This document shows, piece after piece, positions 1-64,000 of a stretch of 64,000 bases of DNA. The notes beneath the pieces were generated by a model that did no database searches, was not told where the DNA came from, and saw only the letters and a program-made list of their open reading frames with translations. Origin of the DNA: Cylindrotheca closterium (Eukaryota; Bacillariophyta; Bacillariophyceae; Bacillariales; Bacillariaceae); NCBI GenBank assembly GCA_933822405.4, contig CAKOGP040001936.1:124001-188000 (forward strand), read 5' to 3'. How positions within the stretch are numbered: position 1 is the stretch's first letter; each line of letters opens with the position of its first letter. The translations under genes and the position numbers were made by a program.

Positions 1-378
1 TGAATTCAATCTCAGTCGATAAACTGGGCATCATTGCCTGGGCGCATCGACAACAACTTTTGACGGTCGAAGGCCGTTCGGCCTTTGTCCGTCTGTACCA
101 CAATGTAGTCAAAGAAATCGAACAGTGTGCCTGCGGTCTACGTTGGAATATTATATTTCATATAAAAGATTTTCCGCCACGCTACTAGTAAATTTTGTCC
201 GTGGAGGGTTCGTGAAGGTTTCGTGAAGAGTTGGTGAAATTAAAATTCCTCCCGTCATTGTTTTTGGTTTTCGCAAGGCACCCATCACACAAGCGGACTA
301 CCATCCCACCAACGCGCAAACAAGCGGACTACCTCCCCACTACTAGCCCCCTTTGCACTTCCACAGTATTTTGGTGAG
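1..378. other. Non-coding flank of recombinase relic
   Basis: I see no gene here. The stretch around 210-241 carries repeated GTGAAG/GTTGGTGAAAT words that resemble those at 2185-2233 on the far side of the recombinase relic, so it may contain the left edge of that element. A short open frame on the minus strand (285-581) overlaps the recombinase and is a shadow. Confidence 0.5.
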
Positions 379-1780
379 ATGAAAAAGCTCCGAGGAACGA
401 TTCTAAGAAAAGATCCCTCCAAAGGATTCCCCACCAACCTCAACAAGAAGAAGCAGCACAAAATAACCACAAAAGAGCAACATAAACAAAGTCTTCTAAG
501 AATTGAAGAGGTAACAGCAGATTTATGTCGCAGGCGTGGTACCTCAACCGATCCCAAGCCAATTACACAAGGCCAAGACACGGGTCAGAGTTCTGTGAGT
601 TGCAAAGATTCAACCCTCCAACGCTACATGTCTGATTGGAAATCGTTCCTGAAGTTTCTCATCCTCATAGAGGACTACGAATCAGCCATACTGCTCCACC
701 AGGTCAAGTGTCCAGCAGAACCCCCACCAGTGCCCTTGTGAGCGCTGTGGCCTATATCAGATACCACTCACTAGTCCCAGGGACAATTATCAACAAGCTA
801 GGATTTGAAGAGCCTTTCACATATGGCCCAAACCACACAGTGCTCAAAGCCATTGGCGGCTGGACCAGCCAAAGCACTGTGGGTCTCTTTGCCACTTCTT
901 TATCAAGGCTCCACAACTATTATGACACAACCAAAGGCGAATACATGGAGCAATGCGCAGGTTGCCAAAGCTTACCTATTGAGCAAATCCGACAAGGACA
1001 TACATGCAATCTTCATTCAGGTCATAATCGGTATTGGAGGTGTGGCAACGTGGCTAAAAGCAAAAAATTCCTTGATAATATTATCCAGTGCAAGAAATAT
1101 GCCCAAGACGAAAACCACCACCGTTACACCATCGGTTTCCTCCCAGCCGAACTTCGGAACATCAGAGATCACCTCATTGCCCAGAACTCCCTTCCTCATC
1201 TAATGCTTTGGACAATGATGATCCTGGCTTCCAGAATGTACCTCCGTGTGGAGGAGGTGCGATCACTCAAGGTTGAAGACTTTCTGTGGAAATACTTTGT
1301 CATCCGCAACAACAAAGTAACCTCCCTCATGGTGAAGGTTAAGGGCAAAAGGGACAAGGGACCTGTCAACCTTCTCATTTGAGATGACGATGAGTGTCCA
1401 GAACTATCTGCTGTCCGCCCCTTGCTGCTATATATATGGCCATCTCTGGTAGGAAGAGCGGTTATCTCTTCCCCCAACTTGAACAGATCAAGGATGAATC
1501 CCCCACCGAAAAATACCCATACGCCAACATGCTCAGCGACATGGCGATTTTATACATAGACATCCTCGGTAAACTGCTGGTAAATGAAGATGGAACAACA
1601 ATGTCATTTGGGACCCATTCCTTGAGGAAGACTGCATACTTGTTGGCATACTGGATGATAAAGACAAATCCCCTTGGTTTGCAGAGTCGAATCGAAGCAC
1701 ACCATGTTCTGCCCGTTGAGGAAACAGCATCCATGTACAATGACGCTAGGCACAAGAGCACCAAAATGAGTCAGATCTAA
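379..1780 (+). pseudogene. Degenerate tyrosine recombinase, Crypton-like
   Basis: This is the relic of a tyrosine recombinase of the kind carried by Crypton-like elements in stramenopiles. Three pieces in different frames align end to end: 379 to about 720 in frame 1, about 720-1382 in frame 3, and about 1440-1780 in frame 2. The second piece contains the first catalytic Arg region (LRVEEVRSLKVEDF, about 1240-1281). It then reaches a stop at 1380-1382, followed in frame by DDDECPELSAVRPLLLYI, so the stop probably replaced a Trp. The third piece carries GYLFP and the H-x-x-R box (GTHSLRKTAYLL, about 1612-1647). A tyrosine nucleophile is not certain; YNDARH near 1737 is the nearest candidate. 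At least two frameshifts and one nonsense codon mean it is inactive unless the assembly is wrong. Family assignment rests on motif recognition only. Confidence 0.65.
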
Positions 1781-2452
1781 CTTCAGGAAGCTCCAGCCTT
1801 ATTTCAGTTGAATCTCTCAAGTGAGAACCCATTACCAAACAAGGCCGGTCCGTACCTACCCATCTATGTCAACTTCCCAGATTCAGTATTGGCGGTGATA
1901 GACTCCACAGGTCTGTCCTGAGGACACAATAAAAAGACCTTGCCAGAAGTGGCAGAATGGTATGTTCACACCATATTGAAAATACCAATTCACTGTAATT
2001 TGGATGGACACGTTCGCGAAATGTGTAAGACAGCCCAGTCCCACAGATTGATTTTGTTGATAAAGATTTTGTTGATGAAGTGTCATGGGACAAAAGAATG
2101 ACAGTATGGTACCGGATGACATTGTGGCGGACCGTGTCCAGACAAATTGGGTTTGAGCCAAAACACTAAGGTAGGTCCAATGATTTGGTGAACAGTTGGT
2201 GAAATTTGAAATGTTGGTGAACAGTTGGTGAAAATTTGGGTCACGTAGAAATCCTACCAGTGAACAAGCACAAAAAAGTTGAGATAGACATTCTTCCGCG
2301 CGTCAGACAGAGACTGATGACTGACTGACGAGCGATCAGGAGTTAGCGATATTGAGTCAAGAATAATAGATTGGATTGAGAGTGAGTGAGTAAGTTAGTA
2401 AGTGGGTCGTATCTGCCTGGTACCGGTATGGTACTACTCCAGAAGTCGTTCA
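1781..2452. other. Gap between the two mobile elements
   Basis: No gene is supported; two minus-strand frames at 1869-2161 have no recognisable domain. The gap holds the tandem TTGGTGAA repeat at 2185-2233, degenerate GAGT/GACT-rich simple sequence at about 2305-2400, and a TACCGGTA palindrome near 2420. This is the insertion site flank of the LTR element. Confidence 0.5.
2185..2233 (+). repeat. Tandem 20-bp repeat, possible element end
   Basis: TTGGTGAACAGTTGGTGAAA occurs at 2185-2204 and again at 2214-2233, a 29-base period. The core AGTTGGTGAAAT is also present at 229-240, upstream of the recombinase relic. This may mark terminal direct repeats of the Crypton-like element. Confidence 0.5.
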
Positions 2453-2457
2453 GTCAG
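2453..2457 (+). repeat. Target site duplication, left
   Basis: GTCAG immediately precedes the TG of the left LTR and is repeated immediately after the CA of the right LTR (4947-4951). A 5-bp duplication is typical of LTR retrotransposon integration and fixes both element boundaries. Confidence 0.9.
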
Positions 2458-2616
2458 TGTAATGACCTTGGAGTGACCTTGGAACTAGATTAGACCCTTT
2501 GGAGGTACAGACATAGCTTTAGGCCTAACTCTCACGTCACTCCTTTCTGTGGCTTTCTGAGAGACTCTATAACTTTTGTTGTGACCCATTCCTATCTCTT
2601 CTTCTAGGCTGGTTCA
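2458..2616 (+). repeat. Left LTR (159 bp)
   Basis: It starts TGTAATGACC and ends GGCTGGTTCA. It matches the right LTR across its full length except for one T/A substitution near its start and the absence of CCGGTA before GGCT at 2606/2607. The LTR is short for this superfamily. Confidence 0.92.
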
Positions 2617-2710
2617 CTATTCGAATAGCCATAAGGCTTAGATTGAAGACTACAAGAGTATACTCTCACACACACAAGCAATTGCCGTTTGATTTGATCG
2701 CGAAACCTCG

Positions 2711-3691
2711 ATGCTTGCAGATTTACAACAAGTTTTACACTCCAGTCCTTTTTCTACAATAGCTTCTATGCACATGCTCCGTCAAACCATCATTGTCAAT
2801 GAGGGCGACTCTCCATTGGCATACAAGTCCAGGGAAGTCACTAATCCAGTGATGCAGTATGTCAGTTTTTTCGACAACAACTTTGAGCGCAAGCAAAAGG
2901 TTGAAGTTTGGAATGGTGCAAGTGGAAAGAATGTTGAACCACTCCTCAGGTCCATTCAATCCTTTTGCAACATTGCTTCAGAGTGGGGACTCAATCAGGG
3001 TCATCAAAAGAAGGCCTTGTTCAAGCAATTCCTCACTGCTGAACCGCACATGACCTATCAGAGAATTTCTGATACTCATGGGAACTCAGTTCAGGACTTT
3101 GAAGACTCTGTCAATGAGTTCATTTGCGAATACACTGGTGAAAATCCCAAGTATCAGGCGAACATGTATCTCTTTGATACTTCCAATCACATTCGCAAAC
3201 TGTATAATACAGAAATTGGAATTCACGCAAATTGCTTGAAAACCCTATTTATGTATCACGATATGCTTCCTGGAAATTGTTCCAACGTGAACGATGAAAA
3301 CGATCCGGCTCAAATCCGGAAGGGAAAGCTGGCACTGTTTTGCTCCTTTCCAATTGATTGGCAGGGAGATTTTATCAATTCGCGAAATGATCCGGCGAAC
3401 AACGATAATATTATGTGGAAAGATGTTGTCAGTTGGATGACACATAAGAAAAGAACAGTGGACAGAAAGAAGCTTATGCGGGAGAGTTCTCAACGTCAAA
3501 CTCCACCTGGTAATTGCACAGGCAACACTATTATCAAGAAGATCAGCAACAATGGAATGATCAATTCAACTTTGAACAGGAAGCATATTATCCTGAAGAA
3601 CAGGAGGCGCAGGAACATTTTTTCTATGATGAGGATTCGCCATTTTCCTTTCATGAAGAGCATTACTGACCCACAACTACTCGTAAACTAA
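2711..3691 (+). CDS. Gag-like ORF of LTR element
   Basis: A 326-residue intact ORF is the first one downstream of the left LTR, which is the position of gag. It contains a central region (VEVWNGASGKNVEPLL, about residue 60) and a basic C-terminus. No CCHC zinc knuckle is visible. Function as a capsid/nucleocapsid protein is inferred from position, not from a recognised domain. The C-terminal 50 residues are unusually rich in Arg, Ile and Asn and may be out-of-frame read-through after a frameshift that also removed the start of pol. Confidence 0.6.
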   Translation: MLADLQQVLHSSPFSTIASMHMLRQTIIVNEGDSPLAYKSREVTNPVMQYVSFFDNNFERKQKVEVWNGASGKNVEPLLRSIQSFCNIASEWGLNQGHQKKALFKQFLTAEPHMTYQRISDTHGNSVQDFEDSVNEFICEYTGENPKYQANMYLFDTSNHIRKLYNTEIGIHANCLKTLFMYHDMLPGNCSNVNDENDPAQIRKGKLALFCSFPIDWQGDFINSRNDPANNDNIMWKDVVSWMTHKKRTVDRKKLMRESSQRQTPPGNCTGNTIIKKISNNGMINSTLNRKHIILKNRRRRNIFSMMRIRHFPFMKSITDPQLLVN

Positions 3692-3917
3692 CAGGGCTTC
3701 CTAAGCTTCCTAAGCTTCCTAATCCATTTCTGGAACCTGATTTGTCTTCGTTTCTTTCAGCATAGGGAAAATTTGATGATGAAGATGGTCCAATGACTAA
3801 AGATGAGAAAGAGTTTCTTTTGAATGATTCTTTGCTTCGTATACCTACACCACTCTATGGAGGATTCGATAAGAAAAAAGAGACTTTCACCTACATCATT
3901 GGTGATTTGGAAGACAA

Positions 3918-4640
3918 TTGGAGGACGCGTTGACTTGTATTGATCCCGTGACAAACCTCACTGAACTTGCTTTCATCAAGAATAAAACTGCAGCACACGT
4001 GGCAAATGTGTTCGAAATGCTGTGGTTGTTGCGATATCCAAGACCACCATACAAATGTATTCACGATCAAGGAGGCGAATTCATTGGCGAAGCCTTTCAA
4101 GCGAAACTTGCTACTTGGGGAATCCATGATGGCGGAACCACTAGCAAGAATGCGACTGCAAATGCGATCTGTGAACAAATGCATTTGACAGTGGCAAACA
4201 TTTTGCGAACCAGATACAACAATGCTGCTCCAAACTTTCAAGTCGCTGTTGAAGAAATCAAGCGAGCTCTTGCTGCTTGCAATCATGCAATGAGATGTGC
4301 TGTATCGACAGCATTGATGAACAATACTCCTGGTGAGACTGTGTTTCATTGTGACATGCTACTAAACATTCCTGTGATTGTCGATCTACTTTCTATGCAG
4401 CAAAAGAGACAGTAAAAGATCAATGAAAACTTGAGGAGACAGAACGCAAAGCGAAAAGAATTTGATTACAGAATTGGTGGAGAAGTTTTGATCAAGAATA
4501 CTGATGGAAGGAAGATGGATCCGAAGTGCAGAGGTCCCTATCCTATTACAAATGTTTACACTAATGGTACAGTGGAAATTCAGCGCACAGATGCGATCCG
4601 TGAGAGGATCAACATCAGACGGCTTGTGCCGTTCCGTTGA
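3918..4640 (+). pseudogene. Integrase remnant (DDE core plus GPY/F module)
   Basis: The first frame (3918-4415) carries TCIDPVTNLTEL, then HDQGGEFIGEAF with the second catalytic Asp, and NATANAICEQMH with the catalytic Glu. The strand with the first catalytic Asp would lie upstream of 3918 and is out of frame or deleted. After a stop at 4413-4415 the frame continues at 4431-4640 with GGEVLIKNTDGRKMDPKCRGPY and PITNV, a GPY/F-like C-terminal domain found in Ty3/gypsy integrases. The missing first Asp and internal stop make it non-functional. Confidence 0.8.
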
Positions 4641-4770
4641 GTCTATTGGACGATATGCTTGTATCGCCCATTGCGTCAAGAACCACCTCTGAAGTTGAAT
4701 GGAGAATCAAGTGGATGTAAGGGCGCCTTGTGACTTTTAGTGTATGATCAATCGACTGGCTCTGATCATA

Positions 4771-4781
4771 GAAGGGAAGAG
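4771..4781 (+). other. Polypurine tract
   Basis: GAAGGGAAGAG directly abuts the right LTR and is the expected plus-strand primer of reverse transcription. Confidence 0.75.
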
Positions 4782-4946
4782 TGTAATGACCTAGGAGTGA
4801 CCTTGGAACTAGATTAGACCCTTTGGAGGTACAGACATAGCTTTAGGCCTAACTCTCACGTCACTCCTTTCTGTGGCTTTCTGAGAGACTCTATAACTTT
4901 TGTTGTGACCCATTCCTATCTCTTCTTCTACCGGTAGGCTGGTTCA
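4782..4946 (+). repeat. Right LTR (165 bp)
   Basis: It is identical to the left LTR except for one substitution and an extra CCGGTA at 4931-4936, which turns the local sequence into TACCGGTA, the palindrome scattered through the intergenic DNA of this window. Confidence 0.92.
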
Positions 4947-4951
4947 GTCAG
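4947..4951 (+). repeat. Target site duplication, right
   Basis: GTCAG, identical to 2453-2457. Confidence 0.9.
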
Positions 4952-5931
4952 TCGTAGGTAATTTTCCTGACCGGTACCACCACGGTACAGTACCAATACC
5001 TTGTACCGGTACAGGCAGGTCCCGCCGGTACAGAAGCAGCGCAACTTTGAGCAATACTTTTGTTTCACGTGTCACTTCAAGCTCCTCGTCCTCGCGCTTC
5101 TCATTTTTTGGAGATCCAAAAGCGCCCCTACCGGTACCTGAGAAGCGCACAGATCAAACGCTAATATCGGGGAAACACCAGAAGTGTTCAAAAAACGTCC
5201 GATGGAAGATTGAGGGAAAACGACTTCACTGGTACATATATATTATTGGTACCGGGTACAGTACAAGTACGTGTACAATATATAATATGTCCCCATCTCT
5301 GATAGGACACGACCGGTTACAATATCAATCGACCAGAAACTATCGAAGTAGCCATTCGACCCTTAAACGGGCCCGAAAAGTATTTTCTGTTGCGATCGAC
5401 ACGGCATTCATTTTTATTGAGTCAGTGCCTGTGGTACTCGCGGAAGGAATGTGAACAACTCGCCAGATTATAGTTCATTCTAGCGCTACCCGAAAGCAAT
5501 CAAGATGCTACCATACGAGCCTTAAATGTACTCTTCAAGGAGTTTTGGTTCGCATCGGGAGTGAAAGCGAACATAGCCTTTTCCACTTTGCAGGATAAAG
5601 ACCGGTGAGAGAACTTCTTCGTAATTGAATGTCCTCCGGTTTTCAATTCACGTCCAGAAACACCCAGATCAGACTGGAGGACACTTATGGAGCATCGCTC
5701 GATTTGGGTCACGAGGTCTTATGACAACCATCTCAAACCCGTTGAAGAAGCGCCGAGTGCAAAGAACTCTCTACACACGACGAGCTCAAGATTGGAAATG
5801 TCCATTCTACAGGAGCATTACAAGTACCAGCGTGTTTGTTCGCTTTCTGTTCACAATTTCAATCATCCAACTCCTGAAAAAAATTTCCATTTTCACTTTC
5901 AAGTCAAGTGCCATACACACAATCTTCAAAC
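4952..5931. other. Gap upstream of first kinase
   Basis: No gene is recognised. The left part (about 4967-5035, 5130 and 5245-5280) is a cluster of GGTACC/TACCGGTA words. Short open frames at 5047-5454 and 5625-5966 show no domain and run through the palindromes. The last 100 bases are a pyrimidine-rich leader for the kinase gene. Confidence 0.5.
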
Positions 5932-7086
5932 ATGGCGCTTTTACAAAAACCCCTGATACACTGTGACCCCTTCGGAGAGCCCTCTGAGCCTTGCATTCAG
6001 CAATGGCCGGCTCATCTAGCCAAAGATGTAGCCGATATCATCCACAAAGACGTGGTTGATACTTTGAGCCAATCTAGATTAACTCCCACAACTGATGGTA
6101 TTCAACTCGTTCAGCGACAGGACATTGCCCGCGTTGAGCGAGTTCTTGGATCTGGTGCATTTTCACAAGTCTCGAGTGTGATAACGCGAGATGGTAGGCG
6201 GTATGCTTGCAAGCACCTGCAGCAAAGATTGATGGATCAACCCAATGATTTCCGAACGGCTGCAGTGGAGCTTGTATATGAAGCTCACATGCTATCTTCA
6301 TTTGATCATCCAAACATTCTGAAAATTAGAGGATGGGCTCACAACGGCGTTGCTTCGTTCGCAGAAGGCTGGAACGATTCATTCTTTCTCATGCTGGACG
6401 TGTTAGATGAAACTTTGGACATGCGCATTGAACGGTGGTACCGAGAGCAGCAAGATGGTATGTGGGCCATGATGGCCTCTCCATCTTCAGCAGCTCAGCA
6501 AATGGAAGCGCGACATCTCGAAAAGCTGAGAATCATGAACGAGCTTGCATCTGCATTGGATTACATTCACCAGCGTGGTGTTATCTTCAGAGATGCTAAG
6601 CCTCAGAACATTGGTTTCCTTGGAGACCGTGTTCAGCTGTTTGATTTTGGTTTGAGTCGTGAGCTTCCGTTGCTTGACACATCGGCACAGTTCGAAATGT
6701 CTGGGAAGGTTGGTACACTACGGTATATGGCTCCTGAAGTCGCAACGAACAAACCATATGGTGTGTCTGCTGATGTATACTCTTGGGCAATGGTCTCTTA
6801 TGAGATTTTGTCTTTGGTGAAGCCGTTTGATGGATGGACCAGGGAGATGCACGCGAGCTTTGTGTGCCTGCAGGGTCAGAGACCTGATATGGTGCATTGC
6901 AACCAGCCGATTCCTGTGGAAGTTCAGGTCCTTCTGGAACACTCCTGGAATACAACTCCATCGATGAGACCACAGCTATCCCAAATAATGAATCAGCTGG
7001 ATTATTTGATGGCGTGTCAGGTTCAGAAAGTTCAAGATCAACAGATCCAAATGAACATTGCTAGACAGTTGGAGTCGGAAATTCAA
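5932..7086 (+). repeat. Left arm of kinase inverted repeat
   Basis: These 1155 bases match 15581-16735 reverse-complemented without indels. I count six substitutions, all between 5932 and 6189; positions 6190-7086 (897 bases) appear identical. Identity stops abruptly at both ends. Confidence 0.93.
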
Positions 7087-7260
7087 CAGCAACAACAACT
7101 CGTGCACACTTTGGCACCGCCACAGCCACTGATTCATATTGATTTGAACAGCTACATTGCACGACCAGCTCTGAGAAAGCTAGCTCGAAAGAATTCTTTT
7201 GACTCAATTGAGACGATTGAAACTACAACTTTGAGCATCGAGAGCGAAGACTTCTATTAG
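5932..7260 (+). CDS. Serine/threonine protein kinase, copy 1
   Basis: This encodes a 442-residue protein kinase. The glycine loop is LGSGAFSQVSSV (about residue 73), the VAIK lysine is YACKHL, the catalytic loop is IFRDAKPQN, then DFGLSREL and GTLRYMAPEVATNKPYG. The catalytic loop has FRD in place of HRD, while the Asp, Lys and Asn are kept, so the enzyme should be active. The C-terminal tail is Gln-rich and ends in acidic residues. I chose the ATG at 5932 because it matches the start of copy 2; an upstream GTG frame has no support. The first 1155 bases are nearly identical to the inverted gene at 15437-16735. The substrate and pathway are unknown. Confidence 0.9.
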   Translation: MALLQKPLIHCDPFGEPSEPCIQQWPAHLAKDVADIIHKDVVDTLSQSRLTPTTDGIQLVQRQDIARVERVLGSGAFSQVSSVITRDGRRYACKHLQQRLMDQPNDFRTAAVELVYEAHMLSSFDHPNILKIRGWAHNGVASFAEGWNDSFFLMLDVLDETLDMRIERWYREQQDGMWAMMASPSSAAQQMEARHLEKLRIMNELASALDYIHQRGVIFRDAKPQNIGFLGDRVQLFDFGLSRELPLLDTSAQFEMSGKVGTLRYMAPEVATNKPYGVSADVYSWAMVSYEILSLVKPFDGWTREMHASFVCLQGQRPDMVHCNQPIPVEVQVLLEHSWNTTPSMRPQLSQIMNQLDYLMACQVQKVQDQQIQMNIARQLESEIQQQQQLVHTLAPPQPLIHIDLNSYIARPALRKLARKNSFDSIETIETTTLSIESEDFY

Positions 7261-7463
7261 ATGTAGTCTTCACCTTAGTAACAACTAGAATAGAGAATAG
7301 AACCAATCCAATCTAGATGTAGTTGGAACACTGTAGGAACTGAAGCTTTCATGTTGAATGCCAAGATAGTTATATTTTATACACAAGCTACTTTTATCCA
7401 CTACTGTGATCTGTACTTTGGATTGATTAGTTGCGTTGCTTGTCGAGTTGAGGACTATGTATA

Positions 7464-7940
7464 CTATTCTCCAGGCCATGTCAAAAACATTGCATTCTCT
7501 ACAGTATACATTCGAGCCGTACAATTATATGCCATCATGTCATTCCCTCTTATCATGTTGCCCGCATCACAGTTCAATGGAGAGTCTGCATCTGGATCGC
7601 TCAACAACGCAAGAATTGCCCGGCAAGCGGCTTGAATTCCCCAAGCAGGGCTCCACTCCTTCTTCAGAATATCCAAGCAGACATCACCTGTTCGAAAGTG
7701 AACATTTGGATGAAACACTCTGGTCATGAATTGTATCGATGGAGGCGCCAGAGGGTAGTCATTGCTACAATCAATGGACAGCTGAAAGATGCCGCTTTCA
7801 TATGGAGTCTCTGAAGGACCACGAAGCAAAGCTGACCATTTTAATATATTCTCGGAGTCAGGTATCAAGTAAATATATGGATCCTTCTTGTTCCGTTCCA
7901 GATTTTGTAGTTCCTTTCGCAGTCTCTTGGAAGCTTGCAT
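7464..7940 (-). CDS. PEX4: Ubiquitin-conjugating enzyme E2, PEX4-like
   Basis: This is a 158-residue UBC-fold E2. The start MQASKRLRKEL, the HPNVHF motif, the active-site Cys in GDVCLDIL (residue 88) and the run SPAWGIQAACRAILALL followed by DSPLNCDAGN match the peroxisomal E2 PEX4 as known from plants. PEX4 mono-ubiquitinates the import receptor PEX5 on the peroxisomal membrane so that it can be recycled. The ATG at 7940 is chosen because plant PEX4 also begins MQAS; the open frame extends 17 codons upstream to a GTG without an ATG. It is divergent from the plastid protein gene at 8123, with about 180 bases between the starts, suggesting a shared promoter region. Confidence 0.87.
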   Translation of the reverse strand: MQASKRLRKELQNLERNKKDPYIYLIPDSENILKWSALLRGPSETPYESGIFQLSIDCSNDYPLAPPSIQFMTRVFHPNVHFRTGDVCLDILKKEWSPAWGIQAACRAILALLSDPDADSPLNCDAGNMIRGNDMMAYNCTARMYTVENAMFLTWPGE

Positions 7941-8122
7941 GACTCTGTATTTTTGTTTTTCGCCTTTGCTTGTTGAGGCGGCAGGTATCACATCCGGGTA
8001 TCACCCGGAATACTGCTGTGTGGAGTTATGTACGTCAGCTCTGCGACCGCCGACTATGCAATGAAAAAGAAGACAACGAGATCTGCACAGAAATACTCAT
8101 TTACCAACATAAATAAAATACA

Positions 8123-8590
8123 ATGGCTCGTAGACTACTCGCCTTCCTTCTCTTGGCTATTTTCGCTGCATCTTCGAATGCTTTTGTTCAACCAAGAGCA
8201 GCAGGTTCCATCTCTCAGAGCACAGCAGCACCTCCATCAGTGACTGCTCTCTTCGAGAGACAGTGGAATTTCAACGAGGGACAAAGCCCATGGGGTTTGA
8301 AGAAGAATGCTGAAATCTGGAATGGACGTGTGTCTCAGGTATGCTTTCAGTTGCGAAAGAGCTGATAATTTCCGCTCTTTACTTTTTGCTAATTATCTGC
8401 TTGTTTCTTGAAATAGATGGCCTTTGTCTGGGTTTTCTTGCAAGAGTTGATTACTGGAAAGGGAGTCGTCCAAGGAATCCAAGAAGGGGATTTTTTCTTC
8501 GTTGCAAACGCTGGCCTCTTTGGTGTTTCACTTCTTGCGCTTACAGTCTGGCTAGCTATCAAGGGTGACAACGACTACACTAAAGAATAA
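8123..8590 (+). CDS. One-helix LHC-superfamily plastid protein (HLIP/OHP type)
   Basis: Two exons, 8123-8338 and 8417-8590, with a 78-base GT-AG intron, give 129 residues. Residues 1-20 are a signal peptide ending SSNA-FVQP, the cleavage pattern of stramenopile plastid targeting, followed by a Ser/Ala-rich transit peptide. The mature part has the chlorophyll-binding signature AEIWNGRVSQMAFVWVFL (helix 1 of LHC proteins, with Glu, Asn and Arg), and a second hydrophobic stretch near the C-terminus (LFGVSLLALTVWLAI). The intron falls just before the Met of the helix. Such proteins usually act in photoprotection or in photosystem and chlorophyll assembly. The exact subgroup (HLIP, OHP1 or OHP2) is not settled. 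Confidence 0.82.
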
Positions 8591-9053
8591 GCAGATGAAA
8601 AACTCAACAAAAATGTATCCTTAAACTTTAATAGAAAAACTGGCTACAATTTGTTCAATATTTTGTGTTTCAATTGGGACAAGTACAAGTCTTTCTTCTT
8701 CCCTTTTGAGGGCAGAAACTTGTGCTACATAGGTACTCTTGGTGCTGCTATTCTAACAAAACACTACAGTAGTACAGTATTTATTTTGATTTGATATACC
8801 GGTACCGGTACCGGGTATCGTACCAGGTACCAGTACCAGCGTACTGTAGTACCGGTACACTACCTGGTACCGGTACCACCAGGCACCGTACCGGTACTTG
8901 AACTGGTCCATTGTTTTCGTGACTTAAACAGTACAGGACTGAGCGCGTGTCGTTCCTCCTTTTGAGAAAGTTCGTTAGAAAATGGAATTGACTTCCAACC
9001 GTCTCACAAAATCGTACCATTTTAGTCTTTGCAACGGCCAAATGTTGATCACC
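8591..9053. other. Intergenic, GGTACC palindrome cluster
   Basis: There is no gene. Positions 8796-8900 form the densest block of GGTACC, TACCGGTA and CCGGTACC words in the window. The rest is A/T-rich 3' flank of the plastid protein gene and the leader of the next gene. Confidence 0.6.
8796..8900. repeat. GGTACC/TACCGGTA palindrome cluster
   Basis: About 105 bases consist mostly of overlapping ACCGGTAC, GGTACC and CAGTACC words separated by a few bases. Equivalent clusters lie near 4970-5030, 17290-17535, 51068-51215 and 61128-61260. Confidence 0.8.
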
Positions 9054-10691
9054 ATGACGACAAAGCATTTTCACCTTTTCACGCTTGTTGGACTCTTGAC
9101 TTTTCACAATATCCTGGGTGCGCCAATCGAGAGAATGTTGCAAGGAAACGAAACGAATTTTCCGCAACGACGAAATGCTACAGCAGCAAGTACCAGTACC
9201 ACCTTGCCCCACATAGATCCTACAACTGCTCCAACCGAGTCACCAGCACCTTCCCCTGCCCCCTCTGCAATTCCCACTGATATACCAACAGCAAAACCAT
9301 CATCTACTCCCACAAAAACTCCGACTGTCCCATCTGATTCACCAACCGAGTCACCGGCACCGTCACCATCGCCTTCTAAGATGCCAACTATGCTTCCGAC
9401 ACGAACTCCAACAGCATCGCCATCTGCTTCTCCAAGTGCTAGCAAGAATCCTTCCACTGCACCCAGTACAAAGCCTACATTCCAACCGACCGCGGCGCCG
9501 ACTCGCTCGCAACAACCTTCAAGTAACATGCAGCCGTATTCAGCTTCTGGGGTGGAAATCGTCTTGGAAAATGTTGTTGAGATGCCAAGTATGAATGAGA
9601 AAGACATTTCTCTTTTTGAATCTACTACAAAACAAATACTACAAAATGATTTCTCGTCTCCTGGCATCAACGAGATCTTGTTTCTGAAAGTAGAGCTCAA
9701 GGAACAGAAAATGATGCCGACAAGAAGAAAATTGAGAAAACTCCAACATCACCAAAATGCCGACTTGGCAATCTCGTTCGATGTCACAGCACTGGTAAAC
9801 CATGAATGGAACATTCCATTTGATCTCAATGAAGGAATGGTGAAGTACTTTGGTACTGACGAAAAGCTGGAGAAGTTGAGATCCCAGCTAGAGGCTGAGG
9901 GAGCAAGTTTCCTTGACAAGCTGGGATCCACAAGTGATGGCACTGGATCGATCTCGACTGCTGCAATAATTGGTGCACTTGCTGGCTTGCTAGCCATTAT
10001 CATTGGAATTGCGGTAGCCTATCGCCAACGCAGTGCTAAGTTCCAATCGAAACTCAGCTTGGCTTCGACCGGAAGTGATGAAGACGAGGACGAAAGCTCC
10101 GATACACAAATGATTTTCGCTGGTCAAAATACTTATGGAGGCAACATTCTTTCTTGGCCTACCCCAACTGGCGAGAATGAAGGAGTTGAAGCCGACTATT
10201 TCGGTTCCTCTCGGCCAGCATTCTTGACAATGGACAGCAATATCGAGGTTCCTGACACACCGGTTGGACATACGCCACAGAAGTCAAAGCCTGGGGTATC
10301 TGCCTTGGACACACCAAATTCGATTTTTGGTCCTCAGAATAACTCTACTCGAAGCGTTGGAGCTCGTCAATTTCTCATGGATACGCCGCCCTCAGCAATG
10401 AACGGCAACAACACATCCAGTCGTGGATTCTGGCCACCAAGATCTGGAGGCCAGAGGAACGTGACTCCAAAGAAACAAACTATCGACATGTCGCCGGCAA
10501 GACTCGACACGTCAAAGGCAGAGGGCCATAAGGTTGAATCTTCGCCAATCAAGTTCCCATCTGATTCCAACAGCAAGATCGACCAAAAACATAAGCTTAC
10601 GCCCCCTACACGAGACACACAAAGGAGTACATCGAAACTTCGTCAGCGAAGGTGGCCTAGTGGGTATTTTTCTGATGAGAGCAGTCCATAG
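9054..10691 (+). CDS. PT-rich single-pass membrane protein, first of tandem pair
   Basis: This 545-residue protein is predicted to be type I membrane-bound. It has a signal peptide (TLVGLLTFHNILGAP), then about 90 residues of PT/PS repeats (PTESPAPSP, PTKTPTVPSDSP), probably O-glycosylated. A folded extracellular domain of about 130 residues follows, then a transmembrane helix at about 300-323 (AAIIGALAGLLAIIIGIAVAY) and a 220-residue Ser/Pro-rich cytoplasmic tail. In-frame ATGs also occur at 8982 and 9042; 9054 puts the hydrophobic signal at the very start. PT-repeat surface proteins are common in diatoms, where some are linked to the cell wall or plasma membrane. No catalytic domain is visible. 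The next gene has the same layout. Confidence 0.8.
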   Translation: MTTKHFHLFTLVGLLTFHNILGAPIERMLQGNETNFPQRRNATAASTSTTLPHIDPTTAPTESPAPSPAPSAIPTDIPTAKPSSTPTKTPTVPSDSPTESPAPSPSPSKMPTMLPTRTPTASPSASPSASKNPSTAPSTKPTFQPTAAPTRSQQPSSNMQPYSASGVEIVLENVVEMPSMNEKDISLFESTTKQILQNDFSSPGINEILFLKVELKEQKMMPTRRKLRKLQHHQNADLAISFDVTALVNHEWNIPFDLNEGMVKYFGTDEKLEKLRSQLEAEGASFLDKLGSTSDGTGSISTAAIIGALAGLLAIIIGIAVAYRQRSAKFQSKLSLASTGSDEDEDESSDTQMIFAGQNTYGGNILSWPTPTGENEGVEADYFGSSRPAFLTMDSNIEVPDTPVGHTPQKSKPGVSALDTPNSIFGPQNNSTRSVGARQFLMDTPPSAMNGNNTSSRGFWPPRSGGQRNVTPKKQTIDMSPARLDTSKAEGHKVESSPIKFPSDSNSKIDQKHKLTPPTRDTQRSTSKLRQRRWPSGYFSDESSP

Positions 10692-11060
10692 GGGACAAGT
10701 TATATTGTTATAGCAGAATTTCGACAATAATTCTAGAAAGTTTAATGCAAAGCTATCCTTTTTCGTTGTAGTGTAGAATCCAGTCTTCGGTGATTTTGTT
10801 CCATTAGCACTTTTTGCTTGATGAGTATTCGCGAGTCGGCAGGTTTTCAGGCTGCCAAACGAGGTTTTTTCCGTTGTATATTTTAATATTCCCTTTTTCA
10901 ATAAGTACCAGGTTTCTACGCAGGTTGTGCAGGCGAGATTTCAAACGGTTTTCGAAAACCTGAACTGTCATGTTTTGTTGTATACACAGAAGGTAATCCA
11001 TGACCGCTACTGTTATCATTTCAATCAAGTATAGATTAGACAAAGAAGTATAAAACGACA
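10692..11060. other. Intergenic spacer of the PT-protein pair
   Basis: I see no gene here. Minus-strand frames at 10512-11061 have no recognisable domain and run into the coding region on the left. It should hold the terminator of the first gene and the promoter of the second. Confidence 0.5.
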
Positions 11061-12740
11061 ATGCGACAAATATTATCGCTACTCTTAGTGCAGCTCCTTC
11101 TTGGGCAGACTGTACTCACCCAAGCCGCCAACACCACCGTTATTGGCGCTATTCCAACTCAAGCGCCAGTGACATCAACCGAGACTACTAGTACTACGAA
11201 ACCGGATTTCGTAAGCTTCCTCAACACTCCAGTCCCATCAGCCTCAACAACATCTCCAACAAAGGCATCACCACCAACACCTACACCATCTGTATCGACA
11301 ACAGCTCCTACAATGTCACCAACAAAGTCACCAACCATGGCTCCAACAACCTCAGAGCCAACGATCGCGCCTACGACAAAGAATCCTACCATCTCCCCTT
11401 CTCTAGAACCGACTCCTAAGCCTTCCTCTCATCCAACGATTGAGCCCACCGCTATGCCATCGAAAAGTCCAACTTCGTTGCCTTCTTCTTCCCCGTCTGC
11501 AATGCCCTCACAGTTTCCAAGATCTCCTGTGACCGGGCGGGCGGAACTCATGTTCCGTTCTGTTTCTGGTCTCTTGGTTGGAGATACAGAGGAATCATTT
11601 GTTGAAAATACCATTGCTTTCTTGACAGAGAACATGCCGGAAGTAGAAGCAATCTCGGTTGATATTGAAAGGCAAGCGAGGCAATTCCAGAATCGTCGAT
11701 CTTTGAGAGAAGAAGCCCTTTTTATCGACATTCGAGTCAGGGCCTCACATATTGTTAAGTCCGATGACATGTTCAACTTTGATGTAAATCTTATGTCCGT
11801 CTTTGCGTCGGAAGAAAAAGAATATGTTGAGGCGTTGAAAAACACTGGTGATCCTTATTTCAGTTCGCTTGATACTATCATCTTGCCAGATACCGCTGCA
11901 CCAACTGCCGTTCCATCTAGTGCTCCTTCCCTCTCGCCAATTGAAGATGCATCGTTGCCTCAGGAGTACCTCATAGCTATCATCGCCGGCGCAGCTTTCT
12001 TCGTTCTTGTTCTTTTGGCATTGATCTACAGATTCACTTGCTCCAAGAAGGGAAAAGGAGTCCAAAATAAGGCTCCTTCGAATAGCTTTTTCGCCTCGAA
12101 GAAACAGCAGTATTCGAATCAAGATGCAGGTGCAGGTAGTGACCTTGAGTCTCACCAAGGCCTGGAAAGTCCGAGTGCACCTAGTGATCAGAGCTCATAC
12201 TACGGAGGAAGCATCATGCAAGCATCAACACAAATGGATTCTAACTCATACTCTTACAGTCTCGATCCGGGTCTCCCTTCAAGTGTGATTAGTGGAAAGA
12301 CGAGTGGCTCTAACGGAAACGCTGTACCTATGGAAATCCCCCAGATTGATCTACCAGCAAGTGCCGACCAAGCAATGTTGCGTGATTCAGGAATAGAGCT
12401 AACCGCAAGCGACCTCCAGCTGACTGATTCAGAGCTTGCGATGCTACCTTCTAACCTAGGAAGAAGTGCCGATAGCGCGGCAAGCAGCAAGAGGCAACGA
12501 CGGGTTGTCAAGGCACCTCCTGGAAAGCTTGGCATCATTATTGATACCACTGTTGAAGGGCCTGTAGTGCATCAAATCAATCCAGGTAGTGCATTGGAAG
12601 GTCAATTACAACCTGGTGATATTATTATATCTATTGACGATGTTGACACTCGTGCGATGTCTGCGTCCGCAATCACTGACCTCATGATTCAAACAGCAAA
12701 GCAATATCGCAGTCTCACTGTTGTTTCCAATCCAAATTAG
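11061..12740 (+). CDS. PT-rich membrane protein with cytoplasmic PDZ domain
   Basis: This 559-residue protein has the same plan as its upstream neighbour: signal peptide (ILSLLLVQLLLGQTVLTQA), a PT/PS-repeat stalk to about residue 155, and an extracellular domain of about 110 residues. The transmembrane helix is at about 303-325 (YLIAIIAGAAFFVLVLLALI), followed by an acidic Ser-rich tail. The last 75 residues add a PDZ-type fold: GKLGIIIDTTVEGPVVHQI, PGSALEGQLQPGDIIISIDD, then a final beta strand. The PDZ would lie on the cytoplasmic side and could bind C-terminal peptides of partners. The upstream paralogue lacks it. A role as a surface adhesion or signalling protein is a guess. Confidence 0.82.
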   Translation: MRQILSLLLVQLLLGQTVLTQAANTTVIGAIPTQAPVTSTETTSTTKPDFVSFLNTPVPSASTTSPTKASPPTPTPSVSTTAPTMSPTKSPTMAPTTSEPTIAPTTKNPTISPSLEPTPKPSSHPTIEPTAMPSKSPTSLPSSSPSAMPSQFPRSPVTGRAELMFRSVSGLLVGDTEESFVENTIAFLTENMPEVEAISVDIERQARQFQNRRSLREEALFIDIRVRASHIVKSDDMFNFDVNLMSVFASEEKEYVEALKNTGDPYFSSLDTIILPDTAAPTAVPSSAPSLSPIEDASLPQEYLIAIIAGAAFFVLVLLALIYRFTCSKKGKGVQNKAPSNSFFASKKQQYSNQDAGAGSDLESHQGLESPSAPSDQSSYYGGSIMQASTQMDSNSYSYSLDPGLPSSVISGKTSGSNGNAVPMEIPQIDLPASADQAMLRDSGIELTASDLQLTDSELAMLPSNLGRSADSAASSKRQRRVVKAPPGKLGIIIDTTVEGPVVHQINPGSALEGQLQPGDIIISIDDVDTRAMSASAITDLMIQTAKQYRSLTVVSNPN

Positions 12741-13857
12741 ATTATCAGGTGGCTACCGTCGCTGAATAATTTGTATAGTAGTCTGGTTGTAGTGTTGCTG
12801 TTTAACCACCATAAAAATACATCTTTGATACTTGCATCCGTGATTGAATCGAGATAGTGCCGCATACGAGTACAGACGGGCAGACGACAAAAGGAGTCTT
12901 AGACTTTAAAGAATCTTCAAAAAGCAAGAGACACAAGATATTACTATATAGCGGAACTATTAATGTGATCGTAATATTTGTCACCATAAGTGGCCCTTCG
13001 GACGAGGAGAATTATACAAGGATAGTAAAGGGGTGGAGCTTGTTTTGCTCATCGTTCCTTGTGGCTGGGAAACATGCAAAAGTCACAAGGGACTTTAGCA
13101 TATTTCCTTCCTCGAAAATAGTGGATGAAGCATGGCTACAAATTACTGAAAAACGAGATTTGGGAACTAGAATTGGAACTGAAGATAAAGTCATAGTCAG
13201 CTCACTCCCACAACTCTGCCTGTTGACGATACGATTGAGACTCCTCATCATCATCACAGTCGGAGCTAGCTAAATATCTTTTTAAAAATCGATCCGGTCG
13301 ATCCGGTCGATCCTAAGTAAAGACAACACATTAAATAAATGTTTTGCGTTTTGTCGCAACCCACGAGCAGCGAAATTCTGCAGTCTCGCAAAAACGACAT
13401 GATACCAACCTCCACTTTAGGTAACATCTTCGTTTCATTTTTCGTTGATGTTGATTCATCCATCTTCGCAAACAAACACTTTCCTTTCTTCTCCAACAAA
13501 AACGATGAGCTTTCGTTCCGAATTGATCTCGCTCCAAGACGACGATTCTCACCCATCAATTCACTGCCACGAAACGATATTGACCGACGCCACACTTTTG
13601 TTTTAAATAAAACGACATTCGCTTAACGAAATGTTCTCGGACTCGAGGAGCGTGAAATATTTAGCTACAATTTCTTATCCCGAACATTTTTGTATAGATA
13701 ATCCCTGCTCGGGTCTTGAGGCCAGCACACGGTGAGCGTGTGCAGGCCGGTGTTTCTTGTGGGGGACGTAGCTCCAGCACCCCCGATTGACAAGTCACAT
13801 TGTGTTTTGTTTTCCAAACTCGAGTTCAATCATCATCACTGACACAACTTGCAAACG
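12741..13857. other. Intergenic region upstream of sulfotransferase
   Basis: No convincing gene is present. Plus-strand frames at 12857-13273 and 13339-13626 show no domain and odd composition, so I leave them uncalled. A 9-base GATCCGGTC tandem sits at about 13290-13310. The only strong structure is the pair of GC-rich hairpins at 13720-13784. Confidence 0.5.
13720..13784. other. GC-rich double hairpin, possible structured RNA
   Basis: The first stem pairs 13720-13731 with 13737-13748: 12 base pairs with a single A-A mismatch around a 5-base loop. A second stem pairs GGGGG at 13761-13765 with CCCCC at 13780-13784. This is far more GC-rich than the flanks. It lies about 75-135 bases before the sulfotransferase start and could be a small RNA, a leader structure or a chance palindrome. 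It does not match any snRNA or SRP RNA that I can recall well enough to name. Confidence 0.4.
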
Positions 13858-15211
13858 ATGGTAGTTGCAAGGTCATCAGCCGCCGATGTGCTACAATCCT
13901 TCGATCATTATAGCAGCACTGATGAAACTTTCACATACAACTTCCGACCCAAGTTTCAAAAATCGACCAAGAACAATCCCATGAGTGGAATCTGCTTGTT
14001 TGCGTGGATTGAAATACTTTCCAAGAGATGGCGGCAAATCGATTACTTGACGTATTGGCCACGCGTCTTGATGATCTCATTGTTAAGCATTTTTAATTCA
14101 TTGTTGGCAATTGTGGAACATTTGCTGTTTGAATCGTCGATACGTCAGACTACGCCAAACCCTCGACCAGTATTCATCCTTGGCCATCCGCGAACTGGAA
14201 CAACTTTACTCCACTCATTAGTGGCATTGGACGAGGGCCAGTTTGATGTCTGCACAACTTTCTGTGCTGGTTTTCCTTCTAGCTTCCTTTGGTTTGAGAA
14301 ATTTGGGAAACAACTGTTCAAGGGTATTCTTGATGAGACTCGCCCAATGGACAATGTTGTTCTCGATTTTGATCTTCCCCAAGAAGACGAGCTCGCAACA
14401 AATTTGGTATCTGCTGGAACTTCGCCGTATATGCCCCTTTTCTTCATGCCTCAGGAGGCGCAATTCCGCCCTTACTACGCTTTTGACGATCACGCCAGTG
14501 GCGATGAAAAACTCCAACCAGAAGAAATGGCAAGAGCTCGAAACCGTTGGGTTAACACGTTCTACTACCTCTGCCAAAAGCTTACTTTAAGATCTTTGAG
14601 GACGAAACAAGCAGCTCTTCGGCTAGTATTGAAATCACCAGTGCATACAGCAAGGTATGTTGAACTTTCTGTAGCGACCTTCAAGTCAAGGTTAACCGAC
14701 AAGGTTTCTCACATCATCATGTAGAATTCCGTTGCTACTTCGAATCTTCCCTGATGCTCAGTTCATTTACATACATCGTCATCCATACCATGTGTTCCAA
14801 TCTGCTGCCCATATGGCTGATACGACCTATTGGTACACCTATTTTAGCACACCCCAACATGAGGAGATTCAAGAATTCATTTTGAGACAGTATGAGATAT
14901 TGTGGGATCGATATGAGGAAGGTAGAAAGATTCTACAGCAGCAAATGGCCAAGACTGATGGGGGTGCAAAGCAATTAGTAGAAATTGCTTTCGATGACTT
15001 GTCACAGAAGCCTTTCGAGACCATGGATAGAATTTACAATGAGCTTGGCTGGGATATGTCTTCCGAGATGAAACGCAGCCTCGAGCAGACTGTATCCGGT
15101 GACATCAAAAGTTACAAGAGAAACAAACACGAAACTCTTGACCCAAAACTACGAGCAACTCTTCAAGAGCGCTGGGGTGCTTCGTTCGATCGTCTGGGGT
15201 ATAAAAGATAA
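13858..15211 (+). CDS. Membrane-anchored sulfotransferase
   Basis: Two exons, 13858-14654 and 14725-15211, separated by a 70-base GT-AG intron, give 427 residues. The PAPS-binding loop is FILGHPRTGTTLLHSL (about residue 103) and the 3'-phosphate site is FIYIHRHPYHVFQSAAHM in exon 2, the signature of the P-loop sulfotransferase superfamily. A hydrophobic segment before the catalytic domain (VLMISLLSIFNSLLAIVEHLL) suggests a Golgi or ER type II anchor. The splice joins SPVHTAR to IPLLLRIF without loss. The acceptor could be a carbohydrate, lipid or sterol; the sequence does not decide. The open frame begins at a TTG three codons upstream, but ATG 13858 is the likely start. Confidence 0.85.
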
Positions 15212-15436
15212 TGAGGTTTCTTTTTAATTACCTTCTAACCTCGACGGCTATATTAATAGTACCACTCCTGTCAATCTCCAGGACCCATATTACATCTTTG
15301 GCCATGGCTGCTTTGGATGGATGTCTGCATTCTTCACCATGACTATTAGAGACATTTATTTCACAGTGTCCTTTTGTCGTGTTTTCCTAAGTCTTTACTA
15401 TATTTTCTATTTGTTAATCATGCGACTGCACTAGTT

Positions 15437-16735
15437 CTAAAAGTAGTCTTCGCTGTCGGTGCTCATAGAGCGGGTATCGATTGTCTCAAATGATTCGACG
15501 GAGTTGTTTCGAAACCGCTTAGTGGCAGCGGCCTGAACAATATAGCTTTCCAAATCAATCTGAAACAAGGCTTGTTGCAATTGAATTTCCGACTCCAACT
15601 GTCTAGCAATGTTCATTTGGATCTGTTGATCTTGAACTTTCTGAACCTGACACGCCATCAAATAATCCAGCTGATTCATTATTTGGGATAGCTGTGGTCT
15701 CATCGATGGAGTTGTATTCCAGGAGTGTTCCAGAAGGACCTGAACTTCCACAGGAATCGGCTGGTTGCAATGCACCATATCAGGTCTCTGACCCTGCAGG
15801 CACACAAAGCTCGCGTGCATCTCCCTGGTCCATCCATCAAACGGCTTCACCAAAGACAAAATCTCATAAGAGACCATTGCCCAAGAGTATACATCAGCAG
15901 ACACACCATATGGTTTGTTCGTTGCGACTTCAGGAGCCATATACCGTAGTGTACCAACCTTCCCAGACATTTCGAACTGTGCCGATGTGTCAAGCAACGG
16001 AAGCTCACGACTCAAACCAAAATCAAACAGCTGAACACGGTCTCCAAGGAAACCAATGTTCTGAGGCTTAGCATCTCTGAAGATAACACCACGCTGGTGA
16101 ATGTAATCCAATGCAGATGCAAGCTCGTTCATGATTCTCAGCTTTTCGAGATGTCGCGCTTCCATTTGCTGAGCTGCTGAAGATGGAGAGGCCATCATGG
16201 CCCACATACCATCTTGCTGCTCTCGGTACCACCGTTCAATGCGCATGTCCAAAGTTTCATCTAACACGTCCAGCATGAGAAAGAATGAATCGTTCCAGCC
16301 TTCTGCGAACGAAGCAACGCCGTTGTGAGCCCATCCTCTAATTTTCAGAATGTTTGGATGATCAAATGAAGATAGCATGTGAGCTTCATATACAAGCTCC
16401 ACTGCAGCCGTTCGGAAATCATTGGGTTGATCCATCAATCTTTGCTGCAGGTGCTTGCAAGCATACCGCCTACCATCCCGCGTTATCACACTCGAGACTT
16501 GTGAAAATGCACCAGATCCAAGAACTCGTTCAACGCGGGCAATGTCCTGCCGCTGAACGAGTTGAATACCATCAGTTGTGGGAGTTAATCTAGATTGGCT
16601 CAAAGTATCAACCACGTCTCTGTGGATGATGTCGGCTACATCTTTGGCTAGATGAGCCGGCCATTGCTGAATGCAAGGCTCAGAGGGCTCTCCGAAGGGG
16701 TCACAGTGTATCAGGGGGTTTTGTAAAAGCGCCAT
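15437..16735 (-). CDS. Serine/threonine protein kinase, copy 2 (inverted)
   Basis: This 432-residue kinase has the same loops as copy 1 (LGSGAFSQVSS, FRDAKPQN, DFGLS, GTLRYMAPEV). In the first 385 residues it differs from copy 1 by only two residues (K6N and K40R by copy 1 numbering). After the shared QLESEIQ the proteins separate: copy 2 continues LQQALFQIDLESYIV, copy 1 has a longer Gln/Pro insert and then HIDLNSYIA. The tails are still related (both end in a SxDSEDxF-like acidic motif) but only about half the residues match. Upstream DNA of the two genes is unrelated, so they are probably expressed differently. Confidence 0.9.
   Translation of the reverse strand: MALLQNPLIHCDPFGEPSEPCIQQWPAHLAKDVADIIHRDVVDTLSQSRLTPTTDGIQLVQRQDIARVERVLGSGAFSQVSSVITRDGRRYACKHLQQRLMDQPNDFRTAAVELVYEAHMLSSFDHPNILKIRGWAHNGVASFAEGWNDSFFLMLDVLDETLDMRIERWYREQQDGMWAMMASPSSAAQQMEARHLEKLRIMNELASALDYIHQRGVIFRDAKPQNIGFLGDRVQLFDFGLSRELPLLDTSAQFEMSGKVGTLRYMAPEVATNKPYGVSADVYSWAMVSYEILSLVKPFDGWTREMHASFVCLQGQRPDMVHCNQPIPVEVQVLLEHSWNTTPSMRPQLSQIMNQLDYLMACQVQKVQDQQIQMNIARQLESEIQLQQALFQIDLESYIVQAAATKRFRNNSVESFETIDTRSMSTDSEDYF
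15581..16735 (-). repeat. Right arm of kinase inverted repeat
   Basis: Reverse complement of 5932-7086, same length, six substitutions by hand count. About 8.5 kb separates the two arms. Confidence 0.93.
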
Positions 16736-17756
16736 GTTTCTAGATTGTGGTTACGACCTGGATTGCGAAACCAGAGTTTAAAAGGGGCAATTGCATTCCT
16801 TGATTGAAATGTGAGCGTGGAGTGAACAAATTAGGCTCATTTTAGTACTACCGTAGAAGCCTCGTTGAATGGACATTTCTCGAAGTGAAAACCAAACCGG
16901 TTGTTTCTGCCTCAGCGTGTGTGGAAGATCAGAAGATCGCGCCTTAAATGACGGAACTTGTTTGGCGTTGAAGTTGCATTGGCTTAAGTGAAGAGTGTGA
17001 CATCCAATCAGACATAAGTGTAAAAGACTTATGGAAAGAAGCGCGGTCAAGGATGCAGGAACGACAGGAAGGTTGAGGAGGCATCGGGACCATTTGACGC
17101 CAAGGAGACTTTCACTCTTTGCTCTTCTCATCAAGATCAGGAAGCGAACTGATGTAACTCTCGGTGTTTCTCCACGACAAAAGAGTCATTTTTTTTTCTC
17201 GAGCTGAATCCGGCTGACTGTGATATTCCATCGTGACGGGATAAATAGTCTCTTTTTTTCCTCTTCCGGTTTCTAGTGGGATTTTGAGAGGTTACGGTAC
17301 TCGTACCAGCTGAAAATACACCAGGCGCCAATATAACCAAGGATAGAATATAGCACCTTTTTTTATGTCGATGAGAGCGCTACCTCACCCTACTGTACAC
17401 TTGTACCTGGCACTGCGGTACCGAACCAATGTGATGAATCAAGGTGAAGGAGCCTCCAAACTTTCGGTACCTGGTACCTGGGTACCAGTACCTGTTACTC
17501 CGTTGGGATGATGGGGATGGTGGAGATGTAACGTACCACCGTGATGAGTCAAGCAACTAAAGGCGTGCTCGAAGATTTCATCAAACGCCGCGCTTTTTAT
17601 GTTCACTGCACCGTTGGTAGGTAGAAAGTTGTCAACTGGCTATTTATTACCTATTAGAATCACCGTGATTCAACAGCTGTTTGTTGTATATCCTATATTC
17701 TATATTATTATCCCATTTTGATTTTTGGACCCCAAAGCTCTGTTGTCATCTGAAAT
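16736..17756. other. Intergenic with GGTACC cluster
   Basis: No gene is supported. Minus-strand frames at 16778-17340 carry no domain. GGTACC-type words cluster at 17293-17310 and 17400-17535. The right end is the 3' flank of the cyclase gene. Confidence 0.5.
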
Positions 17757-20700
17757 CTACGCACTGAATGTATCTTCTTCCTCATCGTCCGTTGGTGACA
17801 CGGACGAAACGGAATCTGACATTTTCTGCTCCAAAAGCATGTTGTTTCCCTTCGCTTGCTTCTCAAAGGAGGGCTTGATTACTTCCATCTTCAGAATTTC
17901 ATCCTCAGAAGTTAAAGCTGGTTTTCTCAGCTGTAGCTTGTGTGGGGGGAGGAATATGCTTTCCCGACGGCCAATATTCACAACTTTAGGTGTAGGTGTG
18001 GGTTCTTGCTTAATTTTCCGAATCATTTGCTCCAGCATAGCTTCACCTTTGACTGCCCATTCCTTCCTGTTTTCTAGGGCATAGTTTAAACACTCATCAC
18101 TGGCAACACCGAAAACACGACATTCCTCCAACTTTTTGGCAAGTGGGATGACATAATTGTCGCTGCATCAAACGAAAGCAAGAGTGAGATGAGATGTAAT
18201 GTAGTCGAAAAATGCAAGTAGCAACACAATTACGTACAAGAACCAAAGCTCGCCCTTGTACCAGCCCTCTGAGGGATCCTTCTCAGAGCGCCCGGCTTGA
18301 AAAGCTTCATACATCTCGCAAAACAAGCATTCGTTCCACTTGGTATACACCTTCCAATGTTGCATTGTGTGAGCGACGTCTGCAGCTTGAATGATATGCT
18401 CGATAACAATAGCTGCCTTGAGATTCCTAAATTCTGCTGAGGAAACCGAGTCAGAAATATCTGATCGGAAAACTCTTGCCCACCGGGCCTCTCGGATTGA
18501 CTTCATTTCTTTCTCAAAAATATCTGTTGCCATCACTAGATTGACCACAAGTTGACGAAACCTCTTTAATTCCGCTTTTGTAGCGAATAAACATCGTCGC
18601 AACCGCTGAAAGCGGTCTTCCATTAGAAGGTCCCAAGCCATGTCTACAGAGTTTTGCTCAGCAACACTTCTCGACTTGTACTTTTCTGCCAGAAGAGGTT
18701 GCTCTTGATTTCTTCGAGGATTTGATACTCCCGTATGGTCGACATCATGGATTAGAGTGGCAAACATGATTGCGAAATGTGTTAGCGGGTCTGATGTGAT
18801 TCCATAAGTGTAATCATGCATATCAGAGGCAATTTGAAAGACAGATTCGCGATGATAGTTAACAAATTCTGGCTTCACAATTCGGTCCAAGAGTTTATTT
18901 GCGGACATGGTGACATGAATCGCATGTGAAAAGTTATGAAAGGGGTTCTTTCGGTAATTCTTGGAAACAGACTTCACAAATTCACGCAACTCAGAGACCA
19001 ACTCGTTCGGGACTCGAATTGCGGAAGATCGTGCAGCGATAGCCTTCGCAGCTCTTGGATCGAACTTGGGGAGTTCAATACTCTCAGTTATCTCCTCCAA
19101 CACAGTTCCGTCTCTAGCGATGACTTCAGATGGCTCAAATTCTTCCCGCGACTTTCTCCCCCGACCAGCTACAATTTGACTGATCAATCGCTGCAAAAGA
19201 TCAACGAGCCATTCCACTTGGCGATCAGCTTGGCGGCTAGTCTCCATCTCATCACTGTCTTCCTTCCACTCATCTTCGTCACCCCAGACTGATCCATTGC
19301 TACTGACGCTCTTCTCTTCTTCTTCGTCACTCTGCAATGTTGTGACTGGAATGAATTTTGGTCGATTCGCTTCTGTATCGGAAGTGTCTGTACCGGAAGG
19401 TTCTTGCCTTCGCGTCAATACCCAGTAGGTTTGTCTTCTTGAGTGCCCCTGAACTTCAGTGTTTCCATCGGAACGGGGTGCTATCCAGTTCTCTTTTCCA
19501 GCCTCGATGAGAAGTTGAGCCGTTGAAGGTGAGATTTGGATACGATTTGCTTTTCCTGTGCTCTCCATTCGTGATGCCGCATTTACAGTAGCTCCAAATA
19601 GTTGAAAGCGAGATTTTTCCCCTCTTAGGACGCCTGCTGTAACAGGACCACTGTCCAAACCGAATCTCATCCGTAAATTTCCGGTTCCTGGTCCCAAAGA
19701 TACCTCAAGCTTCTTCGTGATCTCGTTGACCTTTTTCAAGCAAGACCTGGCAAATTTTGTCATTCTCAACGCATGATCTGGTTGAGGGTCGGGGAGACCG
19801 GCCACTGCAATATAGCAATCGCCAAAGGTCTCCACCTTGAATACTTCTCTCTTCTTCGCAATTCGATCAAATGCCTGAAAGATTGTCTGCAGGAGAACAA
19901 ACACTTGTTCCGGCTGACGTTCGGAACTCCACGCTGTAAAGCCCTCAATATCTGCAAACAGGACAGTGCAATGCGGAAAGAGATCGGCAATCGGTGCGAC
20001 ATTTGGGTTGGGGTTCGAAGCGTGCTCATCGTGATCGAAGTCTCTCTGACCGTCGTGGTTGGATGCATTCTGCAAGTCCTCCTCGTGAAGAAAGAATCGT
20101 AACCTCATCTTTGCTGGCGCCAACGACGCAACACCGGCCATCATGGACGAAATGGGTGTGGCAATTGGTTTGATAAAATCCTCGACAATAGAACCGTTTT
20201 CATTGCTCGTCCGACGGGGTGACGTGGTATCACCAATGACTACACTTCCTCGTTTTGATTCGTTACTTCCACGACGACTGTCAGGTTCCTGAGTCCCCAA
20301 GATGCGATCGCGAACGTTTTCTGGAAAGAGGGAAGACACAAGTGCGCGACTTGCCTCTGCTGCATCTTCAACATTCTTCATTCTTTCATGCAAATAGTAG
20401 TCGTATATAAGCCCGATAAAGACCAAAAAGAGAGCTACACACGCTGCAATGACGGCATAGACGTCTGCCTGGTTCGTGTTGTACTCGTTGTACAGAGCAT
20501 CTTGAGGGTAGATGTTAATCTCATAAGGACAATAAGCATCATTGATTGCAACCTCAGATGCTGACCGAAATTGCGTGGACGAAAGATCAAAACGTTTGAC
20601 CAAGTTGTCGTATTTTGCATTGTGCAGGTCAAATGGCCCAAGATAGCTGGCAAGTCGGCCGTCAATCTGAAACGAGAAAACGTCCCCACACGAATTTTCG

Positions 20701-21851
20701 AGAACCGCCAAGAGACCTCCTGTGTCTTTGGCAAGTGCCTCTACAAAGAGAGTCTCGAAATCTACCAGTGCAGATATAAGTCCCACTGTCTGCCGACTCT
20801 CTTTGGAGAACGACCCAAAGACTGGAAAGAACATCGTTGAGAGCGGTTGATTTTGATACTCTGAACCGTCTACAATCAATGCATCCGTGCTCTTACTCAA
20901 GAGACAATTGTAATAGTCCTTGAACACAGCGTGCGCTTCCCCAAGACTTGCCGCGTCTTCCAGTTGTGATAGGGTGATGGAGCCAGTCGAAATAGCAGTA
21001 GTGGCCGCATCTGCAAACCGTGGATGTGACAAGTAGTTGATATTTATCAAAGAGCCTTCCGCTGGGGTTTGTTGCCAGGTAGGAAGGAAGGGTCCATTCG
21101 AATCGTCCCTAGTCAAACCCTCTGATGTATCCACTTGAAGAATATCACTGGAAACGGTGAGAGTGCCGCATATATGGTTGGCATCGGTGAGCCATTGAAG
21201 ATTCTCTTGTGTGGCGTTTTGCCAGGTGTCACGCATTGATGAATCTACCAAAGGAAGAAATCCTACGGATAAGAAATCACCCAGCTCATTGACATGACCT
21301 CCTCTGAGTTCGAAATTAGGGAGAGTCACCATTGGCCATGATTGGTCAGATGAAAGTTCATAAGACGTAAACGCTCTCCCAAAAGAATCCATCGCATTAA
21401 GCTTTTCCGCAAGTTTCAGCTGTACACTGCTCATAAGTTTGGCAGTTAAAGTTGACAGCAGTTCTTCAAAGTTATCATCCGAATTTTGTTGAGAAATTGT
21501 GTAGATGGTGAGCGGTAAGCATATCGTAAATGCAGAAAACACAATCACAACCAATATGCGGTACATTCTCGCTTTCTTGGAAGCTCTAATGACAGCGGCA
21601 TTATCCGGAATTGTTTCATGATTATTGTGATGAACCATTTCCGAACTCGCGTGGATGGCACGGTCCGTGTGAGATTCAGCAAAAGATCGGTTTTGCGATT
21701 CCGATGAGGAATCATCATCGTCACTGGAGGATGTCATTCCAACGAAACTAGCTTGTCGTAATCGGCGAAATCGATCTTGTAATGATGTATTTTTCTCCCC
21801 TCCCAGAGGTTGTTCGTAGTCTTGCTCCACAGAGCCTATCATTGTATCCAT
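17757..21851 (-). CDS. Receptor-type nucleotide cyclase/phosphodiesterase fusion
   Basis: Two exons, 18238-21851 and 17757-18162, with a 75-base intron; the splice restores ELWFFDNYVIPLAKKL, a conserved end of the PDE domain. The protein is about 1339 residues from ATG 21851. The order is: acidic cytosolic N-terminus, TM1 (about 97-119), a 340-residue extracellular domain, TM2 (about 464-487), a class III cyclase (about 625-795) and a PDE HD domain (about 960-1325). The cyclase keeps both metal Asp residues (FADIEGF, FGDCYIAV), with Glu in FKVETFGD as in guanylate cyclases, but Gln in RFQLFG where guanylate cyclases have Cys. The PDE has HNFSHAIH, HDVDHTG and AADVAH. Such bifunctional receptors are known in diatoms, including one reported to respond to sex pheromone. 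The open frame continues upstream to 22040 without an ATG, so a further 5' exon is possible. Confidence 0.88.
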
Positions 21852-22711
21852 TTTGTATGTCTTCTGTATGTATTCTATATGAGTCGACTTTGCACAATAC
21901 CCTTCTGTCAGCTTGAGGCCATGGAGACTTCCTGGTACTGACAGTTTCTTGTTTGATTGCTCAGTGTACGGTCTTGCTATCACTCCCTGAAGGCTTTCGA
22001 ATGACCAAGTTGAGGAATCAACCGTAGAGTCAGTACTCAAAGCTCCTCCAACCTTTGCGATTATTTAGAAAAACTCTTTTTTGGAACACGTGGTTTTTGA
22101 AATCCTCTGAGTCGGCTTTTGGGGCAAGTCCACGGGTGCCGGTACAAGGTACGGCATGGACGGTCTACCGGCGAAGCCTCTTCGCAGGAATATTATCTAG
22201 ATAACGTTGCCTAGATATTCAGCGAGGCCACTGCGCTGTAGAACCGAAATGTATTTGAACGATGAACATCAGGTGTGACGAGGAGGCCAGGCAGGATGGA
22301 TGCAAATTCTTGATGGTGGATCGCAAAAGAGAAGGATGATCATCCAGAAACAAGAGTTACAGATTATGCTCTAAAACCATGAAACTTTCCCTTTGGCTCC
22401 TGCTGAGCTGTCATAAAAAAGCAATGACTTACAGCTATGGTATCACAAGCATTTCGTAACAATCCCCAACAACTCTCCCCAGCACATACCTGTGTCACGA
22501 CCAAGGCCTTCTTGGAGATATTGAAAAAATTCAATCTGTGTGGTCGACAAAGATCCACAAGTTCTACACAGAAGCAGACATGATTGGCTCGACCAACCAA
22601 GGGAAGCTGAACTGTAATGTAGGTGCTGGGAACGCATTCATTTTAGGTTTAATTTTTGGTAATCTTGTATATTCTACTCATATTATAGGTAAAATTTGAT
22701 ACGTCTAGTAT
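21852..22711. other. Region between cyclase gene and tRNA
   Basis: The first 190 bases could be an additional 5' exon of the cyclase gene, since the frame is open to about 22065. Beyond that I see only a few GGTAC words (about 22138-22155) and weak short frames at 22364-22637 with no recognisable domain. Confidence 0.4.
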
Positions 22712-22785
22712 GCTTGTTTAGCTCAGTTGGTTAGAGCACCTCATTAGTAATGAGGAGGTCCGTGGTTCGAATCCGCGATCAAGCT
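22712..22785 (+). tRNA. tRNA-Thr (AGT)
   Basis: The 74 bases fold as a cloverleaf: acceptor GCTTGTT/ATCAAGC with one T-T mismatch, D arm with TAGCTCAGTTGG (A box), anticodon stem CCTCA/TGAGG with loop TTAGTAA (anticodon AGT at 22746-22748), and T arm with GGTTCGAATCC (B box). There is no intron. A TTTT Pol III stop follows directly at 22785-22788. It reads ACT and, after A-to-I editing, ACC and ACA. Confidence 0.95.
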
Positions 22786-22989
22786 TTTGCCTAGTTTGTC
22801 TAGGAAGACTTTCGTACATACCATTGGGACTGAAGAGAAATGTATTTTTGCAAAATCGTGTTGTACTGTAGTTTTCCCTACGGCGATGATGGTCGTGGAG
22901 CCATCACACGTGGATGCAACGTACCGGCACCATAGAAAGTGACCATAGCATCACTGCTGAACAAAATAATAAGGGTGTGAGGACGCAAA
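22786..22989. other. Spacer between convergent tRNAs
   Basis: There is no gene in this 204-base spacer. Both tRNA genes end toward it with the same AGCTTTTGC. Confidence 0.6.
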
Positions 22990-23063
22990 AGCTTGATCGC
23001 GGAGTCGAACCACGGACCTCCTCATTACTAATGAGGTGCTCTAACCAACTGAGCTAAACAAGC
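22990..23063 (-). tRNA. tRNA-Thr (AGT), second copy
   Basis: This is the reverse complement of the tRNA at 22712-22785 with one difference, in the T loop (TTCGACT instead of TTCGAAT). It has the same AGT anticodon, the same acceptor mismatch and its own TTTT terminator. The genes point at each other. Confidence 0.95.
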
Positions 23064-23350
23064 CCAGTGCAGAGTGAAGACTAGCAAAATCGCAAATAGT
23101 GATTGCCAAGACCCTAATCGTAGCACATCTGTAACCCTGCTCGGTGATCTGTGAGCTACAGTGGTAGCCTTTGCCTACAATCCAGCATTTGATTATTCTC
23201 CAAAAATTTGGCATCTTGAACAGCTATCAATAATCAATGTACGTGTCGTCATGTTGTACACTTTTCTTCTTCCTACTAGGAGTTAAAATGGACTGCCAAA
23301 AAGGACACCCTTACACCGGTACATCTAAAAAACATTTCATCTGGTCTACA

Positions 23351-24556
23351 TTACTCACTCTCTACTACGCATGCTGCGTGAGCCCAGCCCGCAGAAATTT
23401 GTGTTACCTTCTCGTCAACCATAGTCTTTATCATTTGAGCTTGATTCAGGTTTTTGGTCCCCGATCCGACGCCCAAGACTCCCGTTCTTCCAGATCCCCA
23501 CGTGTAGATGTGGTTATCTTCTGACAAAGCCATGGTGTAATCATTGCCGCATGCAACGTCAATAATCTTAGTGTGCAAAACTTCGGCCACTCGAACAGGT
23601 TCGAGATGTAGAGAAATGCCCCACCAGAACAGCTCACCACTCGTTGTGATACACGCTGCATGGTTAGCTCCAGTAGCAATTTTTGTGACGGTTCGGTTCA
23701 TGAGTTCATCAGCATCGATTGGGCGTGGAACTTCCTCCATCGAATACATATCTACTGCCATTCCGAAACCAGTTCCAAGCTGACCTTTATGATTACGTCC
23801 CCAGCCGTATACAATACCTTCGTTCAATGCGAGCGTGAAGGATTTTCCTCCTTCAATCTGATCAGCCCGTTGAAGCAGTTCGACTGGTTCCAAGTAAAGG
23901 GAATCCACAGATGTTTCACCATTCCCCAAGCGGCCGTAACTACTAGAACCAGTTGTTAATACTTCACCTTCCGTTGTCAATACTGTCATGTGTGATTCCC
24001 CTAGGACTACATCCTTGGCATAACAATTATCTTCGACAAGAGACTCCACTAATTTCGGTTGCAAGTATTGTTCTCCATTTCCATGTCCCAAACACCCCAA
24101 TCCAGAAACAACAGACCCACCAAATCCAGCGGTGTACAAGTCCCCATCCTCTGTAATGATTGCAGAGCTACTAGGGCCAAGAGCAACCTGCTTTACTGGT
24201 GGCAAGTCGGGTATTTTTGTCAATTCTGTAACAGGCTTCGTGTGATTCAACCCAAGTTGTCCAGATTTGTTCGTTCCGATAACATAGACGGCTCCATCAG
24301 AATCAATGACAGCTGAATCAGTAGGACCGCACACCACACTTTTTACTTTGAAAGGAAGGTCCTGGACTAGCGTTGGTTCCCATACAATCTTGTCGCTTGT
24401 TGTCTGCATCAAAGATCCATTTTTATTGGTTCCCCAGGTGTAAAGCGAGGCTGGAACGTTTGCTGGTGTTGATGACGAGGAGAGTGATCGCATCACTAGA
24501 CCCCGATTGAGACATGACTGAGCAGCTCTGCTTGTCGATAAAAATGAATGAAACAT
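23351..24556 (-). CDS. RCC1-repeat protein, probably mitochondrial
   Basis: This encodes about 401 residues that are mostly RCC1 beta-propeller blades (YTWGTNKNGSL, YVIGTNKSGQLGL, YTAGFGGSVVSGLGCLGHG, LTTGSSSYGRLGNG, YGWGRNHKGQLGTG, FWWGISL, YTWGSGRTGVLGVG), about seven in total. The first 40 residues are rich in Ser, Arg and Leu with no acids (RGLVMRSLSSSS), which resembles a mitochondrial presequence, so RCC1L/WBSCR16-type proteins of mitochondria are the nearest idea. The frame continues to an ATG at 24631, but that would put a GGTACC palindrome in the coding part, so I prefer 24556. RCC1 propellers act as scaffolds or nucleotide exchange factors; no substrate is implied. Confidence 0.8.
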   Translation of the reverse strand: MFHSFLSTSRAAQSCLNRGLVMRSLSSSSTPANVPASLYTWGTNKNGSLMQTTSDKIVWEPTLVQDLPFKVKSVVCGPTDSAVIDSDGAVYVIGTNKSGQLGLNHTKPVTELTKIPDLPPVKQVALGPSSSAIITEDGDLYTAGFGGSVVSGLGCLGHGNGEQYLQPKLVESLVEDNCYAKDVVLGESHMTVLTTEGEVLTTGSSSYGRLGNGETSVDSLYLEPVELLQRADQIEGGKSFTLALNEGIVYGWGRNHKGQLGTGFGMAVDMYSMEEVPRPIDADELMNRTVTKIATGANHAACITTSGELFWWGISLHLEPVRVAEVLHTKIIDVACGNDYTMALSEDNHIYTWGSGRTGVLGVGSGTKNLNQAQMIKTMVDEKVTQISAGWAHAACVVESE

Positions 24557-24858
24557 ATTTGAGAGTAGTCTTTTGGTTGTTGTGTGGCAACTGTGTCTGA
24601 GAGTGATGTGGGGTACCAGGTACGATATCATCGTTCTCAAAGTGGCAGTCGCCTTGACGACGGACGCACGAAGAGATGGGACATTTGACTCAATCGACTA
24701 AGCGATAAGATTTGGTCTTGGCGGTCTTTATCTGAGTCTTTTTTGTCGTCGCCTGAAGGCTGGAACTGTCACAAGTCAAGTCTCAATAGTTCCCAGTATC
24801 AAAGAAAGAACGACGACTGCTACCAGTACCCTCCGATCCGAACAAGGATTAATTCATC
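24557..24858. other. Divergent promoter, RCC1 and poly-UBL genes
   Basis: About 300 bases separate the starts of two divergent genes. A GGTACCAGGTAC word lies at about 24612-24623. Nothing else is recognised. Confidence 0.5.
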
Positions 24859-27800
24859 ATGGCCAGTAGAAGAAGTAGTGGGCCTCTGTCCCCTGCTGCC
24901 AAGAAGAAGTTATTGAAAATCCCTGAAAGCTCTAGGTACGAGGCTGTTGTGTATCACAAACCTCCAAGCAAAAAGGAGGGCATCAAATTTGTCAAGGATG
25001 AAATGCAAGGCGTTTGGGCGCAAGACGCAAGTATGCATCAGAATCCGGTTCTCCTCTGGGCATTTCCTTATGAGAGCATCCCAGATGGCTTGACGGAGAC
25101 AGAGCATACACAAGGAGTCTGGGGATACATGAATGGTGTTGACGGCAAGGATCCTAAGAAGTTTCAAGCTACAGACATTTACTTTTATCCACCGAATGCC
25201 AAGATTCCCGGAGAATTGAATCAGAAAGGTATCTGGTTATTCCCATTGATTGAGAGAGATATTTCTCACTTGAAGGACTATGAAACCTCCTTTTTGCCTA
25301 TCGGTGAAGCGAAAAAGAGTGAAAAACTCGACGTAGGAGGTGCCTGGAAGCTGTTGTATAAGAATGATGGTAATGAGGGGGCAATAGGACCTGGAATGAA
25401 GAGTAAAGCCAAGAAGGAGCCTCCTCCGATGAAGATCAAAGTCCGTACTCCTGAGGGCAAACTTATCGAATTGGATGTGAAACCAACTGACACCATCGAT
25501 GAAACAAAAGACAAAGTCTTGGACAAGACAGGAATTCCAAAAGATGATCAACGACTTACATTCGATGGAAAAGAACTTGACGATCCAACAACGCTCAAGA
25601 AGAACAAGATTAAGAATGGAGATATTCTTGACATGGATCCTATGCAGATCACCGTCAAGCACTGGGATGGCTCCGTCTTTCCACTACTTGTCACTCCAGA
25701 TGAGAATATCGACAGCATCAAGAATAAAATCAAAAAGCACAAGGATATTCCTAAACCGCAACAGCGAATCAAGTTTGGAAGCACACCTCTCACTGAAGAC
25801 ACCAATACTCTCGACGACTATGGCATTAAGCACAAATCTGTTATCGAACTGCTACCTATGGAAATCAAAGTTCGAACCCCAGATGGAACGTTGTATCCGA
25901 TCGCAGTTACTCCAGAGGATACGGTTGCAGATTTGAAGAAAAAAGTCGAGAAGGAAACTGGTACTCCAGTGCCCGACCAAGTGTTGAAATTCGAAGGAGA
26001 AGAACTTGATGATAAACCAACGCTCGACGATTATGACATCAACCATGGCGATATTGTGGATTTGGGAGGAATGGAAATCTTTGTGAAGCACCCAAGTGGG
26101 TGGACTATCCCATTGAAGGTCAGTCCCTCGGATACGCTCGATAGCATCAAGGATCGTGTGAGTGAGGAGAAGGATATTCCAAAAGAGAATCAACGCCTTT
26201 CGTACGACGGCAAACCTATGAAGAAAGACGAGAAAACGCTGAGTGACTATGGGGTTAAGAACAAAGACACGTTGATGCTTGAGCCCATGTCGATTAACGT
26301 TAGAACACCAGAGGGAAGAAAGATCAAGTTGAAGGTCGATCCAGAGGACACCGTTGAGGATATCAAGAAGAAGGTCGAAGAGAAATTGGAAATCCCTGTC
26401 CCAGAGCAGACTCTATTGTTCAATGATAAAGAACTGGATGACCCAACAACCCTTGATGAGAATGGGATTAGACATGGAGATACTTTGGATCTACAACCAG
26501 CTATGAAGATTCACGTAAAGCATTGGGATGGAACAACGCTCACCCTGGATGTCAAGCCAGAGGATACTATCGATAGCATCAAATCGACTGTGAACGATAA
26601 GTTGGGAATTCCAAACAAGCAACAGCGCCTAACGTTTGACGGCAAGCCGCTCAGAAAAGACTCCAAGACGCTCGAAGAGTACAAGATTAAGGATCAAGAT
26701 ACACTTCATCTCGAACCAATGGAGGTTCACGTTAAGACTCCAGATGGCAAGACTTTGACTTTCCGCGTTGAGCCTACCGATACCGTTGAGGATGTTAAAG
26801 ATAAAGTGGAAGAAGAAATCGGGATGCCAGTTCCTGATCAGAGAATGCTTTTCGATGGAGAGGAACTCAAAGATGCTCCAACATTGGAGGATTACAACAT
26901 TCAAAATGGAGATACTCTCTTCTTGGACCCAATGAAGATTCATGTTAAGCATTATGACGGCAGAATCATCACGCTGGATGTACAACCTGATGACAAGATC
27001 GATGACATCATGGAGCGGGTGGAAGAGAAAGCAGATATTCCAAAAGATCAGCAACGGCTAACGTTCAATAGCAAGCCCCTTGATGATCCTGACAGTACTT
27101 TGCGTGACTACGACATCAAACATGACGACACTTTGAACCTCGAGCCAATGGAGATCAAGGTCAAGACTCCAGATGGCAAGATTATACCAATACAAGTCGA
27201 ACCCTCAGATACCGTGGAAGATGTCAGGAAGAAAATTGGAGACGCAACTGGCGAACCGGCCCCTGAGGAAGATCTTATATTCAAAAATAAGCCATTGGAT
27301 GACCCGAGTTCCACTCTTGCAGACAATGGCGTCAAGCACGGAGACACTATTTCAATAGATCCGATGCAAATTAATGTCAAGCACTGGGATGGGACTGTCA
27401 TTACTTTGGATGTCAACCCCAATGATATTATTGGTGACATCAAGTCCATGGTGGATGATGAAATGGACATCCCTCCAGCATATCAACGGATGAAGTTTGA
27501 AGGCAAGCCACTGAAGAAGAACAAGAAGAGTCTTAAAGATTATAACATCAAGAACAAAGACACCATTGAGCTAGAACCGATGCAAATCAATGTCAAGACC
27601 CCAGAAGGCAAGAAGATACCGATCGAGGTGGAACCCAAGGATACCATCGAGTCAATTAAGCAAAAAGTTGAAGATGCAACGGGTCTTCCTGTCCCTACTC
27701 AGAAACTCCGCAACCCTGATGGCGACTTGCTGGACAACCCCACAACAGTTGCCGACAATGGCATCCAACATGGTGATACCTTGACTTTGGACCCAATGAA

Positions 27801-29121
27801 GATCTATGTCAAGAAACCAGATGGAGAAAAGATCGAACTTGAAGTGAAGCCATCGGATACGGTCGAAGACGTGAAGAAAAAGGTCGAAGATATCGCAGGT
27901 ATCCCGGTTCCAGATCAAACACTTACATTTGACGGAGACGAATTAGATGACCCTACAACTCTGGACGAAAACAGCATCAAGGATGGTGATACTCTAGTAT
28001 TGGAGCCTATGCGAGTCAACGTTAAACATTGGGACGGAACAGTCGCGACATTTGATGTTCAACCTGACGACACAATCGAACACATCAAGTCGCTGGTCGA
28101 TGATAAAATGGACATCCCCCCAGAGCAACAACGTCTAGCGTTTGATGGGAAGCCACTCAAGAAGGACAGTAAGACTCTGCGAGACTACAAGATCGCAAAT
28201 GGTGATACCATCGAGCTTGAACCAATGACAGTAAACGTCAAGACACCAGATGGAAAGGTGATCCCCATTCAGGTTGATCCGCACGACACGATTGAGCAGG
28301 TGAAGAACAAGGTCGAGGACGAAACTGGAATCCCCACTCCCAGCCAAACCCTTCGCGACCCCGCTGGAAATGTGTTGAAAAACCCTACAACTATCGCCGA
28401 CAACGGTATTAAGCATGGTGATACCTTGGAATTGGATCCAATGAAGATATTTGTCAAGAAGCCCAACGGAGAAAAGATAGAACTCGCTGTCTCTCCAACG
28501 AATACAATTGCTGACATTAAGGACAAGGTGGAAGACAAGGACGGAATTCCTGTAATCGATCAACATATGGAATTCGATGGCAAGGACTTGAAGGATGAAC
28601 CAACACTTACCGATTATAAGATTCGGGACGGAGATACCATCGACTTGGTGCCAATGGAGATTATTGTCAAGCATTGGAACAATGCCATTTTCTACTTCCC
28701 TGTAGAACCCGATTTTACCCTTGATCAAGTCAAGGATATGATTGAGAAGAAGCCCCCCAAAATTGAGAAGGATCGACAAAAGCTCACCTTCAAGGAGGAA
28801 CCAATTGAAGAAGATTCCAAGACTCTGCGTGATTATGGAATCAGGCATCGCGACGTGATCAAACTCGTCAAGACGGCCAAGAAGGAGCCCGTGAAAGAGA
28901 AGCCGAAAAAGAAGTCTTATCTCCCTGATAACTGGAAGGAAGAAACCGAGAAAAAGTACGGAACCGTCAAAACTACCACCTTCAAAACCAACTATTCTGG
29001 TGACAATGACGAGAGTTTCTTCCAAGGGAAGATTGGAGAGACGGAAGAAACCTTCCAATTCAGTGAAGTCACTACCAAGACTAAGGGTGACGAAAAGAAG
29101 ATGACCCACAAATTCAACTAA
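24859..29121 (+). CDS. Poly-ubiquitin-like protein with 16 tandem UBL domains
   Basis: One uninterrupted frame encodes 1420 residues. Residues 1-190 are a unique region with aromatic motifs (GVWAQDAS, LLWAFPYESI, GIWLFPLIERD) that I do not recognise. Residues 191-1338 are 16 head-to-tail ubiquitin-like domains of 71-73 residues, each starting with Met and ending LxP or similar (IPxxQQRLTFDGKxL, GDTLxLEP). None ends in Gly-Gly, so this is not polyubiquitin processed by deubiquitinases; it should stay as one rod-like chain. The last 80 residues are charged, with DESFFQGKIGETEETFQF. Domains alternate between types marked TPDG, HWDG and KKPDG near the N-terminus of each. There is no signal peptide or membrane helix. 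A scaffold that presents many UBL surfaces, or a mechanical protein, is possible; the role is unknown. Confidence 0.9.
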   Translation: MASRRSSGPLSPAAKKKLLKIPESSRYEAVVYHKPPSKKEGIKFVKDEMQGVWAQDASMHQNPVLLWAFPYESIPDGLTETEHTQGVWGYMNGVDGKDPKKFQATDIYFYPPNAKIPGELNQKGIWLFPLIERDISHLKDYETSFLPIGEAKKSEKLDVGGAWKLLYKNDGNEGAIGPGMKSKAKKEPPPMKIKVRTPEGKLIELDVKPTDTIDETKDKVLDKTGIPKDDQRLTFDGKELDDPTTLKKNKIKNGDILDMDPMQITVKHWDGSVFPLLVTPDENIDSIKNKIKKHKDIPKPQQRIKFGSTPLTEDTNTLDDYGIKHKSVIELLPMEIKVRTPDGTLYPIAVTPEDTVADLKKKVEKETGTPVPDQVLKFEGEELDDKPTLDDYDINHGDIVDLGGMEIFVKHPSGWTIPLKVSPSDTLDSIKDRVSEEKDIPKENQRLSYDGKPMKKDEKTLSDYGVKNKDTLMLEPMSINVRTPEGRKIKLKVDPEDTVEDIKKKVEEKLEIPVPEQTLLFNDKELDDPTTLDENGIRHGDTLDLQPAMKIHVKHWDGTTLTLDVKPEDTIDSIKSTVNDKLGIPNKQQRLTFDGKPLRKDSKTLEEYKIKDQDTLHLEPMEVHVKTPDGKTLTFRVEPTDTVEDVKDKVEEEIGMPVPDQRMLFDGEELKDAPTLEDYNIQNGDTLFLDPMKIHVKHYDGRIITLDVQPDDKIDDIMERVEEKADIPKDQQRLTFNSKPLDDPDSTLRDYDIKHDDTLNLEPMEIKVKTPDGKIIPIQVEPSDTVEDVRKKIGDATGEPAPEEDLIFKNKPLDDPSSTLADNGVKHGDTISIDPMQINVKHWDGTVITLDVNPNDIIGDIKSMVDDEMDIPPAYQRMKFEGKPLKKNKKSLKDYNIKNKDTIELEPMQINVKTPEGKKIPIEVEPKDTIESIKQKVEDATGLPVPTQKLRNPDGDLLDNPTTVADNGIQHGDTLTLDPMKIYVKKPDGEKIELEVKPSDTVEDVKKKVEDIAGIPVPDQTLTFDGDELDDPTTLDENSIKDGDTLVLEPMRVNVKHWDGTVATFDVQPDDTIEHIKSLVDDKMDIPPEQQRLAFDGKPLKKDSKTLRDYKIANGDTIELEPMTVNVKTPDGKVIPIQVDPHDTIEQVKNKVEDETGIPTPSQTLRDPAGNVLKNPTTIADNGIKHGDTLELDPMKIFVKKPNGEKIELAVSPTNTIADIKDKVEDKDGIPVIDQHMEFDGKDLKDEPTLTDYKIRDGDTIDLVPMEIIVKHWNNAIFYFPVEPDFTLDQVKDMIEKKPPKIEKDRQKLTFKEEPIEEDSKTLRDYGIRHRDVIKLVKTAKKEPVKEKPKKKSYLPDNWKEETEKKYGTVKTTTFKTNYSGDNDESFFQGKIGETEETFQFSEVTTKTKGDEKKMTHKFN
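25429..28872 (+). repeat. Array of 16 UBL-coding units
   Basis: The units are 71-73 codons. By the residues after the first strand (TPEG/TPDG = A, HWDG-like = B, KKPDG/KKPNG = A') the order is A B five times, then A A' B twice. The two A A' B blocks (27580-28224 and 28225-28872) match unit by unit, including LRxPxGxxLxNPTT shared by units 11 and 14, so the last block is a later triplet duplication. Confidence 0.85.
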
Positions 29122-29602
29122 TGATGAAAAATAGTGTAGTCGTGGTGACAGTCAGGCCAAGAGGTTGCCTTTTCCTTGCCATGGTTAGTCCTAATCCTAG
29201 GTTTGGGTTCAAACGTGCACAGAAAGTTGATGTTATTAATAGTAGTACAATTCAAAAATAAATAAAAATGAAACCTTCGTGAAGACTTGCGCCGATGATT
29301 GTCACTGTTATCGATATCGCTTGGGGGTGCATACCAATGAGTGATGACAATTTTTCATTCCACTGTCAATGAACCATCCTCCACGCTTGATGAATTGCCA
29401 GCCCAAGAGCAATTCTATGCGTCGAATGAATGATCCATCTTCGACAATACTTTTGAATTGGATGGGATGCTGACCACGATTTCATTCTTCCCTATATCAT
29501 TGTTGTTGCCACTCTTCTTCTCTCGATTGCCGTCCTGTCCTCTGCAAGCTTTCAGGTATGTTTGCCAGTTCGTATACAGTAGGATACAGTACTTACTTTC
29601 CC
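29122..29602. other. Intergenic between convergent genes
   Basis: Both flanking genes end here, so this should be 3' untranslated sequence. A short minus-strand frame (29415-29684) overlaps the methyltransferase end and is not supported. Confidence 0.5.
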
Positions 29603-30757
29603 TCATTCTTGCTTCTTGTGATACAACGAGGCAATCGACCAAGGCGCCGTATCCGGACAATTGATCTTCAAGTCGCCTTGCCACTCGTGTCCATCCTTCG
29701 AGTCCAGTCTCCCGTCTACAATGACTACACGAGCTCCCTTGGGCAGACCTTGCAAGGCTTTGGACAACAATGGCAATTTGCGGCCTTGCAAACTAATCTT
29801 TGTGGTTGCCTCTTCCGCATTGGCATTGTTGTTTCCTGCACTCCATGTTGTAGCAAAGCAGACAACCAGTGTTGAATCCTCCAGAATATTGTTCAGCGTG
29901 GAAGAATCATAGGCATTATTGCTGGAAGCAGCTTTGTGAATGTCACCTAGATGAAATTCGACGGGCGACTGTTGCTCTCTCAGAAATCTTCCGTCGACAC
30001 CTGTTTCCTCTTTTAGAATATTGGAAAGTTTTTCTTGGTGTTTCAAGGATCGTTCGTACAAACCAGGGACAATTTCCAATCCCCTTGCTACTGCAATGGC
30101 ATTCTTCTTTTCATCATCATCATCATCATCATCATCTCCAGCATACAATAGACTGGCGCCCAAGACTAGAGCACCATCTCCCGATCCTATATCCAAAAAC
30201 TTGTCTCCAGGATAAACTCCAACCGCATCCAAAATGGTGGTCAGCACGGGCAGGGAAAGTTCTCCATAGACTAGCTCATACGATTCCATTTCGGATGAAG
30301 TTTCCCATTCCAAGGCAGCTCTTCGTGCCAAAGCATATCGATCGTCCTTGAGGAGTTTGTTGGATTCCTCCTTTTTGGAAGTGCTACTAGTGCTGGTAGT
30401 AGGAGAGGAAACTGATTTTTTCAGGAGCAGTGGACCATCATGATCCGCCGTGTCCTCCTCCTCACCTTCTTGTTCCCTCCTAGTATTGTTGGTGGTGTCA
30501 CCCAAAGCACTTGATACCAAATTGGAGACTTGTTCGAGCCGTTTTGGTGAGACTTCCGGCACTGGAATAGGAGTGGTCGTCGTCGTTGTTGTTGTTGTTG
30601 TTGTTTTTGTTTTTGTTGTTGTTGTTGTTGTTGTTGGATGGACAAGTGAATTCGCAGGAAAAGGCAGTGACAGGAGCAGTACTAGTAGTAGCATAAGTAG
30701 ATTGTGGCCGAGTGCCAAAGTAAGGATACCATGAATGGAAATCCCTCCTTTTGACAT
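29603..30757 (-). CDS. Secretory-pathway class I methyltransferase-like protein
   Basis: This encodes about 384 residues. It begins with an N-terminal signal sequence (LLMLLLVLLLSLPFPANS), then a long Thr run from an ACA/AAC microsatellite. After a Lys/Ser-rich linker comes an S-adenosylmethionine-binding domain: motif I KFLDIGSGDGALVLGAS, and an acidic end of strand 2 in RGLEIVPGLYERS. The Asp run between them comes from a GAT microsatellite and expands a loop. The layout recalls small Rossmann methyltransferases of the DOT1 or FAM173 type, but the substrate is not evident. I chose ATG 30757 because the frame upstream is charged and the signal sequence begins there. Confidence 0.72.
   Translation of the reverse strand: MSKGGISIHGILTLALGHNLLMLLLVLLLSLPFPANSLVHPTTTTTTTKTKTTTTTTTTTTTPIPVPEVSPKRLEQVSNLVSSALGDTTNNTRREQEGEEEDTADHDGPLLLKKSVSSPTTSTSSTSKKEESNKLLKDDRYALARRAALEWETSSEMESYELVYGELSLPVLTTILDAVGVYPGDKFLDIGSGDGALVLGASLLYAGDDDDDDDDEKKNAIAVARGLEIVPGLYERSLKHQEKLSNILKEETGVDGRFLREQQSPVEFHLGDIHKAASSNNAYDSSTLNNILEDSTLVVCFATTWSAGNNNANAEEATTKISLQGRKLPLLSKALQGLPKGARVVIVDGRLDSKDGHEWQGDLKINCPDTAPWSIASLYHKKQE
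30111..30136 (+). repeat. ATC trinucleotide microsatellite in coding sequence
   Basis: About eight TCA/ATC units encode the poly-Asp run of the methyltransferase. A second TTG-rich run at 30575-30636 encodes its poly-Thr run. Confidence 0.85.
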
Positions 30758-31429
30758 GATGATTACAAGATGATCTATATTTATAGAGAATGGATCACTT
30801 TTATTGTTAGCGGTAGTCGAGAGGGAGACCTTCGAACGAATGATGATGGAAGCAAGTACGGATGATGGATTTTCCATTTTTGGATGATGATGTGGTGCGG
30901 AAGAGGGACAGACCACTGAGATCATCTTTGTTCGAGCCAAAACTCTTTTGCCGTAGCGAAAGTACGATAGACTACTCATTCGAAGGGGTCGATCCTCGTA
31001 GGTTTCGAACAAAGCAAAAGACAATAACACACGCATTCATTCGTTCCGAAAACTACAGTAAAGCTGTGCAAAGGCAACCAAGCCAAAAGTCCACCACAAG
31101 GCGCACGCTTCGGGAGACTTGAATTGCCAACAGCTTACACAGAGAACTCCGCAGATTGTCTTTGCGCTATTGGTGGCAAACGTACACATACACGTACACG
31201 TACACGTACAGGTACGATAAAAGTAGATCAGATCCTTCCAAACACACCACCAACGCCGTGACTGATCTGAGGAGCTTCTAGTCGCAAGTTGAAAAGAAGA
31301 CAGAACACGAAAATAGAAGAGACTATTGCCCTTGAAGCGTCTTACTTCTTGCCTCCAATCTACCATTACTGCTTGAAGCAATCAGTCTTGCGACATTTTC
31401 GACTTTGGACCAAATTTGACACCACCATC
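30758..31429. other. Divergent promoter, methyltransferase and RAD54
   Basis: There is no gene. The region lies between two divergent starts. A CGTACA microsatellite is at about 31180-31213 and ends in GGTACG. Confidence 0.5.
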
Positions 31430-34400
31430 ATGATTTTCAAACGACGCAAGACTCGACCTTCCTTTGGCGCCGATGGACAGCGCCTCGATGGTGCACCTCG
31501 TGGACTGCCTTCTTTTCTATCCACTACCAACACCACCAACAACAACACCACCACCAACAACAATAATAACAGTAATAACAGTAACAACAACACATCCACT
31601 GCTGTTGTCGGCCAACGACCCCGTCCAGCGCTTGGCGGCGTCCGTTCCAACTCCAATCGCAAACTGCTTGGTTGCCGTCCTCAAATTGGCAGCAGCAATC
31701 GCCTCTTTCGGACCGGCCAAAAATTGGTAGTCCAGAATGCTACCTTTATGCCGGGTCTCCAATGCAGCACTGGCGGTAGCGGTGGGGGTGGACTCAATAA
31801 GAAATTCCAGCGCCCCATGCAGTCTCGACGGGCCTACAAGGGAGGAGCCGATGCCGCACTCAAACGGTCATCGCTCGGTGCCAGGCAGCGAACGGATGGC
31901 ATGGCCAGGATCTTTTCGAGAGCAGGCAAGGGTTTAAACTTTCAGTCCTCGCGAGTGCAACGGAAGGAAGAGGATACGGATAGCTGTTCCAATTCGGAGG
32001 ACGAAGACGAAGATCCAGCAGATGAAAAACCATTCGAGCCGCTGCGTGTCTGGCAGAGTCCACATCAGGGAGGCAAGCCGCAGGGATTGCCGTCGCAATT
32101 GTACGTTGGATTTATGTGACGTTGCTTGTTTTGTTTTGTATTGTTTTTGTTTGTTTGGGAGGAACAAAGCTCATACATTCTACTTTCTACAGAGTCTCCG
32201 CTGTCCAAACGGATGAATATGGAGTGGAAGAAACGGTCACGGTGGTACAAGCGGCCCCCTTGCAAAAGTACAGCAAACAAGACGTCTTTGTACCTCCTGT
32301 ATTGGCCAAATGGTTGCGACCGCATCAACGGGAGGGAGTCGACTTCATGTATCAATGTGTCATGGGAATGAAAGAGTTTGCGGGAAATGGATGCATTCTG
32401 GCCGATGATATGGGTAAGTCTTTTTGTTTTGCTTTGTTTTTTTGCTTGCTTGCAACCATTTGGAATGGTTCTTCGTCCAACAATTGCTGTGAAACTAACG
32501 AACGAATTCCTTGCAACGTCTCTCCCTCCCTCCATTATTTCGACAGGACTTGGAAAGACATTACAGTCCGTGACCTTGATTTGGACCCTTCTCAAGACAG
32601 GAATCACAGCCAACGGTGATCCCACTGCCAAGAGAGTCATTGTCGTTTGTCCTTGTAGTTTGGTCAAGAATTGGGACAATGAATTTGTCAAGTGGCTGGG
32701 ACCAAACACTGTCAAGACTTTGGCCATTGCAGAGGGGAGTCGCAAAGAAGTCGAACGGGATCTGGATTCCTTTGTCCGTACCAGACTTTTCAATGTCTTG
32801 ATTTGTAGTTACGAATGTCTTCGAACTCATGCCAAGCGTCTGACCAAGGTTGCCGATTGTTGTGATTTGTTGGTCTGTGATGAGGCACATCGATTGAAGA
32901 ACAATGAGAATCAAACCAGTCGGGCTCTGAATTCCTTGCCTGTGAAACGACGAGTCCTCTTGACCGGAACTCCCATGCAGAATGATTTGCAAGAGTTCTA
33001 TGCCATGGTGGACTTTACCAATCCTGGAGTCTTGGGAACTCAAGAAGAATTCCGAAAGAAGATGCTCTTTCCTATCCTCCGGGGTAGGGAACCAGATGCC
33101 ACCGAGGCCCAGAAGAAACGCATGATGGACATTCAAAATGATATGAGTACTATTGTCAATCAATTCATCTTGCGACGAATCAATACCTTGAATGCCCAAC
33201 ATCTTCCCCCCAAATTGGTACAAGTCGTATGTTGTAACCTGACGGAAATTCAGCAGAACATGTACCAACACTTGATTACCAGCAAAGATATGCACCACGT
33301 CATGGAAGGAAAACAAGTCAACTGTCTTGGATCTATCCAAATGCTCATGAAACTGTGCAATCACCCAAGTTTGGTGGCGGAAGAAGATGGTGGCAACCAA
33401 CCCCAAAAAGGCCGCAGAAAGGGTACAAAACAAGTCAAGTACAATGAGGACGAGCCCGCATCTTCGGCTGCTCCAGGAGCCGATGGAATTGTCAAGTTCT
33501 TGCCCATGTCTGGCGGTGGTGGCGGTCGAGGCAACCACAACGTCCCTGTCCATCCCGAGTGGAGTGGCAAGATGTTTGTCCTCTTTAGACTCATGAAGGA
33601 AATGCGGAGGCCTGGTAATGGGAATGACAAGATTGTCATTGTGTCCAACTATACTCAAACCTTGGATTTGATCGGTCGCATGTGCCGGCAGAATTCGTGG
33701 GGATTTTGTCGATTGGATGGAAGCATCACCATGAAGAAGCGGCAAAAGATGGTCGACGAGTTCAATGACCCGAGTAGTCCATTGATAGCCTTTTTACTTT
33801 CCAGTAAGGCCGGAGGATGGTAAGAGCTATGTTGGATATGAACAGAAATTTTCTGCTTTGAACATTCAATCTTACCTTGTTTTTTGTTTCTTGCAGCGGA
33901 TTGAATCTAATCGGAGGCAATCGACTTGTGCTTTTCGATCCAGGTAAGATAATCGGAGTGGTAGTAGTGTTTACGCTCAAGATTAATTGCTGACTCCGAC
34001 ATTCCACCATCACTACTTGTATAGATTGGAACCCCGCAGTCGACAAACAAGCTGCGGCTCGATGTTGGCGTGATGGGCAAAAGAAGAGGTGCTTTACATA
34101 CCGCTTTCTTGCAACAGGAACTGTGGAGGAGAAGATCTTTCAGCGCCAACTTTCCAAGGAAGGTCTTCAGTCGGTGGTGGACGACAAGGAACAAGTGAAC
34201 GCGCTCAGTACAAAAGACTTGCGAAATCTATTCAAGTTGCGAAATGGTACTCCTTCAGACACTCACGACAAGCTTCGATGCGAACGATGTAAGATCATCC
34301 ATGACAATGCCGAGTCGGACGCGTTGAAAGTACTGCCGAAGAAGCTTGCGGCTTGCTTGGAACTCATCGAGGAGATGACGAAGCACGAAGATGCGTCTCA

Positions 34401-35430
34401 TTTTCTTGCACCACTCAATCCGGAAGATCATGGCGTCAGCAAGGAAGCGTACGAAAAGGCGGTCAAACAGCCGATGGATCTTGGTACAGTTCGCAATCGT
34501 CTAGGAATGACCCAGGACCAACCAAATGCCTACACCAGCGTGTCCACTGTTTCGAAAGATGTCAACAGAATTTTCTCCAACGTGGTGAAAGTTTGGTCTC
34601 CTGGTGATGCAATTGCGGACGCCTCTCGAAGGCTACAGACTTGGTGGGTCGAGCAATGGACCGAGCTAGTTCCTCGTCTGATGATCATGAAAGCGACCGA
34701 GGACCAATGTCCGTTTGCGAATGATGCAGAGTCAGATCCATTTGAAGGCAGTGCTGCAATCAACAACGAGCGCGGCGACGACTATCAAGAACAAATCGGT
34801 ATGCCTGACGAGGAGAACATGCGCCACTGGTCTCATCATCACAGCGCAGATACTGTTGATGATCCTGTATTCCGTGCTGCAATGAGAGGATCAGATGCTG
34901 TCTCTTTTGTGTTCGGGCTCGAAGTAACATGGAGCCTCATTCAACAGCGCCAACAGGAGGAGGAAGAGCGACAAGCAATGCAAGAATTGGAGGCAGCAGA
35001 AGCCTTGCAAGAAGACGACGAGAATGAAGATGATGAAGAGCCTGATTCTGATTCTGGTGCGAAAACTGATCATGTCGATATGAACGACAAGAGTGAAGAC
35101 AATGAAATGGCCGACGTTCTAAACGACGAAACAAATCTGCAGCACTCCGAGGGTCCAGCTGAACCTAAATTGGTCGAGCAAAGCACCCATGTTCTATCCG
35201 TCGATAGTCCCTCCTCTACTATTGTAGCAACGATTCTTTCTGCGGAGATTTGCACCCAAGACAGCAGCAACAATGAAAACTGCAAACCTTCCGTTGCTGA
35301 GATTGCTACACCTTCTCAAACCGAATGGGAGTGTTCAGCATGCCATTACTTCAACCAAGATAGCTTGAAGAAATGTGAAATGTGTACAGCCAAACGGCAG
35401 AAAAAGCGCTCAATCGAGGAAGTAGACTAG
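31430..35430 (+). CDS. RAD54: RAD54-family SNF2 ATPase fused to bromodomain and RanBP2 zinc finger
   Basis: Five exons (31430-32100, 32193-32413, 32547-33819, 33897-33943, 34025-35430) join in phase to 1205 residues. Residues 1-220 are basic and Asn/Thr-rich. The SNF2 helicase core follows: DDMGLGKTLQ (Walker A, about 297), CDEAHRLKN (motif II, about 408), and [39 protein letters not shown] (motifs V-VI), the RAD54 signature. RAD54 works with RAD51 on double-stranded DNA in homologous recombination. Beyond the usual end ([13 protein letters not shown]) the frame continues with a bromodomain-like segment (about 840-955: [24 protein letters not shown]). It then has an acidic coiled stretch and a RanBP2-type zinc finger (WECSACHYF...KKCEMC, about 1172-1195). 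Known RAD54 proteins lack the last two. Confidence 0.88.
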
Positions 35431-35581
35431 CGATCGAGATACATTGTAAACTAAGCCTGTAATTGTACTGCGTGACTACAGTCGACAAGATGGTACTGCA
35501 TGTGTATCCACAATCCACGAAGTATTGCCTCCCATCCAGCTCAACAGCATTTCAATAATCCCTCGACAGACAAATTCTTTT

Positions 35582-36656
35582 TTAATTCAAGAACAACTTG
35601 GTGCATTGGTCCTATAAAGAAGATTTGTAAAATGAGCGTGAGGGTGCAGAGTTTCGTGAAGCAAAAGAGAGGAAAACAGATCACGCATAGAATCATCTAC
35701 CTTAGTGTCTTCGGGTGAACAAACGGTGTGCCCAATAGTGCGCTCGTGGGTAAAGATTTCAAAGTCATTGCCTGCGAGAGAAAACAATCCGAGAGTGAGT
35801 CTATCATCTACTATGCTCGGTCAAAATACTCGACAGTGACTCACCTCCTTCGAATGTTTTGTCGCCAAAGAAGTCTTTTTCACAAGAGATTTCACAAAAT
35901 TAAGTTAGTATTGCTCTCATCGGAATGAAGCTCCACACAATCTCCTCTGTCGCTGACTCACGGACTTCATCAAAGTCTCCCTCAGGTAAGAATTTGAGGC
36001 AGTAAGTCTTATCCCATCCTTGAGGGAAGCAGTCGAACGAGATTTGTCCACCAATACTGTAAGTCAAGTCAAGATCAGCAAATTCTTTCTTCATAGCTTC
36101 AACCATTTTCTTTCGAACATCATTCGCCAAGTCAAACTTTTCGTAGTCATTTCGTTCCTCTCTGGAGCAGTTTCGTCCGATGGGTGAAATGTTGAACATT
36201 CCAGATCTAAATTCAAAGAAAGTTCCACGCTAGGCAAAGGAGGAAACATGAGAGATGACTTCCTTTCTTGTCGTGTGTTGGGGGAATCCATGGTGTACTT
36301 AAGCCTACCTTTACGGGCAAATCAATGTCAGCCAAGTATTTCATGACCCAGTTGGCAATGCGCTTAACATTGTCCTCTCCCAAGTGCTTGGAAATTGTCT
36401 GGATCTCAAGGAGTTCCCCGTTCTTGTATGCAACCAATCCATTCTGACTGAAGTTGTAGGGGAAAACCTTGGCAATTCCTTCTCCAAGTTGCTCCTCTTG
36501 CTTTGGAAGATCCGAGCCTCCAACAATTCCAACAGTGATCTTCTTCGACAAATCCTTCATGAAAGTCATCATTTCAGGAGTGACTTCACCACGAGGGATG
36601 GTCAAAGTTCCATCCACATCGAAGAGGGCAATGATACGGGGATTTTCTGGCGTCAT
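35582..36656 (-). CDS. PMM: Phosphomannomutase
   Basis: Five exons (36309-36656, 35962-36229, 35845-35874, 35701-35771, 35582-35611) give 248 residues, the usual length of eukaryotic PMM. It converts mannose-6-phosphate to mannose-1-phosphate for GDP-mannose and glycan synthesis. The HAD nucleophile loop is [10 protein letters not shown], followed by [66 protein letters not shown] and SPEDTK. Exons 3 and 5 are each only 30 bases; exon 5 encodes DQCTKLFLN and a stop, like the end of animal and plant PMM. Reading on without the last intron would add an unrelated tail. The start is ATG 36656; a TTG frame upstream is not used. Confidence 0.93.
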
Positions 36657-36891
36657 TATCTTGTCCAACAACTAAAAATCGTGAGAAACTGTGAGCAAAG
36701 AAGTCTTTCTCATTGTCGGAAGTCCAACGGTCATGAAAGTGTCCGATAGTCGACCAATCCGACTTGTAAGAACAGTTCTTTTAAAAAACACACACATCCA
36801 ACAACATCATCATCTCATCTGCTTGCTTGCTTGTCACGCAGAGATCACGACGGTCACTACAGCCGGAAGTAGTCTGTGAAAATTCTTCACA

Positions 36892-38721
36892 ATGTCAGGT
36901 CTTGCCCGTTTGAGAATAGTCGCCATCAACGATGTTTATGAACTGCACAATCTTCCAAAATTGCAGACTTTCCTATCGAGGTTGACCAGCGAGCCTTCAG
37001 CAGTGACATTGGCAGGAGATTTCTTGTCTCCTTCTACTCTATCGTCAGTAGATGGAGGTAGAGGTATGGTATCCACGCTAAGAGCTACTGGGGTGACTCA
37101 TGTTTCCCTCGGCAATCACGAACAGGTGAGCAATAGTCATCAATATTCTTTGCGATGAAGCATTTTCTATGTTGGCTGCCGTCACTGACATATCCTCTGT
37201 CGGAACAATGCCGCGTCGATTATCGTTTCTTTGTTCTCCATTTCCCAAACTGAATGAAATCTCAAACAGGATCTTCGCCTCGAATCATTGCATGACCGCC
37301 TAGCTAGCCTTTCAAAGTCAGTTAATGTCATCAACTCGAATATGAGAGAGAATATTCCAGACAAAGCACAATGGATGACGGAAGTCACCGTACCTTATTC
37401 TTTGATCACGTCGCCATGCAATCGTGTACGGGTGGCACTTTTGGGTTTGTTGAGTGACGAACCCGGAATATTCCGAGACAATACATTCAAGGGTGTTCCG
37501 GTTAGCGACGTCATCGAAACATATGCAAAGATGTACAATGAAATCGTTCCCAACATTGCAGATGCATGTATACCACTCACTCATCAGTCAATGACACGTG
37601 ACAAAGAGCTTGCCGAGTCAATGTTGGACTTGCATGGAGGCAAAGGAGTCATCATCGGTGGCCATGAACACGAACCTCTTGACGAGCTTGTTGGGAATGG
37701 ATCAGATGGTGACTCAATACGGATCCTCAAAGCTGGAATGGACTCTATGGCTGCTTCTGTGATTGATCTTTCATATGATGTTACAGAAAACGAACGACCC
37801 ACTACAGTTGCCGTTGACTACAAACTGGAGCCTCTGGTGGACATAGAACCATCAGAGGTGCTACAACAAATAGTGGACAAGCACATGTCCGTAATCAAAG
37901 CACTCGATGGTGAACACATCATAAATTCTGACACAGCGCATATGCTTCCACCTGGTGCCCTTCTTTCTTCGAAACGAACCCGATTCGAGCAGACCACAGT
38001 GGGCAGTATATTCCTGCAACTCCTCAAGGAAGAGATGGATGCAGATGTAGCTATTGTCAATGGCGCTTGCATCAAGGGAGGTACCGACTATTATGATGGG
38101 AAAATGACCTATGCACAATTGAAGAAGGAACTCCCCTTTCCTACGAAGATGATTGTTGTTATAATGAAACGTTGGGAACTACAAGATGCTATCGATTACT
38201 CTCGAACTTCCACTGAAGGTAATGCGGAAAACGAAAACGGCGAAATACCACGCCGCGGGTATTTGCAAGTTGACTGGGATTATGATCAGGTGGGCTACCT
38301 TGGTTCCCCCGATGACGACTTGAAGGTTGCATTACCGAGGAATCTATTGAATGGATTTTGTAAGATCAAACCACTCATGAAAATTGGCGACCGGCTGAAG
38401 CAGGACAAAATCTTCCCCGGCGATGATGATTATGTCCCTGCCATCAATCTAGTCACGAGGTATGCCTGTAAAAATCGCTGGTCACAAATGATTGGCGACA
38501 TTGACGATTTTGATCAGTTTGATTTGGACGGAAATGGTGTACTTGACAGAACGGAAGTCAAGCTTTTGATGGAAAAATTTCTTGGCCATGAACCAGCGGA
38601 TTTTGTAGTCGATGACATGATCGCTGCTCTAGATGCTGATGAAAATGGTGTTATTGACAAAGGTGAGGTCAGCTATTTGCTTGCCAGACTGGAGAGGGAA
38701 AATGACTGGAGAGGGTTTTGA
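36892..38721 (+). CDS. 5'-nucleotidase-type metallophosphatase with EF-hands
   Basis: Two exons, 36892-37125 and 37270-38721, with a 144-base intron placed right after GNHEQ, give 561 residues. The metallophosphatase metal motifs are VAINDVYE, LAGDFLSPS, SLGNHE and IIGGHEHE, as in the UshA/5'-nucleotidase family, followed by its C-terminal substrate domain. The last 80 residues hold two EF-hand calcium loops (DLDGNGVLDRTE and DADENGVIDKGE), so calcium may control the enzyme. There is no signal peptide or GPI signal, so unlike animal ecto-5'-nucleotidase it is probably intracellular. The natural substrate (nucleoside monophosphate, UDP-sugar or other) is not decided by the sequence. Confidence 0.85.
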
Positions 38722-38960
38722 TGAGATGTGCCAGACTGTAAATAGTCACTACTGTAGTACTCCTCGTCTTGCCGTCTGCAGGAATCATGGTAGTCGGTCT
38801 TACGTGGTGAATTTTCCGATCCAATTTGGCGTATCCAGACTGCTCGTATCCATCACAACAAGCGCCTCGCCTCAAGCAATATACACAAGCTATCATTCCA
38901 CAAGAGCACCCTGCTTCTGTAGTGATAGATACAACGCGAAAAATCTCAGCGAAGAGAAAT

Positions 38961-40231
38961 ATGATGGGCCGCCGATTTCCTACTTTGCTAATTACCACAA
39001 TTGTCGCTTTACAATGCTTGACTGCCCTCGGCTTTCAACAGCAAGTCGCCCACACCAGCATTGCTGGACGTAAGATCACTCTTCCATCCGTAAATCCAAG
39101 GCCCGAACATGGGTCGATATCGAGCTTTTGTAACACTCGAAGTCATCGAATAAATCGCAGTAGACTGTCAACTGCAACAACATCGGCGGAGGAAAACCCG
39201 AAAGTGCCTTTTCCTTTGGTTCTATGGAGATTCACGAGGCCCCATACCATTATTGGATCAGCACTTGCCATTCCTGCGTTACATGTTCTAGCAGCACCAA
39301 CATATGCATCGGCTTTTACAGCTCGATCTCTAACCAGCATGATATTTGCCATGATACCAGCCTTACTGATGAACTTGTACATTACTGGTTTGAACCAAGT
39401 CACGGATGTTGAGATTGACAAAGTCAACAAACCAAACCTTCCGATTGCTGCTGGGGACCTCAGCCTGAGAGCTGGAGTAGCAACGGTCGTATTGTCATTG
39501 ATTCTTTCATTGCTGATGGGGGTCTCGCATCCTGTTCTTGGATCACAAGGACTCAACGTGGCTTTATGGTTTTCTGGGATTTTGGGGACACTGTACTCCC
39601 TGGAGCCATTTCGTCTCAAGAGATTTCCATTCTTAGCAGCATTCTGCATTGTTTCTGTGCGAGGGGCAGTCATCAATGCTGGATTTTTTGCCCATGCGAA
39701 GGCAGCTGCATTTGGTCAAACTACCACAGTGATGGACTGCTTGGTTGGAGATCGTAGATGTCTTCTCTCAAGTCTCTACTTTGCTATTTTTGGAGTTGTT
39801 ATTGCATTGATGAAGGATGTACCCGATGTAAAGGGCGATGCTTTATCTAACGTTCGGACCTTCTCCGTTCGGTTGGGACAAAAGAGGTGAGTGGTAGTTC
39901 ATCGATCCGTCCTTTTTTCTTCTTTGCAAGCACCATCATTCACAGTTTTGTTTGTGGTATCAGGGTATTTGGTTTGATGTGTCGATTGCTAGCATTCACT
40001 TTTTTTACCGTAGGCGCAAGCTTCTTACGGGGATCATTATTGGCTCGGCAATCAGCACCTCTATTTATTGGACGAGCAATCGTCGGACTCTCTTCCGTCA
40101 TGGCTGGAGTATCTGTACAAAAGGAAGCAGCTCCTGTGGATGCTGAAGACCCAAAAGAAGTCTACAACTTCTACATGCACCTATGGAAACTCTTTTACTT
40201 GTCATACCTGGTTTTACCTTTTGCCAGGTAG
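38961..40231 (+). CDS. Plastid homogentisate prenyltransferase (UbiA family)
   Basis: Two exons, 38961-39886 and 39964-40231, with a 77-base intron, give 397 residues. The N-terminus is a signal peptide ending LTALGF-QQ followed by a Ser/Arg-rich transit peptide, the plastid import pattern of diatoms. The prenyl-diphosphate motifs are NQVTDVEIDKVNKP and KDVPDVKGD, with about eight membrane helices. The family attaches phytyl or solanesyl chains to homogentisate in the tocopherol and plastoquinone pathways. The motif context resembles homogentisate phytyl/solanesyltransferases; I cannot say which from the sequence alone. I chose ATG 38961 because it places the signal peptide at the start. Confidence 0.86.
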
Positions 40232-40413
40232 CTATTAACATAATCGCGGTTCTTGCTATCAATATAAGGAGGCTCTCCGTAATTTTGTATTCTGTTTGCC
40301 TGTGACGTCAGTAGTATCTCAGCTTTTCCTTGATGCGAAGCCCAGCGATTTTGCGATCCAAAACCGAAAGACACATCAGCCAACACACCATTTTTATTTT
40401 TTTAAGAAGGACA

Positions 40414-41280
40414 ATGATTTTTCCCACAACGGTCTTCTGTTTGGCTCTTTTCTCGTTTGTGGAAGGTTTTCAACTACTTCCAAGGCAGCAGGCAGCAGGT
40501 CTAGCCAAAGTTGGTTCAACTCCATCAAGAAGCACACGTTTGTTCTCATCCGATGCCGATGAATCTGAGAAAAAAGATGATCGGATTGATTTGTCTCTTG
40601 ATGACAGGCTCTATCGGATGCGATTGCCACGAGCGCCAGGCATTGAATGGGGGACAGACCTAAGCTTTTCATTTGTGTATGTTAGAGACTTGGACCCAGT
40701 GGGACCAGCTTCCATGTCGGGTAAGGTGTCAAAAGGAGATCAATTGTGTGAACTCATTCCAGTTGAATCCGAAGGGAAACCACTGAATCTACTTGGGGCT
40801 TCTTTCGACAACGTTATGGGCGCATTTGCTGGATTGGGCAAAACTGTAACTGAGGTAGATCTAGTTTTCTTCAAGGGTACCAAAGATGAGCTCAAAGAAG
40901 CGTGTACTGGCGATGAGAGCGGAGCAAACTCTGATATCATCACCGTCACCGTAGTCCAGAACAAAGGCGCTGAAGATGAAAGTGTTGTAGAACTACAAGC
41001 TAAAGCTGGGGTGAATATCAGACAGTTGCTGGTAGACAATGGGATTAATGTCTATCAGAGTGTGACGAGGTTCACGAACTGTAAAGGAAAGCAACTTTGT
41101 GGAACGTGTATCGTCAACGTTCCAAACGGCTTGGAAAGCACCAACTGGAAGTCGATGGACGAGGCTTCGACCCTTCGTGACAACCCTGATTCATACAGAT
41201 TGTCATGCATCTCATTTGCATACGGGGATGTTACCGTCGAGACCCTCCCACCTGTTGAAAAGTATCAATGGACAAGATAA
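40414..41280 (+). CDS. Plastid protein with PDZ-like and 2Fe-2S ferredoxin domains
   Basis: This 288-residue protein begins with a signal peptide (PTTVFCLALFSFVEGF-QLLP), and a transit region ending RLFSS. Residues about 60-155 resemble a PDZ domain (FVYVRDLDPVGPASMSGK, VSKGDQLCEL). The C-terminal 100 residues are a ferredoxin-like fold with Cys in TNCKGKQLCGTC and YRLSCISFA, four Cys able to hold a 2Fe-2S cluster. The layout recalls the plant NDH-complex subunit PnsB3/NDF4, but diatom plastids lack the NDH complex, so another photosynthetic electron-transfer or assembly role is more likely. It follows the prenyltransferase on the same strand at a distance of about 180 bases. Confidence 0.78.
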   Translation: MIFPTTVFCLALFSFVEGFQLLPRQQAAGLAKVGSTPSRSTRLFSSDADESEKKDDRIDLSLDDRLYRMRLPRAPGIEWGTDLSFSFVYVRDLDPVGPASMSGKVSKGDQLCELIPVESEGKPLNLLGASFDNVMGAFAGLGKTVTEVDLVFFKGTKDELKEACTGDESGANSDIITVTVVQNKGAEDESVVELQAKAGVNIRQLLVDNGINVYQSVTRFTNCKGKQLCGTCIVNVPNGLESTNWKSMDEASTLRDNPDSYRLSCISFAYGDVTVETLPPVEKYQWTR

Positions 41281-41411
41281 GCTGATACGGAAAGCATAAT
41301 ACTATTGTGTAGCCAAGCAGTCAAACTGGAAATTACATAACTTAAACGACAAAAAGCTATTACTTTCCCCACTCCCCTCCATAACCTATCGATGGCGCTG
41401 GATTAATAAAG

Positions 41412-44400
41412 TCAATAATTTCCTGTGTACCGCTCGGATACAGGTGGCCACACGAAGCCGCCAGTTTGAAGATTTCCATGAAGTGAAGCAGCTGCACCAA
41501 CTTGGTTGGACTCTGCTGTCGGATGCGCGGCCGAATTTGAACCACCACCTGATTGCAAACTTGCAAACGTTGGAATTTTGCTTGTTTCCGAGATTGACGG
41601 TACCCCAGCACCAAAGCCGTGTGAAGCCTTACTCTTTGCGTCTTCAGTGGCTGGGGGGGCTTGGGTTTCGGTCTCTTGATTTCCAGCCACATCACTGGAT
41701 GACGAACTTGATGCAAAGTTTGCGAGGGCCACCAAAGCGTCAGCAGAAACCAACGTTCCAGTAGACTCTTTTCTGGAAATCTGAGAAGTCCGTGGTGAAG
41801 GGGCTGGTGCAGGGTTAGTTGGAGGTCGGGCCGTAGATTGAATCAAGGTTGGACCGGGGCGAGCCTCTGTGGCAAGATTGGATGGAGTTCCTGCCTCAAC
41901 TGCAAGTGTGGCAAATTGCGAGAACGCGGATGTAGGAGCTGTCTGCGCTGACTCGGCTTCTGATTTGTCTTCCATCGATTGCAAGGCTTGCCTTTGCTCT
42001 TGTATGGATTGCAGAAAACTCAATGCCCCTTCGTTCCCAGTTCCATTTTGCGTAGCAGGCTGAGCTGAACCAGAGTCAGTATGATTTTCAGGTTGTGGGA
42101 AGGTTGGTGCAGAAGCCACTGGAGAAGTTTGTGATTGTTGCGCTTGTAAAACTTGCAGCAAAGCAAGCCCCCCTTCAGGATTCCTTGAACTCAGGCTGGT
42201 CGAGAGTCTTGACTCGAGATCACGTGTTGCAGCTTGCGCCTGTGAATATTGCAAAGCTGCGGCAGCTTGAACCGAATTCAATAAGTTCGCATGCGCCTGT
42301 CCTTGAAGGGCTTGCAGAAAAGTGGACGCCCTACCGTTTCCAGCTACATTTTGTAGAATTGATTGTATTAGGCTTCCTTCATCCTGGGTTCTCGATCCAA
42401 GTGCGGGTGTGATTGCTGTAGGCTGCTCGAAAGTTGGTGCAGCAAGCCCTTGCGGCTGTGAGTATGTCTGCAAAGGAGTCGCTTCAGCTGCACCTATCAC
42501 AGGCACATGATACTGTTCTTCCATGGAGATTAGAGTATTTGCTTGTGGCCGGGCAAACGCCGTTTGGTTCACAGTCAACTCATCATTTCTCAATCGCTCT
42601 GCCTCTTCTTCGCGTATCCTGCGCTCCTCAATCTCACGCTGTTTGACCTTTCGGGCTTCTCGCCTTCGTGCATCGGCCTGACGACGCTTCTCTGCTCGGA
42701 CCTTTTTTTTAGCTTCTTCTTCTTTCTCCTTTTTCTCTCTTTCAGCCTTTGCAACTTGATCGTAATCGATTGGAAGAGAACGTTGTCCACAAGTGTGAAG
42801 GACGTGCCTTCCTCGGCATGCGAAACAATTGGGGTCGCGTTTTGTTTGAAATGTCAGATCTAAAGAATAACTCCTTGCGCCAGTATCGGAAGCTGTGTCA
42901 GATGTTACAGCGGAACCTGTATTCAATGGGGAACAACGAGAAGCCGGTTCTGATGCGGTGTTAGCTGGTGATATCGCTCCAGAACTGCAAGGGCTGAGGC
43001 CCAGCAATCTCAACGCAACTGCGGTTTCGTCGGATCGAATGCCACCCAAAGTTGTGAGCGACGACTTGGGCCCATCCTTGCTTCGCTGAAAGCCATTCTC
43101 TTCAGTTGCCTTCTGCACAACTTCCACAGACACTGTGTTCTCGGTACCGTTTGTTTCCGTATTGAGAGCCACTTCAGCATCCTCAACGTCCTCAGTTCCA
43201 ACTTCTGGACTTATTACTACACTTTGCGACTTTTCCATCTCAAGGTCGTTGGAACGCATGCTACCCGACCCATCGGCCCAAGTATTCTCTCGGGAGATCA
43301 TGTATTTTTGCAATCGAGGATTGATCGAAGACTTGAGCATGGCTTCCAAGTTGCCTGCTCGCGATCGTTTGCCACGTCCAGGTCTATTGGCCGCTGGGTT
43401 GGTAGTAGCAACAATAATCTTGGTTACCGACACCGTAATACCATCTTCGCTGAGTTCCTTCTTCTTGTAGACATTTGGCATGCGACTCAAAATCTTGTCA
43501 ATGAACAATGGCGCCGAATTGGAAACCGGATTTCCACCAGGAGTTGGTTCTGTATATATTTCATCTGAATCACCTGCGCTGTCATCTCTCTTGGATTTGT
43601 TGATTTCCTGTCGCAAGTACGACTCTGGTCGACAAGGAACAACTACCGGAAACTCCACGTCGGCGCTGGTGGCATCTAAAATATTCACTTCGGCATCTTC
43701 TGTGTCCTGAATGACTTGATCCAACAGACTCTGTCTCATTGCTTCTCGCAAGTCGTCATCTATTTCCTCCAACTCTTCCAGTTCCATGTCATCTTTTCGC
43801 TCCTTCGTGGATGGCCAAGAGTTTGAGAAATCAAGCTCATCTTCGTTTTCAATGTACTCTAGATTGTCAGTAATGACGTTATACCCGGGAGGATACATGA
43901 TTCCTGCAAAATTGGACTTAATCATTGGCAGCAGGGTATGCCCAAAACCATCACTGGTGGCCAAAACTAATCGATCCTGTCCCATGACGGGAGCATTGAG
44001 CACCCCATTGACCCCTTCAGCTTTGGCGGGGAGAGGCAGTGATAGCGTTGGTACTGTTCTGGATTGATCCGTCTTCCAAACGTGAATGGCCTCGCATAGT
44101 TCCTTGGGACCCTTGACGTTTGGAATCCCCACCACATATGGCCCCAAATCACTGTCTTCCGAATTGTCATTCGTGGCCAGCCAGTCATCGCAAATTTGAT
44201 CGCCCCCACTGCATGAATGTAATCGCTTGTGAAATTGTCGGGAATTGAGAAGCAAACAATCTTGCCACACTACTGATTTGCCGTGCAAAGCAAGTTGATC
44301 TCCATAGGTATTGAGGAGTTGCAAAGTTTCTGTCTGATACAAGCGAATTCCTCGAGAGCCTGCTACCAATGTGTAGGTTCCTTTGTCAGATTGACAGAGA

Positions 44401-45878
44401 CGTGTTTGATGATTCGATGCTTTGACCGGTATTCTAGTTTTGCAGGCCACCTTCCAGTTATCAATCGAACCTCCTTGCACCAACACTAGTTCGAGTTCTT
44501 GATCCGTGTTGGACACTGCCACAAACAATAATCGTGGTTCAATAGTCTCTGAGGTATCCCAAATAGCTGTACAACACGGACTCTTTACCAACAAGGGTGA
44601 ATTCGCATCGCAAATTTCAATATTGCTTTGAGAGTGTTGCAACAGCATGAGCGGTGAAGTTGGAGCCTGACCCATGGGCGAGGGTCCTCGATTCTTTGAT
44701 TTCGCAACATCGCAGCTCACCAAAACATCAAAGGTTTCGACATGAACATCCAGAGAGGTAACAATACGGTCCACCGAGAGTGGGCACACCCACAGACTTG
44801 ATTGGGATGGAATATCCATGCACTCCAATTCGCAAGAAGTCGCAATGACCACCCGTAGCCCTACCATTCCAATCGCAAGAATCGAGGTCTCACTAGTGTC
44901 CTTTATCAGAGATCGTAGCTTCCCCTTGCTGTTCTTGATTTGTTCTCGTATGCGTTTTTGTTGGTCTCTTGATCGTTGTTGACAGGCCACAGTCTCGAGG
45001 CGGGCAATGGGGCGTATATGCGTTCCTAGACTGTAAATTATACAAAAGCCAGCGTCATCTCCTACTGCCATGTACTCTTGATCTGGTTTCGAAATGGAAA
45101 TGCAGGTAATGGAGCGTGTGACTGGCAAAATCGAGGGATCGAGTTCTCGATTGTCATCGGAATTGTAGTCATCCTCGAAATAGACATTTGGCGAGTACAG
45201 CGGTGTCCAATCTGTCTTTTCTAGGGTGGAATCCTTGCCTAATCCATTGCCAAATATCCTAGGATATTGTTGCTGCATCTTAGAGGAAGCATTCATTGAA
45301 ATGACCGCTGGTAAAATCGGCATGACTTTGACTGCGTGGCTCAAAAAGGTACCTTCGGACACAGGTTTTCGCCTGATTATAGTGCAAGTTCTAGCAGGAG
45401 AGGCGCTCAATTGGGGCGGTGAGGGGCTATCTATTGAACTGATAGGGCCATGATCACTTGGACTTTCGTCTAATGACGGTTTGGGAGCAGAAGAAGCATC
45501 AGAAGGCCGTCGTCGTTTTCGGCCTGCCCCCGTCGGACGAGGTGTCGGTTTGACCTCCGGAAGGTCGTTTTCGTCCTCTTCCTTAGCGGCAGCATCCCTC
45601 TCTTTCTGACTAAATGTAGTGCTGACGAGGGAGTGCCGGTTGTATGCCTTTTTCCTCCGGGAAGGTCGTCTTGGAGAGGAAGAAGAATCATCGTTTTGTT
45701 CGTGTTCGTCGAATGCATTTATTGGGGACGAAATTTCTTCTTCTGACGGCAAATCTTCCAAACTGCCGTTTCGTTTCTTCTTGGTGGTGAATGTAGAGGG
45801 ATTGTCATCGGAATACAAAGTGGTGGGCGTCCGCTGTCGCTTGGGTCGCCCTCGACCTCCATTTTTCTTCATGGTCAT
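41412..45878 (-). CDS. Large nuclear-type protein with propeller-like and Cys/coiled-coil regions
   Basis: This encodes about 1488 residues from ATG 45878 (the frame is open to 46118, but the upstream part is unlike a protein N-terminus). The start is basic (KKNGGRGRPKRQRTP), like a nuclear localisation signal or AT-hook, followed by a Ser/Pro/Glu-rich disordered part. Residues about 270-700 have WD-like strands (SITCISISKPDQEYMAVGD, VWKTDQ) and may form a beta propeller. Then comes an acidic linker, and a compact motif CFACRGRHVLHTCGQRS, which may bind zinc. A strongly charged coiled coil (EREKKEKEEEAKKK, EIEERRIREEEAERL) follows, then a long Gln/Ala/Ser-rich tail. I recognise no family; a role in chromatin or transcription is only suggested. 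Confidence 0.75.
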   Translation of the reverse strand: MTMKKNGGRGRPKRQRTPTTLYSDDNPSTFTTKKKRNGSLEDLPSEEEISSPINAFDEHEQNDDSSSSPRRPSRRKKAYNRHSLVSTTFSQKERDAAAKEEDENDLPEVKPTPRPTGAGRKRRRPSDASSAPKPSLDESPSDHGPISSIDSPSPPQLSASPARTCTIIRRKPVSEGTFLSHAVKVMPILPAVISMNASSKMQQQYPRIFGNGLGKDSTLEKTDWTPLYSPNVYFEDDYNSDDNRELDPSILPVTRSITCISISKPDQEYMAVGDDAGFCIIYSLGTHIRPIARLETVACQQRSRDQQKRIREQIKNSKGKLRSLIKDTSETSILAIGMVGLRVVIATSCELECMDIPSQSSLWVCPLSVDRIVTSLDVHVETFDVLVSCDVAKSKNRGPSPMGQAPTSPLMLLQHSQSNIEICDANSPLLVKSPCCTAIWDTSETIEPRLLFVAVSNTDQELELVLVQGGSIDNWKVACKTRIPVKASNHQTRLCQSDKGTYTLVAGSRGIRLYQTETLQLLNTYGDQLALHGKSVVWQDCLLLNSRQFHKRLHSCSGGDQICDDWLATNDNSEDSDLGPYVVGIPNVKGPKELCEAIHVWKTDQSRTVPTLSLPLPAKAEGVNGVLNAPVMGQDRLVLATSDGFGHTLLPMIKSNFAGIMYPPGYNVITDNLEYIENEDELDFSNSWPSTKERKDDMELEELEEIDDDLREAMRQSLLDQVIQDTEDAEVNILDATSADVEFPVVVPCRPESYLRQEINKSKRDDSAGDSDEIYTEPTPGGNPVSNSAPLFIDKILSRMPNVYKKKELSEDGITVSVTKIIVATTNPAANRPGRGKRSRAGNLEAMLKSSINPRLQKYMISRENTWADGSGSMRSNDLEMEKSQSVVISPEVGTEDVEDAEVALNTETNGTENTVSVEVVQKATEENGFQRSKDGPKSSLTTLGGIRSDETAVALRLLGLSPCSSGAISPANTASEPASRCSPLNTGSAVTSDTASDTGARSYSLDLTFQTKRDPNCFACRGRHVLHTCGQRSLPIDYDQVAKAEREKKEKEEEAKKKVRAEKRRQADARRREARKVKQREIEERRIREEEAERLRNDELTVNQTAFARPQANTLISMEEQYHVPVIGAAEATPLQTYSQPQGLAAPTFEQPTAITPALGSRTQDEGSLIQSILQNVAGNGRASTFLQALQGQAHANLLNSVQAAAALQYSQAQAATRDLESRLSTSLSSRNPEGGLALLQVLQAQQSQTSPVASAPTFPQPENHTDSGSAQPATQNGTGNEGALSFLQSIQEQRQALQSMEDKSEAESAQTAPTSAFSQFATLAVEAGTPSNLATEARPGPTLIQSTARPPTNPAPAPSPRTSQISRKESTGTLVSADALVALANFASSSSSSDVAGNQETETQAPPATEDAKSKASHGFGAGVPSISETSKIPTFASLQSGGGSNSAAHPTAESNQVGAAASLHGNLQTGGFVWPPVSERYTGNY

Positions 45879-46302
45879 GATGTAGGAAGAGTGAATGCAC
45901 ACTGTTCTCGATGTTCGATTTCCAATTGGTTGATTGCGATTGAATGCGAATGTACCGCAATTGCACGCACGTACGACGCTGTATATTCCGGTAGGAAATG
46001 TCATCCCATCGGCAGCTTTGGCATTTCCAGCAAACTTCCGTTCGCTTCGAGGCAGCACGCCATCCACGTGGCGCCTTTGGGCCCGAGGGGAGTCACTAAA
46101 AGGCGTTTGAACCGGCATCCGGCAGTAGAAGGAAGAACTGGCCTATACCATACCGGTGCAGTATACCGATATGTATTAATACGAGTATGTTATTAAAATA
46201 AATACTGTAGGTTCCTCTAGAGGTAATCTATCCTCCTCACTTTTTATAAACCTTGCTACGATAATATGATAGGACTATGGCAGTTGCTATAAAGTACGGT
46301 AT
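45879..46302. other. Intergenic, upstream of large charged protein
   Basis: I see no gene here. TACCGGT-type words occur at about 46148-46170. The right side is the 3' flank of the SRP receptor gene. Confidence 0.5.
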
Positions 46303-48124
46303 TTATTTGAAGAGTGACTGTATCACAGATTGTGTAGAAAGCTTTTGCAAGTGATGGTATTTTTGACCCGTACCCACAAACAAAATAGGAGCATTGGTAG
46401 CGTGGGTCATGGTCAAGGCAGCTCCTACCTTGTCCGAGACGGTATCGAATTTGGTCAGCAAAATGGCATTGACCTTTTGGTTCCGGTTCACGCTGGATAC
46501 AGCTTGGCTGAACATTCTAACCTGATCGATTCCATCATTTCCAACTAGAGCTTCTCCCACAAAGACTGTCAAATCCGGTTGGTTCTCGTTGGCTAATTTG
46601 CCCAAAGCTTTCATCAAGGGTACATTGTTTTGCATTCTACCAGCAGTATCGACCAATACTACATCGTTATTGTCCTGCGTGGCTTGTTCAATGGCAGCCT
46701 TGGCAACACTACTAGGATCCTTGGAATATCCCTTGTGGAAAATGGGGACTTCCAAGCATTTCGCGTGCACACTCAATTGTTCCACTGCACCGCTTCGAAA
46801 GGTATCGCAAGCTGCAAGTAGCTATGTATTATACATTTCATTGGATTGATATAAATGAAAAAATAGCAAAGTGCCAAGTAAGCGTCACCATTCAAACTCA
46901 TTCATCACAATAATAAAACATACAATCCCACATGTGTCTTACCGGATTGCAGCCATTGGTCTTGAGAAAGTAGGCAATCTTGGCCAAGGAGGTGGACTTC
47001 CCAACTCCATTGATGCCGCACACGACAATGACGTAAGGCCGTCGCTTTCCAAACAAGGAATCTCTCTTGGAGACAACTCTTCGTAGCAAGTCCAATTGCG
47101 CACTGGGCAAAAGGAGCTTGTTGATGGACTTTTCCAGTGCTTGTCGAACAGCAGTCTTGACGCGATACATTGAATTGAGCTTCTTTCCGACTAGAGAGTC
47201 TTCCATGCTTTGGCAGACTTGTTCGGCAATATCGGACGCAACATTCTTGCTTGTGAGCATCTTTTGGATCTCTTGGATAGGTGCTTGCAAGTCTTGTTTG
47301 GAGAGGACCTTTTGTCCTGTAACCTGTTGAAAGAGCCCCTTCAGCGAACCACCCCACGAGTTTTCTGATTCATCGTCCGCATCGTCATCTAGGGTACTTG
47401 TTGGAACAATTTCAAATTCGGCCAAGTCGGCGTCCGTAGGAAGATAGGCAGCTCTGGCTTCCGCCAGGGCCACAGCATCCCTGTCGGCATCATTGACATT
47501 ATCATCTGAAGCACTAGTAGTCTTACTTCGATCCAGCTCTGCCATTGCTTCTTTGGTAACTTTGGCTTTACCATCGTGCCAGTGTCGTTTTTCTTTCCCT
47601 CCTTTCTTCGATTGCTGCTGCTGTTGTTGCTGCTGCTTTTGATTCGAAGTCTTATTCCGGGTAGGAGCAGACGGATTTGATTTGTGTTGTTTGAACAAGA
47701 CGCGAAAGGCAGCATCAAACAAGCCCATATTTTCGGGATAGCTCTCGTCCATGGGAATTTCTTCTTCTGTTTTTTCTTCTTGAAGACGTTTTTGTTCTTG
47801 AGCTTGACAGAAAAGCTGAAACTCAGAGAGCGATGCTGCCAACAAGGATTGAATCCATGGAAAGTCTTCTCGTCGAATATCAGGATACAATGCCAAAGCA
47901 ATCAATTCGGAGGTTTCCTCCCATTCAATAATCATATTGGTTGGATGTCCATCAATCGATGCTTTGCGATCCGTCCTTGATCTTGTAGGATTCAAGTAAA
48001 CCTCACTCAAGAATGTGTTGATGGAATCGGATATGGAGGATTGAGATTGGTCTTGTGTGTCTTTGTCAGAATGCTGGTAAAGAATCATACCTCCTTTGTT
48101 GAATATTGTAAAAGATACTAGCAT
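46303..48124 (-). CDS. SRPRA: Signal recognition particle receptor subunit alpha
   Basis: Two exons, 46943-48124 and 46303-46821, with a 121-base intron, give 566 residues. The protein receives SRP-ribosome complexes at the ER membrane. The N-terminus (MLVSFTIFNKGGMILYQ) is the longin-like SRX domain that binds SR-beta. A charged linker carries a Gln run (CAG repeat) and KKGGKEKRHW. The NG domain has G1 CGINGVGKSTSLAKI, then AACDTFRSGAVEQL, G3 DTAGRMQNN and G4 LLTKFD. The intron sits between G1 and the DTFR motif. It is divergent from YKT6, with 320 bases between the starts. Confidence 0.93.
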
Positions 48125-48444
48125 GTTTTGTGTTGTCTTGTCTTCTGCACCGGTAAAAAGGAAATAAGAATGAATGCTTGCACCTTCTAGTCTGTAGAAT
48201 GAATGAATGAATAATGAATGAATGATGCAGAAAGTATAGTAGTAAAATGACAGTTCAGGTGGTTTGCCGTTGGTTTGATCGAACTAATCAATATTGTACT
48301 GAAAGAGCTCTCTACTACCTAACGTTGTTCGTTCGATTTCTTACACGAGCCAGCAACGTTTTTTTCTCGCTTCAAAACAAAAAAAGAACTGGAGACGTGC
48401 AAGAGTGAAACATTTACTGAAATAAATAAAGCAAGAACGAAACA
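48125..48444. other. Divergent promoter, SRPRA and YKT6
   Basis: There is no gene. A GAAT/GAATGAAT microsatellite is at about 48195-48232. The rest is A/T-rich. Confidence 0.55.
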
Positions 48445-49293
48445 ATGGTGAAAGTACTGGCACTAAGCGTTGTGAGAACAGGAACAGAGCTTCCAGAGCC
48501 TATTATCTGCTCGTTGGCGACTGAATTGTCCTCATTCGGATTTTTCCAACGGCCGGTGAGTTTTGGTGTTGTCATTGAAGCTTGCTTCCGGGTCTCTCGT
48601 AGAATTCTTCGTACGATTTACGTTTTTGAAAACAATCGAAAATATGTTTGACCCTTGAGAGATGGAAGACTCCTCCATGGGATATAAGAAAGATGACCAT
48701 CTTACATCTCGTGTCTTGGAGAGTCTTTTGTTTGATTCATTCACTTATGACTTCACGTCTCACTTTTCCGCTTTCCTAAACTGTTTTGCGACGAAAAGAG
48801 CGTCAAAGAAATGATTACATTCTTGACCAAGACATTCATAAAGAGAACAGAAAGCGGACAGCGTCAATCCATCACTCACGAAGGATACGTAGTTCACTGC
48901 TACGTCCGATCCGATGGACTTGCTGGAACCGTGACGACTGACATGGAATATCCTGCTCGTGTCGCCTTTGTTCTGCTGGGTCAACTGTTGGAAGACTTTA
49001 CCGCAGAAGCTGGGGACTCGTGGAAATCATGCACCGTTCCTGAAAGCATGGCATATCCAAAGGGAGAAGAATACTTGCAAAAATACCAAAACCCTGCTGA
49101 AGCTGATAAGGTTACCAAAATTCAAAAGGATTTGGATGAGACAACTCAAATTTTGCACAAGACCATTGACAGCGTTTTGGAACGTGGAGTCAAGTTGGAT
49201 AACCTTGTGGAGCGATCCAATGATTTGTCGGCACAATCCAAAATGTTTTACAAACAGGCGAAGAAGACAAACAGTTGTTGTGTCATCAGTTAG
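48445..49293 (+). CDS. YKT6: R-SNARE YKT6
   Basis: Two exons, 48445-48555 and 48799-49293, with a 243-base intron, give 201 residues, the usual YKT6 length. The N-terminal longin domain (VKVLALSVVRTG, SSFGFFQRP-SVKEMITFL) leads to an R-SNARE helix (DLDETTQILHKTIDSVLERG with the central Arg). The protein ends CCVIS: the CaaX box CVIS plus the preceding Cys allow prenylation and palmitoylation in place of a membrane helix. YKT6 mediates ER-Golgi, Golgi and vacuolar/endosomal fusion and autophagosome fusion. Confidence 0.95.
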
Positions 49294-49472
49294 ATGAAGG
49301 AATGCATGAAGGAATGGTTATGATTGTCATTGTTTATTTTGGTATACCATGTTCCTCACTCGGTCAGTGTACGCGTACATGCAGTACAACGTGGCTTGAT
49401 ATTTTGATAAAAATGGTACTATAGAAGAAATTACATCCAAATGGCTAAAGGTGTGCTCCCATCTGAAATTCA

Positions 49473-50939
49473 CTACAAACTGACAAATTTGTAATTGTTG
49501 GATCGCTGCGTCCGTGATCCCTCACCATCATTGGTCAAAGAATTCGATCCTTCGTTTACAAAGGCACCTGTCGCAGCTTGGACGCCAGTGATGGATGCGA
49601 CTGCGGTAGTGCGAACCGCCATCCAAAGGAGCTTGGACGACAGCAATGCTGGCATTAGCAACTGCTTTCCAGCCACAAAAGCTGGACCCAAAACCTCCCG
49701 AGTTGCGCCTCCCAATGGCGAGTTCATAAATACATCAGCTGGTAGCAGTGCCAGGTTTAGTGTCCCATCCACGATATTCTTGCGTTCAATTACAAAAACG
49801 GAATTCCGATGCAATCGCAATAGTGCTCTTTTGTCCCTGGAAGAACGACGACTTCGCCCTGGTAGTTCATAGTCCACAAGCAACCAAGAACCTGATGTCT
49901 TGACTACTTGTAGTGGAAGCAAGGGCGGTAAGATAGGGCGACAGCTGGATTTTCGAGGATTCTGCCTCGCGAATGCTTCCAATGCCACAATATCGTTGTG
50001 CTTTGGTTCCATTCCATTTGGAAGGTAGCTGACAAGTATTCTAACTCGACCTGTCGCGTTTACGCAGTCAGCTGAGCCGTCTTTTTCATCTTTTGTAGCC
50101 TTATCCTTCTTATCCAAATCTTGTGCGTATTCCTTGTGCTCTTGTTTGGCAATTTCATCTCCTCCTTTCTGTTGGGAAATGTTGATCCAAGTGTCCAAAA
50201 CACCTACTTGTGGCTGCCCTGTTTCCGCTGTTTGACCAAGGCACAAAGACGTAAGATCCAATGAACCGGTACCCAAAAGTCGAGAGTCACCTCCAGAAGG
50301 AACTCCTGGCAACAGGTTCTCTACGGCAGTGGCATCTTCGTCTACGCGCACCGAAAGACAGATTTTCTGTCCATCTTGAAAATCACCTTTCCTCAATTTA
50401 ATATCAAAGAAGCAGTTTGTCCAGACTGGATTATCATCCTGTGCCATAATTGGAGAGACAAATGCTGGCGGAAGTTCCAAAGGCTTTGCCGCTGGTTTCG
50501 AGTCAAGAGACTGCTGCTGATCGAAATCGCTACCGGGACGATGATCCAATGAGAAGGAAACGAAACTACTGACAGGACCGTGGGCCTTTGACAGTCCCAA
50601 TAGCTTTACTGGCCCCAGACCCAGCGGACTCCAATAAGATCGTTTTAAATTCGCAGCTTCCAGCAGTCGAATTTGGAAGGTCCCAATGAAACCATTTTGA
50701 TGATGCAAATATCGGTAAGGTTGTTTTCGAAAAGCAGCATCTTGCTCCCAGTGAACTTTGTCAGCCTGTGACGAATTCCATTCTTGTGCTCTAGTCTCCT
50801 CATAGGTCGAGAATTCTTGATGGCGAAAATCCCTTGAATGCGCAACACCAAATGACGCCATGTTGACAGGACGCACTTTTGAAAGGCAAAGGTGTTGTAA
50901 CAACACGATCAGTTCAACAACTGCAACGACGGCTGTCAT
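49473..50939 (-). CDS. C2-domain-like protein
   Basis: This 488-residue protein contains a C2-like fold at about 85-255: GFIGTFQIRLLEAANLKRS, long inserts, DNPVWTNCFFDIKL and LLGTGSLDLTSLCLGQ. Classical calcium Asp residues are not clear, so calcium binding is uncertain. A charged Asp/Lys stretch and a C-terminal Ala-rich part follow (about 425-470). The frame begins at ATG 50939, which gives a hydrophobic first segment (AVVAVVELIVLLQHLCL), possibly a signal anchor; ATG 50861 (MASFGVAHS) is an alternative. C2 proteins usually act at membranes. I do not recognise a specific family. Confidence 0.7.
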   Translation of the reverse strand: MTAVVAVVELIVLLQHLCLSKVRPVNMASFGVAHSRDFRHQEFSTYEETRAQEWNSSQADKVHWEQDAAFRKQPYRYLHHQNGFIGTFQIRLLEAANLKRSYWSPLGLGPVKLLGLSKAHGPVSSFVSFSLDHRPGSDFDQQQSLDSKPAAKPLELPPAFVSPIMAQDDNPVWTNCFFDIKLRKGDFQDGQKICLSVRVDEDATAVENLLPGVPSGGDSRLLGTGSLDLTSLCLGQTAETGQPQVGVLDTWINISQQKGGDEIAKQEHKEYAQDLDKKDKATKDEKDGSADCVNATGRVRILVSYLPNGMEPKHNDIVALEAFARQNPRKSSCRPILPPLLPLQVVKTSGSWLLVDYELPGRSRRSSRDKRALLRLHRNSVFVIERKNIVDGTLNLALLPADVFMNSPLGGATREVLGPAFVAGKQLLMPALLSSKLLWMAVRTTAVASITGVQAATGAFVNEGSNSLTNDGEGSRTQRSNNYKFVSL

Positions 50940-51708
50940 GTTTAGTCGAAGTGGTCAGTTTTAGTAAACTACAGGTACATACCGTACATTATACAGTACC
51001 AGGTACCATACAGTACGAAAAAAAGAATGGGTATTTAAATTTTACAATGTCGATCAATGAGCTGCAGCAAGTGTACCAGTATTGGTAATGGTACCGGTAC
51101 CAGTGCGGGTATCTGAGTGAGAAATGATGTGATCTGCTTTTGCGATAGATCCATGGTACCAGGTACCACCTGAGGCGCTAGGTTCGTACCGGTGCCGGTC
51201 CCTGGTACCACTACAGATAACGCTCTACTGAAGACCGAAACTGTGTAGCTTTCGCATTGTAAAGAATACGTAGACCATGTCATCCCCATTGGTTGTTTGT
51301 TAAGTGATCTTTGTCTCGATCATTACCGAGTCGAAACAAACAGGTACAGTACAGTACCAAGCTGTACCTTCGGACAGTCTGCGAACTGTTGACACTTTTC
51401 GGTCCAGTCATTGACAAACTGGAAACATCTGGGAACATCGCGGATTACTTATATGCCTCACGATATGCAATAGTCGTAGATATTTTGTTGCTCCTAATAT
51501 CACTTAAGCTACGAATGACTTTTCTCCACAATAACGTAACGGCGAAGTCATGGAATGCTAGCGAACGTTCCACCATAGGTTCTGAAATCTAAGATATATT
51601 CAAAACCGTGATTGTCATCTGTGAATCTGGGTACCGGTACCGGCGGGTTTTGCCGAAGTCTCACAATCACAGTTTGAAGGGAAAGAAAAACCGAAAAAAA
51701 AATACAAC
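50940..51708. other. Intergenic with GGTACC clusters
   Basis: No gene is supported. GGTACC/TACCGGTA words are dense at about 50995-51012, 51068-51215, 51343-51368 and 51628-51642. Minor frames at 51035-51592 have no domain. Confidence 0.55.
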
Positions 51709-52335
51709 ATGGTGTCCTACAACAAACCAAACCCACTTGCGACATTCATCAAGGATGATCTGGACTACTTTGCAACCTTGGAAGACGAGCTCTTTGACTG
51801 TGAAGAGTGCGTCGCAACGAGAAGATCCGGCAGTAGCATAAGCTTTTCGGAGGATGTTGCGATCCAAGAAGTTACTTGCATCAGCGATATGGAGATTAGC
51901 GAGATTGATAATCTCTGGTACACACAGGAAGATTTCACTACCATGAAAGCAGAATGCAGGCAGCTGGCCAAGTCTGCCAAGTCTGCCAGAATCAAAGAAT
52001 CTGCCGACATTTGCATTCGAGGTTTGGAGGAGAAACTCAATGGACGCAAAAAGAAGATCAACCGAAGTGAAGCCATTGGTGCAGTTCTTTGTGAACAAGA
52101 CGCGCAATTCAGCTATGGCGAGCAAAATCCAGAGGTGATTGCACAAGTCTACCAAGAATTTGCTTCTCACTGTCTTGATGAAGCTGTTGAGCAAGCTCTT
52201 CGAGATCAAGAAGCAGCTCTCGCGATCCATGATCTTCCTTCAAATTCTAGCTCATTATCATCCCAAGGTGATGGATGCACGTCAAGTATTCCGAGTCTTG
52301 GAAAGTTAGGAGGCCGAACAATGCTCATTGCATAA
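51709..52335 (+). CDS. Conserved diatom-type protein of unknown function, copy A
   Basis: This 208-residue protein has no signal peptide or membrane helix. Its motif order is: SISFSEDVAIQEV, DMEISEIDNLWYTQEDF, MKAECRQLAK, RGLEEKL, and EAIGAVLCEQDAQFSYGEQN, followed by an Ala/Glu-rich helix and a Ser-rich end. I have a general memory of many diatom proteins with the same WYTxxDFxxMKxEC order, but I know no function for them. The gene is followed at 53043 by a close paralogue in the same direction. Confidence 0.75.
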   Translation: MVSYNKPNPLATFIKDDLDYFATLEDELFDCEECVATRRSGSSISFSEDVAIQEVTCISDMEISEIDNLWYTQEDFTTMKAECRQLAKSAKSARIKESADICIRGLEEKLNGRKKKINRSEAIGAVLCEQDAQFSYGEQNPEVIAQVYQEFASHCLDEAVEQALRDQEAALAIHDLPSNSSSLSSQGDGCTSSIPSLGKLGGRTMLIA

Positions 52336-53042
52336 GCTTGTTCAATTCAAAAGGGGGGATTCAAACTGCTGTACACTATGGTAAAATAATAATATAACAA
52401 TAATATCAATAATAAGAATCCTAGGATAACAATAACATAAAACAATAACAATTATTCAAATAGAAATAGGAATTAATGAGTCGGGAACAAAGTGCTCCTA
52501 CATCATACTGTAGTATAGTATGGTCAAGTGATATATCATGGTTTGACACCACTTTAGGATTGCTCACGAAGTTCGCTTGGCGTGATCGAGTTGTTGCACC
52601 GTACAATAATAAGTGTACTGTACCTGGTACGTCTACATCATCATTCTACAGTATTGGAAAGGGGACAGAAAAATCGCGGACATTTGTTAATTACCCTACG
52701 TTTTTAATATATATGTGTTTGCAGTATATATATACATTCGATAGTAGCTCACTTTGATACTACCCAAAGAGTACGCTGATATTTTTCCAGTCATCGAAAA
52801 CGGAAAATTGACTCCTTTTCCGGGCATTTCTCAGCCTTTTATGACACTTTTTCCTGGAAAATGTTTAAGAACTAATTTCATCCATGATAAGGAACAGTAC
52901 TCCTTTCGGAAAAAGTCCTAATTGATGTTTTGGGTCAGCAATTCAAGATTACCGAATCCAAGTACCGGCAGTCTCACAAACTCACAAACTTGGAAGTGTG
53001 CGAATTTGTAAGTGTTCAGAATTCCAAGAACTCCAATTCATC
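52336..53042. other. Spacer between tandem paralogues
   Basis: There is no gene. A/T-rich sequence with an ATA/ACA-rich run at 52380-52455, one GTACCTGGTACG word near 52620, and nothing else recognised. Confidence 0.5.
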
Positions 53043-53693
53043 ATGCATACTCCTAAGAACCAAATGAAAATGTACAAAGCAAACTCGCTAGCAACTTTCC
53101 TCAAGGATGATATGCGTTTCTCTTGGGAAGACAATCTCTTTGACAGCGATGAGGATGAAGAAGAAACAGTCGTCATGAGCAAAACAAGAACGAGTATCAG
53201 ATTTTCTGACAATGTTGACACCCAAGAAATTCCTTGCATCAGCGACATGGAGACCAGCGAGGTTGCTGACGTGTGGTACACCCATCATGACTTCGCCACC
53301 ATGAAGGCAGAATGCAGACAGCTGGCCAAGTCGTTTGTATCTGGCAGAATCCAGCTATCCGCCGATATTTGCTTGCGCGGCTTGGAAGAGAAGCTTCATC
53401 GAAACCAAAAGAAAATCAATCGAAGTGAAGCTATTGGTGCAGTTCTTGACGAACAAGATGCTCAATTTGGCCATGGAGAACAAAACCACGAGGTGATTGC
53501 ACATGTCTACCATGAATTTGCAGCACACTGCCTTGACGAGGCAGTTGATCTAGCACTTCGAGATCAAGAAACAGCTTTTAAGATCCACGGCATTACCTCA
53601 AGTCCAAGCTCCTCATCATGTGAAGACAACAGATGTACGTCAAAGATTTCTGGCATTTCAAGTTTGGGAAGCCCAGCCCTGGTGGCTGCATAA
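53043..53693 (+). CDS. Conserved diatom-type protein of unknown function, copy B
   Basis: This 216-residue paralogue of the gene at 51709 shares about 60-70% of residues by eye (SLATFLKDDM, IRFSDNVDTQEIPCISDMETSE, MKAECRQLAK, RGLEEKLH, KKINRSEAIGAVL, EQDAQFGHGEQN). The most variable parts are the first 40 residues and the Ser-rich end. ATG codons at 53043, 53064 and 53070 are possible starts. The two genes are probably a tandem duplication. The conserved Cys in KAECRQ and the alternating charged helix are the only features that suggest structure. Confidence 0.75.
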   Translation: MHTPKNQMKMYKANSLATFLKDDMRFSWEDNLFDSDEDEEETVVMSKTRTSIRFSDNVDTQEIPCISDMETSEVADVWYTHHDFATMKAECRQLAKSFVSGRIQLSADICLRGLEEKLHRNQKKINRSEAIGAVLDEQDAQFGHGEQNHEVIAHVYHEFAAHCLDEAVDLALRDQETAFKIHGITSSPSSSSCEDNRCTSKISGISSLGSPALVAA

Positions 53694-53872
53694 GCTTGTT
53701 CAATCCAAATGAGATAACAATTTTGAGGATAAATATAGTAGGAAATGTACAGTGTCTACAGCATAGCTTATCAGTGGTTAATGATAGCGTCGAAACACAC
53801 GAAATGGACTCATTCCCCGTGCGATCCTAGGTCTCATTCATTCGTTGTACCAGCCCAAGACAGGGCATCATC

Positions 53873-55879
53873 CTAGTAGACAAATGAGAATGTATCATCG
53901 GACATATCATTTGAAAGTGATGGTTTTCTTGATGGTCTGGCTTTGCCATACGACTTTCTTCGCTTGTCACGTTTCAACGTCGATCCTCTAGGAGGCGACA
54001 TGTTTCGTTGGGTTTGATGATGGGCCGACGCTTGAGTAAGAGGAGAGGAAGACTGATGCAGGTTTGTAAGCTCAATCACGAACGGGACTCTCTTGGATTC
54101 CAATGGAGTCACAGATGATTTCCCATGTGAGATCTTTCGTTTCTTTGTGCTACGGACTGGTGCTTGTTTGGATGCTTTTCCCATCACCATTGTTCTCTTT
54201 GGAGAAGGGCTAGGAGTGCTCGAGGTGGTGGGAGAGACATGGTCTTCTTCCTTGGGACTTTCTCCTGGAGTTACACAAGGACGCGTTTGACCTGTCTTTG
54301 AAGTTGGAGTGAGGTTTTCTTTGTCGGAACTATGTTTGATGCGCTTGGACCGACGAACGCGTTTGCTGGGTCCTGCTGCGTATGCAGTTTGCAATTGCCC
54401 AAGATCACATCCGGGAGAAGCACCTCGGCGTTTCTTGGTAGTAATTCGTTCGCAGCTTCGAGTATCTGGTCTAGTAGGCAGTGCTAGCGACTTGTTCCCA
54501 ATGCAACTGGTGTTGCTACTGTCAGAACTCTCCTTGCAACAACCAGATAGAGGTGCCTCGGCAACTGTGGCTTCGGCCAATGCGGACGGAAGCATGGAGC
54601 TTATCATCTTGGAGAGCATTGGTCGAATCATGTTTGGTAGGGCTTGGACTGCTTCAGTGTGAAATTGCTTGTAGCCACTCAAAAAAGATTCGGCAGTCTT
54701 CGCGACATCATGGACTTTCTTCAAGGTCACTTGAGAATACTGGGACAAGCGCTGCATTTGGCAATCTCCTGCATCCCGAATACCTTGGGTCCAGCAAGCG
54801 CCTTCGCTTTTCAAGTTCGACTTTTGCTCGTGAAAAAGGCGATTGAGATTATTTGCTTTTGAATCGAATGCATCATTGAGCTCATGGAGTCGTCCTTCGA
54901 ACAGAGTATCTTGTTCTTTTTTATGGTTCCGGGATTCTTCTTCCATCTGGCTCTGCTTTCGATCGAGCTCGGTGGATTTCTCTTCAATAGATTCCATGCT
55001 CTTATCAACGAAAGCTTTGAGCTCCGACTGGAGACGTGGTAGATGGTGTCTTTCATTGATTCGTGCCTCCAATTCCAAGTTTTCCGAAAAGGACGAATTC
55101 GAGGAGGAGCTTGTTTTGTCGCCAGACTGGGTGACACTCAAAGCAGAGTTGTGTGGAAGAGTAGAGTGTGGAAGAAGGTGTGACGGACGAGTTGAGCTAC
55201 CCTTGGTTGGCGAATGTTCTCCCGACTTTCGGAACAAAGAGGGAGTAGGGCTGCCAATGCGGCGAGGGTTCATCCGCTGCAGGAACATGGAAACTGATCT
55301 CCGCTTCGACTGGACTGAGCGAGCAGGTGCTGGCATGGAAGCAAGCGATGTACCTGCAGTGTTATGGGTAGAGATGTTGCAATGAGACGGCACGTCGCAG
55401 TCTTCGGATTGCTGGTAAAAGTTGGACCGAAGGGGCGGCAATCGAGTTTGGTGGTTTCTGCTGTAGCCACCACTGGAATGTGAAGAAGCGTTGGATAGCG
55501 ACGAGTTCTGGTGGAGCGGAGGGTACTTCTGTGAGTGTTGCAACATCATGTGGCTTGATTTCATGCTCATTGAGTCGTGGTGTTCCATGACGGAGCTTTG
55601 AGAACAGGACATCTGCGATAGCTCGACTTGTTCGGCGTCACCCACAACGCGTCCAACGACGGAAGCGTTGTCACGAGAGACCGTAGGTCGGTATACCTGG
55701 CCCCGAAAACTCTGACTACGTGAACAAGAATCGCTTCGGCATTGTTTGAAGCTGTGTGCCTTCTCTACGAGCTGCAAAGGAGCAAAGTAGCTACCCGAAG
55801 ATTTTCCGTGAGACGTCCGGTGGAATTGCACCATGCCTGGAAAGATGGAAGACTGCCTGGCTTTGCTTCCTGTGTCCAT
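53873..55879 (-). CDS. Disordered Ser-rich protein with coiled coil
   Basis: This encodes about 668 residues from ATG 55879 (the frame extends to a TTG at 55909). The N-terminal 280 residues are Ser/His/Gln-rich and likely disordered. A coiled coil follows at about 285-380 (ELEARINERHHLPRLQSEL, ELDRKQSQMEEESRNH). The C-terminal 250 residues are basic with SP and TP sites and stretches such as KRVRRSKRIKHSS that look like nuclear localisation signals. No enzymatic domain is visible. A chromatin or cell-cycle protein regulated by proline-directed kinases would fit the composition, but this is inference only. Confidence 0.65.
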   Translation of the reverse strand: MDTGSKARQSSIFPGMVQFHRTSHGKSSGSYFAPLQLVEKAHSFKQCRSDSCSRSQSFRGQVYRPTVSRDNASVVGRVVGDAEQVELSQMSCSQSSVMEHHDSMSMKSSHMMLQHSQKYPPLHQNSSLSNASSHSSGGYSRNHQTRLPPLRSNFYQQSEDCDVPSHCNISTHNTAGTSLASMPAPARSVQSKRRSVSMFLQRMNPRRIGSPTPSLFRKSGEHSPTKGSSTRPSHLLPHSTLPHNSALSVTQSGDKTSSSSNSSFSENLELEARINERHHLPRLQSELKAFVDKSMESIEEKSTELDRKQSQMEEESRNHKKEQDTLFEGRLHELNDAFDSKANNLNRLFHEQKSNLKSEGACWTQGIRDAGDCQMQRLSQYSQVTLKKVHDVAKTAESFLSGYKQFHTEAVQALPNMIRPMLSKMISSMLPSALAEATVAEAPLSGCCKESSDSSNTSCIGNKSLALPTRPDTRSCERITTKKRRGASPGCDLGQLQTAYAAGPSKRVRRSKRIKHSSDKENLTPTSKTGQTRPCVTPGESPKEEDHVSPTTSSTPSPSPKRTMVMGKASKQAPVRSTKKRKISHGKSSVTPLESKRVPFVIELTNLHQSSSPLTQASAHHQTQRNMSPPRGSTLKRDKRRKSYGKARPSRKPSLSNDMSDDTFSFVY

Positions 55880-56251
55880 TGCGGTTTTAAAGGGAGATTG
55901 AGAGGACAAGAGAGGTGGTTAGAAAAAATGAAGGAATACGATTAGTACTTGTCTGTGGTCTTCTTTGCTACTGCGGCTATTGACAGATTCAAAATTATTC
56001 AAGGCCAAAATTTCAGTGTGGCGCGGCGGGAAATATAAAAGGTCTCTTTGCTAAAACGAAGAAAGAAAATCTTTTGTCCGGGCGACTGACTCGTTCGACT
56101 CGATAAACGCTAAGAACGTACCTCGTATCCTAAAAAAGTGACTTACAGTACGGTACTGTAGGTTTTTGAAACGGGAGTAAAGTACATTATATATTATTTG
56201 CATGATGTTCTACGGTATTATGAAGCTGATATACTTGTCAAACTAGCAAGT
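55880..56251. other. Intergenic between disordered-protein and PTA genes
   Basis: There is no gene. Contains a CGGTACTG word near 56150 and A/T-rich 3' flank of the phosphate acetyltransferase gene. Confidence 0.5.
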
Positions 56252-58753
56252 TTAGAAACCCATCGCTGTAAATAGAGAGGATTCGTCGGAACGTTTCACG
56301 ACTGGAAAGCTTGTCATGGATCTACGATGATCTCGAACAGTCATTGGTTCTTGCAAATCCTTGCAGGGATCATGCATAGAAATATCTTGTAGCAGCAGCA
56401 AGTCATCGGACGAATCCGGCGAAGGGAGACTGTTTGTTCGCTTGAGGTTTCGAGGTGGAACTTTGGTGGAGACAGCCGGCGTGACACTCTCTGCCTTGTC
56501 TGCTTGGATTGCTGTCAATGCGATGGTGTAGACAATATCATCCACAAGCGCGCCACGAGACAAATCGTTAACCGGGCGTCGAAGGCCCTGTAACATGGGT
56601 CCAACGGCCACAACATTTGCTGTTCTCTGCACAGCCTTGTATGTTGTATTGCCTGTGTTCAAATCGGGGAAGACAAGAACTGTGGCTCGGCCAGCCACTT
56701 TGGAGTTAGGAGCCTTGGACATGGCGACTTCAGCCGTACATGCGGCGTCGTACTGCATTGGACCATCAATCAATAGGTCGGGTCGTCGTTCTTGGGCAAT
56801 ACGAGTTGCTTCTCGGACCTTTTCAACGTCACAACCCTTTCCACTGCTTCCCGTCGAGTATGAGAGCATGGCGATACGAGGCTCAATGCCGAAAGACTCC
56901 GCAGAAGCCGCACTTTGTAGCGCAATATCAGCAAGCTCTTCGGCATTTGGATCCGGATTGATAGCACAATCACCATAAATCAACACCTGATTGGGCAAGC
57001 ACATGAAGAAAATGGAAGAGATCAATTTGGAATCGCTTCGAGTCTTGATCAGTTGTAGCGCAGGGCGGACAGTATTGGCAGTTGAATGAACAGCACCACT
57101 GACCAAGCCATCAACTTCTCCCACTGCTAGCATCATTGTGCCGAGAACAGTCACATCTTCCAATTGGGCAAATGCTGATGGAGAGGTAAGTCCTTTGTGT
57201 TTTCGCAACGCCACCATGGGCTCGACATAGTTCATGCGTAATTCATGATCAGGGTTGACAATCTCAAGGTCATCGGGAAGCGTGATGCCTTGGACATCAG
57301 CAAGACGTCGGATATCAGTAGGATCTCCAATAAGAACGCATTGTGCAATGTTGCGTTCGTGACAAATGGCTGCTGCTCGGATGATTCTTGGTTCTGTTCC
57401 TTCCGGTAATACAATGCGCCGTTTCTTTTGTCGTGCGAGATTGGCCAGCATGTACATGAAAGCAGCAGGAGACAAACGAGGTTCCCTGACAAGCTTGATG
57501 CGATCCAGTAGAGGTGAAATGTCCAGTCTTTCTGCCGTGTAGTCCATGATGTTCTCGATACGCTCGATATCATCAATAGCCACCTGCATGTCAATAGATG
57601 CGGCATGCGCGGCAGATTCAAACGAGTCAGTCGATAATAGCAGCAGAGGAAGTCCAGTTTTGAATGCCATTTCGCATAGATTCAACACATTCTTGTCTGG
57701 TTCGTAGTCTCCAGTAAGAGCCAGTCCAGCAAAAGGAACGCCATTTATTGCAGCCATGCATACCGCCAAGATAATGTCATCTCGGTCACCAGGGGTAATC
57801 ACAAAGGTTCCCGGCTGCAACACGGGCCCAATCATGTGCTTTATCGAACGCGCCACAATCTTGACCGATGTCACACGGCGAGTTTTGATCTCTCCTTCAT
57901 TGAGGATGTAAGCACCAAGATGCTCGGCCAGATCTGAAGTTCTCGGACTTGATATTTTAAAGTCCCACGGGATGACACCCAGAAGGCTACAGTCTCCATG
58001 GAATACCTCACATTTCTTCAAGATTTCGGTAGGATCTTTGTAGAGGGGATCTAACGTCGGAGCCTTTTTCATGAATGGAGATTCTGGGGCATTGTATTTG
58101 TTGATAATGCATCCTAGCACGTTCGAATCTTCCAATCCTCCGTATGGAAATGCTATTTCGCGGAGTCGGTCTTGGAAGGTTTCCAAATCGATTTCTGTTC
58201 CTTTCTTTGGAAGATTTGAAACAATTATGACTTCTGCATTCAGTGCTTTGATGATTAAGTGGTTCAAGTGATCCAACTCTGGTTGTTCGGCTGTTGGTTG
58301 TAATCCTTCGACCACAAAAACAGAGTTGGCATGGTGCTCATTTGAGCACCCCTTTTCGAAAAGCTCTACTACGTCCTGCAATAGTCTCCCTTCCTTTCCC
58401 GACTTTAACAGATCTTGCGCGTGATGAAATGACAGGGGCTCAATAGGATGACTGATTCCAGTTGCACGCAGAAAATGCGTCGAACGTTCTTTGCCAGTTT
58501 CCGTTGGCTGGCGTATGGGCTTGAAGAATCCAACAGGAAGACCTTGGCGATCCAGTGCACGGAAGAGTCCCAGACTCATTGATGTAAGGCCTGCGTTAGG
58601 ATTAGCAGGACTATAGATATGTTCAATACGGAGAAGGGTGAGAAAAGGGTCATGAAGATCTCAAGGTTTCGCAAACATGCATATGACGTACACAAGATAG
58701 AAGACTCGGCGAAGCTTCATCTGATCTTGAAGAGAGAACTCCATTTGCTTCAT
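56252..58753 (-). CDS. PTA: Phosphate acetyltransferase
   Basis: Two exons, 58692-58753 and 56252-58610, with an 81-base intron, give 806 residues. Without the first exon the family N-terminus would be cut; with it the start reads RRVFYLVPANPNAGLTS, then MSLGLFRALDRQGLPVGFFKPI, like the N-terminal P-loop-derived domain of long bacterial Pta proteins. A DRTGG-type middle domain follows, then the catalytic PTA domain (LARQKKRRIVLPEGTEPRI, DGLVSGAVHSTANTVRPAL, LVFPDLNTGNTTYK, GPMLQGLRRPVNDLSRGA). It interconverts acetyl-CoA and acetyl phosphate. The C-terminal 60 residues are an extra Ser-rich tail not in bacterial Pta. No clear targeting peptide is seen. Confidence 0.9.
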
Positions 58754-61553
58754 GGGAGATGCTTTTATATAAAGTCGCTTTGAATTATCGCTGCTATTCA
58801 AAAGGTAGTGGTTGTAATATTATGAACGGTTGGTTGAGTTTGATGTCGGCTGAGATTTAGAAACCGAACCCCATGAAATCGAAGAAGAAGATCAAAGCGA
58901 ATGAACCGAATCAAATTTTTTTTAAATGTCGAAGGGAAGAATTGTCCGTCTCGGCTTTTCTACTATGGCCTTTTTATCATATTTTGAATTTAGCCTGGAT
59001 TTGCTGTCCCCCCTAATAACCCGCTGTGATTGGCTCAGACCCCAAAAATTGGTCGATTTTTGGTGATTTGACTAACTTTCATTGGCTGAAAACTCATTAA
59101 GAATATCTTGTTATTAACCCTTATGTATATCCAGGAATGTCTGGGGGTCCGTACATTTCCACGGCGCCTACGGCGCGGCTGGTGCGCATTCTGTCTACAT
59201 CTATCCGTCATACCCGGTATTGAGCCATCAATAACGGCATATCCTGGTAAAGACCAGTACCAGGTACCGGTACTTCCGCATCAGATAGGCAAGGAGGGGC
59301 ATTCCAAATAAATAAAAGGGGATTGCGAAAATGCGCTCCTTTTGAAACAAAGACTTTCATGAAAACAAACGACAATGGCACAGAGTGCAGATTCGGCTAC
59401 CATATCGACAATGAAATTGGCTGAAAACGTAGATTCTAATAGATAAAAATATGTGCTAATAGGGCATGTAACCGTTTTTGCCGTTCAATTGGATCTCCTT
59501 CCGCGATTTGCATTATTGGGTATGAAACCCTTGACTTGAAGACGGTGCTTTCCATAGTCGTTGATGTTTCCACAATCGTTGATATAGGCCTCGTTCCACT
59601 CACGACAGACATTGTCCAGAACATTCCTTCCATCGATCTCCTTCTGCACCGCGCTGCATACCCTGCTCTGGCTTGAAATCCAATACGCCGAGTTCTTGCT
59701 CCTCCACTTTGACCCAAACATCTTCTCACCCATTCTTCACCTGTCCCTCCAGGGAGTGGAAAACCATCACAATCCTAATGACCAATTCAGCCATCATCGA
59801 TACGTCGTATATTCCCTTGTGTGCTTGTGACTAGATGGTTGATTGCCGATTCGTCCTGGTCGTTGATAGACTTGGAAGGCAAAGGATGCTGGTTGTCTTG
59901 GGCAATTTAATTTGTCTGAAATCACGAAACTCAAGACAAAACTGTTTCACCGCGAGATCAAGAAATAGTTTCACCGTGAAAAATGCTACGGCCTATAAAT
60001 AAAAGAGATCTTTGTGCGACATTTCACGTACACGTGTACAAACAATTCGCGTCATATATTTACCTAATTTCAAATTGTTGGATAATCTTGAGCATATTGC
60101 ACTCTAATTTTTTTTCTTCACATCATCTCCTCGACGATGACCTTGTCTCTGTCGTGTGCTTTGAAAAAGGTGAAGTGAGTATCCATTTTTCCTTCATACT
60201 TATGTTTGGCTATTACGTTCTTCCAAGCGTTGACGAGATTCATCAAGTTCTCGCCGTTTCTTTGCCAAATTTGAGATCAATACAGGCTTGTCGCTTGTTG
60301 ATCGGGCACGATCTTGTTTTCTGAAAATGTTGATTATTGCTTCGTAAGTATTCATCGCATGAGAACAGATACTGCCTATGGCTATCTGAAGAATAGATGC
60401 TTTGTCCGAGCCGTTAGAGGGGCCAACATGTCTTTCTGTTATGCCGTTGTAGTATTCCTCATGGTTGAAGCGTCACTTTCGCAAACCATTTTCTTTGGAC
60501 GGAAAACCACATGGCACATGAAGTCTGTCATAGACTTCATCATTTGTAGCTAAAAAAAATTCATGAGAGCAACGAAGGTACCTATGAACAGTATTACAAC
60601 ACTATTGCTCAACACTCTTCTATTTGTATCGTATGTTTTTTTGTGTTCTCCTTGTTGTATCTACCTTAGAACACTGACGGCCTGATTTTGCCAAGCAATA
60701 ACCTCATTGAACTACTCATGATTGTTACGATTAAGAGATCGATTTCCTTTGTGAGGCGGAGGTCTGCTGCAACGACTACAATTTTTACATGCATGGATAC
60801 GACATTGAACATGTTGGAAAACAATACGATACGAGATTTGAAAAATGCTTGTATGGGGTTCTGCCTTGCCTTGCGAGCTTCCCAAACTTGAATCTTGAGA
60901 TAGCAACCATGATGTTACTGATTGCTCCATCCGTTTTAGCCATAAGTAAATGACGTGTTGAGCAATCAATAATGGCCTTGATTGACTCAACATATCTTGA
61001 GTCAATCAATAATGCGCATTATCGCACGCTCAATTATTGTCTTCGGCTATCGTGGACAGTCACGATCTATCTATCCTGCCTAGAAATAATAGCACCAAAA
61101 TCATGTAGAGTACGAGACCACTGTGCACGAGTACTGGTACAGGTACCTGCTGGTACTGGATACAGTAAAAAAGATCCTCAGTTTCGAAGTTTGATGATCA
61201 CTCCGTTATGACCCGGTACCGTACCACGTGTACCGCCCGTCGGTACTGTACACACGTGTGTGGGCAGAGTGCTGAGAACCTACCAGCGTACCGTTGGTCT
61301 GTTCGTCGTTCAGCATTGTGGCCGACGAGTACAGAAGTCAAAACTGCATGAAATCTTTGATATTGATCATTTACTTAATGCCCAAATTTTCCACCATAAA
61401 TCGAAACAACTTTGGAAGTCACTAGAACAGGTGAATAGTGCACAGCCGTAGTTTGTTTTCTTTGGCTCTGGAACAAAGACCTACCGGTACCGCATCGGGT
61501 GTTTCGAGAGGAGGGACAGCAGCAGTGACTGGGAACCATTAACGCCTTTTGCT
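58754..61553. other. Long intergenic region
   Basis: No gene is convincing in these 2.8 kb. A minus-strand frame at 59485-59733 has ordinary composition (NEAYINDCGNINDYGKHRL) and could be an exon or gene fragment, but I see no clear partner exon. Frames at 59983-60553 are A/T-driven. Palindromes GGTACCGGTAC occur at about 59255-59275, 61128-61160 and 61205-61260. A perfect 13-bp inverted repeat is at 60978-61009. Confidence 0.45.
60978..61009. repeat. Perfect 13-bp inverted repeat
   Basis: TTGATTGACTCAA at 60978-60990 is followed by CATATC and then its reverse complement at 60997-61009. CAATCAATAATG is present on both sides (60963-60974 and 61003-61014). It may be a small palindromic element or a binding site; no terminator or gene end is nearby. 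Confidence 0.7.
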
Positions 61554-62930
61554 ATGTGTTGCAGTGGTTTAGGTCTGTGGGCCAAGAAAGATAGAGATGA
61601 TTTTGAAGAATACGCCATGGACAAGCTAGAGGCAATGCTGTCTGAGAATGTCACAAAGCTGTCGAAGGCTGAGCCCATGGAAGCAGAGGAATCATCGAAA
61701 CTTGCACGGCTGATATATAATTCAATGACAACAAGCGGAAGAGTGTACCACTCTATGATGCACGTCTTTGACATTTCACAAACAATGAACGACCCTATAC
61801 TCATCCTGTCAGCCTTGTTTCATGACGTGATTTATTATCAGATAGACAAGACATTTGATGAAGCGCAAATAGAGACCCTGGAAGGTCTATTGGTGCCTGA
61901 TTCTGAACCGCTGAAATTGAAGCCAAGCTTCGACGAGTCTCTCATAAATTCTATCATCGAGCTGTACGGCTTGGAGCCTGGGTCAGAGTTGCCGAAAAGC
62001 GGTACCAATGAATTCTTGTCGGCAATTATTGGAGTAAGGCTATTGCAGAAATGGCTCTCACCAGAGCATTTGATACAAATTGCGACATGTATAGAGGCAA
62101 CAATTCCATTCAGACCAGTGATTGATGGTAAAACACCAATGGATCGCCTATATGACCGGTTAGCAGCTGTTGCTAATGAAAAATCAGAGAGCTGGCTAGT
62201 CGAGACTGTTAGAATGGCAGCAGCTACGGCGAATTGTGACCTCTGCTCATTTGATAGCAACGATCGTGACTTCTTCTTGGATAGTTCATGGAAGCTAATC
62301 CCTGAAGGACGGCCAATCCTGTTGCAAGAAGATTGTCCTCTGATGGAATTCCTTTTGGAATGTCATGCTCTAATGGGACGAAGCTCCTTTCTGCAGGGAG
62401 CAGTTCCAAAAATTTTTCAGAGCTTTCGTCAAGTTCCGTCTGATTCAGAAATGGAGGACAAACAACGGAAGACTCGCGATAACTTGAGTCTAGTAATTGT
62501 GTACGGCGAAGTCAGACTGTTGCAAATGATGTGTTTGGTTGCTTTTGCCAAAGCAGTTGGAGAAGATCCACTATCCGTACCCTTGCGGCCATACCTAGGG
62601 TTGGAAGTACTAGAACCTACTAAGGCGAACCCAACACTGACAAGCGCTGAGCGCCAAATCAGGCACTGGCTTATCAGTGGAAGAAGAGCTGGCTTTGACT
62701 GGGATCCAGCTTCATCATCGCTTGGGCGTTATCTGTTCGATACCCTAGGGACAAAGGGTATTAGCGAATTGGTTGAAGTAGGAAAGAGCCACGAAAAGGG
62801 AAGCAAAGAAATACTGAATCACCTCCCAAAGACAATGGTCGAGGCGATAGGTAGCAACCTTGCAAAGCACTTTCCAGAAAAGGAAGAGAGTTATCTTCAG
62901 GTATCAAAGAAGTTTGGGGTAAGCACCTGA
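61554..62930 (+). CDS. HD-domain protein of unknown function
   Basis: This 458-residue protein has an HD-type phosphohydrolase segment near the N-terminus: YHSMMHVFDIS and then ALFHDVIYYQ about 30 residues later, giving His, His and the His-Asp pair expected for a metal site. Similar short HD proteins in bacteria are called predicted metal-dependent phosphohydrolases. The rest (about 170-458) is mainly helical with no domain that I recognise. The start MCCSGLGLW carries two Cys that could be acylated. The closing SKKFGVST has no known signal. The likely substrate is unknown. No intron was found. Confidence 0.7.
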   Translation: MCCSGLGLWAKKDRDDFEEYAMDKLEAMLSENVTKLSKAEPMEAEESSKLARLIYNSMTTSGRVYHSMMHVFDISQTMNDPILILSALFHDVIYYQIDKTFDEAQIETLEGLLVPDSEPLKLKPSFDESLINSIIELYGLEPGSELPKSGTNEFLSAIIGVRLLQKWLSPEHLIQIATCIEATIPFRPVIDGKTPMDRLYDRLAAVANEKSESWLVETVRMAAATANCDLCSFDSNDRDFFLDSSWKLIPEGRPILLQEDCPLMEFLLECHALMGRSSFLQGAVPKIFQSFRQVPSDSEMEDKQRKTRDNLSLVIVYGEVRLLQMMCLVAFAKAVGEDPLSVPLRPYLGLEVLEPTKANPTLTSAERQIRHWLISGRRAGFDWDPASSSLGRYLFDTLGTKGISELVEVGKSHEKGSKEILNHLPKTMVEAIGSNLAKHFPEKEESYLQVSKKFGVST

Positions 62931-63150
62931 TTTCATTGTCACTCAGATAAATATGCATACTTTTTGATCAGCGTAGGCATGCATTGGTGTCCTTCGCTTT
63001 TCATGTGATGTTATCATCTAGTGGACAAGTTTCGGTGACCATAATTTAGGCTTCTTCGCATTGATTTTTCCCCGTCGAAAGTAGAAGAAGCAATTCAAAT
63101 GTAATAATAATGCTCTACAGCAGTTTAAATTTTGCCCAAAAAACATTGAG

Positions 63151-63891
63151 CTAGCATGATCTCATTCCATTATTTGCGATGATGTTGAAGAATTCTGTAC
63201 GTTTCCCACTGTCACTCTCAAAACAACCACGAGCAGAATAAGTGAAAGTTGAAGCTCCCACCTTTTCGACTCCTCTCATGACCATGCACATATGTGAACA
63301 TTCCATTGCAACCATTACTCCCAGCGGCTCAACAGTCTCCACTATTGCCTCCGCAACTTGTCTCGTCAATCGTTCTTGCACCTGAAGCCTCCTTGCAAAA
63401 ACTTCAGCAATTCTTGCAAGCTTGCTCAAGCCAATAACTTTCCCATTGGGAATATAACCAATGTGTATCTTTCCAGTGAAGGGGACCATGTGGTGCTCGC
63501 ATAGACTGTGAATGTCAATGTTGCGGACCAAGACCATTTCGTTATGATCCTCGGAGAAAACTGCCCCGTTTGTAACTTCTTTGCAGTTCTCGCAGTATCC
63601 TTGTGTCATAAACAGAAGCGCTTTAGCCCACCGCGTTGGTGTCTTCTGTAGGCCCTCTCTATCCGGGTCTTCACCGATGCATTCGAGTATTGTTTTGCAA
63701 GCATCAGTCATTTTCTTCAAGGTTTCATCATCACTTTCACGCGGCTTCTTCGCAGATAATTGGGTTCCATGACTCTCAGGAGATGAACGCTTTCTTTCGT
63801 GACGAGCTTTTTCTTCTTGATGATCCGATTGAACCTCTACAAGTATGCCTGAGTCAGAGGTCGTTGTTTGGCTTCCGGCTGGTTTGTGCAT
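63151..63891 (-). CDS. GCH1: GTP cyclohydrolase I
   Basis: This encodes at least 246 residues. The enzyme turns GTP into dihydroneopterin triphosphate, the first step of folate and tetrahydrobiopterin synthesis. The zinc ligands are in LCEHHMVPF and in [10 protein letters not shown], with GRI-like [22 protein letters not shown] and [16 protein letters not shown] around the active site. The final [10 protein letters not shown] matches the normal C-terminus. The N-terminal 65 residues are polar and disordered. The frame stays open upstream of ATG 63891 to the window edge (reading [19 protein letters not shown] before it), so the true start may lie outside and include a targeting region. Confidence 0.92.
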
Positions 63892-64000
63892 ATCAGTATG
63901 CAGGTTTAGAGGAGCTTTCGGGACAAGATGCCTAACAACGCTTTCCTTCAGAACCTTGACATTGGTCGGAGTTGGTTTGATGGTGTCGGTAGTCGTGACG

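Follow-up and report, generated by a model that had tools for sequence, protein, structure and literature searches.

A Bacillariaceae protein of sixteen ubiquitin-like units without the cleavage tail and recognition patch of ubiquitin

In the 64,000-nucleotide stretch of Cylindrotheca closterium DNA analysed here, hereafter termed the window, a single unbroken reading frame encodes a protein of 160.8 kDa, in which 16 ubiquitin-like (UBL) units follow each other head-to-tail at a spacing of 71–72 residues and without linkers between them, as had been proposed in the first-pass annotation (Table 1). The array is acidic (pI 4.7) and free of cysteine, and it is flanked by basic regions at both ends of the protein, with residues 1–190 showing a pI of 9.0. 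No hydrophobic segment was found, the highest mean hydropathy of any 19 residues being 0.65 in the whole protein and 0.23 near its start. Judged by hydropathy only, a secreted or silica-associated wall protein was rejected on these values, as was a plastid-targeted UBL protein with a signal sequence, since the start of the protein is not hydrophobic. Within the array, a block of three units is present in two copies, whose corresponding members share 68% (units 10 and 13), 68% (units 11 and 14) and 59% (units 12 and 15) of their residues.

Table 1. Features of the UBL-array gene in the window.
Feature	Position	Strand	Remarks
UBL-array gene	24859..29121	+	1420 aa, without need for an intron; full-length relatives P0001, P0002
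N-terminal 'GVW' domain (label coined here)	24919..25407	+	residues 21–183
Array of 16 UBL units	25429..28866	+	residues 191–1336
Starts of units 1–8			residues 191, 262, 334, 405, 477, 549, 621, 692
Starts of units 9–16			residues 764, 836, 908, 980, 1051, 1123, 1195, 1266
Sole junction Gly-Gly	26065..26070	+	residues 403–404, unit 3/4
Units 10–12, first copy of three-unit block	27364..28008	+	identity to units 13–15
Units 13–15, second copy of three-unit block	28009..28653	+	identity to units 10–12
C-terminal tail motif	28906..29085	+	residues 1350–1409, ...KKKSYLPxNWKEE...KYG..., within basic tail

The relationship to ubiquitin extends to the predicted structure. Units 13–16 were modelled as β-grasp domains, the fold that defines the ubiquitin-like superfamily and that had been anticipated from the sequence, with unit 15 superimposing on ubiquitin with an rmsd of 0.7 Å over 71 residues. 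In a Foldseek search, the best match of the four-unit model is linear tetra-ubiquitin (E 4e-35), and further matches include two-UBL modifiers such as ISG15 and the tandem UBL array of USP7 (7xpy). When compared as a pair, two units fit poorly to linear di-ubiquitin (rmsd of 5.9 Å over 146 residues). In the model, β-strand 5 of each unit is separated from β-strand 1 of its neighbour by a gap of 1–2 residues. As the pTM of this model is only 0.55, any rigidity of the array is putative.

Contrary to its initial description as unique, the N-terminal region carries a conserved domain, termed GVW, which is found in many relatives, three other UBL-array frames of the same genome among them, and which another gene contains as an array of 16 copies. 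It shows no match in Pfam and no convincing match in the PDB. A viral or prokaryotic origin was rejected, as none of the 39 viral and none of the 219 genome pattern matches yielded a relative in a single-protein tblastn search, which detects close relatives only. The C-terminal tail is equally without a match in Pfam, and its motif recurs on contig C223 in two UBL-array frames that lie next to each other. In total, at least seven further UBL-array frames are present in the genome, as identified in a six-frame translation without introns, in which repeat counts are lower bounds.

We define a diatom UBL-array/GVW family by the presence of a GVW domain and/or a KKSYLP tail, plus at least four UBL units. 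The window protein contains both ends and 16 units, scoring 207 bits for GVW (residues 21–183) and 96 bits for the tail (residues 1350–1409) with profiles that were partly built from this protein itself. A GVW domain or tail was found in 50 of 79 scanned proteins, which hold 4–31 UBL units, so that an array of this size is not restricted to the single protein of the first-pass annotation. Family size and unit range are lower bounds because only the 7990–7994 candidates with most shared words were scored in the protein searches. The seven of the 50 members that are named by organism are all from Bacillariaceae diatoms. In the closest group, comprising 21 proteins with both ends (several with a partial N-terminal domain) and 261 units, arrays are between 6 and 20 units long. 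Two transcript-derived relatives, as judged by name, hold whole arrays of 20 units, namely P0009 from MMETSP1061 and P0029, which is labelled complete. The claim that this plan corresponds to no named family is sustained: neither end matches Pfam, and no description of diatom UBL arrays was found in open-licence papers, mostly at the level of their listings, in the ubiquitin passages of PMC11992049, PMC7335047, PMC8027222 and PMC6156597, or in the abstract and outline of PMC6332867.

Several known systems share part of this organization. Tandem β-grasp units are also found in linear (Met1) ubiquitin chains and in ISG15, and several UBL domains are combined in a single protein in USP7, which contains five units compared to the 16 described here, whereas the window protein shows no peptidase domain among the 25 listed of the 28 Pfam families that it matches at E ≤ 1. 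The protein P0012 (2025 aa, 27 UBL units) is also a long array with few Gly-Gly junctions (2 of 26), but it is devoid of a GVW domain or tail, and junctions such as LRAS/M and LPHG/M resemble decayed polyubiquitin. Rad23 proteins carry UBA domains and an XPC-binding domain downstream of a UBL. The Rad23 model NCBIfam TIGR00601 assigns the window protein a score of 350, well above its cut-off of 207, which is passed because the UBL is repeated: the match is composed of 16 stretches, the best of which spans only positions 1–69 of the 381 of the profile, and no UBA is found among the same 25 of 28 families. A Rad23 protein was thus rejected.

The polyubiquitin of the same genome (C435) likewise contains ubiquitin-fold units, six in number, placed head-to-tail in one frame. 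In linear ubiquitin chains in the PDB, folded units are connected by the sequence LRLRGG, and this linker type is also observed in C435. Whereas its units are spaced by 75–76 residues and carry six LRGG motifs, LRGG is absent from the window array, where the methionine of the following unit comes directly after ubiquitin position 71. Neither G75 nor G76 is present in any of its 16 units, and none of the tail residues R72, R74, G75 and G76 occurs in any of the 261 closest-group units. The prediction of an approximately 160-kDa chain that lacks cut sites of the polyubiquitin type thus stands, while the stricter claim of an absence of di-glycine has to be qualified for the junction of units 3 and 4, whose Gly-Gly, at ubiquitin positions 70–71, is not conserved among relatives. 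Besides this pair of residues, database names of matches ('ubiquitin C', 'Polyubiquitin (Fragment)', 'ubiquitin family protein') and 29 matches to USP-type peptidases in the genome would be compatible with a precursor that is cut to monomers as polyubiquitin is. We consider this extremely unlikely and have dropped it because of the lack of LRGG; moreover, unlike the near-identical units of polyubiquitin under concerted evolution, the window units are dissimilar (28–68% pairwise identity) yet colinear with those of P0001–P0003. Similarly improbable, although less so, is a scaffold or decoy of the ubiquitin pathway that would mimic a linear chain and bind ubiquitin-binding proteins, Cdc48 or the proteasome. 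Its favourable evidence comprises the identity of 38–54% between the units and the ubiquitin of this genome, the similarity of the model to tetra-ubiquitin, and the lack of any change with respect to three close relatives at positions 6 and 8, which we assigned to the I44 face. However, L8 is found in none, I44 in one and V70 in two of the 16 units, position 8 is in all of them Pro, Trp or Tyr, and polar or charged residues predominate at positions 44, 68 and 70. Counted in one MAFFT alignment of 749 family units, with a gap at position 1 in 311 units (24 of the 261), positions 8, 44 and 70 are all aliphatic in none of the 261 closest-group units and in two of the family, and at least two of them are aliphatic in 9 and 39 units, respectively, while core positions are kept in the closest group (V17 in 252, L50 in 245 and L69 in 238 of 261 units). 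With surface classes that we assume from the ubiquitin structure, conservation of the I44 face (0.837) is no better than that of the helix/back face (0.836). The loss of the surface and its unexceptional conservation weaken the suggestion, in its usual form, of a scaffold for ubiquitin-binding proteins, and a classical mimic of ubiquitin was rejected on account of the lost patch.

A recruitment platform might alternatively employ a novel surface outside the I44 patch, chiefly the β1–β2 loop at positions 6–10 (TPDG or HWDG), with two alternating unit types providing two kinds of sites. In this loop, identity to three close relatives is 0.988, a value reached in 4 of 10,000 random sets, although the loop was chosen after per-position values had been inspected. 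Being located at a pole, it may alternatively form contacts with the adjacent unit. Units 1–11 show a perfect alternation between G64 and non-G64, and switching at position 64 is observed for 11 of 15 neighbours in the entire window array (70 of 2000 shuffles), for 11 of 11 in P0011 and for 13 of 13 in P0041. Two alternating unit types are not required family-wide because 7 of the 21 both-ended proteins switch below expectation (P0014, P0015, P0018, P0019, P0026, P0048 and P0050). With its partners being putative, we regard such a platform as rather unlikely, even though individual units keep their identity across close relatives. In a unit-by-unit mapping covering 12 of 67 proteins, all 16 units of P0001, P0002 and P0003 match best to the equal-numbered window unit, whereas P0004 and P0006 (11 units) and P0005 from Cylindrotheca fusiformis (14 units) differ by whole units and keep the first three and the last two. 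The variation of unit number within the family and block duplications such as that of units 10–12 and 13–15 would also be expected from repeat expansion by unequal crossing-over, where arrays are loosely kept and have little specific function. This appears quite improbable in light of the conservation of both ends and of the relatives P0001 (92% identity, 1420 aa) and P0002 (83%), which retain all 16 units ordered and in frame.

We tentatively favour a different explanation, namely that the ubiquitin fold has been repurposed into a structural repeat in an uncut protein, which may well act as rod or spacer between two end modules. The array would stay one intracellular protein, either cytosolic or nuclear, where β5 of each of the 16 units would pass straight into β1 of the next to form an extended acidic rod, with an estimated length near 55–60 nm at about 3.5 nm per unit, as calculated from the dimensions of ubiquitin. 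The basic GVW domain would cap one end and the basic conserved tail the other. The array would either set the distance between partners that would be bound by the two ends, or supply unit-specific contacts. Compared with the remaining non-core positions, those at the junction poles show a higher conservation (98 of 10,000 random sets), but this excess is not significant without M1, G10, P37 and P71 (1499 of 10,000). Close relatives retain a unit-by-unit identity, which suggests more than a passive spacer.

The annotation of several database entries as 'ubiquitin C', 'ubiquitin family protein' or similar has hidden this family, and surveys summing ubiquitin Pfams in diatoms could be distorted by proteins of this kind, one of which alone matches 28 families. 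Its recognition makes two uncharacterized modules, the GVW domain and the KKSYLP tail, accessible to testing. The ubiquitin fold is usually treated as a signal subject to cleavage, attachment and recognition. Repeated up to 31 times in relatives without the usual cut site or reading surface, it would instead join Ig and spectrin as a structural repeat. More speculatively, Bacillariaceae diatoms could have turned ubiquitin into a construction material, with uncleavable, patch-less β-grasp rods of 4–31 units that are capped by a new domain, GVW, itself also found as array, serving as lineage-specific intracellular scaffold with a plan comparable to titin-type repeat proteins.

The window protein has an architecture that we assign with high confidence. 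The window corresponds to C392:124001-188000 of the organism's own genome (47.6 Mb, 572 contigs). The gene, whose ATG lies shortly after an in-frame TAA (24850), encodes a protein lacking cysteines and hydrophobic segments, whose acidic array (pI 4.7) is framed by basic ends (pI 9.0 and 9.2). Sixteen stretches are recognised by the Pfam ubiquitin model (E=1e-268), and the starts of these ubiquitin-like (UBL) units are spaced by 71 or 72 residues in all 15 intervals. As internal control, a polyubiquitin frame of the same genome (contig C435) contains six units at a spacing of 75-76 residues and six LRGG sequences. In light of the Pfam E-values and of three relatives retaining all 16 units (P0001, P0002 and P0003, each with the same-numbered window unit as best match in 16/16 cases), a chance origin of the array is excluded. 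Splicing into small products is argued against by two relatives, P0009 and P0029, whose records, named as transcripts although not RNA from the window gene, each hold 20 units within a single frame. The two genes flanking the array gene show no evident link to it.

Array gene and neighbouring frames of the window
Feature	Coordinates	Strand	Remarks
Adenylate/guanylate cyclase domain, then cyclic-nucleotide phosphodiesterase domain	18171-22040	-	one frame
RCC1-repeat protein	23354-24640	-	flanks array gene
UBL-array gene, ATG start	24859-29121	+	1420 residues, 160.8 kDa
Frame with DOT1-like methyltransferase match	29606-31036	-	flanks array gene
SNF2-type helicase frame	32378-33820	+	side by side with bromodomain frame
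Bromodomain frame	34123-35427	+	RanBP zinc-finger match below cut-off

The buried core of the fold is retained in the 16 window units, with V5 and V17 (ubiquitin numbering) found in all and L50, L56, I61 and L69 in 14 of them. Of the residues forming the standard hydrophobic patch, L8 is found in 0/16, I44 in 1/16 and V70 in 2/16 units. Among the 21 relatives carrying both end modules described below (261 units), all three patch positions are aliphatic in no unit and two or more in nine, and the corresponding numbers for the whole family are 2 and 39 of 749 units. Moreover, R72, R74, G75 and G76 are missing from 261/261 units of the former group. With these residues lost, both the tail used for cleavage and conjugation and the surface normally read by ubiquitin-binding domains are gone from the units. 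The first-pass annotation had described an array without Gly-Gly ends, which needs one correction: of two GG pairs in the protein (starting at residues 160 and 403), the second resides at the junction of units 3 and 4, at ubiquitin positions 70-71 and lacking the LRLR stalk. Among seven close relatives compared, this pair is found in P0001 only and is replaced by EG, VG or EV in the rest.

Identity in comparison to P0001-P0003 amounts to 0.837 for the I44 face, where positions 6 and 8 are invariant, 0.836 for the helix/back face, 0.899 for the core and 0.925 for the junction poles. The excess at the poles is matched by 98/10000 random sets of non-core positions but by 1499/10000 once M1, G10, P37 and P71 are dropped, and we thus give it no weight. 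The loop 6-10, chosen after the per-position values had been seen, shows an identity of 0.988 (4/10000 random sets).

Pairs of window units share 28-68% identity, and units 10-12 and 13-15 constitute a duplicated three-unit block (68, 68 and 59%). Units 1-10 alternate between TPDG-like and HWDG-like types, with HPSG in unit 4 and HYDG in unit 8, and the state of position 64 switches between 11/15 neighbours, a number reached in 70/2000 shuffles. This alternation is perfect in P0011 and P0041, and 156/240 neighbours switch in the pooled 21 both-ended proteins compared to 120.4 expected, but it is not universal, with fewer switches than expected in seven (P0014, P0015, P0018, P0019, P0026, P0048 and P0050). 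The 11 units of P0004 and P0006 correspond to window units 1, 2, 3, 6, 7, 8, 12, 10, 11, 15 and 16, and the 14-unit P0005 contains three more. Colinearity of the whole array was not seen in the more distant P0008, P0010, P0011, P0013, P0014 and P0017. The array has grown by whole units and blocks, and units thereafter stayed individually distinct among close relatives, which is the reverse of polyubiquitin.

Two protein searches yielded 35 and 47 entries, of which 67 were distinct, and a further search added none. The scan covered these as well as the window protein, eight UBL frames of the own genome (polyubiquitin control included) and three own-genome frames containing the GVW domain. Of these 79 proteins, 50 combine at least four UBL units with the N-terminal domain or the C-terminal tail and 21 carry both, the N-terminal domain being partial (59 to 88 residues) in several (e.g. 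P0009, P0014, P0015, P0018 and P0019). Seven of the 50 are named by organism: P0005 and P0065 (Cylindrotheca fusiformis), P0041 (Pseudo-nitzschia multistriata), P0051 and P0053 (Nitzschia inconspicua, with 31 units the highest number), P0009 (labelled Pseudo-nitzschia, its taxid being that of P. pungens) and P0054 (a Bacillariaceae metagenome record). Their genera belong to the Bacillariaceae, a family of raphid pennate diatoms. A Seminavis robusta protein (Naviculales), P0063, whose record name is Polyubiquitin (Fragment), contains seven units but lacks both ends and falls outside the 50. The own genome contains eight frames with at least five units each, together comprising at least 97 units, with lower bounds of 16 on C392, 25 on C548, 10 and 20 on C223, 10 on C68, 6 on C113 and 5 each on C541 and C249. 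The adjacent C223 frames (locus L038), whose tail motifs are nearly identical and whose C-termini are rich in Ser and Lys, are probably a tandem gene duplication.

No Pfam family matches the N-terminal (GVW) domain (residues 21-183; ...GVW...P..LW.F...GVWGY...P..K.P...GIWTFP..) at E <= 10. Further copies are present in C249 and C548, and close to the C-terminus in C541 and P0065. On C329 (loci L061 and L062, outside the window), a 2851-residue frame contains 16 GVW domains and a neighbouring 556-residue frame three, neither with UBL units, and on C46 there are three copies (one weak), again without UBL units. The 556-residue frame and 2567 residues of the larger one lack a Pfam match at E <= 0.1. 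C329 encodes a second undescribed array protein, made from the N-terminal domain of the window gene. The C-terminal tail is present again in both C223 genes, and one N-terminal stretch is common to the proteins of C329 and C541 (E 1.3e-4). UBL and GVW arrays thus make up a single network of common parts in this genome. A 2570-residue frame on C190 (L067) shares a weak stretch with the C329 N-terminus (E 0.0026), and the portion read looks low-complexity.

Although sharing the ubiquitin fold, the window protein fails the defining features of polyubiquitin, as it does those of Rad23, and automatic naming could assign it to either. P0012, outside the family, has 27 units, few GG junctions and no end modules, and its junctions (LRAS/M, LPHG/M) resemble decayed polyubiquitin; it may perhaps be an independent case of an uncuttable array. 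While the fold is known, the protein class and its end domains are apparently undescribed within the open-licence literature searched. A study on Tara Oceans diatoms reports 47 merged ubiquitin-domain Pfams accounting for 4.2% of diatom transcript abundance (PMC11992049), to which UBL arrays might contribute, given that 28 Pfam families match the window protein by itself.

Across the family, the ends are conserved and the number of units is flexible, with their order fixed among closest relatives. We tentatively propose a mechanism, whose likelihood we place slightly short of even, where the array would build an intracellular rod or spacer, the ends of which would bind partners, with unit-specific contacts perhaps mediated by the 6-10 loop.
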